Assembly: GCA_026692665.1 (NCBI GenBank)
Contig: JAPLOF010000026.1
Location: 1 to 64,000 of the forward strand
Reading direction: 5' to 3'
Source: Planctomycetota bacterium
GTDB taxonomy: Bacteria; Planctomycetota; UBA1135; GCA-002686595
Length of the DNA stretch: 64,000 bases
The notes beneath the pieces are model-generated. The model was not told where the DNA came from, searched no databases, and was given only the letters and a program-made list of their open reading frames with translations. Positions 1-64,000 of this stretch are shown here, piece by piece; positions within the stretch are counted from its first letter, which is position 1; every line of letters starts with the position of its first letter. The position numbers were made by a program, and so were the translations under genes.

Positions 1-99
1 GTCTGCGCGTGGGTCCAGCTCTGGATCGACGTCATGGACCGCCAATCGCGACTCGTCGCGCATCAACTCCGGATCTACCCCGGCCCGGTCGCCGCGTGA
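1..99 (+). CDS. 3' end of a gene that starts before the window
   Basis: An open frame runs from the first base to TGA at 97-99 and encodes 32 residues ending in YPGPVAA. It is rich in Trp, Asp and Arg (WVQLWIDVMDRQSR). No start is visible because the window begins inside the gene. The tail loosely resembles the last strand of hot-dog thioesterases, but it is too short to assign. Only the open frame is observed; function is unknown. Confidence 0.4.
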   Translation, partial: VCAWVQLWIDVMDRQSRLVAHQLRIYPGPVAA

Positions 100-125
100 A
101 CGCTGCCCGCGTCTACGGGCCTTCT

Positions 126-389
126 TCAACGGGCTGCTAGGTCCGAGAGCGCGGCGGGGGAGTCAGGTGAGCTCGAGGTCGCGGGTCGGCTCGAGCACGT
201 GGCTCTGGGTTCCGTCGAACCGTGGTGCGACTCGGTCGGCGCGCGCGGGCCAGGCACGATCCGATCCCGCCACTGCGCCGCGGGCGCGAGCACACCGTGG
301 TACTTCAACAGGTGTGCGCGCGGCCTGGGCGCGAGCGCTGCGAGTCGCTCGAGGAAGACCTGCGGTTCGAAGACGATCGCGCTGGGCAC
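126..389 (-). pseudogene. IS91-like transposase, C-terminal fragment
   Basis: The translated segment IVFEPQVFLERLAALAPRP followed by a LLKYHGVLAP motif is the conserved C-terminal block of IS91-family (Y2/Transposase_32) transposases. Everything upstream in this frame (HPRPPVPGIEYAATEV) is unrelated, so the HUH catalytic core is missing. The piece is about one sixth of a normal transposase. The matching N-terminal zinc-finger piece lies at 945-1250 on the same strand, so these are two ends of one dead element with its middle replaced. After YHGVLAP the sequence degenerates into low-complexity Ser/Pro. Recognition of the family is firm; the exact borders are not. Confidence 0.6.
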
Positions 390-465
390 GACCTCGGTTG
401 CCGCGTACTCGATGCCGGGGACGGGCGGTCGAGGATGCGCTGGGCCGGATCGTTCGGGTCCTGGC

Positions 466-873
466 CTACGTCCCGCGAACGAGGGCCGCGATCACGCCGA
501 AGACGATCGCCAGACCGATCACGATCGTAGCAGCGATGCGCAGACCCAGTGCGACCTCGCTGATCCCGACGTAGCTGCGGTAGGGATCGAACGTCGTGCT
601 GTGTCCGTCGGTTCGCGCCGACGCCGACCGCTTGAGGCGGATGCGCGAGTTGTCGAATTTCTCGACAAGCGTCCAGCCCGCGCCCTTTTCCTCGTCCAGC
701 ACCTGCCTCAGGAACTCCGGCCTTTTGAAAGCGGAGGTCGCCGAACGAAGGATCTTGAACTCCGAGCCCGACGCCAGCTCCTCTGGGGTGTAGCCGGTCA
801 TTTCCTCTTCCTCCTGCTGCTCGCGGCGTCGCTTCGCCGCTGCCGCTGCCGCCGCTACCGCCGCTCCATTCAT
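466..873 (-). CDS. small conserved protein with charged N-terminus and C-terminal membrane helix
   Basis: A 135-residue protein. I chose ATG at 873 because the family-like part begins there with a poly-Ala run followed by KRRREQQEEEE. The middle part (TGYTPEELASGSEFKILRS, then FKRPEFLRQVLDEEKGAGW and a basic RIRLKR stretch) reads as a small globular domain that I associate with uncharacterised planctomycete proteins. The C-terminus (about residues 105-130, LRIAATIVIGLAIVFGVIAALV) is one transmembrane helix, so it is probably a tail-anchored membrane protein. It lies between the two halves of a dead IS91-like transposase on the same strand. Function unknown; no catalytic motif seen. Confidence 0.7.
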   Translation of the reverse strand: MNGAAVAAAAAAAKRRREQQEEEEMTGYTPEELASGSEFKILRSATSAFKRPEFLRQVLDEEKGAGWTLVEKFDNSRIRLKRSASARTDGHSTTFDPYRSYVGISEVALGLRIAATIVIGLAIVFGVIAALVRGT

Positions 874-944
874 GAGGATCTGAGAGTAGCGGCTGGGCAC
901 TCCATCTGCACTCTCTCGGTCCGTAGGGGTAGCGGCACACCGGA

Positions 945-1250
945 CATCCGCCGGCCGCCGCACGAGGGGCAGAAGCCGTGGCTCTTGCTCGAGAAGGCGG
1001 CCAACTCGTCCTGACCGCATTGCGTGCAGCGCAGGCGCGCGAAACCGCAGACGAGGATGCCGCAGGTGAGTGCGCGCTCGAACTCGCGGGTCACGAAGCG
1101 GGGCAGGCCGGGGCCGTCCTGCTCGCTCGCGCGGGCCAGGAAGGCGGCGGAAGCCGGCTCCCGCGGATCCTGCGAGCCCGGGGACGATGCCTCCGGCCCC
1201 GAGGACGGCGATGCGTCGTCCGTGAGCCTGTGCGAAGCACTCGCGGACAT
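945..1250 (-). pseudogene. IS91-like transposase, N-terminal zinc-finger fragment
   Basis: The end of this frame carries ERALTCGILVCGFARLRC, then CTQCGQDELAAFSSKS and GFCPSCGGRRM. This is the N-terminal zinc-binding domain of IS91-type transposases (two CxxC pairs plus the GRRM signature). The normal continuation into the HUH nuclease domain is absent: after GRRM the frame enters unrelated sequence and stops at 870. A possible start is ATG at 1250. With the fragment at 126-389 it brackets a different small gene, which points to deletion or replacement of the transposase core. It cannot encode an active transposase. Confidence 0.65.
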
Positions 1251-1538
1251 CGTGTTCAGGTCGGACCGTACGGCCTCCTGCTGTCCAACACCCGCTCGGA
1301 CGTGCTCAGCGTGAGCTGGACCGAGCTGCCCGATCCGCTGGTCGAGCGCAGCGACGGGTCGATCATGAACTGGCGCTGCGGGGAGGAAGAGGCCGTCCCC
1401 GCCGACTCGCGAACCATCATCGAGTCGACCGACGACGCGGCCGTCCTCGTCCACTTCGATGGGGAGGTGTCCGGCGCAGTCCAGGCCGAGGACTGCGGAA
1501 GCGCCCAGATGCGATAGCCCGGACCCGTGGGGCGGCGG

Positions 1539-1967
1539 TCAGTGCGCGCTGCCGCCTCCGGGGGCCCCTTCCATCTCGAACGGCGTGGCCGCGACGACGA
1601 CGTACCCGTCGGGGTCCACGACCGCGAACTCGTGGTGATGCGCGAGGGGGTTCCAGCTCGGAGCCGCGAGCACCCTGGCCCCGAGGACGCCCGCGCGCGT
1701 CCAGGTCGCGTCGAACGCTGCGCGGTCGGTCACCTCGAACCACAGCGACACCCCGTTTCCACGGGGCACGTCCCGAGAGCCGAGGTAGCCGTGCTCGTGG
1801 GCGTCCCATCGGTGCAGCTGCAGCGCCAGGGGCGACTCGAACGGTGCGCCCGCGAACAGCATCTCGTAGTCGGGGCCGCCGTGACCGCTTACGAGACCGA
1901 ACACCTGCTGGTACCAGCGGCTCGAGGCCTCCACGTCGTCGACCTGGATCATGGGTTGGACCTTCAA
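1539..1967 (-). CDS. VOC family protein (glyoxalase/bleomycin-resistance fold)
   Basis: A 142-residue protein of normal length for a single-chain vicinal-oxygen-chelate protein. It opens MKVQPMIQVDDVEASSRWYQ, the usual first beta-strand and helix, has the FGLVSGHGGPDYEMLF loop, and ends with the second module and its VVDPDGYVVVAAT strand, the typical DPDGN-type motif. Two beta-alpha-beta-beta-beta modules are recognisable. The metal position at the end would be the Glu of FEMEG. Substrate cannot be read from the sequence. It stands alone, divergent from the kinase gene at 2217. Cytoplasmic; no signal peptide. Confidence 0.85.
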   Translation of the reverse strand: MKVQPMIQVDDVEASSRWYQQVFGLVSGHGGPDYEMLFAGAPFESPLALQLHRWDAHEHGYLGSRDVPRGNGVSLWFEVTDRAAFDATWTRAGVLGARVLAAPSWNPLAHHHEFAVVDPDGYVVVAATPFEMEGAPGGGSAH

Positions 1968-2204
1968 GAACGCCTCCGCCCATCACCATACCGACGGGTG
2001 CCGGCAGAGGCCAAACGCGCGCTCACCGGAAGGTCACGTCGAGACTCGGCCTTCGCGGCGCGGTTCCGCGCTCGCCATGGACGAAGCCCGGGTCGACGGG
2101 CACCGTAGCGAGTTCGCAGCGTTCGAGCCGGGTTGCCGACCATGGGCGCGAGTCATCTGGACAGTACGCCGGCCGCTGCATTAGCGTCCTGAATCCCGTT
2201 CCCC

Positions 2205-2210
2205 AAGGAG
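2205..2210 (+). promoter_or_regulatory. Shine-Dalgarno site that sets a TTG start
   Basis: AAGGAG lies six bases before TTG at 2217. No in-frame ATG occurs near the beginning of the open frame, so this site is the main reason to accept the TTG start for the kinase-FGE gene. Confidence 0.55.
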
Positions 2211-2216
2211 ACTTGG

Positions 2217-5200
2217 TTGCTCGCCCCGTCCGCGATCTCGTGCGAATTGCCCTTCCCGGTCAGTCGGCTCCTGCGGCAGAGCCGCAATGCGAAGTCGTCG
2301 ACGGAGGCGCACAACCGCGCCTGGTTCGCGTGGGAGGTCTCGATCCGGTTGGCGGTCCTCGGCGGCGATCCGACGCTGATCCCGGGGCGACGCACGGCCT
2401 CGGTGGGTGATTGGGCGCGCGCGCTGCCGTGCGCGGGAGGCAAGCTCGAGTCGGACGAGCTGCGCCGGCTCCACCAGCACCTCGCGCGCGTCGTCAATCC
2501 CGACGCGGGCCTGCGGACTTCGCTTCAGCGCCGCGAGCTCGTCGACGGACTCGTCGCGTACAGGAACCGCGTGTTGGGCCACGGACCGTCGCGCGACGAG
2601 GACTTCTGCGCGGAGGGCGCGCGGCTGCTGCGCGACGGGCTGGTCTCCGCGTGGAGCGAGGAGCTCTTCTGGCCGGCGGACGCGCGTCTCGTCTACGTCG
2701 AATCCGTCGAGCTGAAGTCGACGGGCGAGCACGTCGCCCGAGTGCTCGACCTCGGGCTCGAGACGCCGGCCACTCTCGATCGCGGCGGCAGCGTGGTGCC
2801 GGAGACCGTCGATCCGCGTTCGGTGCACTTGCGCGTCGGGGCCGCTTGGGCCGACCTCAGGCCCTGGGCGCTCTTCGATGCGGCCGACGGCTCCTTCTAC
2901 TTGTTCCAGGCCTTGCGTCGGCGGCCGGACTACATCGACTACAGCTCGGGACGGAGCCTCGATCCCGAGGGACTCATGCGCCTCGCGCCTTCGGCGACGG
3001 CCGAGTTCGAGCGACGCTTCAAGAGCGCGCCGGCGACCGAGGAGGTGCGCGAGCCCGAGCACTCGAACGCGGGTCGGTACGGCGACTACGAGATCGTGGG
3101 GGAGATCGGACGCGGCGGCATGGGCGTCGTCCACCTCGCGAACCAGGTCGGTCTGTCGCGGCTCGTCGCTCTCAAAGTCCTGCCCGAGGGGGCGAGCGCC
3201 GATCCGGTCCTGCGCACCCGTTTTCACCGGGAAATCGAGGCGCTGGCGCGCTGCGACCACCCGAACGTCGTCAAGATCCTAAGCTCGGGCGAGGAAGGCG
3301 GCGTCCCGTACTTCGTCATGGAGTACGTCGCCGGTGTCGACCTGCGGCGCATCGGCGAGAATCTGGCGAAGACGAAGGGAATCGAACGCGCGCTCGAGCT
3401 CGCGTGGGGCGAAGTCCTCAGCGAGCGCGGCGCGTTGGCCGAGGTCCTGCCGCGCTCGAGCCCGCCGAAACTCGAGGGGCCGGGAGCGCGCGATCGTCAG
3501 CGCGCCGTCGCGAGCCTCATTCGCGACGCCGCGCTCGGCGCGCAGGCTCTGCACGACGTCGGCATCGTCCACCGCGACCTCACGCCGGCGAACATCGTCG
3601 TCACGTCGGGCGAAGCGCGCGCGGTCGTCATGGACCTCGGACTCGCGTTGCTGCAGGACGGCAACCGCAACCTGTCTCGCGATCAGGGGCGCGTGCTCGG
3701 AACGCTGCGCTACATGCCGCCGGAGCAGCTCGAGCGGAACCTGGTGCAGGTCGACCGGCGCGCGGATGTCTACGCGCTCGGCGCGGTGCTGTACGAGCTC
3801 TTGTCCGACCGCCCGATCTTCGACGGCGACACCGAGGCGCGCCTCGTCGAGCAGGTGTTGCGCGAGGCACCGCAGCCGCTGCGCAAGCTCGACCGCTCGA
3901 TCCCCGAGGACCTCGCGCTCATCGTGCAGGTCGCGACCGAGAAGGACCCGCGGCTGCGCTACGACAGCGCGGCGGCGTTCGCCAGCGACCTCGAGGCGTT
4001 CCTCGACGGCCGTCCGATCCGCGCACGGCCGCCGACGCCCGGATACTTGATCAAGCGCTGGATCGCGCGCAATCCGGCGCTGTCCGCGGCGGCGGCAGCG
4101 GGATTCGTCGGCGTGCTCGCCTCGACGTGGCTGATCCTGAAGGCCAGCACGGAAGCGCGGATCGAGTCCGCGCGCCGGCTCGCGCTGAGCGACGAGCGGC
4201 GGCTCGATTCGCTGGCCGACCTGTGGGAGGCGGTACCGGCGGACGAGCGAGCACCGCGCGCGCTCGACGAGATCGAGACCGCGCTGCGCGAGACCGAGCC
4301 GCGGATCCAGTCCTACGCGGCCGCGCTCGCGGACTTGCAGCCAGCGGCGGCTGCGGCTGATCCACAGCTGCAGGCCGCGTCCTCCTCGGAGGCGCTCACG
4401 AAGCGGCTGCACGACGAGCAGGTCTCGTCGCACCAGCGCATCCTCGCGACGTGGTCCCGGCTCACCGATCCTGCGACAGGCTTGTCCCGCCGGATCGAGC
4501 TCGACCGCGAACGCTCGGCACTCGTCCTGCGGTCCGCGGAATCGACACCGGCTTGGGAGGAATGCCGTCGCGCGATCGCGGCGAACCCGGCGTACCGCGG
4601 ACTCGATCTCGCGCCGCAGCGCGCGCTCGAGCCCTTGCGCGCCGACCCGAAGTCGGGCCTGTGGGAGTTCTGGCACGTGCCGAGTGGCGCACGGCCCGCG
4701 ACGGACGAAGCGGGCGCGTGGATCGTCACGGAGGAGACCGGGCTCGTCCTCGTCCTCCTGCCGGGCGGCGCGTTCGACATGGGCGCGACGAAAGAGACCG
4801 ACCCGCTCTCCGGCCCGGAGTGCGAACCGATCACGCGCATCGAGCTCGCGCCCTTCTTCGTCTCGAAGTACGAGATGACGCAGGCGCAATGGGTGCGCGT
4901 GCACCTCGCGAACCCGAGCAATGCGCAGGTGCCGCGGGTCGGCGCCGACGATCGTCTGCGCCCGGTCGAGAAGATCTCCTGGCGCTCGGCGCGCCAGACG
5001 CTCGCGAAGCTCGGGCTCGAACTGCCGACCGAGGCGCAGTGGGAATATGCGTGTCGCGGCGGCACGACCACGGTCTGGGCATCCGGCGACACGCGCGCCG
5101 ACCAGCAGGCGTGGGCCAACCTCGCCGACGACGAGATCCGCCGTCGTGGGGGGCCGTCGGGCTGGGACTACGAGCCTTGGAACGACGGTCAGCGCGATGC

Positions 5201-5513
5201 CTGCGCCGTCGGTCGCTACCGCGCGAACGGCTTCGGGCTCCACGACGTCCACGGCAACGTGATGGAGTGGGTCGCCGAGGACGGCTTCCCCGAGTACCAG
5301 CTTGCTCCGCGGCCCGGAGACGGACTGCGCTCGGGAACGAGCACGGTCCACCCCGAGTTCAACCAGATCCCGCACGTCGCGCGCGGGGGCGGCTGGCAGA
5401 CCACCGCGGCGCGCTCGCGCAGCTCGCACCGGTACGGGGTGCGGGAGCCCCTGAGCGATGCGATCGGGATGCGGCCCGCGCGTCCCATCGAAACGAATTC
5501 GCGAGCGCCCTGA
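2217..5513 (+). CDS. Ser/Thr protein kinase with N-terminal HEPN-like region and C-terminal FGE/SUMF1 domain
   Basis: A 1098-residue three-part protein. Residues 1-280 are an unassigned cytoplasmic region with the motif YRNRVLGHG. Residues about 290-560 are a Hanks-type kinase: the glycine loop GEIGRGGMGVVHLA near 295, VALKVL for the ATP lysine, HRDLTPANIV at 452 with the catalytic Asp, a DLG instead of the usual DFG metal motif, and GTLRYMPPEQ. One membrane helix lies near 620-640 (AAAAAGFVGVLASTWLILKA), followed by an alpha-helical linker. Residues 835-1085 are a formylglycine-generating-enzyme/SUMF1-type domain (GGAFDMGAT, YEMTQAQW, LPTEAQWEYACRGG, GNVMEWV), presumably outside the membrane. 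Such kinase-FGE fusions are frequent in Planctomycetota. The role is probably signalling across the membrane; enzymatic FGE activity is uncertain. Confidence 0.9.
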   Translation: MLAPSAISCELPFPVSRLLRQSRNAKSSTEAHNRAWFAWEVSIRLAVLGGDPTLIPGRRTASVGDWARALPCAGGKLESDELRRLHQHLARVVNPDAGLRTSLQRRELVDGLVAYRNRVLGHGPSRDEDFCAEGARLLRDGLVSAWSEELFWPADARLVYVESVELKSTGEHVARVLDLGLETPATLDRGGSVVPETVDPRSVHLRVGAAWADLRPWALFDAADGSFYLFQALRRRPDYIDYSSGRSLDPEGLMRLAPSATAEFERRFKSAPATEEVREPEHSNAGRYGDYEIVGEIGRGGMGVVHLANQVGLSRLVALKVLPEGASADPVLRTRFHREIEALARCDHPNVVKILSSGEEGGVPYFVMEYVAGVDLRRIGENLAKTKGIERALELAWGEVLSERGALAEVLPRSSPPKLEGPGARDRQRAVASLIRDAALGAQALHDVGIVHRDLTPANIVVTSGEARAVVMDLGLALLQDGNRNLSRDQGRVLGTLRYMPPEQLERNLVQVDRRADVYALGAVLYELLSDRPIFDGDTEARLVEQVLREAPQPLRKLDRSIPEDLALIVQVATEKDPRLRYDSAAAFASDLEAFLDGRPIRARPPTPGYLIKRWIARNPALSAAAAAGFVGVLASTWLILKASTEARIESARRLALSDERRLDSLADLWEAVPADERAPRALDEIETALRETEPRIQSYAAALADLQPAAAAADPQLQAASSSEALTKRLHDEQVSSHQRILATWSRLTDPATGLSRRIELDRERSALVLRSAESTPAWEECRRAIAANPAYRGLDLAPQRALEPLRADPKSGLWEFWHVPSGARPATDEAGAWIVTEETGLVLVLLPGGAFDMGATKETDPLSGPECEPITRIELAPFFVSKYEMTQAQWVRVHLANPSNAQVPRVGADDRLRPVEKISWRSARQTLAKLGLELPTEAQWEYACRGGTTTVWASGDTRADQQAWANLADDEIRRRGGPSGWDYEPWNDGQRDACAVGRYRANGFGLHDVHGNVMEWVAEDGFPEYQLAPRPGDGLRSGTSTVHPEFNQIPHVARGGGWQTTAARSRSSHRYGVREPLSDAIGMRPARPIETNSRAP

Positions 5514-5543
5514 CCTGTGCGCGGAGCGGATCGGACCGGCTCC

Positions 5544-7256
5544 TCACTCGCGTGCCCAGACCGACCGGCCCTCCTTGATGGTCTCGAGGACCTGGATCTC
5601 GTTGAGGCGCTTCGGATCGATCGTGAGCGGGTTGTCGGAGAGGACGACGAAGTCCGCGAGCTTGCCTTCCACGAGCGAACCCTTGGTGTCCTGTTCGCCG
5701 AACTGCTCGGCGCCCCAGAGGGTGATCATCTTCATCGCCTCGTAGGGCGTGACACGCTCGTCGGGGCCGACGACGGTCCCGGAGCGTGACGTGCGATTCA
5801 CGGTCGCCCACACGACCTGCATCAGGTTGGGAAGCGCGACCGGCGCGTCCGTGTGGCTGGTCGCGTGCAGACCCGTGTGCAGGATCGAGCGCATGGGCGA
5901 GATCCGGGCGGCCTGTTCCGGGCCGACGATCTGCTTGTACCAGTCGCCCCAGTAGAAGGTGTGCATCGGGAACATCGAAGGAAAGATGCCGAGTGACTTC
6001 AGCTCTTTCACCTGATCCGGGCGGATGAACTGGCCATGAACCAGGATCGTCTGACCGGGTTGTGCGCCATGCTTCGCGACCACCGGGCGCAGCGCCGCGA
6101 ACAACTGGTCAATGGCGGCATCACCATTCGCGTGAACCTTGACCGGCCAACCCTTCGCATAGGCTTCGTCCAGATAGGCCTGGATCTGCTTGATGTCTGG
6201 GATGGCAGGGTAACCCTTGTAGCCCGACTGCTGGCCATCGGGCGGGATCAGATAAGGGGTCGTGCGCCAGGCCGTGCGGCCCTGCGGAGAACCATCGAGA
6301 GTGATCTTGAGGCCGCCGAGCCGATAGTGATTCGAGTACTTGGTGCTGAACGCCTTGTCGAGTTCGCTGCGACCGCTGTAGTCCATCCAGCCGATGAAAT
6401 CGATGTCGACCAGACCGCGCCTGGCGGCGTCCTCCATGACGGCGTGCATGGGGCCGAACATGCGGCCCTCGTTGGCGGTGGTGTAGCCGTAGCTCTTCGC
6501 CATCTCGAGCCCGCGCTTCAGGAAGTAGTCCTTGCTCTCCTGGGTGGTCGGCGTGAGGACCTCGACCATGTGGGGCATGGCGGCGAGCTCCTCGAGGACT
6601 CCGTTCGGTGTCTTGCCGTCGGCCTCGCGTCGGATGACGCCGCCCTCGGGGTTCGGCGTGTCGGCGTCGAAGCCGATCCGCTTCAGGCCGAGCGTGTTGA
6701 CCGCCGCCAGATGGCCCGAGATGTGCGTCGCCATCACGGCGACGGTGGTCGAGACCTTGTCGAGGTCATCCCGGGTGGGATGGCGACCGAGCAGGGCATC
6801 GTCGTAGCCGATGCCGAAGATCCAGCCGGTCCGACTGACGTCCGGGCTGGCGGCGAAGGTCTTCAGCCGGTCCACGAGGTCGTCGATGGTGTCGACGGTG
6901 CCGTCCGGCGGAGCGAGCAGGTTGGCTCCGACGGCCTGGGCTCCGAATTGCTGGGCGTGGGCGTGACCGTCGATGAACCCGGGCATCAGGGTCTTGCCGG
7001 CGAGGTCCTTCAGCACGGTCTTGGCGGAGCGACGCTCGAGCGCGCGCACCTTGCTGCCCACGAAGGTGATCCTCCCGCCGTCGATCACGATCGCTTCGGC
7101 GATGGTGGGCTGGTCGCCTTCCATCGTGACGATCGGACCGCCGGTGATGATGAGGTCTGCGGCCGCGCCGGAGGCGGTGTCGGCAGGCATTTGTCTGCAG
7201 GCGGATAGCGCGAGAACGGAGGCAAACACGCAGGCGATGACCGGGCGGTGAGTCAT
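5544..7256 (-). CDS. lipoprotein amidohydrolase, YtcJ-like
   Basis: A 570-residue metal-dependent amidohydrolase. ATG at 7256 gives a lipoprotein signal (MTHRPVIACVFASVLALSAC), so the enzyme should be anchored outside the cytoplasmic membrane. Family marks: GKTLMPGFIDGHAHAQQ with the HxH metal pair, ITLDGSPQGRTAW, PVKVHANGDAAID, ILVHGQFI, ATSHTDAPV with the terminal Asp, and the returning beta-sandwich strand KGSLVEGKLADFVVL. The YtcJ group acts on N-acyl or imide compounds, but the substrate is not predictable. It is convergent with the kinase gene (30 bp between stops). Base composition looks less GC-rich than the respiratory operon. It is flanked on both sides by FGE 3'-end sequence in direct orientation, suggesting later insertion. 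Confidence 0.88.
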   Translation of the reverse strand: MTHRPVIACVFASVLALSACRQMPADTASGAAADLIITGGPIVTMEGDQPTIAEAIVIDGGRITFVGSKVRALERRSAKTVLKDLAGKTLMPGFIDGHAHAQQFGAQAVGANLLAPPDGTVDTIDDLVDRLKTFAASPDVSRTGWIFGIGYDDALLGRHPTRDDLDKVSTTVAVMATHISGHLAAVNTLGLKRIGFDADTPNPEGGVIRREADGKTPNGVLEELAAMPHMVEVLTPTTQESKDYFLKRGLEMAKSYGYTTANEGRMFGPMHAVMEDAARRGLVDIDFIGWMDYSGRSELDKAFSTKYSNHYRLGGLKITLDGSPQGRTAWRTTPYLIPPDGQQSGYKGYPAIPDIKQIQAYLDEAYAKGWPVKVHANGDAAIDQLFAALRPVVAKHGAQPGQTILVHGQFIRPDQVKELKSLGIFPSMFPMHTFYWGDWYKQIVGPEQAARISPMRSILHTGLHATSHTDAPVALPNLMQVVWATVNRTSRSGTVVGPDERVTPYEAMKMITLWGAEQFGEQDTKGSLVEGKLADFVVLSDNPLTIDPKRLNEIQVLETIKEGRSVWARE

Positions 7257-7387
7257 GGGGGCTTCTTTGGGTGAGGACCTTGGCGCTGGCACTCCAAAGG
7301 CCGTCTTGCGTTGGGGGGGGCGTTGTATCGGCCACTGCCGCCCGGTTCCATTGCTGCCGGGCGAGTCGTGATGCGGCATCGAACGCC

Positions 7388-7520
7388 TCCGCGCGCGGTC
7401 GAGAAGGTCTCTTGTGGCTGGGCGCGTCTTTCCCTCGCGAAGCCGCACCGGCATGGGGTGCGGGAGCCCCTGAGTGACGTGATCTGGATCCGGACTGCGC
7501 ACTCCATTGAGCCGAATCCG
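7388..7520 (+). pseudogene. FGE/SUMF1 C-terminal remnant
   Basis: In the frame of 7311-7691 the translation reads VEKVSCGW..., then HRHGVREPLSDVIWIRTAHS and IEPN. This matches the end of the kinase-FGE protein at 2217-5513 (HRYGVREPLSDAIGMRPARP, IETN), and the DNA is also alike (GGGTGCGGGAGCCCCTGAG shared). No start or upstream FGE domain remains, so this is a decayed piece. It accounts for much of the 335-bp gap between the amidohydrolase and the next gene. An eight-G run near 7313 is also present. Confidence 0.65.
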
Positions 7521-7591
7521 CGGGTAGAGTGGCCCCGGCGCGGGACGGATCTGGCCGGCTCGCCCTCCCACCGTTCCAGGAGTTGCCGCTC

Positions 7592-9118
7592 ATGCTCCGC
7601 AAACTGCTCGTCCTCCTCGCCGTGCTGTCTCCCATCGCGTCCGCTGCTCTCGGCCAGGGCTCCGGGGTCGTCCTCGTGGACGATACCGTGACCCCGAATT
7701 CACCGGGTGTCACGCAGATCGCAGGGGGTGGCTACAGGATCGCGTATTCCACGTTGATGGCGAACGACACGATCCCGCCGGGCTCGCTCAGCACCACGGA
7801 CCCGGTCATCGTCGACGGGCAGACCTCGACGGGCGGGAATTGGGGCTCCAACACGACCGAGCTGGTCGTTTTCTTCGGTCCGAGCTTCCCGTGCAGCCCC
7901 TCGGGAACCTGCAGCTACGCCGTGCGAGACGCGCAGGGCATTCCGATCCCTGGCGCGACTGCACTCATCAGCTTCCAGGCGTTTCCGCCGATCGCGCAGG
8001 CCTTCGACGACCTGCAGACGTTCGCGAACAACGCACCGCCGTTCGTCATCGACGTGTTTGCGAACGATGCGGGCTTCCCCGCGGACGCATCGCTGTTCAC
8101 TCCGAATCTCCTCAGCTGGCCGGGGGATCAGGGCCTCCCCTCCATCGTCGTCTTGCCCAGCGGCCGCAAGGGCATCGGATGGACCCCCACGACGACAGCA
8201 CCTCCCTGCGGTGACGTCGTCATCACGTACTACTGGGTCGGATGCCTCCAAATCCCATCGAGCCCGGCCGCGGCCACCTTTCGCTTCGTGCTGCCGGCGG
8301 GCGATTGCAACTCGAATTGCATCGACGACGCGCTGGAGCCCGACTCCGACGGCGACGGCATCCCGAACGACTGCGAGGTCCCGGTCGGAGATGCGAACGC
8401 GCCGCTGTGCAGCATCGTGAACGCCCCAGACGAGACGTCGGCGACGGGGACGGCCACGGACAACCGCCCGAGCGAGGACGTCGACAACGACCAGTTCCTG
8501 GATCCGGGCGAGGACCTGAACAACAACGGTCAGATCGACGTGGACACGGGTGTGACCTCCGTGATCCTGCTGCCCGGCTCCGCGAACCTCACGCTGAACG
8601 TGCCGGCGTTCCCGCCGGGCGCGCCCGTGGTCAACTTCACGCTGAACCTGGTCGATACCTCGCTCCCGGGCACGGGAGTCGTGCGGATCACGGACGGCGC
8701 CGGACTCACGAGGGACTGCCCGGCGAACCTGATCGGCGCGGAGTGCCACCTCTTCCTGGGCTTCGGGCCCGGCAGTACGAGCACCACCATCCACGGCCAC
8801 CCCTACGCGTCGCAGATGAGCGCGGTGCGTTGGACGTACCCGGTCACGATGCAGCAGGCTCCTTCTTTCCTGGCGCCGAGCTCGCTGCCGTACGCGACGC
8901 GGCCTCTGCGCGTCGAGGTTCACATGTGGAACCCGGGCATGTTCCCGAACAACCCGCAGCAGTGGAGTCAGGTCGTCACGATCCGCGGCGCTCCGGGCGG
9001 GACGAACACGGTGACGTACTCCGGGACCTCGAACGGTATCGCCATCCAATGCCAGTTCTTCTCGGATGCCAACGGTGTTCTGCGGATGCGGTTCCCGTTC
9101 CAGATCGCGGGCATGTGA
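7592..9118 (+). CDS. secreted protein with calcium-binding-type repeat
   Basis: A 508-residue exported protein. I chose ATG at 7592, which begins a clean signal peptide (MLRKLLVLLAVLSPIASAAL, cleavage near GQG) and has AGGAG upstream; the upstream part of the frame is not signal-like. The N-terminal half holds Ig-like/cadherin-like beta segments (VIDVFANDAG pattern). About residues 245-265 are DCNSNCIDDALEPDSDGDGI, an Asp-rich thrombospondin-type-3-like calcium loop typical of planctomycete secreted proteins, followed by a second acidic stretch (NNNGQID). The C-terminal part is beta-rich without a catalytic motif. No PEP-CTERM or sortase signal seen. Possibly a surface or S-layer associated protein; function unknown. 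Confidence 0.78.
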   Translation: MLRKLLVLLAVLSPIASAALGQGSGVVLVDDTVTPNSPGVTQIAGGGYRIAYSTLMANDTIPPGSLSTTDPVIVDGQTSTGGNWGSNTTELVVFFGPSFPCSPSGTCSYAVRDAQGIPIPGATALISFQAFPPIAQAFDDLQTFANNAPPFVIDVFANDAGFPADASLFTPNLLSWPGDQGLPSIVVLPSGRKGIGWTPTTTAPPCGDVVITYYWVGCLQIPSSPAAATFRFVLPAGDCNSNCIDDALEPDSDGDGIPNDCEVPVGDANAPLCSIVNAPDETSATGTATDNRPSEDVDNDQFLDPGEDLNNNGQIDVDTGVTSVILLPGSANLTLNVPAFPPGAPVVNFTLNLVDTSLPGTGVVRITDGAGLTRDCPANLIGAECHLFLGFGPGSTSTTIHGHPYASQMSAVRWTYPVTMQQAPSFLAPSSLPYATRPLRVEVHMWNPGMFPNNPQQWSQVVTIRGAPGGTNTVTYSGTSNGIAIQCQFFSDANGVLRMRFPFQIAGM

Positions 9119-18974: not shown

Positions 18975-20391
18975 CGCGCACGGGAACGCTCCCGCGACGG
19001 CCTCGCGGTCGTGGTTCCGTCCCTCGCTCGTCGAGGGCGACCAGGACTTCGCGTCGGTGACGCGCCGCGTGGCCGGCGTCGTCGAGCGGCCGAAGCCGCC
19101 GCGCGCGTGGTACATCGCGATCACGATCTCGGGGACGCTGACGCTCGTCCTCTTCAGCCTGGTCGCCTACCTGATCGCCACCGGCGTCGGGGTGTGGGGG
19201 AACAACGCTCCGGCGTTCTGGGGCTGGGACATCGTCAACTTCGTCTTCTGGGTCGGCATCGCCCACGCGGGCACGTTGATCTCGGCGATCCTGTTCCTCC
19301 TGCGCCAGCACTGGCGCACCAGCATCAACCGCGCCGCCGAAGCGATGACGCTGTTCGCGGTGTGCTGCGCGGGCCTGTACCCGGCGATCCACGTGGGCCG
19401 GATCTGGCTGGCGTACTGGTTGTTCCCAGTACCGAACCAGATGTCGATGTGGCCGAACTTCAGGAGCCCGCTCCTGTGGGACGTGTTCGCGGTCAGCACG
19501 TACGCGACGGTCTCGGCGCTGTTCTGGTACATGGGCCTCGTCCCCGACCTCGCGACGCTGCGCGACCGGGCGGTCACGCCGCTCAAGCGGTTCCTCTACG
19601 GCTTCTTCGCGCTGGGCTGGCGCGGCAGCTCGCGGCACTGGCACCGATTCGAGCGCGCGTACCTGATCCTGGCCGCGCTGGCGACGCCGCTCGTGCTGAG
19701 CGTGCACTCGGTCGTCAGCTTCGACTTCGCGGTGTCGCTGGTGCCCGGCTGGCACACGACGATCTTCCCGCCCTACTTCGTGGCGGGCGCCATCTTCAGC
19801 GGCTTCGCGATGGTCGTGACGATCATGGTGCCGGCGCGTCAGCTCTTCGGCCTGAAGGAGCTCGTGACCGTCCGCCACCTGGAGAACATGAACAAGGTGA
19901 TCCTGGCGACGGGATCCCTGGTGGGCTTGGCCTACCTCACCGAGTTCTTCATCGCCTGGTACGGCGGCAACGCCTACGAGCGCTTCGCGTTCCTGAACCG
20001 CGCGCTCGGGCCCTATTCCTGGGCGTACTGGCTGATGGTGTTCTGCAACGTCGTCGCGCCGCAGTTCTTCTGGTTCAAACGCGTGCGCACGGGGCTCCTC
20101 CCGATGGTCGCGGTCGCGATCCTCGTGAACGTGGGCATGTGGCTCGAGCGCTTCGTGATCGTCGTCATCTCCCTGACGCGGGACTACCTGCCGACCAGTT
20201 GGGGCCACTTCACGCCGACACTCGTCGACGTGTTCACCTTCGCGGGCACGTTCGGCCTGTTCTTCACGCTGTTCCTGCTGTTCTGCCGCTTCCTGCCGAT
20301 GGTCGCGATCGCGGAGGTCAAGACTGTCCTGCCGGCGGCGCATCCGCACGCGCCGCAGGGCGCGGCCGGGAAGGAGCACGCGCATGCTTGA
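18964..20391 (+). CDS. actC: alternative complex III subunit ActC, NrfD-like quinol-binding membrane protein
   Basis: A 475-residue polytopic membrane protein of the NrfD/PsrC family with about ten hydrophobic helices (for example [56 protein letters not shown]). ActC is one of the two large membrane subunits of ACIII and is thought to hold the quinol site. The charged N-terminus ([14 protein letters not shown]) faces the cytoplasm. Length and order match other Act operons. It starts inside the end of actB and its stop overlaps actDE by 8 bp. Confidence 0.93.
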
Positions 20392-21607
20392 GCCGGCCAA
20401 CACCGCCGCGGCTCCGCGCGGAAAGCTGCACGCCATCGTCGCGGAGTTCGACGACGTCACGGCGGTCACCGAGGCGGCGAAGCGCGTCCGCGACGCCGGC
20501 TACACGCAGTTCGACGTCTACAGCCCGTTCCCGATCCACGGCATCGAACGCGCGATGGGCGTGCGCTCGACCCGGTTGCCGTGGATCGTCCTCGCCTGCG
20601 GGCTCAGCGGCACGGCGGGCGCGCTGCTCCTGCAGTGGTGGACGAATGCGGTCGACTACCCGTTCAAGATCAGCGGCAAGCCGTTGTTCGGCATCCCAGC
20701 CGCGATCCCGATCACCTTCGAGCTGACCGTCCTGTTCTCGGCGTTCGCGGCGTTCCTGGGGATGTTCGCGCTGAACCGCCTGCCGCGGCACCACCACCCG
20801 ATCTTCGAGCACCCGCGCTTCAAGCGCGCGACGGACGACGGCTTCTTCCTGGCGATCGAGGCCGCCGACACGCGCTTCGATGCGAACCGGACGCGCGAGC
20901 TGCTGCAGTCCCTCTCGTCCCACCCGATCGTCGCCTGCGACGAGCCCGCGGACGACGGCGCCACGCCGCGTTGGGTGCGCGCGGGCCTGGTCTCGGTGGC
21001 CGTCGTCGCGCTGATTCCATTCGCGCTGGCGCTCGCGTCGCGCTTCCAGGACTCGAGCAAGCCGCCGTTCCACATCGTGGGGGACATGGACTGGCAGACG
21101 CGCTACCGCGCGCAAGCCGCCAACCCGCATTACGCCGACGGTCGCGCCATGCGGCCCGACGTGGCCGGCACCGTGGCGTTCGGCGAGCTCGCCACCGACC
21201 AAGTGCTGGCGACCGGCAAGACGGGCGCGGACTGGACCACGAAGATCCCGCTCACCGTGGACGCGGCGCTGCTCCAGCGCGGCCGCGCGCGCTACGGCAT
21301 CTACTGTGCGCCCTGCCACGGCATCGCGGGTTACGGCGACGGACTCGTGGCCGCGCGCGCGAGCGAACTGCAGGAGCCCACGTGGGTCCCGCCGGCGTCG
21401 CTGCACGACGCCGTGGTCCGAGGGCGCGCCGCCGGCCAGCTCTTCGACACGATCCTGAACGGCGTGCGGACCATGCCCGCGTACGGGCGGCAGATCCCGC
21501 GCGACGACGCGTGGGCGATCGTCGCGTACGTGCGCGCGCTGCAGCGCTCGCAGAACGCGACCACCGAGGACGTTCCCCCGGCCGCTCGCGCGGCGATGGG
21601 GCTGTGA
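20384..21607 (+). CDS. fused alternative complex III subunits ActD-ActE (DUF3341 plus monoheme cytochrome c)
   Basis: A 407-residue fusion. Residues 1-175 are ActD (DUF3341): [31 protein letters not shown] and two membrane helices. A third helix near 200-220 precedes a linker, then a cytochrome c domain with one CAPCH heme site at residue 308, GYGDG, and TMPAYGRQI containing the Met ligand. In many bacteria ActD and the monoheme ActE are separate genes; here no separate actE exists, so the fusion supplies both. ActE receives electrons from ActA and passes them on. Start ATG 20384 overlaps actC; actF follows after 7 bp. Confidence 0.9.
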
Positions 21608-21614
21608 GTCGGTC

Positions 21615-22829
21615 ATGAACACCATCCCCGCGACCTCGAACGCCCGCCTCGGACCGCTCGCGACCCGCCTGCGGACCTTCGCGCTCGTCGTCGCGCTGGT
21701 CGCGGCCGCCGCCGGACTGTGGCTTGGTCACGCGCGGGGCGACGGATTCCAGCGCTTCCAGCACGCGTGGCTCCTGGCGTGCGCGTTCTTCCTGACGGTC
21801 TCGCTGGGTGCCCTGTTCTTCGTGATCCTGCAGCATCTCGTGCGCGCCGGTTGGAGCGTCGTCGTGCGGCGGCTCGCCGAGCTCATGGCGGCGAACGTCG
21901 TCGTCGTGGCGCTGCTGCTCAGCCCGCTCGTCGTCCTGGCGGCGATGGGCGACGGATCGCTGTGGCCGTGGGCCGATCCGGCCGCCGCCGAGCACCATCC
22001 ACTCATCGCGAAGAAGGCCGCGTTCCTGAACGGGCAGTTCTTCGCGATCCGCTGCGCCGTGTACTTCGGCGCGTGGATCCTGCTGAGTCGCTGGTTGCTC
22101 CGTCGGTCCCGACAGCAGGACGAGGCGCGCGACACCCTGCCGACCGAGGCCCTCGAGCGCCGCGCCCCGCCGGCGATGGTCGCGTTCGCTGTCACGATCA
22201 GCTTCGCGTCCTTCGACCTGCTGATGTCGCTCTCGCCCGAGTGGTACAGCACGATCTTCGGCGTCTACGTCTTCGCCGGATCGGTCATCGCGTTCGTCGC
22301 CACGACGATCCTGACCCTGCGCTTCCTCCAGAGCCGCGGCATCCTCCGCGGCAGCGTCGGCGTCGAGCACTACCACGACCTGGGCAAGCTGCTCTTCGCC
22401 TTCACGTTCTTCTGGGGCTACATCGCGTTCAGCCAGTTCATGCTGATCTGGTACGCGGACATCCCCGAGGAGACGCACTGGTTCCACGTGCGCTTCGAGG
22501 GCTCCTGGGCCTACGTCAGCGCGCTGCTCCTGTTCGGCCACTTCGTGCTGCCTTTCGCGGGCCTCCTGTCGCGCCACGCGAAGCGCAACCTGGGCGTCCT
22601 GACCTTCTGGGCCGCGTGGATGCTCGTGATGCACGCGACCGACCTGTTCTGGCTGATCGCCCCCGGCGTGACGCACGGCGGCGCGCTCGTCGACGTGCTG
22701 GATGTCCTGGCGTTCCTGGCCGTCGGCGGCGCGTGGACGTTCGGCCTCGCCCTCCACGCGGCCGACCGCTCGCTGGTCCCCGTCGGCGATCCGCGCCTCC
22801 ACGAGTCCCTGGCCTTCGAGAACTTGTGA
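21615..22829 (+). CDS. actF: alternative complex III subunit ActF, membrane protein
   Basis: A 404-residue membrane protein with about ten helices, the second NrfD-related large subunit of ACIII, shorter than ActC as in the family. Landmarks: FQRFQHAWLLACAFFLTVSL, FVILQHLVRAGWSVVVRRLAE, FDLLMSLSPEWYSTIFGVY, FWGYIAFSQFMLIWYADIPEE and SRHAKRNLGVL. These are conserved in ActF proteins. It lies 7 bp after actDE, and the next small gene follows 2 bp after its stop. Confidence 0.92.
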   Translation: MNTIPATSNARLGPLATRLRTFALVVALVAAAAGLWLGHARGDGFQRFQHAWLLACAFFLTVSLGALFFVILQHLVRAGWSVVVRRLAELMAANVVVVALLLSPLVVLAAMGDGSLWPWADPAAAEHHPLIAKKAAFLNGQFFAIRCAVYFGAWILLSRWLLRRSRQQDEARDTLPTEALERRAPPAMVAFAVTISFASFDLLMSLSPEWYSTIFGVYVFAGSVIAFVATTILTLRFLQSRGILRGSVGVEHYHDLGKLLFAFTFFWGYIAFSQFMLIWYADIPEETHWFHVRFEGSWAYVSALLLFGHFVLPFAGLLSRHAKRNLGVLTFWAAWMLVMHATDLFWLIAPGVTHGGALVDVLDVLAFLAVGGAWTFGLALHAADRSLVPVGDPRLHESLAFENL

Positions 22830-22831
22830 CC

Positions 22832-23137
22832 ATGAAGGACCGCGAGACGATCTCCTTGTCGACGGTTCTGGGCGGCATCGCCGTCATCGGCGCTGTCGTC
22901 GGCATCGTGGCGCTGGTCGCGCCGCTCGCGTACCAGCAGGGTGCCGCGGAGCTGCGCGCCGAGCGCGGCTGGGCGGCGACGCCGCAGGCCACGCGCGACG
23001 TCCAGGCGACGCAGGCCGCGCGCATCGCGAGCTACGCCTGGATCGACAAGCAGCGCGGCGTGGTCGCGGTCCCCATCGAACGCGCGATGGAGCTGGTCGC
23101 GGCCGAGAGCGCGTCCCCGGCCGGAGGCGGCCGATGA
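22832..23137 (+). CDS. small membrane protein of the ACIII/oxidase operon
   Basis: A 101-residue protein with one N-terminal helix (VLGGIAVIGAVVGIVALVAPLA) and a soluble tail ending ASYAWIDKQRGVVAVPIERA MELV. The 'YxWIDxxxGVVxxPIERAMELV' tail is a pattern I associate with small proteins encoded next to actF and coxB in ACIII operons, where it may be a structural or assembly subunit. It is too short for the ORF track. It overlaps the CoxB-like gene by ATGA, so it is translationally coupled. No heme or metal motif. Function unknown. Confidence 0.75.
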   Translation: MKDRETISLSTVLGGIAVIGAVVGIVALVAPLAYQQGAAELRAERGWAATPQATRDVQATQAARIASYAWIDKQRGVVAVPIERAMELVAAESASPAGGGR

Positions 23138-24078
23138 ATGCGATGCTCCTCGTCCAGTCGGCCGTCGGCCTCCCGCAGGCCTCGAGCTACGCGGCGTCGA
23201 TCGACCGCGCTTTCGTCGTGACGGCCTGGTTCGCCGTGTTCCTCGCCATTCTCGTCGCCGGTGCGTTGGCGCTGGCCCTGTTCGCTCCGCGGCGCGACGG
23301 CGCGGAGTCCGAGCCCGCGACGCGACGCTCGTCGAAGTGGGTGTCCACGGGCGTCGCGGTCGCGGGGGCTCTGAGCCTGCTCGTGCTCCTGCACGGTTCG
23401 AGGGTATGGGCCGACGTCCAGACCGTCCCGCGCGGTGCGCTGGCGATCCAAGTCCACCTGGAGAAGAACGCGTTCGCGTTCACCTACCCCGGCGGACACG
23501 TGGCGACCGAGCTGCACATGCCGTGCGACCGGCCCGTCAAGCTGATGCTGCGCGGCGATCGCGAGCCGTACACCTTCGCGGTCCCCGAGTTCCGGCTCCA
23601 CGCGCTCGTGGCGGCCGCGCAGGACCGCGACGCGTGGGTCGCGGCGACGCTGCCCGGCGAGTACGCCGCGCGCTCGACCACGTTTCCGCGCGCGTCCGAC
23701 GCGATCGCGGCGGCCACCGTCGTCGTGCACGAGGCCGGCGGCTTCGAGAAGTGGCACCAAGAAGTGTCCGGTCCGCCGCTCGATCTGCCGCCCGTCGAGC
23801 TGGGCGCGCGCAGCTACCAGATGCGCGGCTGCACGCAGTGCCACTCGCTCGATGGCTCGAAGCTCGTGGGCCCGTCCTTCAAGGGATTCCTGGCGCGCCA
23901 GCACGTGCTCGTCGACCAGACCGTCGTCGAGCCGACGGACGACTACATCAAGGAGTCCATCCTCGATCCGACGGCCAAGGTCATCGCGGGTCACGAGCCC
24001 GTGATGCCGAGCTTCCGCGGCCGACTCCACGAACTCGAGGTGGCCGGCCTGGTCGCCTTCATCAAGAGCCAGCCGTGA
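23134..24078 (+). CDS. CoxB-like subunit II with cytochrome c domain; CuA site lost
   Basis: A 314-residue homologue of caa3-type oxidase subunit II: two N-terminal helices (FVVTAWFAVFLAILVAGALA and STGVAVAGALSLLVLLHG), a cupredoxin domain to about residue 215, and a C-terminal cytochrome c domain with CTQCH at 233 and MPSF as Met ligand. The cupredoxin fold is kept (KLMLRGDREP, FAVPEFRL, PGEY, VVVHEAGGFEKWHQ), but the CuA loop reads AARSTTFPRASDAIAA. Against a usual C-x3-C-x3-H-x2-M loop, all four ligands are replaced (S, P, D, A) with no length change, and the His before the VPEF motif is Tyr-Thr. So it probably cannot bind CuA but keeps its heme. Sits between actF and a degenerate CoxA. 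Confidence 0.88.
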   Translation: MNAMLLVQSAVGLPQASSYAASIDRAFVVTAWFAVFLAILVAGALALALFAPRRDGAESEPATRRSSKWVSTGVAVAGALSLLVLLHGSRVWADVQTVPRGALAIQVHLEKNAFAFTYPGGHVATELHMPCDRPVKLMLRGDREPYTFAVPEFRLHALVAAAQDRDAWVAATLPGEYAARSTTFPRASDAIAAATVVVHEAGGFEKWHQEVSGPPLDLPPVELGARSYQMRGCTQCHSLDGSKLVGPSFKGFLARQHVLVDQTVVEPTDDYIKESILDPTAKVIAGHEPVMPSFRGRLHELEVAGLVAFIKSQP

Positions 24079-25580
24079 GCGACACGACGAACTCCAGCTC
24101 CCGGACCGCGAAACCTGCGAGCGCCGCGACGGCCTCGACGGGGGAGATGTGGCTGTTCACGCTGGATCACCGACGCCTCGCGCGCGCGTGGGCCGCGGTG
24201 ACGGCGGTCGTGCTCGTCGCGGGCGTCGTTCTGGGCCTCGGGCTCGCGTTCCAGCCGCTGGCCGACGCGGGCGCGGTCGAGACGTTCCGGCGGATGTACA
24301 CGATGCACGGGCTCGCGCTCGTCGCGCTGGTCGTGCTGCCGGCGATCCCGGGCGTCCTCGGCAACGCGCTGCTCCCCGAGTCGTGCGGCGTCGAGGGGAT
24401 GGCCTGGCCGGGCCTCAACCGTCTGGCGTTCCACATCCACCTGTTCGGCGTGGCGCTGTTCCTCGTGGCCTTCTCGGTCGCGCCGGCGGACACGGGTTGG
24501 AGCTTCGACGCGCCGTTCGCGTTCGGGAGCGCGTCGAGCCTCGCGTGGAGCGTCGCGGGACTCCTGACCGTCGGCGTCGCGAGCGCGTGCAGCGGCGCGA
24601 ACCTCGTGGCGACGTTCGTCGAGAGCCGCCTGAAGAACCGCGGCAATCTCGACGTGCCGCTGTTCGCGTGGGCTCTGGCCGCGGGCGGACTCGTGCAGGT
24701 GCTGGCCGCGCCGTTCCTGTGCGTCGCCGCCGTGCTGCTCGTCGCGCAACGCGCCGGAGCCGCCGACGTGTTCGCCTCGGGCGTCGCGATCGACGTGAGC
24801 TACGCGCAGTGGTTCTGGGCCTGGGCCCATCCCGCGATGGGGGCCGCGGTCATCGCCGCGCTGGGCCTCGTCGACGACGTCGTGACGCGGCACGCGGGCG
24901 GACGCGCGCCGGCGTCGCGCTCGCTGGTCCTGTGCATCCTGGCGCTGGCCGTGCTCGCGTTCGCGGGATCGCCGGTGCACTGGATCGGCCGCACGAACTC
25001 GCCGGCCGACTCGCTCAGCGCGAGCGCGTTGGCGTTGGCGGCCGGCGTGCCGTTCGCGGGCCTGGTCGCGGGCTGGATCGCGACGCTGGGCAGCGCGTCG
25101 CCGCGACCGACGGGCGCGCTGTGCGCCGCCGCGACCGCGATCGTGCTCTTCACCTGCGGCGCGCTGGCGGGACTCTTCGCGGCGTCCGTCCCGGCGGGCG
25201 CGCTGCTCCAGCAGAGCTCCTTCGCGAGCGCGCAACTGCACTTCTCGGGTCTGGGCGTCGTCGCGGCGCTCTACGCCGGGTTGCTGCAGGTTTCGCCTGA
25301 CTGGTTCGGCGTCCCTGTGCGCGAAGGCCAAGGGCGCGGCGCGTCGGCGCTGATCCTCGCGGGCACGCTGGCGACCTTCGTGCCCAAGCTCGTCCTCGGC
25401 GCGCAGGGCCAACCGAGCCGCACACTCGAGATCCTGGCCGGCGGCGAGGCGCTGACGCTCGCCTCCGCGGTCGGCGGCATCGTCCTCGCCCTCGGACTGG
25501 GTCTGGCCGCGTGGAGCATCGTCGGCGCGTTCCTGGCCTCGCACGGCGCGAGCAACACCGCAGCGGAGGTCGCGCCGTGA
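24075..25580 (+). CDS. CoxA-like heme-copper oxidase subunit I, degenerate active site
   Basis: A 501-residue twelve-helix protein related to aa3-type subunit I; GTG start overlaps coxB-like by four bases. Matching landmarks: YTMHG (H78, low-spin heme ligand), GVEGMAWPGLNRLAF, WFWAWAHPAMG (H252; the usual HPEVY Glu and Tyr are Ala and Gly), SPVHWIG (H302; the usual His-His is Val-His), VPFAGLVAGWIATL, and SAQLHFSG (387-391; the heme a3 His of the HFH motif is Gln, the low-spin His is kept). Both low-spin heme ligands remain, while the heme a3 ligand, one CuB His and the cross-linked Tyr are gone. Oxygen reduction is therefore unlikely. It may carry one heme and act inside an ACIII complex. 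Confidence 0.85.
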   Translation: MSDTTNSSSRTAKPASAATASTGEMWLFTLDHRRLARAWAAVTAVVLVAGVVLGLGLAFQPLADAGAVETFRRMYTMHGLALVALVVLPAIPGVLGNALLPESCGVEGMAWPGLNRLAFHIHLFGVALFLVAFSVAPADTGWSFDAPFAFGSASSLAWSVAGLLTVGVASACSGANLVATFVESRLKNRGNLDVPLFAWALAAGGLVQVLAAPFLCVAAVLLVAQRAGAADVFASGVAIDVSYAQWFWAWAHPAMGAAVIAALGLVDDVVTRHAGGRAPASRSLVLCILALAVLAFAGSPVHWIGRTNSPADSLSASALALAAGVPFAGLVAGWIATLGSASPRPTGALCAAATAIVLFTCGALAGLFAASVPAGALLQQSSFASAQLHFSGLGVVAALYAGLLQVSPDWFGVPVREGQGRGASALILAGTLATFVPKLVLGAQGQPSRTLEILAGGEALTLASAVGGIVLALGLGLAAWSIVGAFLASHGASNTAAEVAP

Positions 25581-26317
25581 ACGAGTGCTGCGCGGCCGCG
25601 GCGCAACCGCAGGATCTGCTGCAGATCCTCGTCTTCGGACTGCTCATGAGCGCGGGGCACTGCCTCGGCATGTGCGGCCCGCTCGTGTGCGCCGCATCGC
25701 TGCCCGCGCAGCGCGGATCCGAGCCGTCGGAAGTGGCCGGGTCGCTGCTCGCCTACCACGCGGGGCGCATCGCGACCTACGCGACGATCGGCCTCGTGCT
25801 GGGATCGCTCGGCGGCCTCTTGCCGGCCGAGGCCAACGCGGTCGCCTGGCAGGCCGCGTTGTCGCTGCTGGCGGCGTTCGCGCTCGTGTGGGTCGGCCTG
25901 GGGCTGATGGGCATCTTCCCCGTCGCGTCCGCCGGCTGCTCGGGCCGCCTCGCGCGCGGCGTCGCGAAGGTGTTCGGAGGCTTCGCGGGACAGAGCAGCG
26001 GCGCGCGCAAGTTCGGCCTGGGCGTCGCGAACGGACTCTTGCCGTGCGGACCCGTGTACACCGTCGGGCTCGCGGCCCTGGCGTCGGGCGGAGCCTGGAG
26101 CGGCGCACTGGCCATGGCCGTGTTCGGCGTCGGCACCGTGCCGACGCTCGTGGCGCTGACGTGCGGCTGGCGTTGGATCGGAGCGCGTCTGCGCGTGGGA
26201 TTCTCGCGAGCTGGTGCGTGTCTGGCCGTCGCCATGGGCGTGCAACTCGGCTTGCGCGGCCTCGCCGCGCTCGAGTGGATCCCTCACGCGCGGATCCACG
26301 AGGTGGTGCTGTGGTGA
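25577..26317 (+). CDS. SafE/UreH-type membrane protein, likely copper handling for cbb3
   Basis: A 246-residue six-helix protein of the sulfite exporter TauE/SafE, UreH-like group (DUF2 family). GTG 25577 overlaps the preceding stop. The hallmark GHCLGMCGP near the N-terminus, with Cys residues in a membrane helix, and NGLLPCGPVY in the second half are the paired motifs of this group. Members next to ccoI and ccoS are thought to move copper or thiols during cbb3 assembly. The N-terminal MNECC adds two more Cys. It overlaps ccoI by GTGA. Assignment to the family is firm; the transported species is inferred. Confidence 0.82.
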   Translation: MNECCAAAAQPQDLLQILVFGLLMSAGHCLGMCGPLVCAASLPAQRGSEPSEVAGSLLAYHAGRIATYATIGLVLGSLGGLLPAEANAVAWQAALSLLAAFALVWVGLGLMGIFPVASAGCSGRLARGVAKVFGGFAGQSSGARKFGLGVANGLLPCGPVYTVGLAALASGGAWSGALAMAVFGVGTVPTLVALTCGWRWIGARLRVGFSRAGACLAVAMGVQLGLRGLAALEWIPHARIHEVVLW

Positions 26318-28746
26318 ACGCCGCCGCAATCGCCGCGACCAAGCGCGTCGAACCGTTGCGCGTGGCGGAGCGTCGGCTCTGCGCGCACTGCGGGCTGCCG
26401 CTGGGCACTGCGTGGTGCGAGGAACTAGGCGAGTTCTGCTGCGCGGGCTGCCGCACGGTCAACGCGCTGCTGCGCGCGGAAGGGCTCGAGCGCTACTACG
26501 ACCTGCGCGGCGGCTCGGAAGCGCCGCCGCCGGAGCTGCGCGCGGACACGCTGGCCTGGCTCGATCCGCTCGTGGCGAAGGCGACGCCCGACGCGAACGG
26601 CGTCGCGCGGATGTCGCTCGACATCCAGGGCGTCCACTGCGCGGCGTGCGTGTGGCTGCTGCAGGAACTGTGGACGCGCGAGAAGGGCGCCGTGGACGTG
26701 CGCATCAACCCGGCGCTCGGCCGCGCGGAACTCGCGTGGATGCCGGCGGCGATGGACCTGCGCGGCTACGTGCGCGGCGCCGAGCGCTTCGGTTACCGGT
26801 TCGGGCCCGTGCGCAAGGGCGACCTCGCGACCTCGCGCGACCTCGTGGTGCGGCTCGGCATCTGCCTGGCCGCGGCGCTGAACGTGATGATCTTCAGCCT
26901 GTGCTTCTATCTGGGTCTCGCCCCCGGTGAAGGCGCGCTGTACTCGGTTCTCGGGCGCTGGAGCTTCGCGCTGTCGACGGTGGCCGTGCTCGCGGGCGGG
27001 ACGCTGTTCTTCCGCTCGGCGTGGCTCGGGATCCGGCGCGGAGTCGTCCACCTCGACCTGCCGATCGCGCTGGGCATCGCGCTGTCGTACGCGGGATCGA
27101 CGTGGGCCTGGCTCGCGATCGGGCCCGAGGCGGCGTACTTCGACACGGTCACGATCTTCGTGGCGTTGATGGTGCTCGGGCGCTGGCTGCAGGAGCGCGT
27201 GCTGCAGAAGAACCGCCACGCGCTCCTGGCCAGCGACGGCGTCGAGGACCTGTACGTGCGCCGCCGCCGCGGAGGTGAGCTCGAGACCGTCAGTGCCTCG
27301 GCCATCGAGCCCGGCGACGAGCTGTGGGTCCTCCCGGGCGACCTCGTCCCGGTCGAGGGCCGCGTCCTCCAGTCCGCCGCGACGTTCAGTCTCGACTGGA
27401 TCACGGGCGAGTCGCGCCCGCGCCAATTCGAGCCGGGCGAGACGGTGCCGGCTGGCGCGTTCCAGACCGGGGACCGCAGCGCGCGCCTGGCGGCGTGCGA
27501 AGGCTTCGCCGCGTCACGACTGCACACGCTGCTCTCCGCGTCGGGCGCGGAAGCCGCACGCAGCCGCCGGTCGGCGAGCGCGGGCCGCTCGTGGAGCCGT
27601 TTCGCCTTCGTGTACGTGACGGCGGTGCTCGTTCTGGCGACGGCGGGGGTGGCGGCGTGGTGGTCGAGCGGGCCGCAGCGCGCGATCGAGGTCGCGCTGT
27701 CGGTTCTGGTCGTGACGTGTCCGTGCGCGCTGGGTCTCGCGACGCCGCTGGCGCACGAGATCGTCCACTCCGCACTGCGCCGGCGCGGGATCTTCCTGCG
27801 CGAGAGCTCGTTCCTGCAGCGCGTCCTGCGTCTGAAGCACGTCATCTTCGACAAGACCGGGACGCTGACGCGCGGCACGCTGCGCCTCAGCGAAGGATCG
27901 CTCCGCACGCTCGACGGTCTGTCGGGCGAGGCGCGCGCGGTTCTCGCCGAAGCGACCGCGCGCAGCCTCCACCCCGTGAGCCGTTCGCTGCACGCTCAGC
28001 TTGCGCGCGACGGCCGTGTGAGCCTGCTCGAGGGCCTCGACGTGCGTGAGGTCCCGGGGCACGGACTCGAGGCGCGGCTCGGCGGCCGCACGTGGCGGCT
28101 CGGCCGCCCTGCGTTCGCGCTGGCGCCCGCCGAGGCGGTCGAGGGTCCGGTCGTGCTCTCCGTCGACGGCGCGCTGGTCGCGGCCTTCGAGCTGGAGGAG
28201 GACCTGAAGTCCGACGCCCGCTCCGAGGTCGAACGGCTGCGCGAGCAGGGCTGCGAGGTCCACCTCCTGAGCGGCGACCGTCCCGAGCGCGTCGAGCGCG
28301 TCGCGGCCTCGTTGGGCATCGATCCGTCACGCGCACTCGGCGGACAGGAGCCCGAGGACAAGGCGCGCTACGTCCGCGCGCTCGACCGCGAGGACACGTG
28401 GATGGTGGGCGACGGGATCAACGACGCGCCGGCCTTCGACGCCGCGGCCTGCGCCGCGACGCCCGCCGTCGACCGCCCGAACCTGCCGGCGCGCGCGGAT
28501 CTGTACTACCTGGGCGACGGCGTCAGCGCGGTGCGCGTCGCCCTCGTCGCGGCGCGCGACCTGTCACGCGTCGTGCGCACGAACCTCGCCCTCGCGATCG
28601 CCTACAACGTCGCCGCGGTGAGCGCGTGCCTGCTCGGGCTCGTGGGCCCCCTGGCCGCCGCCGTGCTGATGCCGGCGAGCTCGCTGGGGCTCATCGGGCT
28701 GACGACGTGGCGGCTGTCGAGGAGGAGCGCGCGATGGACGTCCTGA
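26314..28746 (+). CDS. ccoI: copper-translocating P-type ATPase CcoI/FixI type
   Basis: An 810-residue P1B-type ATPase for copper delivery to cbb3 oxidase. N-terminus: a zinc-finger-like pair CAHCGLPLG...CCAGC, then an HMA domain with GVHCAACVW. Core: TGESRP actuator motif, TCPCALGLATP with the CPC copper site in the membrane, DKTGTLT with the phosphorylated Asp, SLHPVSR for the HP nucleotide motif, and GDGINDAPAF. About eight helices. The N-terminal Cys-rich part plus HMA is the usual CcoI layout. GTG start overlaps the SafE-like gene; ccoS starts inside its 3' end. All catalytic motifs are intact. Confidence 0.93.
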   Translation: MNAAAIAATKRVEPLRVAERRLCAHCGLPLGTAWCEELGEFCCAGCRTVNALLRAEGLERYYDLRGGSEAPPPELRADTLAWLDPLVAKATPDANGVARMSLDIQGVHCAACVWLLQELWTREKGAVDVRINPALGRAELAWMPAAMDLRGYVRGAERFGYRFGPVRKGDLATSRDLVVRLGICLAAALNVMIFSLCFYLGLAPGEGALYSVLGRWSFALSTVAVLAGGTLFFRSAWLGIRRGVVHLDLPIALGIALSYAGSTWAWLAIGPEAAYFDTVTIFVALMVLGRWLQERVLQKNRHALLASDGVEDLYVRRRRGGELETVSASAIEPGDELWVLPGDLVPVEGRVLQSAATFSLDWITGESRPRQFEPGETVPAGAFQTGDRSARLAACEGFAASRLHTLLSASGAEAARSRRSASAGRSWSRFAFVYVTAVLVLATAGVAAWWSSGPQRAIEVALSVLVVTCPCALGLATPLAHEIVHSALRRRGIFLRESSFLQRVLRLKHVIFDKTGTLTRGTLRLSEGSLRTLDGLSGEARAVLAEATARSLHPVSRSLHAQLARDGRVSLLEGLDVREVPGHGLEARLGGRTWRLGRPAFALAPAEAVEGPVVLSVDGALVAAFELEEDLKSDARSEVERLREQGCEVHLLSGDRPERVERVAASLGIDPSRALGGQEPEDKARYVRALDREDTWMVGDGINDAPAFDAAACAATPAVDRPNLPARADLYYLGDGVSAVRVALVAARDLSRVVRTNLALAIAYNVAAVSACLLGLVGPLAAAVLMPASSLGLIGLTTWRLSRRSARWTS

Positions 28747-28955
28747 TCGTCCTCGTCTTCATCAGCATCGTCTTCGTCGGAGGCGCGATCCTCCTCTTCG
28801 TCGTCTCGTTGAACCGGCGCGACTTCGAGCACGCCGAGCGGCTGTCCCTCCTGCCGCTCACCGATCCATCCGGGGAAACCTCGCGCGCGGACGATCAACC
28901 GTGCGCGGGCGCCCAGGACCAAGCAGAGAGCCTCCGAGCTCGAGACCAATCATGA
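28734..28955 (+). CDS. ccoS: cbb3 oxidase maturation protein CcoS
   Basis: A 73-residue protein too short for a separate track entry. ATG 28734 lies in the end of ccoI with GAGGAG upstream. One membrane helix (VLIVLVFISIVFVGGAILLFVVSL) is followed by RRDFEHAERLSLLPL, the conserved short CcoS tail (usually 'GQFDDLEGPA'), here more divergent, and an acidic extension. CcoS is needed for heme/copper insertion in CcoN. Overlaps ccoNO by ATGA. Confidence 0.8.
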   Translation: MDVLIVLVFISIVFVGGAILLFVVSLNRRDFEHAERLSLLPLTDPSGETSRADDQPCAGAQDQAESLRARDQS

Positions 28956-31306
28956 ACCCCTCTTCGAATGCCACGCGACAAGTCGTCTACAACGACAAGG
29001 TCGTCCGCGCCTTCGCCATCGCCACGATCGTGTGGGGCGCTGTCGGGCTCCTGCTCGGCGTGATCATCGCGGCGCAACTCTCGTTCTGGAAAGCCAACCT
29101 GGAGACGTCCTGGCTGACCTTCGGACGGTTGCGCCCGCTGCACACGAACGCAGTCATCTTCGCGTTCGTGGGCAACATGATGTTCATGGGCGTCTACCAC
29201 TCGATGCAGCGCCTGCTGCGCACGAGGCTGGGGTCGGATGCGCTCAGCTGGGCCCACTTCATCGGATGGCAGCTCATCATCGTGAGCGCCGCCGTGACGC
29301 TTCCGCTCGGATTGACGCAGAGCAAGGAGTACTCGGAGCTGATTTGGCCGATCGACGTCCTCGTGGCGCTCGTCTGGGTGATCTTCGCGATCAACTTCTT
29401 CATGACGATCGCGAAGCGCAACGAGCGCAACATGTACGTCGCGATCTGGTTCTACATCGCGACGGTGGTGACCATCCCGGTCCTCTACATCGTCAACAAT
29501 CTGCAGATCCCGACGAGCCTCACGCACAGCTACCCGGTGTTCGCCGGCGTCCAGGACGCGCTCGTGCAGTGGTGGTACGGACACAACGCGGTCGCGTTCT
29601 TCCTGACCACGCCGATCCTCGGGATCATGTACTACTACCTGCCGAAGGCGGCGGGGCGGCCGGTGTACTCGTACCGGCTGTCGGTCGTGCACTTCTGGTC
29701 GCTGGTGTTCCTGTACATCTGGGCTGGGCCTCACCACCTCCTGTACACGTCGCTGCCTGAGTGGGCTCAGACGCTCGGCATGGTCTTCAGCCTGATGCTG
29801 TGGGCGCCGTCGTGGGGCGGGATGCTGAACGGCCTGCTGACGCTGCGCGGCGCGTGGGACAAGCTGCGCACGGACCCGGTCATCAAGTTCTTCGTCGTAG
29901 CCGTGACCTTCTACGGCATGTCGACCTTCGAGGGCCCGCTGCTCTCCATCAAGAGCGTCAACGGGCTCGCGCACTACACGGACTGGATCATCGGCCACGT
30001 CCACGGCGGCGCGCTCGGCTGGAACGCGGGCATGGCGGCCGGACTCCTGTACTGGATCGTCCCGCGGCTGTGGGGCACGAAGCTCCACTCGGTGAAAGCC
30101 GCCGACGCGCACTTCTGGCTGAGCACCTTCGGGATCCTGCTCTACATCGGCGCCATGTGGATCGCCGGGATCAACCAGGGGCTCTTCTTCCAGGAGCTCG
30201 ATTCCGAGGGCTTCCTGAAGAACACGGACTTCGTCGAGGTCCTGAAGAACGGCCAGTTCCTCTACATCATGCGCCTCGTCGGTGGCAGCGCGTTCTTCGT
30301 CAGCTACCTGCTCATGGCCTGGAACCTGACCATGACGATCCGGTCGGGCTCCCCGGTCACGGAGGAGATCACGGTCCCGGCCCAGCCGCCGGCGCCGATC
30401 GTCTCGGCCGGCAAGCTGATCTTCAGCGCCCCGATCGTCCTGTCGTTCGTCGTGATCGGGCTGTCGGTCGCCTTCGCGCTGTCGGGTCCGATCTCGAGCG
30501 CAGTGGTCGCCGCGGTGGGGGTGCTGCTCGTCGTGGTGTGCGCGGCGTACTACCGGAAGTTCCAGCGCGAGAAGCAGTCCTGGCACTCGCTGCTCGAGGG
30601 CAAGTCCCTGCTGTTCACCGCGCTGGTGCTCGTCTCGATCCTGATCGGCGGCCTCATCGAGCTGGTCCCCACGATCGCGACCAAGGACTCCTACGCCGCG
30701 GCCGACGCTCCGAAGGGCGCGATGGTCGCCACGGTCAGCAAGTACCACCAGGTGCCGTACACGCCCCTCGAGTTGGAGGGTCGCGACATCTACGTCCGCG
30801 AGGGCTGCTACACGTGCCACAGCCAGATGGTGCGGCCGTTCCGGCACGAGACCCTGCGGTACGGCGAGTACTCGCGGCCCGAGTCGTTCGTCTACGACCG
30901 GCCGTTCCTGTGGGGCTCGAAGCGCACGGGCCCGGACCTGCATCGACTCGCGGGCCGCTATCCGAGCCTGTGGCACTACCAGCACATGCGCGATCCGCGT
31001 TCGACCTCGCCGGGATCGATCATGCCGCCGTACTCGTGGCTCCACGAGAACACGGTCGACTTCACGAAGACGCCCAAGAAACTGTCGGTTCTCGCGATGC
31101 TCGGCACGCCGTACGACGAGTCGACGATCCGCGACGCGCGCGAGCTGGCTCTCGCTCAGGGCCGAAAGTTCGCCGAAGAGCTCGAGAAGACCGGCGGCGT
31201 CAAGGTCGCGCCCGATTCCGAAATCGTGGCACTGATCGCGTACCTGCAGCAGCTCGGCACCCTGCGCGAGCCGCCCAAGCTCTCGCAGGCCACGGAGGTG
31301 AAGTGA
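28952..31306 (+). CDS. cbb3-type cytochrome c oxidase, fused catalytic subunit I and monoheme subunit II (CcoNO)
   Basis: A 784-residue fusion and the only complete oxygen-reducing centre in the window. Residues 1-480 are CcoN: RPLHTNAVIF (low-spin heme His), WWYGHNAVAFFLT (CuB His), GPHHLLYTSLPEW (His-His and the cbb3 cross-link Tyr), and IGHVHGGALGWN (heme b3 and low-spin His). After two further helices, residues about 540-784 are CcoO with one N-terminal helix, CYTCHSQMVRP at 619 and the Met region SIMPPYSWL. The cbb3 oxidase has high oxygen affinity. CcoN-CcoO fusions are known from Bacteroidetes and related phyla. It follows ccoS by ATGA overlap and is followed by ccoQ. Confidence 0.95.
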   Translation: MNPSSNATRQVVYNDKVVRAFAIATIVWGAVGLLLGVIIAAQLSFWKANLETSWLTFGRLRPLHTNAVIFAFVGNMMFMGVYHSMQRLLRTRLGSDALSWAHFIGWQLIIVSAAVTLPLGLTQSKEYSELIWPIDVLVALVWVIFAINFFMTIAKRNERNMYVAIWFYIATVVTIPVLYIVNNLQIPTSLTHSYPVFAGVQDALVQWWYGHNAVAFFLTTPILGIMYYYLPKAAGRPVYSYRLSVVHFWSLVFLYIWAGPHHLLYTSLPEWAQTLGMVFSLMLWAPSWGGMLNGLLTLRGAWDKLRTDPVIKFFVVAVTFYGMSTFEGPLLSIKSVNGLAHYTDWIIGHVHGGALGWNAGMAAGLLYWIVPRLWGTKLHSVKAADAHFWLSTFGILLYIGAMWIAGINQGLFFQELDSEGFLKNTDFVEVLKNGQFLYIMRLVGGSAFFVSYLLMAWNLTMTIRSGSPVTEEITVPAQPPAPIVSAGKLIFSAPIVLSFVVIGLSVAFALSGPISSAVVAAVGVLLVVVCAAYYRKFQREKQSWHSLLEGKSLLFTALVLVSILIGGLIELVPTIATKDSYAAADAPKGAMVATVSKYHQVPYTPLELEGRDIYVREGCYTCHSQMVRPFRHETLRYGEYSRPESFVYDRPFLWGSKRTGPDLHRLAGRYPSLWHYQHMRDPRSTSPGSIMPPYSWLHENTVDFTKTPKKLSVLAMLGTPYDESTIRDARELALAQGRKFAEELEKTGGVKVAPDSEIVALIAYLQQLGTLREPPKLSQATEVK

Positions 31307-31506
31307 TGTACCAGCAGTACTTCCAGGACAGCGAGTGGCTCTCCCTGCCCCTCGTCGCGCTCGTCTTCTTCTTCCTCTTCTTCGTCGGCGTGCTCGTGCG
31401 CGTCGTCTTCGGCATGCGTGACGAGCGGCGTGTGAACGAGCTCGCGTCCCTGCCCTTCGAGTCGGATCGCCCGGATTCCCAGCAACAGGAGCAACGCGAT
31501 GTCTGA
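31306..31506 (+). CDS. ccoQ: cbb3 oxidase small subunit CcoQ-like
   Basis: A 66-residue protein with one helix (LPLVALVFFFLFFVGVLVRVVF) and a charged tail. It sits between ccoNO and ccoP, the normal place for CcoQ, which stabilises the complex. Start ATG shares one base with the ccoNO stop (TGATG). Sequence is not strongly conserved, so the call rests on position, length and single helix. Confidence 0.75.
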   Translation: MYQQYFQDSEWLSLPLVALVFFFLFFVGVLVRVVFGMRDERRVNELASLPFESDRPDSQQQEQRDV

Positions 31507-32143
31507 GCAACGTGCGGACGTCCCCCTCGACCACGACTACGACGGGATCCAGGAGTACGACAACCGGCTGCCCAACTGGTGGCTGTTCACCCTGTACGGC
31601 TCGATCGTGTTCTCGGTCGGGTACTGGCTCTTCTACGAGACCTTCGCGGTCGGCCGGAATCAGACCCAGGCCTGGGAGCGCGAGGAGGAACTCGCGGCTC
31701 AGGCCCAGATCGAGCGCGAGATGGGCAAGGAAGTGACCGAGGAATCGCTGCTGCTCATGACGAAGGTCCCGGCGCAACTCGAGGCCGGCGCCAAGATCTT
31801 CCAGCAGAAGTGCGTGCAGTGTCACGGCCCGCTGGGCGCCGGCGAGATCGGCCCGAACCTGACCGACGGTTACTGGCTGCACGGCCCGGCACCGCTGCAG
31901 ATCTACAACACGGTGATGAACGGCGTGCTCGACAAGGGCATGCAGGCCTGGAAGGACCAGCTCGGTCCCGTGCGCGTCCGACAGGTCGTCGCCCACGTCC
32001 TCACGATCTCGGGCAAGGAAGTGAAGGGCAAGGCGCCGCAAGGCCGGCCCACGGCGGAGTGGGAGAAGGAGCGCGCCGCGGCGACCCCGCCCGCCGCACC
32101 GACGGACGCGAGTGCCCCCCCCAAGACTCCGAATGGAAAGTGA
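31499..32143 (+). CDS. ccoP: cbb3 oxidase subunit III, CcoP, with a single heme site
   Basis: A 214-residue protein with the CcoP N-terminal signature YDGIQEYDNRLPNWWLFTLY leading into one membrane helix, a helical linker, and one cytochrome c domain (CVQCHGPLGAGEIGPNLTD, then a Met near GMQAW). Classical CcoP has two c-type hemes and is near 300 residues; here only one CxxCH exists, so the second heme domain is absent, as in several other phyla. The C-terminus is a Pro/Ala-rich tail. It overlaps ccoQ by 8 bp and is followed after 24 bp by ccoG. Confidence 0.9.
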   Translation: MSEQRADVPLDHDYDGIQEYDNRLPNWWLFTLYGSIVFSVGYWLFYETFAVGRNQTQAWEREEELAAQAQIEREMGKEVTEESLLLMTKVPAQLEAGAKIFQQKCVQCHGPLGAGEIGPNLTDGYWLHGPAPLQIYNTVMNGVLDKGMQAWKDQLGPVRVRQVVAHVLTISGKEVKGKAPQGRPTAEWEKERAAATPPAAPTDASAPPKTPNGK

Positions 32144-32167
32144 CGCGAGCCGGGCCCACGTGAGGCC

Positions 32168-33565
32168 ATGACGAAGGTCCAGCACGGACTGCGGCGCAAG
32201 CCGGACCTCGAGTCCGTCTACTCGATCAACGACGACGGCTCGCACAACGTGTTGCAGCCCGCGGACGTCCGCGGGCGCTGGCACACGCGGCGCAACGTCG
32301 TGTTCGCGCTCCTGGTCGCGTTCTACCTGGTGATGCCCTGGGTCCACGTGAACGGGCGCCACGCGATCCACTTCGACGTCCCGCATCGCACGGCGTTCCT
32401 GTTCGGCAGTACGTTCACGCGCGAGGACTTCTACCTCGTCTTCTTCCTGCTCACCGGGTTCGGCTTCACGCTGTTCGCGGTGACCTCCCTGTTCGGCCGC
32501 GTGTGGTGCGGTTACGCCTGTCCCCAGACCGTGTTCCTGGAGGGCGTCTTCCGCCGCATCGAGCGCTGGATCGAGGGCGGCCGCAACGAGCGCCTACGAC
32601 GCAACAAGGAGCCGTGGACCTTCGACAAGCTGTGGCGCAAGGTCGCCAAGCAGGTCGCGTTCTTGGGTGTAGTCCTGGTCCTGACGCACACGCTGCTGGC
32701 GTACTTCCTGCCGGTCGAGGAACTCCTGCCCGCGCTGCTCGCCGGGCCCGCGGACCACTGGGTCGCCTTCTCGTGGACGATCGGTCTCTCCCTCGTCCTC
32801 TACTTCGACTTCGCCTGGTTCCGCGAGCAGTTCTGCATCGTCTTGTGCCCGTACGGGCGCATCCAGTCCGCGCTGGTCGACGAGGACACGGTGATCGTCG
32901 GCTACGACGAGAAGCGCGGCGAGCCCCGCGGGCCGAAAGGCAAGGCGGCGGGCGACTGCATCGACTGCGGCAGCTGCGTGAACGTCTGCCCGACCGGGAT
33001 CGACATCCGCAACGGGCTGCAGATGGAGTGCATCGGCTGCACGAACTGCGTCGACGCGTGCGACACGATCATGCGGCAGCTCGGGAAGCCCGAGGGCCTG
33101 GTCCGCTACGACTCGTTGAGCGGCTTCGACGGCCAGAAGCGGCGTGTGCTGCGGCCGCGCGTGTTCCTGTACGGATTCCTCGCGCTGGTGGGGGCGTCGG
33201 TGTTCCTCCTCTCCGCTTCACGCCGGACGTCGTTCGAGGCGACCGCGCTGCGTGCGCGGGGGTTGCCGTACACGCTCGAGGAACTGCGCATCCAGAACCT
33301 CTTCACGATCCACGTCCAGAACAAGTCCTCGGACGCAGCCCGATATCGCATCGAGCCCGACCCGCTCCCGGCCGGTTCACCGCCCGTGGAGTGGAACGTG
33401 GCATCGGAGTCGATCGAGGTCGAGCCGCTCTCCGAGGCCAAGATCCCCGTCTTCGCCTTCGTGGCGCGCGCCGACTACCAGCGCCGCTTCCCCGTGTCCG
33501 TGCGCGTGACCGACGCGGCGACGGGCGACGTGCAAGTCGTCGAACTCAGCTTCCAAGGACCCTGA
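32168..33565 (+). CDS. ccoG: cytochrome c oxidase accessory protein CcoG
   Basis: A 465-residue CcoG/RdxA-type protein. It has membrane helices (FALLVAFYLVMPWVHVNG and others), the motif WCGYACPQTVFLEGVFR, a cytoplasmic ferredoxin-type pair of clusters (CIDCGSCVNVCPTG, then CIGCTNCVDACD), a last helix, and a C-terminal Ig-like domain. CcoG reduces Cu(II) for cbb3 assembly. All cluster cysteines are present. It closes the oxidase part of the operon; a 41-residue ORF follows. Confidence 0.94.
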   Translation: MTKVQHGLRRKPDLESVYSINDDGSHNVLQPADVRGRWHTRRNVVFALLVAFYLVMPWVHVNGRHAIHFDVPHRTAFLFGSTFTREDFYLVFFLLTGFGFTLFAVTSLFGRVWCGYACPQTVFLEGVFRRIERWIEGGRNERLRRNKEPWTFDKLWRKVAKQVAFLGVVLVLTHTLLAYFLPVEELLPALLAGPADHWVAFSWTIGLSLVLYFDFAWFREQFCIVLCPYGRIQSALVDEDTVIVGYDEKRGEPRGPKGKAAGDCIDCGSCVNVCPTGIDIRNGLQMECIGCTNCVDACDTIMRQLGKPEGLVRYDSLSGFDGQKRRVLRPRVFLYGFLALVGASVFLLSASRRTSFEATALRARGLPYTLEELRIQNLFTIHVQNKSSDAARYRIEPDPLPAGSPPVEWNVASESIEVEPLSEAKIPVFAFVARADYQRRFPVSVRVTDAATGDVQVVELSFQGP

Positions 33566-33568
33566 ACC

Positions 33569-33694
33569 ATGCGTGAACTGATCCGACGACGTCCCTGGAT
33601 CCTGATCGTCGCCCTGCTCGGGACGATGGTGCTCGCGAACATCGTGCTGCTCGTGGTGTCGATCCGGCATCCGGCGATCCCCGCCACGCCCTAG
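33569..33694 (+). CDS. 41-residue single-helix protein, CcoH/FixH-like remnant
   Basis: ATG at 33569 follows the ccoG stop by 3 bp and the frame ends at TAG 33692-33694; it is below the ORF-track limit. The sequence is MRELIRRRPW followed by one helix ILIVALLGTMVLANIVLLVV and a short tail. The RPW-helix-N pattern resembles the first helix of CcoH (FixH), which normally has another 100 or more residues. CcoH normally follows ccoG, so this could be a cut-down CcoH or a distinct small subunit. Confidence 0.55.
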   Translation: MRELIRRRPWILIVALLGTMVLANIVLLVVSIRHPAIPATP

Positions 33695-33737
33695 CGGCGG
33701 GGCGAGCGGGATCGGCCAGCCCTGCGCGGATCGGCAC

Positions 33738-33764
33738 GAGGCTGACCGCTCCAGGGTCAGCCTC
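33738..33764 (+). terminator. hairpin ending the respiratory operon
   Basis: GAGGCTGACC gctccag GGTCAGCCTC gives a perfect 10-bp stem, 43 bp after the last small ORF and 42 bp before the stop of the convergent gene. No long T-run on either side. It can serve both strands. Confidence 0.75.
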
Positions 33765-33805
33765 GCGCTTGCTACGGCAGCTTGCGCGTCACCGCGCCAG
33801 CCGCG

Positions 33806-36466
33806 TCACGGGCAGAACGTGAACTCCAGCGCGTCCGTCGTGTCGAAGGCCGCGCCACCGGCGAACGGATCGCGGAACCAGAACTGCACGTAGCCCAGGG
33901 CTCCGGCGCTCACGCCGTTCCACGCGGCCGAGGCCAAGTTCTGCGGAGCGGAAACCACGCCGCCCGCCGCCTGCAGGGTGCCGAGACGAACCGTCGCTCC
34001 GCCGACGCAGCGCAGCCCGTTGCCGAACGGGGTCGCGGGCTGGATGGGCCGCGTGCCTCGGAAGAAGAGGCCGATCGCGTTCGCCGGCAGGTTCGAAGCG
34101 GACAGCACGAGGTTGTTGGCCGACAGGCTCGCGCTGCCGCTCGAGTCGATGCGCGCCGCCGTGCCGCTCGAGTTCGTCCCCGACGAGCAGTAGCGCGCCG
34201 CGGACGCACAGTCGCTCAGCGTCCGCACCGCCGTCAGGCGGAACGCGCCGAACGGGACCTCGGGTCGCACGTCCGAGGCCACGAGCAGCGAGCGCGCGCC
34301 GTACGTCGCGAGCGCGGGCGACGCGATGGCCTGGTCCGATGCGAGCCACACGAAGCTCGCGGGATCCAGCACGGCCCCGTTCGCCGCCACGCGCGAACCG
34401 TAGATGTCCGTGCGCTTGTCGTAGAACGTGACCTGGTTGCGCTGGTCTTCCCACGCGACGAGCCACTGCGAGCCGTCCCACGTCACCGTGGGGTTCATCT
34501 GGCGCCCGACGGCCGCGCTGAGCGTCGCGGTCACGCCGATCGAGCCGTCGTGCCCGATCCGGCGGCACACGACGTCGTTGGTGGCGTTGGCCGTGCTGCC
34601 GTAACGCCACACGACGAGCGCCCCGTCGTTCCCGTCCGCGACTTGCGGCGCGCCACCCGGCGTGCCGAGCCCGTAGCTCGTGCCGAGGCTCCCGTCCGCG
34701 TTGACGAAGGCCGCCACGACGTCGGCGATCGCGCTGTCGTGCGACCAGTTGCTCTGGTACGTGACGAGCCAGCGGCCGTCGACGGTCGCGACGCGCGCCA
34801 GCTGCGAGAAGCCGCCGCCGATGTTGATCGGCCCGGCATCGAGGAACGAGCCCGTCGCCCCGTCGAAACGGCGCACGAACGTCGAGCGGAACTCCGGGCT
34901 GAAGCTCGTCGAGTTCGTCGTGACCACGAGGAACACGCTGCCCACCGCGTCCACGTCGGCGGAGGCGCCTTGCATGACCGCGATGGGGGCGGGGTCGACG
35001 AACGAACCGTCGGGCCGCATCCGCCGCGCGACGACGTTCGAGCCGTCGTTCCAGACGACGCAGAACACGGAGCCGTTCCAGGCGATGCCGGCGCCGGCGT
35101 ACGTCGTCGCGCTGCCCGCCAGGATCGGCTCGGAATCGATCGCGTTGCCTTGGACGCCGAGGCGCTGCACGAGAACGCGCCGCGTCGCGCCGAGAGCGCT
35201 CTCGAAGGCGATGGCGTACCCGTCAGGACCGGCACAGACCGCCGGCCGCAGTTGCGCGGGCGCGGCCGTGCTGCACGGCGTCGTGGCTCCCAGTGCGAAC
35301 GAAGCGCTCGCGGCACGCGTCGAGATCTCGTTCGAGCCCAGCGATCCCGGCCCGAAGGAACTCCACGCGAAGACCGCGCCGCCGCCCAGGCCACCCGCGA
35401 GCGCGGGACTTTGCAGCGTCGCGCCGGCCGGCGCCTGGACCACCAGGCCGCCCGGATCCACGGGGCTCCCGTTCGCGGCGACGCGAATGCCGAGGATGCC
35501 CTGCGTCACATGTTGGGCGCCGATCCACCAGCGCGTCCCGTCCCACGCGGGCGCGGCGAGCGCGTTCACGCCGCTGAAGAGCGACACTCCCCCGGGGTTC
35601 AGCACCGTCCCGTCGAGCGCGATCGGCGAACCCACGACGCCCGAGCCCGAGAACCAGGCCGCGTAGTAGGAGTTGCCGCTCGTTCCCAGGTTGGAGCCCG
35701 GGATGTCGAAGACGGACCCGATGGGGGCCAGGCTCGCGCCGAAGCGCCGGGCCACGGGGTTGCTCGCACCCGACCAGGACAGGAGCACCTGTCCCTGCGC
35801 CGCGACCACGCGGATCCCGAAGTGGAGGAAGTACTCGGCCGGCTGCAACACGACGGGCGTCGGGGTCAGCAGCATGCCGTTGGCCCCGACGCGGATGCCG
35901 ACGAGGTCGTTGTCCCCGGCCGACGTGCCCTCGGCGGCCACGACCCACTCCGCGCCGTTCGCGCACATCGACCAGATCGAGCTCGAGCTCGTGCTCGTGC
36001 GGATCAGGATCGACTGCGGATCGAGCACGACGCCCGCCGACGACACGCGCGCTCCGCGCAGGTAGTCGCCGTAGTAGCTGAACGCCGGGTCCTGCGATTC
36101 CCAGACGACGAGCCAGCTCTCGCCGTTCCAGGCGACCTGCGGGTTGCGCTGGTAGCCGTAACGCGTCGTGACGGGGATCGGCGTCGCGTCGAGCGGCGTG
36201 CCGCTCGCGTCGAGCCGCATCGCGTAGACGTCGAGGTCCGTGGTCTGCTCGCCGCCCACGACGAGCGCGCGCGAATCGGACCAGACGGCGAGGTACCCGC
36301 CGCCGCCCGCCGCGATGCGTGGAACGGTCTGCTCGCCGGTCGATGCTCCTGGCGTCGTGTCTCCAGGAAGCCAGGCGGGCGCGCTGAGTTGGGGGGCCTG
36401 CCCGAACGCCAGAGCGCCGAGCGTGGAGGTGAGGGAGATCGCAATCAGGAGGGGAGAGAGCTTCAT
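33806..36466 (-). CDS. large secreted repeat protein (beta-propeller-like)
   Basis: An 886-residue exported protein. ATG 36466 gives a signal peptide (MKLSPLLIAISLTSTLGALA) with AAAGGA upstream. The body is about a dozen repeats of a WDG/WNG pattern: AWNGESWLVVWESQ, WDGTRWWIGA, WNGSVFCVVW, WDGSQWLVAWEDQRN, each followed by DIYGSRVAANGAVLDP-type strands. This resembles FG-GAP/beta-propeller surface proteins common in planctomycetes and myxobacteria. The last 170 residues (SGTAARIDSSGSASLSANN onward, ending LEFTFCP) are a separate beta domain also seen in planctomycete secreted proteins. Probably cell-surface or extracellular binding; no catalytic motif. Confidence 0.85.
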   Translation of the reverse strand: MKLSPLLIAISLTSTLGALAFGQAPQLSAPAWLPGDTTPGASTGEQTVPRIAAGGGGYLAVWSDSRALVVGGEQTTDLDVYAMRLDASGTPLDATPIPVTTRYGYQRNPQVAWNGESWLVVWESQDPAFSYYGDYLRGARVSSAGVVLDPQSILIRTSTSSSSIWSMCANGAEWVVAAEGTSAGDNDLVGIRVGANGMLLTPTPVVLQPAEYFLHFGIRVVAAQGQVLLSWSGASNPVARRFGASLAPIGSVFDIPGSNLGTSGNSYYAAWFSGSGVVGSPIALDGTVLNPGGVSLFSGVNALAAPAWDGTRWWIGAQHVTQGILGIRVAANGSPVDPGGLVVQAPAGATLQSPALAGGLGGGAVFAWSSFGPGSLGSNEISTRAASASFALGATTPCSTAAPAQLRPAVCAGPDGYAIAFESALGATRRVLVQRLGVQGNAIDSEPILAGSATTYAGAGIAWNGSVFCVVWNDGSNVVARRMRPDGSFVDPAPIAVMQGASADVDAVGSVFLVVTTNSTSFSPEFRSTFVRRFDGATGSFLDAGPINIGGGFSQLARVATVDGRWLVTYQSNWSHDSAIADVVAAFVNADGSLGTSYGLGTPGGAPQVADGNDGALVVWRYGSTANATNDVVCRRIGHDGSIGVTATLSAAVGRQMNPTVTWDGSQWLVAWEDQRNQVTFYDKRTDIYGSRVAANGAVLDPASFVWLASDQAIASPALATYGARSLLVASDVRPEVPFGAFRLTAVRTLSDCASAARYCSSGTNSSGTAARIDSSGSASLSANNLVLSASNLPANAIGLFFRGTRPIQPATPFGNGLRCVGGATVRLGTLQAAGGVVSAPQNLASAAWNGVSAGALGYVQFWFRDPFAGGAAFDTTDALEFTFCP

Positions 36467-36834
36467 GTCGGTCGTTCCTTTCGCACCCGCTCTTCCAGGA
36501 GTGGGTGCCGACATTCCCGAGCAACAATCATGCTCCCTCGCAGGGGTGCTCCGCGGCATGCGGACGAATGCGCAGATGCGCGACGCGCACGACGTAGATC
36601 GGGCGAAGCGCGGTGCGTACGCCGTGCGGACCGCATCCGAATCCCGGAAGCTCGTCCAACTCCAGGACGCAGGGTCGACGCCGTGCGCCTCGGATCGGCG
36701 CGTTCGCCACGCGGCCGCCCTGGGCCCCGTATCGGAGGGGCCGCTCCGGAGTCTGGTCGGCGTGACGGGTGCTCGATAACCTCCCTCCCCACCCCACGAC
36801 AGAACCCGGCACCGACACCGACTAGGAACGACCG
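36467..36834. other. 368-bp divergent intergenic region
   Basis: Must hold the promoters of the gene at 36466 (minus) and the TerB-like gene (plus). A hairpin, GCACCCGCTC ttccag GAGTGGGTGC (36483-36508, one G-T pair), lies in the minus-strand leader about 16 bases from its ATG. Both genes share the pre-start string AGGAACGACCGA just before ATG. No coding frame is credible here. Confidence 0.45.
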
Positions 36835-37416
36835 ATGGCATCCGACAACCTCGACGCACTGCACGGCCGCGGCCACAGCCTGGAGGAGGAGTTCTTCAAG
36901 CGCGAGGACGCGAAGCTCCTGGACAAGCTGCGCGCCCTCAAGAACGCCGAGACCACGCGCGACCTGATCTCCCGGGCGACCGGCATCACGAACAAGGCAC
37001 GGCTCGACAAGCTCATGGAGCTGAAGATCGGGGGCGAGACGGCCGCCGCGCTGTCGGTGCTGCCCATCGTCGAAGTCGCCTGGGCCGACGGCTCGGTCGA
37101 CGCCAAGGAGCGCGCGTACATCATCCAGCACGCCGCCACGAAGGGCTTCGTCCCCGGCACGACCGAGTACGCCCTCCTGGAGATCTGGCTCGAGAAGCGG
37201 CCCGAACCGCGCTACTTCGTGGCCTGGACGCATCTGGTCCACGGCCTGTCGGAGCAGCTGAGCGACGCCGAGAACGACCACCTCAAGAAGCTGGTCCTGG
37301 AACGCGCGCGGGCCATCGCCAGCGTCAGCGGCGGAGTGCTCGGGATGGCGAAGATCTCGGCCGGTGAATCCGCGATGCTGGCGAAGCTCGAGAAGGTGTT
37401 CGAGCGGCGGAGCTGA
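36835..37416 (+). CDS. TerB-like protein
   Basis: A 193-residue cytoplasmic, mostly helical protein. The core LSVLPIVEVAWADGSVDAKE matches the TerB (tellurite-resistance) helical domain, in which the Asp/Glu residues bind metal. It is preceded by a charged N-terminal helix (SLEEEFFKREDAKLLDKLRA). A second acidic helix (SEQLSDAENDHLKKLVLE) forms the rest of the domain. AGGAA lies before ATG 36835. TerB domains occur in stress and membrane-surveillance proteins; no other ter gene is near, so the role is unknown. Confidence 0.75.
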   Translation: MASDNLDALHGRGHSLEEEFFKREDAKLLDKLRALKNAETTRDLISRATGITNKARLDKLMELKIGGETAAALSVLPIVEVAWADGSVDAKERAYIIQHAATKGFVPGTTEYALLEIWLEKRPEPRYFVAWTHLVHGLSEQLSDAENDHLKKLVLERARAIASVSGGVLGMAKISAGESAMLAKLEKVFERRS

Positions 37417-37490
37417 ACCGCGCCGATCTGCAAGCCCCGGGACGGATCGGCGATTCCGGGGCCCGGACGAGCGGGCAGGCGATCCCTCGC

Positions 37491-38177
37491 TCAGGCGGAC
37501 GCGCTGTCCGCGACGCCCGCATGCAGCTCCACGATCCGCCACCCGCGCGCCGCGGCGTGAGCGCGCAGGCGCGGGTCGGCGTTCACGGCGACCGGGTTCG
37601 CGACCTTTTCCAGGAGCGGGAGGTCGTTGTGGCTGTCGCTGTAGAACCAGCTCTCGGCGACGTCGCTCCACGCCAGCCCGCGCGCCGCGAGCCACGCCAC
37701 GAGCCGCGTGACCTTCCCCGCGCGGAAGCACGGCACGCCCGCGACGCGGCCCGTGAAGCGCTCCGCGTCGCGCTCGGGCTCGGTCGCGATCAGGTGCTGG
37801 ATGCCGAGCTCGCGCGCGATCGGCGCGGTCAGCCAGGCGTTGGTGGCCGTGATCAGTGCGATCTCGTGCCCGCGATCCGCGTGCTCGCGGACCAGTGCGC
37901 GCGCCCCGTCCGAGATGCGCGGCCGGATGCACTCGGCCAACCACTCGTCGCGCCAGCCGAGCAGCGCGCCGCGCTCCTCGCGCGCGAGGGGGGCCAACTG
38001 GAAGTCGAGGAACGCGTCGATGTCGAGCGTCCCGGCGTGGTACTCGCGGTGGAACGCCCTCACGCGCTCGACGTCGAGGACTCCGCGGGCGCCGAGGACC
38101 TCGCTCCACAGGAGGTCGCTGTCGCCGTCGAGCAGCGTGCGATCCAGGTCGAAGAGCGCGAGGCGCAGGGGCGTCAC
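37491..38177 (-). CDS. HAD-IB family phosphatase (SerB-like)
   Basis: A 228-residue phosphatase of the haloacid dehalogenase superfamily, subfamily IB. Motif I is LALFDLDRTLLDGD (nucleophile and acid Asp), motif II is ALITATNAWLT, the motif III Lys is in FRAGKVTRL, and motif IV is FYSDSHNDLPLLE. The cap is helical (FHREYHAGTLDIDAF). Start is uncertain: GTG 38177 begins just before the first strand as usual, GTG 38192 or TTG 38270 would add up to 31 poorly conserved residues. Substrate may be a phosphoserine-like or lipid phosphate. Divergent from the aminopeptidase gene. Confidence 0.85.
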   Translation of the reverse strand: MTPLRLALFDLDRTLLDGDSDLLWSEVLGARGVLDVERVRAFHREYHAGTLDIDAFLDFQLAPLAREERGALLGWRDEWLAECIRPRISDGARALVREHADRGHEIALITATNAWLTAPIARELGIQHLIATEPERDAERFTGRVAGVPCFRAGKVTRLVAWLAARGLAWSDVAESWFYSDSHNDLPLLEKVANPVAVNADPRLRAHAAARGWRIVELHAGVADSASA

Positions 38178-38314
38178 CGCCCCGAGGGTCACCGACGCGG
38201 CGCGGATCGGCAAGGGCGTCTCGGCGGGTTCGAGGTCCGAAAAAGGGCTGACCGGGGCAGCGTTGCCCAAAGTGCCAGCCCCAGGAGGCTCCGAAGGGGA
38301 CTATCCTCAGGTGC

Positions 38315-39793
38315 ATGCCCGCACCCGTCCCGATCTACGCCCTGGCCCTCGCCGCGCTGGCAACGTCCGCGGCCCACGCCCACACGCCCGCCGCGGACTC
38401 AGGCCCGACCTCGAGCGGCGAGTCGCCCGTCGCGGGTCAGGAGCACGTGCGGCGCTGCGGGCTCGGCGCGAAGTTCCACGCCGGTCGGCGCGCGGCGCTC
38501 GTGGCCGAGCTGCGGAAAGAGACGCCCAACGGGCTCGTGCTCGTGCGCGGCCTGCCGTCGCAGCGCGACTACGAGCGCTTCCAGCAGGACAAGACGTTCT
38601 GGTACCTGACCGGCGTCGAGAGCCCGAACGCGGTGCTGCTCATGGACCTCGCGAGCGGAGACGAGATCCTCTTCCTGCCCAAGCCCAACGCGATGAAGGA
38701 GCGCTGGGAAGGCGAGCAATGGGACAGCGAGGACGAGTGGATCCGCGCGACGACGGGTTTCCGCGAAGTGCGGCCGGGATCGGAGCTCGTGGGGCTCCTC
38801 AAGGAGCGTGCCGCGGCCGCGAAGGTCGTCTGGATCAGCAAGGAGCCGTGGATCACGCTGGCCGGCTGCTACGACCTGGCCGTCCCGTACGACCGCGCGA
38901 TCGAGCGCGATCCGCTCGACGGACGCACGAGCCGCGAGAACGCGCTGCAGGACAAGCTCGAGGACACGTTCGCGTTCGAAGTGCGCGACTGCGCGCCGGT
39001 CCTGGCCGAGATGCGCCGCGTGAAGACGCCCGAGGAGCTCGCCGCGCTGCGCCGCGCGTCGGAGACCGGGGCTCGCGCGATGTCCGAGGCGATCCGATCG
39101 ACGCGCGCCGGGCTGACGGAGAGGCACCTGGAGGCCGTGATGAGCTTCGTGCACCGCGCCGAGGGTGCCGCGGGTCCCGGATACCACGGAATCGTGGGCT
39201 GCGGACCGAACGCGCTGATCCTGCACTACAGCCAGGTCGGCCGCGATCTGCGCGCCGGCGAGATGCTGCTGCTGGACTACGCGCCGGAGTTCGACCACTA
39301 CGTCTCGGACATCACGCGCTCGTGGCCGGTGGACGGCGTGTTCACGCCGCGGATGGCCGAGATCTACGACGCGGTGCTGGCGTCGCAGCTGGCGGGGATC
39401 GCCGAGGTGCGCCCGGGTCGCACCATGGCCGACGTCGAGAAGGCCTGCCGGCGCGTGCTCAGCGAGCGCGGGATGCTGAAGCTCCTGCCGCACGGCACGT
39501 GCCACTACGTCGGCATGGAAGTGCACGACGTGGGCGAGAACGCGAAGCCGCTCGTCCCGGGCGTCGTGTTCACGGTGGAGCCGGGCCTGTACGACCCGGC
39601 CAGCGGCATCGGCGTGCGGATCGAGGACGTCGTGGTCGTGACCGAGACGGGCTGCGAGGTGATCTCCGCGGGGGTGACGAAGGACCGCGCCGAGCTGACG
39701 CGCCTGATCGCCGAAGAGGGGATTCTCGATCGGTGGACGAGCGGCGAAGCGCCGGCTCTCGAGACGGTCTCGACCACGACCACTCCGCGCTGA
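38315..39793 (+). CDS. exported Xaa-Pro aminopeptidase (M24B)
   Basis: A 492-residue metallopeptidase with a signal peptide (IYALALAALATSAAHAHT). N-terminal creatinase-type domain (FQQDKTFWYLTGVESPNAVL), then the pita-bread M24 domain with all five metal ligands: two Asp in LLLDYAPEFDHYVSDITR, His in HGTCHYVGMEVHD, Glu in FTVEPGLYDP, and Glu in VRIEDVVVV. PepP-like enzymes remove an N-terminal residue before proline using two Mn ions. Export suggests a role in using external peptides. A terminator hairpin follows at 39836. Confidence 0.92.
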   Translation: MPAPVPIYALALAALATSAAHAHTPAADSGPTSSGESPVAGQEHVRRCGLGAKFHAGRRAALVAELRKETPNGLVLVRGLPSQRDYERFQQDKTFWYLTGVESPNAVLLMDLASGDEILFLPKPNAMKERWEGEQWDSEDEWIRATTGFREVRPGSELVGLLKERAAAAKVVWISKEPWITLAGCYDLAVPYDRAIERDPLDGRTSRENALQDKLEDTFAFEVRDCAPVLAEMRRVKTPEELAALRRASETGARAMSEAIRSTRAGLTERHLEAVMSFVHRAEGAAGPGYHGIVGCGPNALILHYSQVGRDLRAGEMLLLDYAPEFDHYVSDITRSWPVDGVFTPRMAEIYDAVLASQLAGIAEVRPGRTMADVEKACRRVLSERGMLKLLPHGTCHYVGMEVHDVGENAKPLVPGVVFTVEPGLYDPASGIGVRIEDVVVVTETGCEVISAGVTKDRAELTRLIAEEGILDRWTSGEAPALETVSTTTTPR

Positions 39794-39835
39794 CGGTTCG
39801 CGCATGTCCCGGCGCCGCCGCAGCGTTTCCGTCCT

Positions 39836-39860
39836 GGACCGCGAAGGACTTTCGCGGTCC
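39836..39860 (+). terminator. terminator hairpin after the aminopeptidase
   Basis: GGACCGCGAA ggact TTCGCGGTCC is a perfect 10-bp stem with a 5-base loop, 43 bp after the stop. It is followed by TACGG, not by a T-run. Confidence 0.65.
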
Positions 39861-40435
39861 TACGGTCGGCGCACGCCGCGGTCCGACAGGGCCTCTGCGA
39901 CGGCGGCGGCGCGTCCGCCTGGGAGCCCGCGGGGCTCCACCCGGCCCAGATCGACACCTTGGACGCTGCAGCAGTTCCGGGTCCGGCGCACGCGGGCTCT
40001 CCTCAGGGGGAGCCCGCGTCCTTTCTTCTGCGCGGCGAGCGGGGGCCGAGCGCGGAGTCGGGTCTACGGACTCTGGAGGAGTGCCTCGTCGCCGCGGCGA
40101 TGGGCCGTGGAGATCGCCCAGTGTTTCCAGTCGTCGGCTCCTGATCGCGAGGAGATCGACGCCAGCCATGTGGGGAGGCGCGGATCAGAGCGCCCGGCGC
40201 GGACGAGGAGCACGGCCGCGCCTTGCATGGCCGGCAACGACTCGGGTTCGACCTCCAGCGACCGGACGGCAGCTACCTTGTTGGCTGTAACGAAACCCCT
40301 TCCGCTTTGACGTAGCCATCCAGGACCGACGCCGCCGTCTCCCAGAGCCCCACGGGGCAGGCAGGTAGGTGCGCCCGATGGGGACCGCCACACGATGCTC
40401 GCCGGCACACGGTTCCGCGTGCGCAAGGGCTCCCG
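39861..40435. other. 575-bp gap without a credible gene
   Basis: It holds a second terminator (39990-40027) and otherwise nothing recognisable. Frames such as 40064-40426 or 39804-40310 have no domain, poor composition and no ribosome site. Confidence 0.5.
39990..40027 (+). terminator. intrinsic terminator with T-rich tail
   Basis: ACGCGGGCTC tcctcagggg GAGCCCGCGT followed by CCTTTCTT is a 10-bp stem with a T-rich tail, the most classical terminator in the window. No recognised gene lies directly before it, so it either backs up the hairpin at 39836 or ends an unseen small RNA. Confidence 0.7.
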
Positions 40436-41566
40436 CTATCCACGTGGCGGCGTGAGGCGCTCCGCGAGCCTGTAGCTCGTGCTGCGCCCTCCACCGGGGT
40501 TCTGCACGAGGAGACCGTGCAGCACGAGTACCTGGATGTCGCGCAGCGCGGTGTCGGCCGAGCACGTGGCGAGCTTCGCGTACTTGGATGTCGTCAGGAA
40601 TCCCTCGAAGCCGTTCAGCATGCGGGTGACGACCAGGCGCTGACGCGGGTTGAGCGAGTGCCGGCTGGCGTGCTGCCAGAACTTGGCCCTGTGCAGCACC
40701 GCCGCGAGGTCCCGCTCCGCATTGCCGATCGCGCGCTCGAGGCAGCCCAGGAACCACGCGTGCCACGGCGTGATGTCGAGTCCGCCGCGCTGCGCGTGCT
40801 CGAGCTCTCGGTAGTAGTCCCTCCGCTCAGCCTCGATCTGCGAGGACATGCTGTAGAAGCGGTCGCTCGTCCCGTCGGCGTGCGCCAGCGCCATGTCGGC
40901 GATCGCGCGGGCGATCCGGCCGTTGCCGTCGTCGAACGGGTGGATCGTCACGAACCACAAGTGCGCGAGGCTCGCTCGCAGCACGGGGTCGAGCGCGGAG
41001 GGCGCGTTGAACCACGCGAGGAAGCGCCGCATCTCGTCGGGCAGGCGGTCCGCTTCCGGCGCGACGAAGTGCACCGTCTCGCGACCCATCGGGCCGGAGA
41101 CGACCTGCATCGGGCCGGACTCCGCGGTCCGCCAGGCTCCGACCACGATCGGCGTCATCCCAGTGCGGCCCGGCGGGAAGAGCGCGGCGTGCCAGGCGCA
41201 CAGGCGTTCCTCGGTGAGCCGCATCGCGTGGCCGCGGGTGGCGTCGACCATCATCTCGACCACGCCTTCGACGTCCCTGCCGGCCGTGGGCAGGCCGCCG
41301 GCATCGAGTCCGAGTCGGCGCGCGATCGAGGAGCGCACTTCGGCCGGGTCGAGCTCCTCGCCTTCGATGGCCGAGGACTTCACGACGTCGCTGGTGAGCA
41401 CGGTCAGGCTGGCCTCGTTGCGCAGCTCGAAGCCGAGGCCCTCCATCTGGCCCAGCAGCCGGCCTTGCTTGTGCCGCACGGTCGTCAGCCCGTCGGCGAG
41501 CTCCTCGGCGAGCCAGGTCAGCTCGGGCCAGCCGGGCCGTTGATGGATGTAGAGCATTCGCCGCAT
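40436..41566 (-). CDS. Fic-family AMP-transferase with winged-helix C-terminus
   Basis: A 376-residue class II Fic protein. N-terminal DUF4172-type helical region, then the inhibitory helix motif KSSAIEGEEL ([ST]xxxEG), the Fic core with HPFDDGNGRIAR (catalytic His and the phosphate loop), and a C-terminal winged helix (LTTSKYAKLATCSADTALRD followed by LLVQNPGGGRSTSYRL). Fic enzymes move AMP from ATP onto protein hydroxyls, and the inhibitory Glu keeps the enzyme off. ATG 41566 fits the usual start (MRRMLYIHQRPGWPELTW). Two operator-like palindromes lie at and before the start. The winged helix suggests DNA binding, possibly to these sites. Confidence 0.9.
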   Translation of the reverse strand: MRRMLYIHQRPGWPELTWLAEELADGLTTVRHKQGRLLGQMEGLGFELRNEASLTVLTSDVVKSSAIEGEELDPAEVRSSIARRLGLDAGGLPTAGRDVEGVVEMMVDATRGHAMRLTEERLCAWHAALFPPGRTGMTPIVVGAWRTAESGPMQVVSGPMGRETVHFVAPEADRLPDEMRRFLAWFNAPSALDPVLRASLAHLWFVTIHPFDDGNGRIARAIADMALAHADGTSDRFYSMSSQIEAERRDYYRELEHAQRGGLDITPWHAWFLGCLERAIGNAERDLAAVLHRAKFWQHASRHSLNPRQRLVVTRMLNGFEGFLTTSKYAKLATCSADTALRDIQVLVLHGLLVQNPGGGRSTSYRLAERLTPPRG

Positions 41567-41579
41567 GATCTGCGGTGAT
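41557..41579 (-). promoter_or_regulatory. operator-like palindrome 1 over the fic start codon
   Basis: TTCGCCGCA tgatc TGCGGTGAT is an imperfect inverted repeat with 9-base arms; the fic ATG (41564-41566 on the minus strand) lies inside it. The same design recurs 54 bp away at 41611. Binding here would directly block initiation. Autoregulation by the Fic winged helix is inferred. Confidence 0.55.
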
Positions 41580-41610
41580 TGTGGCCCGGATTCACAGCGG
41601 GGGCCAGGGA

Positions 41611-41633
41611 TTCGCCGCAGGACGTGCGGCGAA
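41611..41633 (-). promoter_or_regulatory. operator-like palindrome 2 upstream of fic
   Basis: TTCGCCGCA ggacg TGCGGCGAA is a perfect 9-bp inverted repeat with a 5-base spacer, in a 34-bp imperfect direct repeat shared with the site at 41557 (both followed by GGCCCGGA). The centre-to-centre distance is about 54 bp, close to five helical turns. A half site (ATCGCCGCAC) follows at about 41645. Confidence 0.6.
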
Positions 41634-41772
41634 TGAGGCCCGGAATCGCCGCACGGGCCGGGGACGGGGCCGGGCGAGGCGCGACGACCTCGCGCCAGGG
41701 TCGGAAGGGGGGAGCCCCTGGTCCCGACCCGCCCTGTCCATCGCGCCCTCGCGCCGTAGGATCTCCGCCCCC

Positions 41773-42895
41773 ATGGCATCGCTGAAGGACGTGTTGGATC
41801 GGTCGGTCTCCCTCGAGCGGCAGTACGAGCAGCTCAAGGTGAGTCTTTGACTACCCCACCAAGGAACGACGCTACCGCGAGATCGAGGAGCTGCAGTCCG
41901 CTCCCGACTTCTGGACGAACGCCGAGCGCGCGCAGCGGTTCGTCACCGAGATGAACGACGTGCGCTCGGTCGTCGCGCCGATGCGCAAGGTCGCGACGGC
42001 GTTCGAGGAGCTCGGGATCCTGGCCGAGATGGCCAAGGACGCGGGTGAGGCCGCCGTGATCGACGACGCCGAGGCCGCGCTCGCGGTCATCGCGGAGGCG
42101 GTCCACGATCTCGACTTCCGCGTCATGCTCGGCGGCCCGAACGACCGCTGCGGCGCGTACGTCCAGTTCACGCCCGGCGCGGGCGGCGTCGATGCGGGCG
42201 ACTGGGCCGGGATGCTCGTGCGCATGTACGTCCGCTGGGCGGAGAAGAAGGGCTACAAGGTCACCGAGGTCGAGCGCGTCGACGAGGACGCCGGCGGCAT
42301 CAAGTCGGCCACGCTCGAGATCGAGGGCGACTACGCCTTCGGGCGCCTCAAGGCCGAGACCGGCGTGCACCGCCTCGTGCGCATCAGCCCGTTCGACGCG
42401 CAGGCACGCCGCCAGACGGCGTTCGCCAGCGTCGACGTGACGCCGCTCCTCGACGACTCGATCGCGATCGACATCAACGAGAAGGACATCGAGATCGAGA
42501 CGATGCGGTCGGGCGGCGCCGGCGGCCAGAACGTGAACAAGGTCGAGACGGCCGTCCGCCTGCGCCACCTGCCCAGCGGCATCGTCATCCGCAGCCAGAG
42601 CCAGCGCAGCCAGCTCAAGAACAAGGAGATGGCGTTCAAGCTGCTCAAGGCGAAGCTCATCCAGCAGGAGGAGCAGAAGCGCGAGGCGGAGCTGAAGGGC
42701 CTGTACGGCGAGAAGAACGAGATCTCGTTCGGCAGCCAGATCCGCTCGTACGTCCTGCATCCGTACCAGATGGTCAAGGACCACCGGACGGACGTGGAGA
42801 CGGGGAACATCCAGGCCGTGCTCGACGGCGACATCGACCAGTTCATCGAGGAATACCTGCGCAAGCGCGGGGCGCAGGCGGCGAAGTCGGCCTGA
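41773..42895 (+). CDS. prfB: peptide chain release factor 2, with programmed +1 frameshift
   Basis: Release factor 2, 373 residues, terminates translation at UGA and UAA. The first 25 codons (ATG 41773, [20 protein letters not shown]) end at CTT TGA; reading continues in the +1 frame as [15 protein letters not shown]. The SPF anticodon-like tripeptide (VRISPFDAQ) identifies RF2 rather than RF1, and [13 protein letters not shown] carries the GGQ peptidyl-hydrolysis motif. The frames join exactly with one skipped base, and the length is normal. The shift makes synthesis depend on RF2 level: plentiful RF2 stops at the early UGA. The ORF track splits the gene because of the shift. Confidence 0.96.
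41834..41851 (+). promoter_or_regulatory. programmed +1 frameshift site of prfB
   Basis: AAGGTGAGTCTTTGAC: an internal Shine-Dalgarno-like AAGGTG, a 3-base gap, then the slippery CTT, the UGA stop and a following C, the context that makes UGA weak. It matches the classical RF2 site. Confidence 0.92.
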
Positions 42896-43053
42896 GCGTT
42901 GCGGGTGGACGCGGACCCACCCCGTCGACCCCACGGGACCCGCGGGACCGGGGTGCGATCGCAGGCGTGCCCGGCCCTCGATCGGGACGTTCGCCCGGCG
43001 GAAGTCGCTTAGCTCTGGGTGATTACGGTGATGGAGTTGTTCTGCTCTGCTGG

Positions 43054-43071
43054 CTGAGTAAAATTACTCAG
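43054..43071 (+). promoter_or_regulatory. AT-rich palindrome just before the DUF4143 ATPase gene
   Basis: CTGAGTAA AA TTACTCAG has perfect 8-base arms and lies 4 bases before ATG 43076, where a ribosome site would be expected. It is the most AT-rich stretch for kilobases around, and so stands out as an operator or a leaderless promoter. Confidence 0.5.
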
Positions 43072-43075
43072 TGTC

Positions 43076-44290
43076 ATGGCCGAGCCCCGCGAGCTGAATC
43101 CTCAGGTGCCCTACCAACCTCCGGTCTACGCCGAACTGGCGGCCCGGATCGCGGAGCCACGGCGCCGCATCCAGGTCCTCCTCGGGCCGCGGCAGACCGG
43201 CAAGACGACGGGCGTGCGTCGTGTGCTCGAGGGGTTCGACGGCGCGACGCACTTCGCCGACGCGGACGAGACCGCAGCGCCGCCCACGCACTGGATCGAG
43301 TTCCACTGGGAGGCCGCGCGCCGGCTGGCGCGCGGGCGCCGCACGGTGCTCGCGCTCGACGAGATCCAGAAGATCCCGGACTGGTCGCGCGTCGTGAAGG
43401 GCCTCTGGGACCGCGACACCGCAGACGGTCTCGACCTGGTCGTGGTGCTGCTCGGATCCTCGACCCTGCTCCTGCACGAGGGCCTGACCGAGAGCCTTGC
43501 CGGTCGCTTCGAGGTGTTGCGGGCGCGCCACTGGAACTTCGAGGAGATGCGGACCGCCTTCGGCTTCGACCTGGACGCCTACGTCTTCCACGGCGGCTAT
43601 CCGGGAGCGGCGGAGTACGTCGGAGACCTCGCGCGCTGGCGAGCGTTCGTGCGCGATGCGCTGATCGAGACGACGATCTCGCGCGACATCCTGGTCATGG
43701 CGCGCGTCGAGAAGCCCGCGCTGCTGCGTGCGCTGTTCCAACTCGCGTGCGCCTATGCGGGCCGGGTCCTATCCTACACGAAGATGCTCGGCCAACTCAC
43801 CGACGCCGGGAACACGACGACGCTGGCCCACTATCTGACGCTGCTCGAGCGAGCAGGACTCGTCGTCGGTCTGCAGAAATACTCGGGCGAAGTCGTGCGA
43901 CGGCGCGGCTCGAGCCCGAAGCTGCAGCCCCTGAACACCGCGCTCGTCTCCGCGCTGGCCGGATACACGCTCGAGGAGACGCTCGCCGATCCCGAGCGCT
44001 GGGGTCGCCTCGTCGAGACCACGGTGGGGGCGCATCTCGTGAACACGGCGCTCGGAACCGCCGTGGAGGTGTGGTGGTGGCGCGACGGCAACGACGAAGT
44101 GGACTTCGTCCTCACGCGCGGCCCGCACCGGACGGCGATCGAGGTCAAGTCGGGGAAGAAGGGCGCGCGCTGGGACGTGCTGAGCGAGTTCGAAGCGCGC
44201 TTCGGTCCGTGCCGCAAGCTCGTCGTCGGGACCGGCGGCATCCCGCTGGCCGACTTCCTCGCGAAACCCGCGTCGGAATGGGTCGCATGA
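43076..44290 (+). CDS. AAA_14/DUF4143 ATPase
   Basis: A 404-residue ATPase with N-terminal AAA_14 domain (Walker A LLGPRQTGKTT; Walker B VLALDEIQKI) and C-terminal DUF4143 with a restriction-nuclease-like end (VDFVLTRG..TAIEVKSG, a PD-(D/E)xK-type ExK). Between them is a winged-helix-like region. Such proteins are widespread, often in variable regions, and are suspected to act in defence or mobile-element biology; none has a settled function. It is preceded by a palindrome in place of a ribosome site. It stands alone between prfB and the pirin gene. Confidence 0.9.
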   Translation: MAEPRELNPQVPYQPPVYAELAARIAEPRRRIQVLLGPRQTGKTTGVRRVLEGFDGATHFADADETAAPPTHWIEFHWEAARRLARGRRTVLALDEIQKIPDWSRVVKGLWDRDTADGLDLVVVLLGSSTLLLHEGLTESLAGRFEVLRARHWNFEEMRTAFGFDLDAYVFHGGYPGAAEYVGDLARWRAFVRDALIETTISRDILVMARVEKPALLRALFQLACAYAGRVLSYTKMLGQLTDAGNTTTLAHYLTLLERAGLVVGLQKYSGEVVRRRGSSPKLQPLNTALVSALAGYTLEETLADPERWGRLVETTVGAHLVNTALGTAVEVWWWRDGNDEVDFVLTRGPHRTAIEVKSGKKGARWDVLSEFEARFGPCRKLVVGTGGIPLADFLAKPASEWVA

Positions 44291-44339
44291 GGGGTCCCTC
44301 CAGGGAGCCTCGGCTCGTATTCGGGTCTAGGATGACCGA

Positions 44340-45230
44340 ATGACTTCGAGCCAGCTGAAGGCCCTCGTCGACACCTTCCGGCCCGCGTCCACGCACATGG
44401 TCGGGGACGGGTTCCATGTCCGGAACCTGTTCCCGTCGAACCCGCTGGGCGAGCGGATCAGCCCGTTCCTGATGCTCGACTACGCCGGTCCGACGAACTA
44501 CGGGCCGCGCGATCCCGAGCGCGAAGGGCCGCGCGGCGTCGGCGAGCACCCGCACCGCGGATTCGAGACGGTGACGGTCGTGTACCAGGGCAAGGTCGCG
44601 CACCGCGATTCCGCCGGGAATTCCGGCGTGATCGGTCCGGGCGACGTGCAGTGGATGACCGCCGCGTCGGGCGTCGTGCACGAGGAGTTCCACGACCCGG
44701 AGTTCACGCGCTCGGGCGGCGTGATGCAGATGGTGCAGCTGTGGGTGAACCTGCCGGCGAAGCACAAGATGTCGAAGCCGAAGTACCAGGGGATCGTCGC
44801 GCAGGACATCCCGGGCGTGCAGCTCCCGAACGGTGGCGGCGTGGTGCGCGTGATCGCCGGCGAGCACGCTGGCAAGCGCGGTCCGGCCTCGACGTTCACG
44901 CCGATGAACCTGTGGGACGCGCGACTCGCGAAGGGCGGCGTGCTCGAGGCGGACCTGCCGGGCGGCCACAACGCGGCCGTGTTCGTGCTCGAGGGCTCGG
45001 TCACCGTGAATGGCTCCAAGCCGGTCGGCGACGCCGAGCTCGCATTGCTCGACCAGGGTGGCGAGCGCGTCGAGATCCGCGCGAGCGTCGACACGAAGCT
45101 GCTCGTCCTGTCCGGCGTCCCGCTCGGGGAGCCGGTCGTCCAGCACGGCCCGTTCGTGATGAACACGGGCGAGGAGATCTACCGCGCGATCCAGGATTTC
45201 CAGACGGGTCGGATAGGGCGGCTCGCCTGA
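44340..45230 (+). CDS. pirin-family bicupin protein
   Basis: A 296-residue pirin with two cupin domains. The N-terminal cupin has the metal-binding set GEHPHRGFETVTVVYQG (His-x-His), SGVVHEEFHDPEF (His and Glu), fitting a mononuclear Fe site. The C-terminal cupin (GGHNAAVFVLEGSVTVNG) lacks metal ligands as usual. FLMLDYAGP is a family landmark. Bacterial pirins can have quercetinase activity or act as regulators; which applies is unknown. Its ATG 44340 follows the ATPase gene by 49 bp, so it could be cotranscribed. Confidence 0.93.
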   Translation: MTSSQLKALVDTFRPASTHMVGDGFHVRNLFPSNPLGERISPFLMLDYAGPTNYGPRDPEREGPRGVGEHPHRGFETVTVVYQGKVAHRDSAGNSGVIGPGDVQWMTAASGVVHEEFHDPEFTRSGGVMQMVQLWVNLPAKHKMSKPKYQGIVAQDIPGVQLPNGGGVVRVIAGEHAGKRGPASTFTPMNLWDARLAKGGVLEADLPGGHNAAVFVLEGSVTVNGSKPVGDAELALLDQGGERVEIRASVDTKLLVLSGVPLGEPVVQHGPFVMNTGEEIYRAIQDFQTGRIGRLA

Positions 45231-45256
45231 GGTCGACGGGGCCCCGCGCTGGGTAG

Positions 45257-45625
45257 ACCACCACGCATTCGCCCGGCTCGGCGCGCGAGGAGCGCCTCGG
45301 ATCCCAGGTCCTCGAGTGCCCGGCATGCGCGTCGCTCGGCCATTCCGAGGACCCCGACCCCGCACGCGGTTTGCCGACGTGCCGATTCTGCCGGGCGCTC
45401 ACGCTCTTCCGGGCACCGCCCGCTGCGGTGCCTGGACCCACGGCGCGTCCCGAAGTGCCGCTGCCCAGCCGGAGGAACTGCGGCGCTGGCGCTGGGGGGG
45501 GGGGCTGCATGCACGAGCGGACTTCTCGGGCCTCCGGACGAATCCCAGGCGCAGCGAATCCGGCGCGCGAGCGCCGCCGAACCCCGGTTGACGGCGGCGC
45601 GCCGAGCGTGCACGCTGACCCTCCG
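45257..45625 (+). other. region before the his leader; possible zinc-ribbon gene fragment
   Basis: After a TAG at 45254, an open frame without an early start reads LECPACASLGHSEDPDPARG LPTCRFCRAL, two CxxC pairs like a zinc ribbon, then falls into low complexity around an 11-G run (45494-45504). It may be the decayed end of a gene or chance. The long G run could also be a sequencing or phase-variation site. A 12-bp palindrome AGCGTGCACGCT lies at 45605-45616. Confidence 0.25.
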
Positions 45626-45679
45626 ATGAACACGGCCCGCCATCTGCACCATCACCTCCACCCCGTCCGGGGCAGGTGA
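45626..45679 (+). CDS. hisL: candidate his operon leader peptide
   Basis: A 17-codon ORF: MNTARHLHHHLHPVRGR. Five of seven consecutive residues (6 to 12) are histidine, as in enterobacterial HisL peptides. It ends 33 bp before a hairpin (45712-45744) and 125 bp before hisG. In attenuation, scarcity of charged tRNA-His stalls the ribosome on such codons and lets the operon be read. It is too short for the ORF track. No good Shine-Dalgarno is seen before ATG 45626, which weakens the case slightly. Symbol given by analogy. Confidence 0.6.
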   Translation: MNTARHLHHHLHPVRGR

Positions 45680-45711
45680 AGCCGTGTAGATCGCGATCCA
45701 TCGACGAACAC

Positions 45712-45744
45712 GAGCGACGCCGGCCCCGAGGGTCGGCGTCGCTC
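45712..45744 (+). terminator. candidate his attenuator hairpin
   Basis: GAGCGACGCCG gccccgagggt CGGCGTCGCTC, an 11-bp perfect stem followed by GCATTTC, a weak T-run. Its loop bases GCCCCG can instead pair with CGGGGC at 45668-45673 in the leader ORF, and CCCCGAG can pair with CTCGGGG at 45771-45777, so alternative structures exist. Another stem, CTCGGGGCT with AGCCCGAG (45771-45803), ends on the base before hisG ATG. The arrangement fits attenuation, but no folding was computed. Confidence 0.6.
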
Positions 45745-45803
45745 GCATTTCACGCGGGTCAGGCGCCGCTCTCGGGGCTTCAACAAGAAGTCAGCAGCCC
45801 GAG

Positions 45804-46676
45804 ATGTCACCCACCACCACCGACTCCGTCCGCCTCGCGCTCCCCAAGGGGCGCATGCAGGACGCCGTACAGACGCTCCTCGCCGACGCCGGCCTGGCCG
45901 TGCGCCCGGGGGCGCGGAGCTACCGGCCCGAACTGCCGCTCGCGGGCTTCGAGACGAAGCTCCTGAAGCCCCAGGCCGTCGTGCACATGCTGCACGCCGG
46001 CACGCGGGACCTCGGGTTCGCGGGCGCCGACTGGGTCGCGGAGCTGGGGGCCGAGCTCGTCGAGCTCGTGGACACCGGCCTCGATCGCGTTCGCCTCGTC
46101 GCGGCCGCGCCGATGGGTTTCGTGCGCGACGGCGCGCTGCCGCGCCGGCCGCTGGTCGTCGCGTCGGAGTACGAGCGCCTCGCGAAGTCGTGGATCTCAC
46201 GGAAGGGGATCGACGCGACCTTCGTCCGCTCGTGGGGCGCGACCGAGGTCCTGCCGCCCGAGGACGCCGACGTCGTGGTCGACAACACCGCCAGCGGCGC
46301 GACGCTCGTCGCGAACGGGCTGGCCATCGTCGACGAGCTGCTCGCGAGCTCGACGCGCCTGTATGCCAGCCCGCGCGCGCTCGACGACTCCGCGAAGCGC
46401 GAGCGCATCGAGACCTTCGCGTTGCTCGTGCGCTCGGTGCTCGAGGCGCGCGAGCGCGTCATGGTCGAGGTCAACGTGACCGCGGAGCGGCTCGAATCGG
46501 TCTGCGCGGCGCTGCCGTGCATGCGCGAGCCCACGATCAGCCGGTTGCATGGCGAGGCGGGGTACGCGGTCCGCGCCGCCGTTCGGCGCAGCGAGCTCCC
46601 GCGCGTCGTGCCCGAGATCAAGCGCCGCGGCGGAACCGACGTCGTCGTGAGCGCGCTGGCGCAGATCGTGCCGTGA
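45804..46676 (+). CDS. hisG: ATP phosphoribosyltransferase, long form (HisG)
   Basis: A 290-residue HisG, first enzyme of histidine synthesis, joining ATP and PRPP. Landmarks: [50 protein letters not shown], and the PRPP loop [19 protein letters not shown]. The C-terminal about 75 residues ([20 protein letters not shown] to [15 protein letters not shown]) are the ACT-like histidine-feedback domain of the long form, so no HisZ is needed. First gene of the operon; its stop overlaps hisC (TGATG). Confidence 0.95.
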
Positions 46677-47779
46677 TGGGCACGACGAAGGACGACACGG
46701 GCGTGCTCGAACCGGTACCCGCCCTGCGCGACGTCCGGCCGTACCGCGTGCCGCGGACGAGCGTGCCGGTGCGACTCGCGCTCGACGGGAACGAAGGACT
46801 GCGGCCGCCGGCGGCTCTTCTCGACAGGCTGCCCGGAGTCGGCGAGGTCGCCCTGCGGCGCTACCCGTCCGCACGCGAACTCGAGGAGCGCATCGCCGCG
46901 CGGATGGGCGTCGATCCGGCGCAGGTCCTGGTCACTGCCGGAGCCGACGACGCGCTCGACCGGGCGATGCGCGCGTCGCTGTGTCCGGGACGCGAGCTCG
47001 TCCTGCCGAGCCCGAGTTTCGAGATGATCGAGCGCTACGCGCGACTCGCGGGAGCCGATGTCGTGCGCGTCCCGTGGAGCGCGGATCCGTGGCCGCTCGA
47101 CGGCTTACTCCGCGCCCTCACGGCCCGCACAGGTTGCATCGCGATCGTCTCGCCCAACAACCCGACCGGGCTCGAGGCGTCGCTCGACGACCTGCGGCGC
47201 GTCGCGGACGCCGCGCCGCGGGCGGTGATCGTCGTCGATCAGGCCTACGCCGAGTTCGGGGACGTCGACTTCGCGGCATCCGTGCGGGCGACGCCGAACG
47301 CGGTCCTCGTGAGGTCGCTGTCCAAGGCCTTCGGCCTCGCCGGACTGCGCGTGGGCTATGCCGTCGGCGCGGCGCGCGTGATCGGTTGGCTGCGCGCCGC
47401 GGGTCAGCCGTACGCCGTGTCGGGACCGTCGCTCGCGATCGCGGCCGCGCGCTTCGAACTCCCGGTCGGCGACGTGACCGACTTCGTGGCGCGCGTCCGA
47501 TCCGAGCGCGAGCGTCTGGAAGTCATCGCGTGCGATCTGGGCTTCACCGCGCTGCCGAGCAAGGCGAACTTCGTCCTCGTCCGCTCGCCCGATGCCGCAC
47601 GGATCTGGGAGAGGCTCGCGGCGCTGGGCATCGCCGTGCGCGCCTTCCCCGGGAAGATCGGCCTCGAGAACGCGCTGCGGATCACCTGTCCAGGAGACGA
47701 AACGGCCTTCCAAGAGCTCGTCGCGGGCCTGCGCGCTGCGGTCGGCCCGGACGGGGGAATCGCAGGAGGTGCGCGATGA
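46676..47779 (+). CDS. hisC: histidinol-phosphate aminotransferase (HisC)
   Basis: A 367-residue fold-type I PLP aminotransferase. Motifs: [11 protein letters not shown] near the N-terminus, [24 protein letters not shown] for cofactor and substrate binding, VVDQAYAEF with the Asp-x-x-Tyr pair, and [17 protein letters not shown] with the Schiff-base Lys. It converts imidazole-acetol phosphate to histidinol phosphate with glutamate. Start ATG 46676 overlaps hisG; hisB starts in its last codon. Within the operon it takes the usual place before hisB. Confidence 0.93.
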
Positions 47780-48363
47780 TCGCGCGCTCGGGAGTGGTCG
47801 TCCGCGCCACGCGCGAGACGGACATCCGCTGCCGGCTCGTGCTGGACGGAATGGGTGCAGCGAACGTCGCGACGGGGATCGGGTTCTACGACCACCTGCT
47901 CGCGAACCTGGCCAAGCACGCGCGGTTCGACCTCGACCTGTCGTGTCGCGGAGACCTCGACGTCGACGATCACCACACGGTCGAGGACTGCGCGCTCGCG
48001 CTGGGCGAGGCGCTCGATGCCGCTCTGGGCGACCGCCGCGGGATCGCACGCTTCGGCTCCGCGTTCGCGCCGCTCGACGAGTCCCTGTCGCGCGCCGTCG
48101 TCGACTTCTCGGGACGCCCGTGGGCCGAGGTGGACCTGAAGCTCCAGCGCGAGCGCATCGGCGCGCTGTCGTGCGAAATGATCCCGCACGCCGTGCGTTC
48201 GCTGGCGCTGGCGGCGCGTGCGACCGTCCACCTCTCCGTGCTGTCCGGCGCGAACGACCACCACCGCGCGGAGAGCGCCTTCAAGGCGCTGGCTCTCGCC
48301 CTGCGCCGTGCCGCGCGGCGCGACGGATCCGATTCGGTGCCGAGCACGAAGGGGGTCCTGTGA
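47776..48363 (+). CDS. hisB: imidazoleglycerol-phosphate dehydratase (HisB)
   Basis: A 195-residue monofunctional HisB without the phosphatase domain of enterobacteria. It has the two Mn-binding half repeats: [20 protein letters not shown] with [19 protein letters not shown], and [20 protein letters not shown] with [20 protein letters not shown]. These His/Glu clusters are complete. Acts on the sixth step. ATG overlaps hisC by ATGA; hisH follows with GTGA. Histidinol-phosphate phosphatase is not in this operon. Confidence 0.95.
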
Positions 48364-48986
48364 ACGCGGGGACCGAAGTCGTCGTCGCCCGCACCGGCGT
48401 CGCCAACCTGGCGGCCGTGGTCGCGGCACTGCGCCGCGCGGGCGCACGGCCCGTCCTCAGCGACCGCGCCGGGGACGTGCGCGACGCCGGTGCGGTGGTG
48501 TTGCCGGGCGTCGGGTCCTTCGCGGCGGGGATGCGCGCGCTCGTCGACACGGGGCTCGATCTCGCGCTGCGGGACCGCGTCCGCGACGGTCGGCCCACGC
48601 TCGCGATCTGTCTCGGGATGCAGCTCCTCGGTCTCGCCAGCGCGGAGAGCCCGGGCGTCGAGGGCGTCGGCGCGGTCGACGCGCGCTATGCACGATTCGC
48701 CGGCGAGATCCGCGTGCCCCAGATCGGATGGAACGCCGTCGTGGCGCCGCCCGAGGCGCGCATCCTCGCGAACGGCGACGCCTACTTCGCGAACTCGTTC
48801 CGGCTCGACCGCGCGCCCGACGGCTGGACTGCGGCCTGGTCCGGGCACGGAGGCTCCTTCGTGGCCGCGCTCGAGCGCGGAGCGGTCGTCGCCTGCCAGT
48901 TCCACCCGGAGCTCTCCGGCGCGTTCGGCGCTGGGATCGTCGAACGCTGGATCGCCGCCGCGCGGCGGGAGGTGTGCGCTTGCTGA
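48360..48986 (+). CDS. hisH: imidazole glycerol phosphate synthase, glutaminase subunit (HisH)
   Basis: A 208-residue class I glutamine amidotransferase. Nucleophile Cys in [10 protein letters not shown], His-Glu of the triad in CQFHPELSG, and the oxyanion region [12 protein letters not shown]. It supplies ammonia to HisF. GTG start overlaps hisB; the hisF start lies inside its 3' end, matching the stoichiometric partner pair HisH-HisF. Confidence 0.94.
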
Positions 48987-49732
48987 AGAAACGTGTCATC
49001 CCGTGCCTCGACGTGAGGGACGGCCGCGTCGTGAAGGGCGTGCGCTTCCAGTCCCTGCGCGACGCGGGCGACCCGGCCGAGCGAGCCGCGCTCTACGCCG
49101 AGCAGGGTGCGGACGAGATCGTCGTGCTCGACGTCTCGGCGACGCTCGAGCAGCGCGGCGCGCGGCTCGCCACGGTGGCGTCCGTGCGCGAGCGCCTCCC
49201 GATCCCGCTGACGGTCGGCGGCGGGATTCGCGACGAGGAGGGCGCGCGCGCTCTCCTGGAAGCAGGCGCGGACAAGGTGGCGCTGAACTCCGCCGCCGTC
49301 GTCGACCCGGGGCTCGTCGAGCGGCTGTCCGGACGCTTCGGCGCGCAGGCCGTCGTCGTGGCGATCGACGCAGCCCGCGTCGGTTCGGGCTGGCGCGTCG
49401 TCGTGCGCTCGGGGACCACGGCGACGGAGATCGACGCGATCGCCTGGGCGGTCGAAGCGGCGCGACGGGGCGCCGGCGAGATCCTGCTGACCGCCTGGGA
49501 TCGCGACGGAACGCGCTCGGGGTACGAGCTCGAGCTCATCGGCGCCGTGGCGCGCGCCGTGCGCGTGCCGGTGATCGCCTCAGGCGGAGCCGCCAGCGCG
49601 CGGCACATGGTCGAGGCGCTGCGGGCCGGCGCGGACGCCGTGCTCGCTGCTTCGATCTTCCACGACGGCGAGACGACCGTCGCTGACGTCCAACGGGTCC
49701 TGGCATCGGAAGGTTTGGAGGTGAGGACGTGA
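48980..49732 (+). CDS. hisF: imidazole glycerol phosphate synthase, cyclase subunit (HisF)
   Basis: A 250-residue TIM barrel. TTG 48980 gives [20 protein letters not shown], the normal HisF start, with GGGAGG seven bases upstream; GTG 48974 would add two residues. Catalytic Asp residues in CLDVRDG and ILLTAWDRDGTRSGYELELI; phosphate loops at TVGGGIRDEE and VIASGGAASARH. It makes IGP and AICAR with ammonia from HisH. Start overlaps hisH by 7 bp; hisAIE overlaps by GTGA. Confidence 0.93.
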   Translation: MLKKRVIPCLDVRDGRVVKGVRFQSLRDAGDPAERAALYAEQGADEIVVLDVSATLEQRGARLATVASVRERLPIPLTVGGGIRDEEGARALLEAGADKVALNSAAVVDPGLVERLSGRFGAQAVVVAIDAARVGSGWRVVVRSGTTATEIDAIAWAVEAARRGAGEILLTAWDRDGTRSGYELELIGAVARAVRVPVIASGGAASARHMVEALRAGADAVLAASIFHDGETTVADVQRVLASEGLEVRT

Positions 49733-51003
49733 TCGTTCCTTCGATCGACTTGCAGGGCGGACGGACGGTGCAACTCGTCGGCGGCCGGGAGATGGCGCTC
49801 GATGCCGGCGATCCGCGGCCGTTCGCGCGGCGCTTCGCGCGCGTCGGCGAGGTCGCGGTGATCGACCTCGACGCAGCGCTGCGGCAGGGGACGAACAGCG
49901 CGCTCGTCGAGGAGCTCCTGGCGCTCGCGCCATGTCGTGTTGGCGGAGGCATTCGCGACGTCGCGACGGCGCGCGCGTGGCTGGACCGCGGCGCCCGCAA
50001 GGTGATCCTGGGTACCGCGGCGCGGCCGGAGGTCCTGCGCGAGCTGCCGCGCGAACGCACGATCGCGGCCGTGGACTGCCTGGACGGCGAGGTCGTGATC
50101 GACGGCTGGCGCACGCGCACCGGCGTGCGCGCGGAGGATCGCCTGCGTGAGCTGGCCCCATTCGTGGGCGGCTTCCTCGTCACGTTCGTCGAGAGCGAAG
50201 GCCGTCTGCAGGGCATCGACCTCGAGCGCGTGGCGCGCTGCGTCGCGGCCGCGGCGCCCGTGCGCGTCACGGTCGCGGGCGGCGTCACCACGGTCGAGGA
50301 CGTCGCGGCGATCGACCGCCTGGGCGCCGACGCGCAGGTCGGCATGGCGCTCTACACGAACCGGCTGGGTCTCGCGGAGGCCTTCGCGGCCCCGCTCGCC
50401 AGCGATCGGGCTGACGGACTGTGGTCGACGATCGTGTGCGACGAGCGCGGAACCGCGCTGGGGCTCGCGTGGTCGGATCTGGAGAGCTTGCGGGAGGCGA
50501 TCGAGACCGGAGCGGGCGTCTACCGCTCGCGTCGCCGCGGTCTGTGGCGCAAGGGCGCGTCGACGGGCGCGACGCAAGAGCTCCTGCGCGTCGAAGTGGA
50601 CTGCGACCGCGACGCGCTGCGCTTCGTGGTGCGCCAGTCGGGGCCTGGGTTCTGCCACGCCGGTTCGCGGACGTGCTTCGGGCCGGCGTCGGGGCTCGCC
50701 GCGCTCGAGGAAACTCTGCGCGCGCGCGGCGTCAGCGCGCCGGGGGACTCGTACACCGGGCGCCTGCTGGCCGACCCGCGACTGCTCGCGGCGAAGCTAC
50801 GCGAAGAGGCGGGGGAGCTGGGAGCTGCTCGAACTCGAGCTGAGGTCGTGCACGAGGCTGCCGACGTCCTCTTCTTCACGCTGGCCAGGCTCGCAGCGGA
50901 AGGGGTCGAGCTGGCCGACGTGGAGCGAGAGCTGGACCGAAGGGCACTACGGATCACTCGGCGCGGTGGCGAAGCCAAGGTCGTCGACGGAGGTGGATCG
51001 TGA
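49729..51003 (+). CDS. HisA-HisI-HisE trifunctional fusion
   Basis: A 424-residue fusion of three histidine enzymes. Residues 1-225 are HisA (ProFAR isomerase, half-barrel repeats): VPSIDLQGGRTVQLVGG, VGGGIRDVATAR, IAAVDCLDGEVVI with the second Asp, TVAGGVTTVEDV. Residues 229-335 are HisI (phosphoribosyl-AMP cyclohydrolase): DGLWSTIVCDERG, YRSRRRGLWRKGASTGATQE, the metal site VDCDRDALRF and FCHAGSRTCFG. Residues 349-420 are HisE (PRATP pyrophosphohydrolase): LLAAKLREEAGEL and VVHEAADVLFFTLA. HisI-HisE fusion is common; adding HisA in front is not, to my knowledge. It thus catalyses steps 2, 3 and 4. The HisI part has the GFCH form I associate with fungal HIS4. GTG start; overlaps hisF and hisD. 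Confidence 0.92.
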   Translation: MIVPSIDLQGGRTVQLVGGREMALDAGDPRPFARRFARVGEVAVIDLDAALRQGTNSALVEELLALAPCRVGGGIRDVATARAWLDRGARKVILGTAARPEVLRELPRERTIAAVDCLDGEVVIDGWRTRTGVRAEDRLRELAPFVGGFLVTFVESEGRLQGIDLERVARCVAAAAPVRVTVAGGVTTVEDVAAIDRLGADAQVGMALYTNRLGLAEAFAAPLASDRADGLWSTIVCDERGTALGLAWSDLESLREAIETGAGVYRSRRRGLWRKGASTGATQELLRVEVDCDRDALRFVVRQSGPGFCHAGSRTCFGPASGLAALEETLRARGVSAPGDSYTGRLLADPRLLAAKLREEAGELGAARTRAEVVHEAADVLFFTLARLAAEGVELADVERELDRRALRITRRGGEAKVVDGGGS

Positions 51004-52241
51004 AATTGCGACGTGTGCGGATCGAGGACCTGGGCAAGCTCCGAGTCGAGCCTATCGATGGCGCCACGTTGCTCGAGGCCGGCCGGATCGTGGATGACGT
51101 GCGCGCGCGCGGCTGGGCGGCGCTGGACGAGCACGCACGCCGGCTCGGCGACGGCGAGCCGCGCTGGATCCCGCGCGCCGAACTCGAAGTCTCGTTCGCG
51201 GCCGTCGCGGCCGGGACACGTGAGCTGTTGAAGCGCACCGCGTCGCGCATCGCGCGCTTCGCGGCGGCGCAGCGGTCGGCGTTGACCGACCTCACCTGCG
51301 CGGTCGATGGGGGCCGTGCCGGCCACGACGTGCTGCCCGTGGAGAGCGCGGGCTGCTACGCGCCGGGCGGCCGGTTCCCGCTGCCGAGCTCGGTGCTCAT
51401 GACCGCAGTCACGGCGCGCGCGGCCGGCGTCGGCCGCGTGATCGTGGCGTCGCCGCGGCCGGCCGAGGTGACGCTCGTCGCCGCGTACGTCGGCGGTGCC
51501 GACGGCGTGCTCGCGGCCGGCGGCGCGCAGGCCATCGGCGCGCTGGCGTTCGGCGCCGGCCCCGTGGATCCGTGCGACGTCGTCGTCGGCCCGGGCAACC
51601 GCTGGGTCACGGCGGCGAAGCAGCGCGTCGCGGGATTCGTGGGGCTGGACATGCTGGCCGGTCCGAGCGAACTGGTCGTCGTGGCGGATGCCGGTTCGGA
51701 TCCCGCGCTGGTCGCCGCGGACCTGCTGGCGCAGGCGGAGCACGACACGGACGCGCTGCCGGTGCTCGTGAGCCTCGACGCGGAGTTCGTCGAAAGGGTC
51801 GAGGCTGAGCTCGAGCTGCAGCTCGCGACGCTGCCTACGGCGGCGATCGCGCGCGCGGCGCTCGCGAACGGCTTCGCGATCGTGGAGGCGGACACGGCGT
51901 GCGCCGCGCGGGCCGTGAACCAGCTCGCGCCCGAGCACCTCCAGATCGTCACGCGCGATCCGCGGGCCGTGGCGAACCTCGTCGAGCACGCCGGCGCCGT
52001 GTTCCTGGGGCCGCGGAGCGCCGAAGTGCTGGGCGACTACGGCGCCGGGCCGAACCACGTCCTGCCGACGAGCCGCGCGGCGCGCTCGCGCGCCGGCCTG
52101 TCGGTCTTCACGTTCCTGCGCGCGCGGACCTGGCTCGACCTCGACGATCCCGAGGAGATCGCGCGCGACGCCGCGGCACTCGCGCGGCTCGAGGGACTCG
52201 AAGGGCACGCTCGAGCCGCTGAGCGTCGCTGTCGGGCCTGA
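51000..52241 (+). CDS. hisD: histidinol dehydrogenase (HisD)
   Basis: A 413-residue zinc enzyme for the last two oxidations to histidine. Motifs: VESAGCYAPGGRFPLPSSVL, GGAQAIGALAFG, VGPGNRWVTAAK, DMLAGPSELVVVAD, zinc ligands Gln and His in LLAQAEHDTDA and Asp in GDYGAGPNHVLPT, the Glu-His general base in LAPEHLQIV, and the terminal zinc His in LEGHARA. GTG start overlaps the fusion gene by four bases, so the operon ends hisAIE-hisD, an order like the HIS4 domain order. Confidence 0.94.
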   Translation: MKLRRVRIEDLGKLRVEPIDGATLLEAGRIVDDVRARGWAALDEHARRLGDGEPRWIPRAELEVSFAAVAAGTRELLKRTASRIARFAAAQRSALTDLTCAVDGGRAGHDVLPVESAGCYAPGGRFPLPSSVLMTAVTARAAGVGRVIVASPRPAEVTLVAAYVGGADGVLAAGGAQAIGALAFGAGPVDPCDVVVGPGNRWVTAAKQRVAGFVGLDMLAGPSELVVVADAGSDPALVAADLLAQAEHDTDALPVLVSLDAEFVERVEAELELQLATLPTAAIARAALANGFAIVEADTACAARAVNQLAPEHLQIVTRDPRAVANLVEHAGAVFLGPRSAEVLGDYGAGPNHVLPTSRAARSRAGLSVFTFLRARTWLDLDDPEEIARDAAALARLEGLEGHARAAERRCRA

Positions 52242-52311
52242 TCGGCAGCTCCGCACGGGGCTACCGCCGAGTCTTGGGCGCGATTCGCTCGAGCGTGCGC
52301 CTGGAATCCTG

Positions 52312-52947
52312 CTAGGCGTCGCGCACGGGCACTGCGAAGAGCGCCTCGTAGTTCCGCCCGCCGACGGGCGCGGACACGATCAGGACCCACCGCACGCCGT
52401 CGTTCTTACGGCCGGGCTCGAGGTACTTGCCGCAACTCTTCGGGATCGCCAACTGCACCGGAATTCCGTGCCGCGAGGTGCCGTCGGCGACCTCGACCTT
52501 CGTGACGGATTCCCAGCGGATCTCGTCGCGCGAGCGCTTCGAGCCCGAGCCGATGTCGGACGTGAGACGCACCGACTCGACGCAGCGCATCCGCAGCAGG
52601 AAACCACCCGGAGGCTCGAGGTCCCGTGCCGTCAGGATGCGGCCCCGCAGCGTGCCTCCCACGGCGACGCGGTCGCCCTCCATCTCGAAGCAGGACGCGC
52701 CGAATCGTCGTTGCTGGATGCTGCCGCGCACGCCCTTCACCGTCTGGACGATGCCGAAACCGGCCAGCACGACGGGCACGAGCACCATCGGGTTGAACGA
52801 GGGCGAATCGAAGTCGAACTCGAGCGGGAGGTGGAACCACAAGACGATCCCGGCTGCGGCGGCGAGAGCCAGGACCGCCCCGAACCAGGCCGACGAGGTG
52901 TGCGTCGGCGTGGCGTCCTCGATGGGATGGATGCGGGGGGTGCTCAT
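52312..52947 (-). CDS. membrane protein with DUF3592-like region
   Basis: A 211-residue protein with two helices near the N-terminus (WFGAVLALAAAAGIVLWFHL and MVLVPVVLAGFGIVQTV), then a soluble beta-rich region (RRFGASCFEMEGDRVAVGGTL, RGRILTA, LRMRCVESVRL, IRWESVTKV, IPVQLAIP, ALFAVPV). The pattern 'GG.L.G.I...' plus 'CV..V' and a final 'VPV' strand recurs in bacterial DUF3592-type membrane proteins of unknown function. It is convergent with hisD (70 bp) and divergent from the toxin-antitoxin pair. Function unknown. Confidence 0.75.
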   Translation of the reverse strand: MSTPRIHPIEDATPTHTSSAWFGAVLALAAAAGIVLWFHLPLEFDFDSPSFNPMVLVPVVLAGFGIVQTVKGVRGSIQQRRFGASCFEMEGDRVAVGGTLRGRILTARDLEPPGGFLLRMRCVESVRLTSDIGSGSKRSRDEIRWESVTKVEVADGTSRHGIPVQLAIPKSCGKYLEPGRKNDGVRWVLIVSAPVGGRNYEALFAVPVRDA

Positions 52948-53034
52948 GGGCTCGGTAGGAGCATCCGGGCCGGGGGTCGGGCGTTAGCACCGGTCTGGAG
53001 CCAACTTCGGCCTGGCTGAGACTTGGTCGATAAG

Positions 53035-53681
<647 letters not shown>

Positions 53682-53689
53682 ACAAGGGC

Positions 53690-53720
53690 GGCAGGTCGGT
53701 CACCGACCGATCCGCCTGCC
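53690..53720 (+). terminator. hairpin after the toxin gene
   Basis: GGCAGG and CCTGCC enclose an inner GGTCGG tca CCGACC stem, in the 45-bp gap between the toxin stop and the convergent lipoprotein gene. No T-run. Bidirectional termination is likely but not certain. Confidence 0.45.
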
Positions 53721-53726
53721 GTGCGG

Positions 53727-54449
53727 TCAGCGCTCTCGCGGAAGCGCCGCTCGTTGGCCGGGAGTTCCGATCCACTGCTCGGATTGGACGAGTTCATCGA
53801 TGAGCCTCCCGATGCGGTCGACGCTCGCGTGCCAGATCGTGTCGAGGCTCGTGGCTACCTGACCGCACTCGCGTCCGGACCGCATGTCGAGGAACCGCCG
53901 CGATGACTTCCCGACGAGCAGTGTCACCCCGGTGCCGGGGGAGTCGCGCATCTTCGCTCGGCAACGGTGCTCGTGGCGCAGGTAGTCCAGCGCTTCCAAC
54001 TCGCGCAGGATCGGCTCGAGCCTCGCGGGGTCGATCCTGGCGTCGATCGCCTCCGTGCGCATGACGTACTCGTACCCCTCGTACCGAACCGTCCCATCGC
54101 CGCTCACGCGCACCGTATAGACGGGGCAGGTGCCAAGGCACCACGTCCGCTCGAGAGTGAGTTCGACGTCGGCGATCCGCGGCGCGGGGCCTCCCGGCGT
54201 CTCGGCGAGCCCGGGGAAGGTCGGCGCGACGGGCGCCACGGGCGTGCGCGTCGTGTCGGCATGCGCAGTCTCGGCGAGCGGCGTCACGGTCGGCGGCAGC
54301 TCGGCGAGCTCCGCTTCGCGCACGGAAGATGCGACCGGCGGATGCTGGACGGGCTCCGCTCCGCTCGCGACGGGCGACTCCCCGCAGCCAGCGAGCGCCC
54401 CGAGGGTCAGGCCTAGCAGGGCGTCGGAGAGCGCGCGCTTCATCGCCAT
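53727..54449 (-). CDS. DUF6438 lipoprotein, copy B
   Basis: A 240-residue lipoprotein. ATG 54449 gives a signal with lipobox (LLGLTLGALAGC). A Pro/Thr/Glu-rich spacer to about residue 85 is followed by DUF6438: DVELTLERTWCLGTCPVYTV, VSGDGTVRYEGYEYV, and helices with LDYLRHEHRCR. The Cys pair CLGTC plus later Cys could form disulfides. The upstream gene (54457-55077) is a paralogue, 8 bp away, so this is a tandem duplication. Function of DUF6438 is not known; position and anchor suggest a periplasmic role. Confidence 0.8.
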   Translation of the reverse strand: MAMKRALSDALLGLTLGALAGCGESPVASGAEPVQHPPVASSVREAELAELPPTVTPLAETAHADTTRTPVAPVAPTFPGLAETPGGPAPRIADVELTLERTWCLGTCPVYTVRVSGDGTVRYEGYEYVMRTEAIDARIDPARLEPILRELEALDYLRHEHRCRAKMRDSPGTGVTLLVGKSSRRFLDMRSGRECGQVATSLDTIWHASVDRIGRLIDELVQSEQWIGTPGQRAALPRER

Positions 54450-54456
54450 GAGACGC

Positions 54457-55077
54457 TCAGTTTCCCTCGTCACCCGCTGGACGCCGCTGCTCGAGCGTGC
54501 CGATCCACTGCTCGACGTGGACGAGCTCGTCGACGAGCTTGCCGATCCGGTCGATGCCGGCGTGCCACGTCGGGTCGACACCCAGCGAATCGGAGCCGCA
54601 CTCGTTGCCGAAGAACTGGTCGCAAACGGTTCGCGAAGTCGCACCGACGCGCAGCGTGATCGTCGTGCCCGGCGAGTCCCAGATCCGCGAGCGGCACGTG
54701 TGCTCGTGCCGCAGGAGATCGATCGCTTCCATCTCGCGCAGGAGCGGTTCGAGCAGGGCCGGGTCGATCTTCGTCTCGGCGCGCGCGGTGCTCTGGACGT
54801 GCGCGCGTCCCTCGTAGACGACGGCTCCGTCACCCCGGACGACAACCGTGTAGACGGGACACCAGCCGTAGCAGTACGTCCGGTCCAGCGTGATCTCCAC
54901 GTCGGCGATCTCCGGCGCGGGCCCGCCCTTCGTCTCGGCGAGTCCTGGGAAGGTCGGGCCGGCGTGCGTCGGCGCGATCGACGAGGACTGGACGGGTTCC
55001 GTTCCGCTCGGGGCGGGTGACTCGTCGCAGCCGGCGAGGACCGCGAGCGCGAGCAAGGGCCAAGGGAAGCGGCTCAT
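54457..55077 (-). CDS. DUF6438 lipoprotein, copy A
   Basis: A 206-residue lipoprotein (MSRFPWPLLALAVLAGC) with DUF6438: DVEITLDRTYCYGWCPVYTV, GDGAVVYEGRAHV, IDLLRHEHTCRS. It aligns along its whole mature length with its downstream neighbour, including FPGLAETKGGPAPEIADVE versus FPGLAETPGGPAPRIADVE and the ends WHAGIDRIGKLVDELV versus WHASVDRIGRLIDELV. It lacks the longer spacer of copy B. Likely same operon. Function unknown. Confidence 0.82.
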   Translation of the reverse strand: MSRFPWPLLALAVLAGCDESPAPSGTEPVQSSSIAPTHAGPTFPGLAETKGGPAPEIADVEITLDRTYCYGWCPVYTVVVRGDGAVVYEGRAHVQSTARAETKIDPALLEPLLREMEAIDLLRHEHTCRSRIWDSPGTTITLRVGATSRTVCDQFFGNECGSDSLGVDPTWHAGIDRIGKLVDELVHVEQWIGTLEQRRPAGDEGN

Positions 55078-55092
55078 GACCGACCCTATCCG

Positions 55093-55123
55093 CCGCGCGC
55101 GGGCCGGTGACCCGCGCGCGCGG
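55093..55123 (-). terminator. GC-rich hairpin after carB
   Basis: CCGCGCGCGGG ccggtga CCCGCGCGCGCGG, an 11-bp stem on the minus strand directly after the carB stop and before the DUF6438 genes. No T-run, so Rho-independent action is uncertain. Confidence 0.5.
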
Positions 55124-55129
55124 AATTCG

Positions 55130-58375
<3,246 letters not shown>

Positions 58376-58581
58376 CGGCGGGGAGGGGGGCAACGCGCGG
58401 CGGCGTCAGGCGTCAGGTTGGCGCGGAGCGCGGCAGGGGGCGGGGGGCTGCCGAGGATCCGAACGCGTGGGCGTAAACTACACGATTGAACCAAGTGCGG
58501 GCGGGGGCTGTCGACGGCCCGCCCGCGACTCCCGGAAAGACTGGGGCTCGAGCCTCGGAACGGCCGATACAGCCGCTACGC

Positions 58582-59361
58582 ATGTCCCGCGTCCTGGTCG
58601 CCACCCTGCTCGCCGCCGCGCTGGCCGGTTGTTCCGCCCCCCGCCTGGCCGTGGAGCCGCGGGTTGCCCGGCCCAGCGTTTCGGGCCACGTCGCGTCCGC
58701 CGCCCCCGGCGACCCGCTGACCTCGAACGACATCGCGGGCGACCTGAACCTGGAAGAGGACGACGCGGCGCCGGGGGTGCGCGCGGACCTCGAATTCGGT
58801 TCGCCGCACGTCGTGCTGGCCTGGTCGCGGTCGGAGAACGAGGGCGACGGGACGCTCACCGGGCAGATCGCGGACGATGGCGTCGTCCTGACGGCGGGCA
58901 CGGACGTCGCGACGAGCGTCGACCTCGGCCTCTTCTCCGCCCTGGTCACGTTCGACCTCGTGCCGAGCGAGACGTTCGAGCTTGGACTCGGGTTCGGTCT
59001 GCACGTCGCGGACCTCGAAGCGGACGTCGTCTCGCGGGAAGTCGGCAACCCGGGGAGGGTCCGCCTGGACACCACGATCCCGATCCCCGTGCTCGCGCTC
59101 CAGGCCGGCGCCGAGTTCGGCCGCTTCGAGATCTCCGGGCTGCTGTCGGGCATCTACTACGCGGCCGACGGAGACGAGGCGACGTTCTACGACGTGGACC
59201 TCGGCGCGCGGTTCCGCATCCTGGGTGAGAGCGTGGCGGGCTCGATCGCTGCCGGATGGCACTACACGCGCCTCGACGCCGAGTACGCGGACAGCAACGA
59301 CAACGCGGACGTCGATCTGCGGCTCTCGGGGCCGTACCTCGGGCTCACGATCAGCTTCTGA
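58582..59361 (+). CDS. outer-membrane-type beta-barrel lipoprotein
   Basis: A 259-residue protein. ATG 58582 gives a lipoprotein signal (MSRVLVATLLAAALAGC). The mature part is a run of amphipathic beta-strands (ADLEFGSPHVVLAWSRS, VDLGLFSALVTFDLVP, FELGLGFGLHVADLEAD, VDLGARFRILGESV, GSIAAGWHYTRLDAEYA) ending LRLSGPYLGLTISF, with the final aromatic residue typical of outer-membrane barrels. About eight to ten strands. A lipid anchor on a small barrel is uncommon. Divergent from carB; function unknown. Confidence 0.72.
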   Translation: MSRVLVATLLAAALAGCSAPRLAVEPRVARPSVSGHVASAAPGDPLTSNDIAGDLNLEEDDAAPGVRADLEFGSPHVVLAWSRSENEGDGTLTGQIADDGVVLTAGTDVATSVDLGLFSALVTFDLVPSETFELGLGFGLHVADLEADVVSREVGNPGRVRLDTTIPIPVLALQAGAEFGRFEISGLLSGIYYAADGDEATFYDVDLGARFRILGESVAGSIAAGWHYTRLDAEYADSNDNADVDLRLSGPYLGLTISF

Positions 59362-59379
59362 GGCGGGCCGCGGCGCGCG

Positions 59380-60486
59380 TCAGGAGCGCGCGGCGAGCTC
59401 GATCGCGGCGCGCACGGCGGATTCCGGCAGCTCCACGTCGCGGACGACCGCGCCCGGTCCGAACGGAACCACGTAGAGCGGCACGCCCGTGCGCGACTTC
59501 TTGTCGCGCGCCATCGCGGCGACGAGGGCGTCGGCCGGCAGAGAGACCGAGTAGCGCCGTCGCAGCGCGTCCAGGTCGGCCGGCACGTCGAGGTCGCGGA
59601 GGAGCGCGCGCAAGCTCTCGACGAAGCCCGGATCGACGCCCAGTCCCGCGATACGGCCCGATTCCGCGGCCAGTCCGAGGCCCACCGCGACGGCGATTCC
59701 GTGCGGAACGCGGCCGAAACCCGCCGCGTGCTCGATCGCGTGCGCGAACGTGTGGCCCAGGTTGAGGAGCTTGCGATCGCCCTTCTCGAACGGGTCGCGC
59801 GCGACGATGCGGGCCTTCGCGGTCACGCACGACTCGACGATTTCCGCGAGCACGTCGGGATCGCGCCGCGCGATGCCGGGTTGCAGCGCCGAGAGCCTGC
59901 CGAAGAGCGGCCCGTCGATCACGGCGGTCTTCACGACCTCCCCGAGCCCGGATCGATACTCGTCGTCGGGGAGAGTGGCCAGGAACCGTGTGTCGGCGTA
60001 GACCTCGACCGGCTGGTGGAAGAGTCCCGCGAGGTTCTTGCCGCCGGCGAGGTTCACGGCGGTCTTGCCGCCGACCGACGAGTCGACCATCGCGAGCAGC
60101 GTGGTCGGAACCTGCACGTACGGGATCCCGCGATGGAAGAGTCCGGCAGCGAGCCCGCCCAGGTCGCCGACCACGCCTCCGCCGAACGCGATCAGGCCGG
60201 AACGACGGTCGCACCCGGCCGCGACCAGCGCGTCGAGGACGCGCTCCAGCGTCGAAAAGCTCTTCGAATCCTCGCCCGCGGGGACCGCGTGGATCGTGCC
60301 GTTCGGCCAGCCACGCGCGATGTCGCCGAAGAGACGCTCGACGTTGGCGTCGGTCAGGACGAACGCGCGTGACCAGCCTTCCTCGCGCTGCGCGACCACG
60401 CCCACGAGACCCGCGCCGACGTGCACCGAGTACGGCGGTTCGACCGCAACACGAACGACGCGCGGTTGCGGGCTGGGCGCTTTCAC
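59380..60486 (-). CDS. aroB: 3-dehydroquinate synthase (AroB)
   Basis: A 368-residue AroB, second step of the shikimate pathway (DAHP to dehydroquinate, NAD and Zn dependent). Motifs: FGGGVVGDLGGLAAGLFHRG (NAD binding), PTTLLAMVDSSVGGKTAVNL, SGLGEVVKTAVI with the Glu zinc ligand, and the zinc His residues in LLNLGHTFAHAIEH and VPHGIAVAVGL. GTG 60486 overlaps the stop of the upstream peptidase C26 gene (GTGA), so the pair is cotranscribed although the link between the two functions is not obvious. Confidence 0.94.
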   Translation of the reverse strand: MKAPSPQPRVVRVAVEPPYSVHVGAGLVGVVAQREEGWSRAFVLTDANVERLFGDIARGWPNGTIHAVPAGEDSKSFSTLERVLDALVAAGCDRRSGLIAFGGGVVGDLGGLAAGLFHRGIPYVQVPTTLLAMVDSSVGGKTAVNLAGGKNLAGLFHQPVEVYADTRFLATLPDDEYRSGLGEVVKTAVIDGPLFGRLSALQPGIARRDPDVLAEIVESCVTAKARIVARDPFEKGDRKLLNLGHTFAHAIEHAAGFGRVPHGIAVAVGLGLAAESGRIAGLGVDPGFVESLRALLRDLDVPADLDALRRRYSVSLPADALVAAMARDKKSRTGVPLYVVPFGPGAVVRDVELPESAVRAAIELAARS

Positions 60487-61208
60487 GAGCGAAGCGCGAT
60501 GGCGCGATTCGTCGCCGCGATCGCCGCCGCGCCGACGAGACCCTGGAACAACCGGTCGTGCGCGCTGCCCTCCGGGGCGAGCTCCGGATGCCACTGCACG
60601 CCGATCGCGTACGGATGTCCGTCGCGTTCGATCGCCTCGACGAGCCCCTCGTCGTCGCGCGCCACGACGCGCCAGGGCCCGCCGACGGACTCCAGGGCCT
60701 GATGGTGCCGCGACACGACGTCGACCTGCGCTTCCCGCAGGATGCGCGCCAATTTCGAGCCCTCGAGCACGCGCACGGCGTGCACGGCGCCGCCGCGGTG
60801 TTCCTGACGACCGGGCCATTCCTCCGGGATGTGCTGGATCATGCGTCCGCCTTCGGCGAGCCCGAGGAGCTGCATGCCGTAGCAGATGCCCAGCACGGGA
60901 ACTCCCCGCTGCACGACGGCGCGTGCCAGCAGGAAGTCGAAATCCTGCTTCGCCGACGGAGTCAGCGTCGCGCTCGGGTGCACGGGGCCCAGTCCGATGC
61001 GCGCCGTGTCGAAGTCGTCGCCACCCGACAGCACGACACCGTCGACGCGCTCGACGAGCCGCTCGACGTCGCTCGGACCTCCGCAAGGCGGGATCGCGAC
61101 CGGCACGCCGCCGGCCTTGAGCACGGCGTCCGCATAGCGCGTCGCGAGCTCGAGCTTCGGCTTCTCGCCCGTCGCGAGGAGGCCGTTGATGGCGATGAGA
61201 GGGCGCAT
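60483..61208 (-). CDS. gamma-glutamyl-gamma-aminobutyrate hydrolase-type peptidase C26
   Basis: A 241-residue class I glutamine-amidotransferase-like hydrolase (PuuD family). Catalytic Cys in VLGICYGMQLL, His-Glu in VQWHPELAPEG, plus the family marks VVLSGGDDFDTARIG and VSRHHQALES. The PuuD group splits gamma-glutamyl-GABA in putrescine breakdown, but many relatives have other gamma-glutamyl substrates, so the substrate is left open. ATG 61208. It overlaps aroB. No other puu gene is near. Confidence 0.88.
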   Translation of the reverse strand: MRPLIAINGLLATGEKPKLELATRYADAVLKAGGVPVAIPPCGGPSDVERLVERVDGVVLSGGDDFDTARIGLGPVHPSATLTPSAKQDFDFLLARAVVQRGVPVLGICYGMQLLGLAEGGRMIQHIPEEWPGRQEHRGGAVHAVRVLEGSKLARILREAQVDVVSRHHQALESVGGPWRVVARDDEGLVEAIERDGHPYAIGVQWHPELAPEGSAHDRLFQGLVGAAAIAATNRAIALRS

Positions 61209-61625
61209 GGGATACGTGGGTTCCTGGGGCGATTCACGGGGCGGGTGAGGTGCCCGAGCTGGGTGGACGCAGCGCGCTCCCCGGATCCCGGCCGTGAAGG
61301 TAGCCGACGGCGACCGGCCTCCGAGGCGCGTGCCACTCGGAACCAGGGTCTCGAGCACCGCTCCGGTCCGCTCGATGCCCGGCCGGCGGCGAGGGTGTTC
61401 GGGCTCGGGCGGCGGCGGACGTCGAGCGAGGGTGGATCCCGGGGGGGGCCTGTGAAACTCGGTACCCGCCGATGGCGGCGCGGCCGGTGCCTGGAGAGGA
61501 TCCGAGGCGGCCGTCCCGGGTCGGGAGCGGCCGGGAGCGACGTCGAGCCCGATTCCCGGTAACGCCCGGAGCCGCTCCCGCGGAGAGGGTCGATCGCTCG
61601 CGAATCCCGCATCAGGACCCAGACC
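61209..61625. other. 417-bp divergent intergenic region
   Basis: Between the peptidase C26 gene (minus) and the arylsulfotransferase-like gene (plus). It must contain both promoters, but no clear -35/-10 pair was found. A nine-G run lies near 61441. No coding frame is credible. Confidence 0.4.
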
Positions 61626-63254
61626 ATGACACGAACCCTGCGACTCCTCTCGCTTGCCGTTGCCCTGCTCCTCGGAGGGCGGGCTCTTGCCCAGGGCGTC
61701 GACACGTCGCCGCCGACCTTCCTGGCCCAGCCGGTCGTGTCGCTGAACACGAACCCCGCCGCGCCTCTCACGGTGCGCCTCCAGGTCACGAGCAACGAGC
61801 CCGTCGTCGTGGAGGTCTACGTGCGCGAGGCGACGCGGATCTTCCGTTTCCTCGCGACCCCGCAGTTCGCCGCGACGCAGGATCTGCCGCTCGCCGGGTT
61901 CCGGCCCAACCGCACGCACCGCATCACCGTGGCGATCCGCGACGCCGCGGGCAACCGCACGTTCTGGCCGCTGGGTTTCGTCGTGACGACGCCGGCTCTG
62001 CCGGCGAACTTCCCGCCGCTGCGGGTCGCGACGAGCTCCCCGACGCAGATGGAACCGGGCGTGACGTTGACGGCCCTGCGCTGGTCGAGCCCGACGCTGT
62101 CTGGTGTCGGCACGTACTGCGTCTACCTCGACGCGACGGGCCAGGTCGTGTGGCTGTACGAGACGGCGCTCGGGCTGCGCGACGCCATCCGCCTGCGCAA
62201 CGGCAACCTGCTGATCCACGCCAACAACCGGCTGGCTCAGGAGGTCGATCTGTTCGGGAACATCGTCACCCAGTGGTGGGCGGCGCGCATCAGCTCGGTC
62301 GGCGCACCGGCGGGCGCCATCCTCGTCGACTGCGACAGTTTCCACCACGAGCTGCACGAGTTGCCGGGAACCGAGACTGCGAACTTCATCGCGCTCTCGA
62401 CCGAGAAGCGGACGTACACGAACTACCCGACGAGCGAGACGGACACCACGCAAACGGCTCCGACCGCCGACGTCATCGGCGACGTCGTGGTCGAGTTCAA
62501 GCGCGACGGGACCCTCGTGCGCGAGTTCAAGGTGCTCGACGTCCTGGATCCGTACCGCCTGTGCTACGGCTCGCTGGCCAGCATCTACAACCAGCTCTAC
62601 GGCGGTGTCGTGACATTCGACTGGTCGCACGGGAACGCAGCGATTCTCGACGAGAACGACGACTCGTGGGTCCTCTCGCTGCGCCACCAGGACGCGGTCG
62701 TCAAGGTGCGGCGTTCCGACCACTCGATCGCGTGGATCCACGGTCCGCACGAGCGTTGGGGCGCCGCGTGGCAACAGTACCTGCTGACGCCGGTCGGCTT
62801 CCCGTTCGAGTGGAATTACCACCAGCATTCGCCGGACATGTCTGCAGGGGGGATGCTCACGATGTTCGACAACGGCAACTACCGCACGATTCCGCCGGTT
62901 CCCGCTCCGCCGACGGACCAGTGGTACAGCCGCGCCGTGAGGTTCCAGGTCGACCCGGTCGCCATGACGACGACTCAGGTCCTCGACTGGCGTGACTCGA
63001 CGCCGTTCTTCTCGGGGCAGTTCGGCGACGTCGACCCTCTTCCGCTCACGGGCAACTTCCTGGTCGTCGACGGGGCCAAGCAGATCACCGGCCTGAACAA
63101 GTCCTACTCGCGTGTCGTCGAGGTGCGCGATGCAGCGCCTGGGCAGCAGACGGTCTTCGAGGTCATCGTGAACGACCCGAACGAGCCCGCGCCGAATCCC
63201 TACAACTGGAACCTGTATCGCGCCGAGCGCTACCGCGGGATCTACCCGTTCTGA
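61626..63254 (+). CDS. arylsulfate sulfotransferase-like secreted protein
   Basis: A 542-residue exported protein (signal LLSLAVALLLGGRALAQ). Residues about 30-125 are an Ig/fibronectin-like domain (VTSNEPVVVEVYVREATRIF). The rest is a six-bladed propeller like ASST (Arylsulfotrans): FHHELHELPGTETANFIALS, TFDWSHGNAAILDENDDSWV followed by LSLRHQDAVVKV, WNYHQHSPDM. These match the places where ASST has its active-site His and Arg. ASST moves sulfate between phenols through a sulfo-His. Enzymatic activity is likely but not certain, since relatives can be structural. A strong terminator follows. Confidence 0.85.
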   Translation: MTRTLRLLSLAVALLLGGRALAQGVDTSPPTFLAQPVVSLNTNPAAPLTVRLQVTSNEPVVVEVYVREATRIFRFLATPQFAATQDLPLAGFRPNRTHRITVAIRDAAGNRTFWPLGFVVTTPALPANFPPLRVATSSPTQMEPGVTLTALRWSSPTLSGVGTYCVYLDATGQVVWLYETALGLRDAIRLRNGNLLIHANNRLAQEVDLFGNIVTQWWAARISSVGAPAGAILVDCDSFHHELHELPGTETANFIALSTEKRTYTNYPTSETDTTQTAPTADVIGDVVVEFKRDGTLVREFKVLDVLDPYRLCYGSLASIYNQLYGGVVTFDWSHGNAAILDENDDSWVLSLRHQDAVVKVRRSDHSIAWIHGPHERWGAAWQQYLLTPVGFPFEWNYHQHSPDMSAGGMLTMFDNGNYRTIPPVPAPPTDQWYSRAVRFQVDPVAMTTTQVLDWRDSTPFFSGQFGDVDPLPLTGNFLVVDGAKQITGLNKSYSRVVEVRDAAPGQQTVFEVIVNDPNEPAPNPYNWNLYRAERYRGIYPF

Positions 63255-63273
63255 TCGAAGCGCGGGGAACGAA

Positions 63274-63305
63274 CGGACGGAGCCGGGTCGAACCGGCTCC
63301 GTCCG
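63274..63305 (+). terminator. intrinsic terminator between convergent genes
   Basis: CGGACGGAGCCGG gtcgaa CCGGCTCCGTCCG, a perfect 13-bp stem followed by CTTTCATTCT. It lies 19 bp after the sulfotransferase-like gene and 26 bp before the stop of the convergent gene, and its symmetry allows action in both directions. Confidence 0.85.
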
Positions 63306-63331
63306 CTTTCATTCTCGGCCGACTCCGCGGA

Positions 63332-64000
63332 TCAGGTCAGGAAGCGGAACACCCACGGATAGCGATGCCGGTCGCCGCTCGCCGACGCGATCGCGGCGAG
63401 GATGCACAGCACCGCGCCGAGGACGTAGACGAACGGCACCAGCGGCGTGGCGAAGCAGGTCACGCCCAGGAGTCCCATCGCGAGCCAGAAGGTGAGCTGC
63501 ATGTTGAGCGCCTCGCGGCCCTGGTCCGCCATCAGCGGATCGCGCGAACGGCGCCAGATCCACAGCACGGCGGTCACGATCACGCCCGGCGGGAACGGGA
63601 TCAGATAGGCCAGGTGGGCGAGGGCCACCCACCAACGCCGCGGCGGCTTGGCGGCGGAGGTCCCCGGCGGCGCACCGGACGGCGGGAGGGGCGGCGACGC
63701 GGGGGGCGGGACCGAGGCCGGCGGTGGAGTCGCGGAGGCCTGGACCCCGGCTGCACTCGGCTGCGGGCCTGGCGCCGGCGGAACGCCCGAGGCGGCTCCG
63801 GCGGCGAGGGGCTGGGCAGCGGGCGGCACCTGCACCGTGCTGGTCACCGACGCTCCACCCGGCACGGCGGAGGTGGCCGCCGCGCTGGTCGCGATCTGCG
63901 CGGGAGCCTCACGGACGGGCTGGGGCGGCGGGACCGGATAGGGCACGGCCAGACCGCGGACGTCGAGCGCCGGACCGTGTGCGAGGCCCTGGGGCAGCCG
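63332..64000 (-). CDS. DUF4870 membrane protein with Pro/Ala-rich N-terminal half, start beyond the window
   Basis: The frame is open from the window edge to the stop at 63332. The track starts at a GTG (63946), but upstream codons (LPQGLAHGPALDVRGLAV) remain open and similar in style, so the true start may lie outside. Residues up to about 105 from that GTG are a Pro/Ala/Gly-rich, probably disordered segment. The C-terminal 100 residues are DUF4870: WVALAHLAYLIPFPPGVIV, ADQGREALNMQLTFWLAMGL and a last helix pair (FVYVLGAVLCILAAIASASG), three to four helices. Function of DUF4870 is unknown; such proteins often sit in the inner membrane with a disordered tail. Confidence 0.8.
   Translation of the reverse strand, partial: RLPQGLAHGPALDVRGLAVPYPVPPPQPVREAPAQIATSAAATSAVPGGASVTSTVQVPPAAQPLAAGAASGVPPAPGPQPSAAGVQASATPPPASVPPPASPPLPPSGAPPGTSAAKPPRRWWVALAHLAYLIPFPPGVIVTAVLWIWRRSRDPLMADQGREALNMQLTFWLAMGLLGVTCFATPLVPFVYVLGAVLCILAAIASASGDRHRYPWVFRFLT

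Follow-up and report, generated by a model that had tools for sequence, protein, structure and literature searches.

A probable leaderless, ribosome-mediated attenuator before the histidine operon of a planctomycete, and related leaders before tryptophan and lysine genes

Background

Leader-peptide attenuation of lysine biosynthesis is known from Thermus, where a leader rich in Lys codons precedes genes of the aminoadipate pathway. The his attenuator of enterobacteria (Rfam RF00514) combines a leader peptide with His codons, a terminator and a competing antiterminator before the first his biosynthesis gene, and ribosome-mediated his attenuation is established in Proteobacteria and related groups. 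His leader peptides have also been described before hisS and hisZ in bacilli, and to the knowledge of the authors in 2010 leader-peptide systems had been reported solely from Proteobacteria and Actinobacteria before their Bacillus case (Naville and Gautheret 2010, PMC2965389). A leaderless attenuator ORF is provided by trpL of Sinorhizobium meliloti (rnTrpL/peTrpL), in which the 5' end of the RNA is the ATG (PMC7298713). No leader-peptide attenuator from a planctomycete was found in the open-access literature, although the survey of Lopatovskaya et al. (cited in PMC4833913) lies outside that search, so that an earlier prediction may exist.

Here we analyse a stretch of 64 kb of planctomycete DNA (hereafter the window, to which all coordinates refer) in which a region upstream of hisG shares with the enterobacterial system the leader peptide with His codons, the competing antiterminator and the place before the first his biosynthesis gene, together with a putative terminator. 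It differs from RF00514 in that its leader ORF lacks a Shine-Dalgarno sequence and probably starts at the promoter, its terminator core (ACGCCGGCC...GGCCGGCGT) is often followed by a weak U-tract, its pause hairpin is not conserved, and its first gene is a long-form hisG. The window yielded no match to RF00514. A search of 23 genomes, among them that of the window, all with hisG and most with the leader, gave none above the cut-off either, while an E. coli control was positive. The probably leaderless leader ORF, here suggested by promoter spacing only, recalls S. meliloti trpL, yet that system concerns Trp in Alphaproteobacteria, whereas His, Trp and Lys versions are found in Planctomycetota. 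As in bacilli, a His-codon leader with a terminator occurs outside the Proteobacteria, but the bacillar ones precede hisS/hisZ; and as in Thermus, a Lys-codon leader stands before lysine genes, in a different phylum.

We consider it highly probable (roughly 0.9) that the his operon leader is a classical transcription attenuator, mediated by the ribosome and probably run from a leaderless message. The original prediction had proposed that attenuation logic operates in a probable planctomycete, and the wide occurrence of His-rich leaders, the conserved terminator and the covarying antiterminator reported below all speak for it. Beyond that prediction, the probable leaderless start, the anatomy shared with trp and lys genes and the weak U-tract of the window are new.

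The leader ORF and the histidine operon

The following features, all on the plus strand, define the coding part of the locus:
45626..45679, plus strand: leader ORF MNTARHLHHHLHPVRGR, probably leaderless, without a Shine-Dalgarno sequence
45641..45661, plus strand: regulatory codons CAT-CTG-CAC-CAT-CAC-CTC-CAC, 5 His of 7, an HHHH-type run being kept in relatives
45804..46676, plus strand: hisG, for a long-form ATP phosphoribosyltransferase that scores above cut-off with NCBIfam TIGR00070 and TIGR03455
46676..52241, plus strand: remainder of the operon, comprising hisC, hisB, hisH, hisF, a hisA-hisI-hisE fusion and hisD

A His-rich leader ORF of 17 codons had been predicted before hisG and is indeed present, running from an ATG at 45626 to a TGA at 45677-45679 with the product MNTARHLHHHLHPVRGR. 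No other short ORF on either strand of the 64 kb reaches 5 His in 7 codons, and when the 250 nt preceding hisG were shuffled 20,000 times by mononucleotide, such an ORF arose only once. The genes that follow are ordered hisG-hisC-hisB-hisH-hisF-(hisA-hisI-hisE fusion)-hisD. The fusion (49729-51003) joins hisA, hisI and hisE in a single protein of 424 aa, with the Pfam domains His_biosynth, PRA-CH and PRA-PH each above cut-off.

Occurrence among relatives

hisG genes were gathered from the family, order, class and phylum of the window and from named genome contigs, giving 75 loci, a few of which duplicate others. Conservation of the His codons, whose absence from close relatives would have told against the original prediction, is extensive: a His-rich leader, recognised as a short upstream ORF in which His codons are closely packed, occurs in 62/75 loci, and the complete anatomy in 57. 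A covariance model built from 47 of the leaders (R1) matches before hisG in 31 of the 34 hisG-bearing genomes of the window's order, the three lacking a detected leader being G063, G140 and G141; four genomes outside the training alignment (G105, G065, G066 and G126) score 5e-12 to 5e-5. Among genomes without this hisG, only G067 has an R1 match with E < 1e-4. There, a leader (MRLMSSWHHHRISKSLAGPGSVAPWKQ) and terminator (locus L103) precede a HisH-like gene, a name assigned by eye, and no HisG was found in that genome. Weak R1 matches at L104, L105 (the end of a ribosomal L34-like ORF), L107, L109 and L111 were judged to be chance.

The leader is also present in records bearing the names Gammaproteobacteria, Myxococcales, Gemmatimonadetes, Spirochaetota and Bacteroidetes; as these are metagenome-assembled genomes (MAGs), this points either to transfer of the operon together with its leader or to wrong names for some of them. 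The attribution of the window to a "probable planctomycete" is strengthened by identities between loci: L045, from the window's order, is identical to L028, deposited as Planctomycetota bacterium Prado171, and two further loci of the phylum (L072 and L067) equal L031 and L025, whose records are likewise named Planctomycetota.

Histidine synthesis seems to be patchy in the window's family, in which HisG (Pfam PF01634) was detected in only 19/81 genomes, with 13/14 control genomes positive; the same search found no HisG in G041, a member of the window's own genus. Two further observations concern individual relatives. A CTGATGGATC-like stretch recurs between leader stop codon and terminator at L059, L062, L064, L070 and L071, all from family f10 of the phylum, and a c-di-GMP-I riboswitch (RF01051, 57.7 bits) lies at 785-879 of L031, about 2 kb upstream of hisG, in a planctomycete MAG.

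Alternative helices between leader and hisG

Between the regulatory codons and hisG, four elements can be delimited:
45668..45685, plus strand: segment B, 5' strand of the antiterminator, overlapping the leader stop codon and pairing with the 5' arm of the terminator
45711..45728, plus strand: segment C, 5' arm of the terminator with the first loop bases, also 3' strand of the antiterminator
45734..45745, plus strand: segment D, 3' arm of the terminator, in a helix that covaries
45746..45752, plus strand: weak U-tract CATTTCA, under the threshold of the terminator scan

The stem-loop that had been described as 11 bp long and 33 bp beyond the ORF is real, but its dimensions differ: the hairpin has 12 perfect GC-rich pairs (arms 45711-45722 and 45734-45745, -34 kcal/mol), begins 31 nt 3' of the leader stop codon, and is extended by the minimum free energy (MFE) fold to 16 pairs with a 3-nt loop. 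Its reading as a terminator stands as regards the hairpin, which is conserved and covarying, and is weaker as regards the U-tract, since the T run in the window is only TTT (45748-45750) and a standard scan consequently returned no terminator at threshold there. Relatives L023, L026, L040, L047 and L058 have clear T runs after the same hairpin. The proposed pairing of loop bases with bases of the leader ORF was also recovered, as a B:C core of 6 bp between CGGGGC (45668-45673) and GCCCCG (45723-45728, in the arm and loop of the hairpin), which is shorter than that of relatives and off the consensus register.

In the alignment of 47 leaders, on which the covariation tests were made, B (GGGUCGG-like) lies directly 3' of the His codons and extends into the stop codon, and the two arms of the terminator are C (CGCCGGCCC-like, 5' side) and D (3' side). 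The C:D helix is paired in 91.9% of cells, with 19 double-change cells and 6 pairs that changed on both sides, and its covariation score was reached in 0/500 shuffles. For the B:C antiterminator, 85.1% of cells are paired, against 38-51% when the segments are slid, and the score was again reached in 0/500. Compensatory changes are apparent at alignment columns 60 and 137 (C-G, U-G or U-A) and between whole segments, which read GGGUCGG/CCGACCC in L045 and L005, GGAGCC/GGCUCC in L014 and L016, and UUGGCCGG/CCGGCCA in L040. Across 51 loci, B:C complementarity exceeds that of dinucleotide shuffles (mean z -1.48, p = 9e-14), while a linker control against C was not significant. Antiterminators composed of a locus's own segments are more stable than swapped ones (mean -20.3 against -19.0, p = 0.002), a modest gap that is small because all C arms look alike. 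A pause hairpin A:B was also considered, but with 58.6% of cells paired it did not exceed slid or shuffled controls.

Folding that would forbid the switch was looked for and not encountered, alternative B:C and C:D pairings being available in all 57 fully parsed loci. RNAalifold returned the terminator alone, as expected for mutually exclusive helices. On average, with D still to be transcribed, the C arm is expected to form 11.0 pairs with the RNA upstream of it when the ribosome is placed on the His codons and 3.6 when it is placed at the stop codon, a difference in the same direction in 56/56 loci, which partly reflects the greater amount of upstream RNA available in the former state; the median distance from the first His codons to the stop codon is 39 nt. 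In the window, the terminator prevails in the MFE fold when the leader is modelled with its ribosome stalled at the His codons, and the switch would therefore have to be kinetic, chosen during transcription, as it is in classical systems.

That a short ORF rich in His and a hairpin rich in GC came together by chance between genes of high GC content, without regulating anything, might be entertained because hairpins are common at high GC, yet the rarity of the ORF in shuffled sequence and its conservation with covariation across relatives leave this explanation with almost no credibility.

The promoter and the start of the leader message

Upstream of the leader ORF, two promoter elements were identified:
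45588..45593, plus strand: -35 element TTGACG, which contains an exact TTGAC, 38 nt upstream of the leader ATG
45611..45616, plus strand: -10 element CACGCT (weak), after a 17-nt spacer, ending 9 nt before the leader ATG

A promoter scan of the window returned no site at threshold, because the -10 CACGCT is poor even though TTGACG is present; the spacing of this -10 equals that of TACCGT in L002. Comparison among relatives is more informative. In the 80 nt that precede the leader start, an exact TTGAC was counted 39 times over 56 loci, and in 36/56 loci it lies at 34-40 nt, where about 0.3 would be expected in all (approximately 0.006 per locus); the spacing is retained in 35/56 under a rule for choosing start codons that is blind to promoters. 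Of the best -10 hexamers of relatives, 50/56 have A at position 2 and 52/56 have T at position 6, and the -10 usually ends 6-10 nt before the leader start codon. From these spacings, transcription should begin at or just before the AUG or GUG. Moreover, no motif resembling a Shine-Dalgarno sequence precedes the leader ORF in any of the 56 loci. Promoter spacing and the lack of a Shine-Dalgarno sequence together suggest that the leader ORF is probably leaderless, that of the window included despite its weak -10.

The hairpin at the hisG start codon

The original prediction also placed a further stem at the hisG ATG, and one was found:
45771..45803, plus strand: second hairpin E:F (-12.3 kcal/mol), directly adjoining the start codon of hisG

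In 27/51 loci a hairpin of -8 kcal/mol or lower stops 1-6 nt short of hisG, whereas elsewhere in the same leaders the share is 2-31%; some start codons in this comparison had been picked with an eye to the fold. Arm E resembles segments B/D and is complementary to C (E:C mean z -1.14), and arm F resembles C and is complementary to D (F:D mean z -1.56). These properties, along with the weak U-tract of the window, would suit an arrangement in which leader and hairpins act mainly on the translation of hisG, the start-codon hairpin hiding the initiation site and the upstream hairpin serving only as a weak pause or stabiliser. We regard this as improbable, given the unmistakable U-tracts of the five relatives named above, the presence of such hairpins at generic GC-rich ORF starts about as often (45%), and their near absence from trpE starts that have the same attenuator (1/16). 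A less improbable but still unlikely elaboration is an attenuator of two levels, with five segments complementary to one another, in which C and F (GCCGACC-like) would be contested by B, D and E (GGGUCGGC-like), the ribosome on a leaderless leader ORF would gate transcription past the terminator, and E:F would add a coupled translational gate at the hisG AUG. The generic-ORF control and the absence at trpE also weaken the case for E:F as a firmly regulatory element, and it is a candidate only. Transcription attenuation remains our preferred reading of the locus.

The same design before tryptophan and lysine genes

In the window's order, equivalent anatomy also stands before trpE, where the codons are those for Trp, and before lysine genes, where they are those for Lys. 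Trp-rich leaders were parsed automatically at 16/30 trpE loci of the order, and inspection by eye added another three (L130, L134 and L141). The loci at which a Trp-codon leader and terminator precede trpE are L117, L118, L120-L123, L130, L132-L141, L144 and L145, and at several trpE leaders -10 boxes end 6-9 nt before the leader start. R1 additionally matches Lys-rich leaders before homocitrate synthase (L108, MSVRFTNKAKKPSPLGMAMAYVG; L110, MSNFNINVASKSKAKLYPLWVR) and before a LysX-like gene, named by eye (L106, MFTRTSKAKKIKLCPRGVG), and a protein search added the Lys-rich leader of L116 (MNTFRKDKSLKAKPGHRAWQAPF). At these four loci the Lys-codon leaders are followed by the same type of terminator and stand before lysine genes of the aminoadipate/LysW type. 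Homocitrate synthase, assigned from LysS-type best matches below the curated cut-off, is present in 3/154 genomes of the order and is therefore too rare for statistics on the Lys version. The window's own genome (G000) gave no match to the trpE N-domain or to homocitrate synthase.

This recurrence bears on whether a T-box or riboswitch-like RNA might sense tRNA-His or histidine directly, with the short ORF incidental. T-boxes control his genes in other phyla, one having been proposed in Corynebacterium glutamicum (PMC3896937), but in each of the his, trp and lys cases a dense set of codons for the amino acid concerned has been conserved upstream of the genes, the leader RNA is about 120 nt long, and no Rfam family, T-box included, reached the gathering threshold in the window or was plausible in the leader. 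Direct sensing by RNA is consequently very improbable. A minus-strand Rfam match to ybhL (21 bits against 50) was judged to be chance.

A model for the switch

Under the attenuator reading, transcription would start at or next to the leader AUG, and the leader peptide would be translated from a leaderless message. With ample His-tRNA, the ribosome would reach the UGA and cover B, the C:D terminator would form, and hisG would not be transcribed. With His-tRNA scarce, the ribosome would stall on the His codons, leaving B free to pair with C as C emerges; with C held by B, D would stay unpaired and RNA polymerase would read into hisGCBHF-A/IE-D. These little-studied bacteria very probably use, then, the classical switch in which ribosome stalling turns genes on when an amino acid is short. 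Sequence and its comparison among relatives show the His codons, two alternative helices (B:C and C:D), the spacing of the promoter, the lack of a Shine-Dalgarno sequence and the gene order, whereas the transcription start, the stalling, the termination and the response to histidine are inferred. Several points weigh against an attenuator, namely the TTT tract, the poor -10 and the 6-bp B:C core of the window, its terminator-favouring MFE fold, the unsupported A:B hairpin, the three genomes with hisG and no detected leader (G063, G140 and G141) and the modest effect of swapping.

Implications

The comparative evidence is good for an extension of classical amino-acid attenuation to Planctomycetota, where one attenuator design appears to have been reused for histidine, tryptophan and lysine. 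If the leader ORF is leaderless, loading of the ribosome that does the sensing would take place at the extreme 5' end of the message and would involve no Shine-Dalgarno sequence. Planctomycete cell organisation has been debated; a working attenuator needs ribosomes on nascent RNA, and transcription-translation coupling would thus become directly testable in Planctomycetota.
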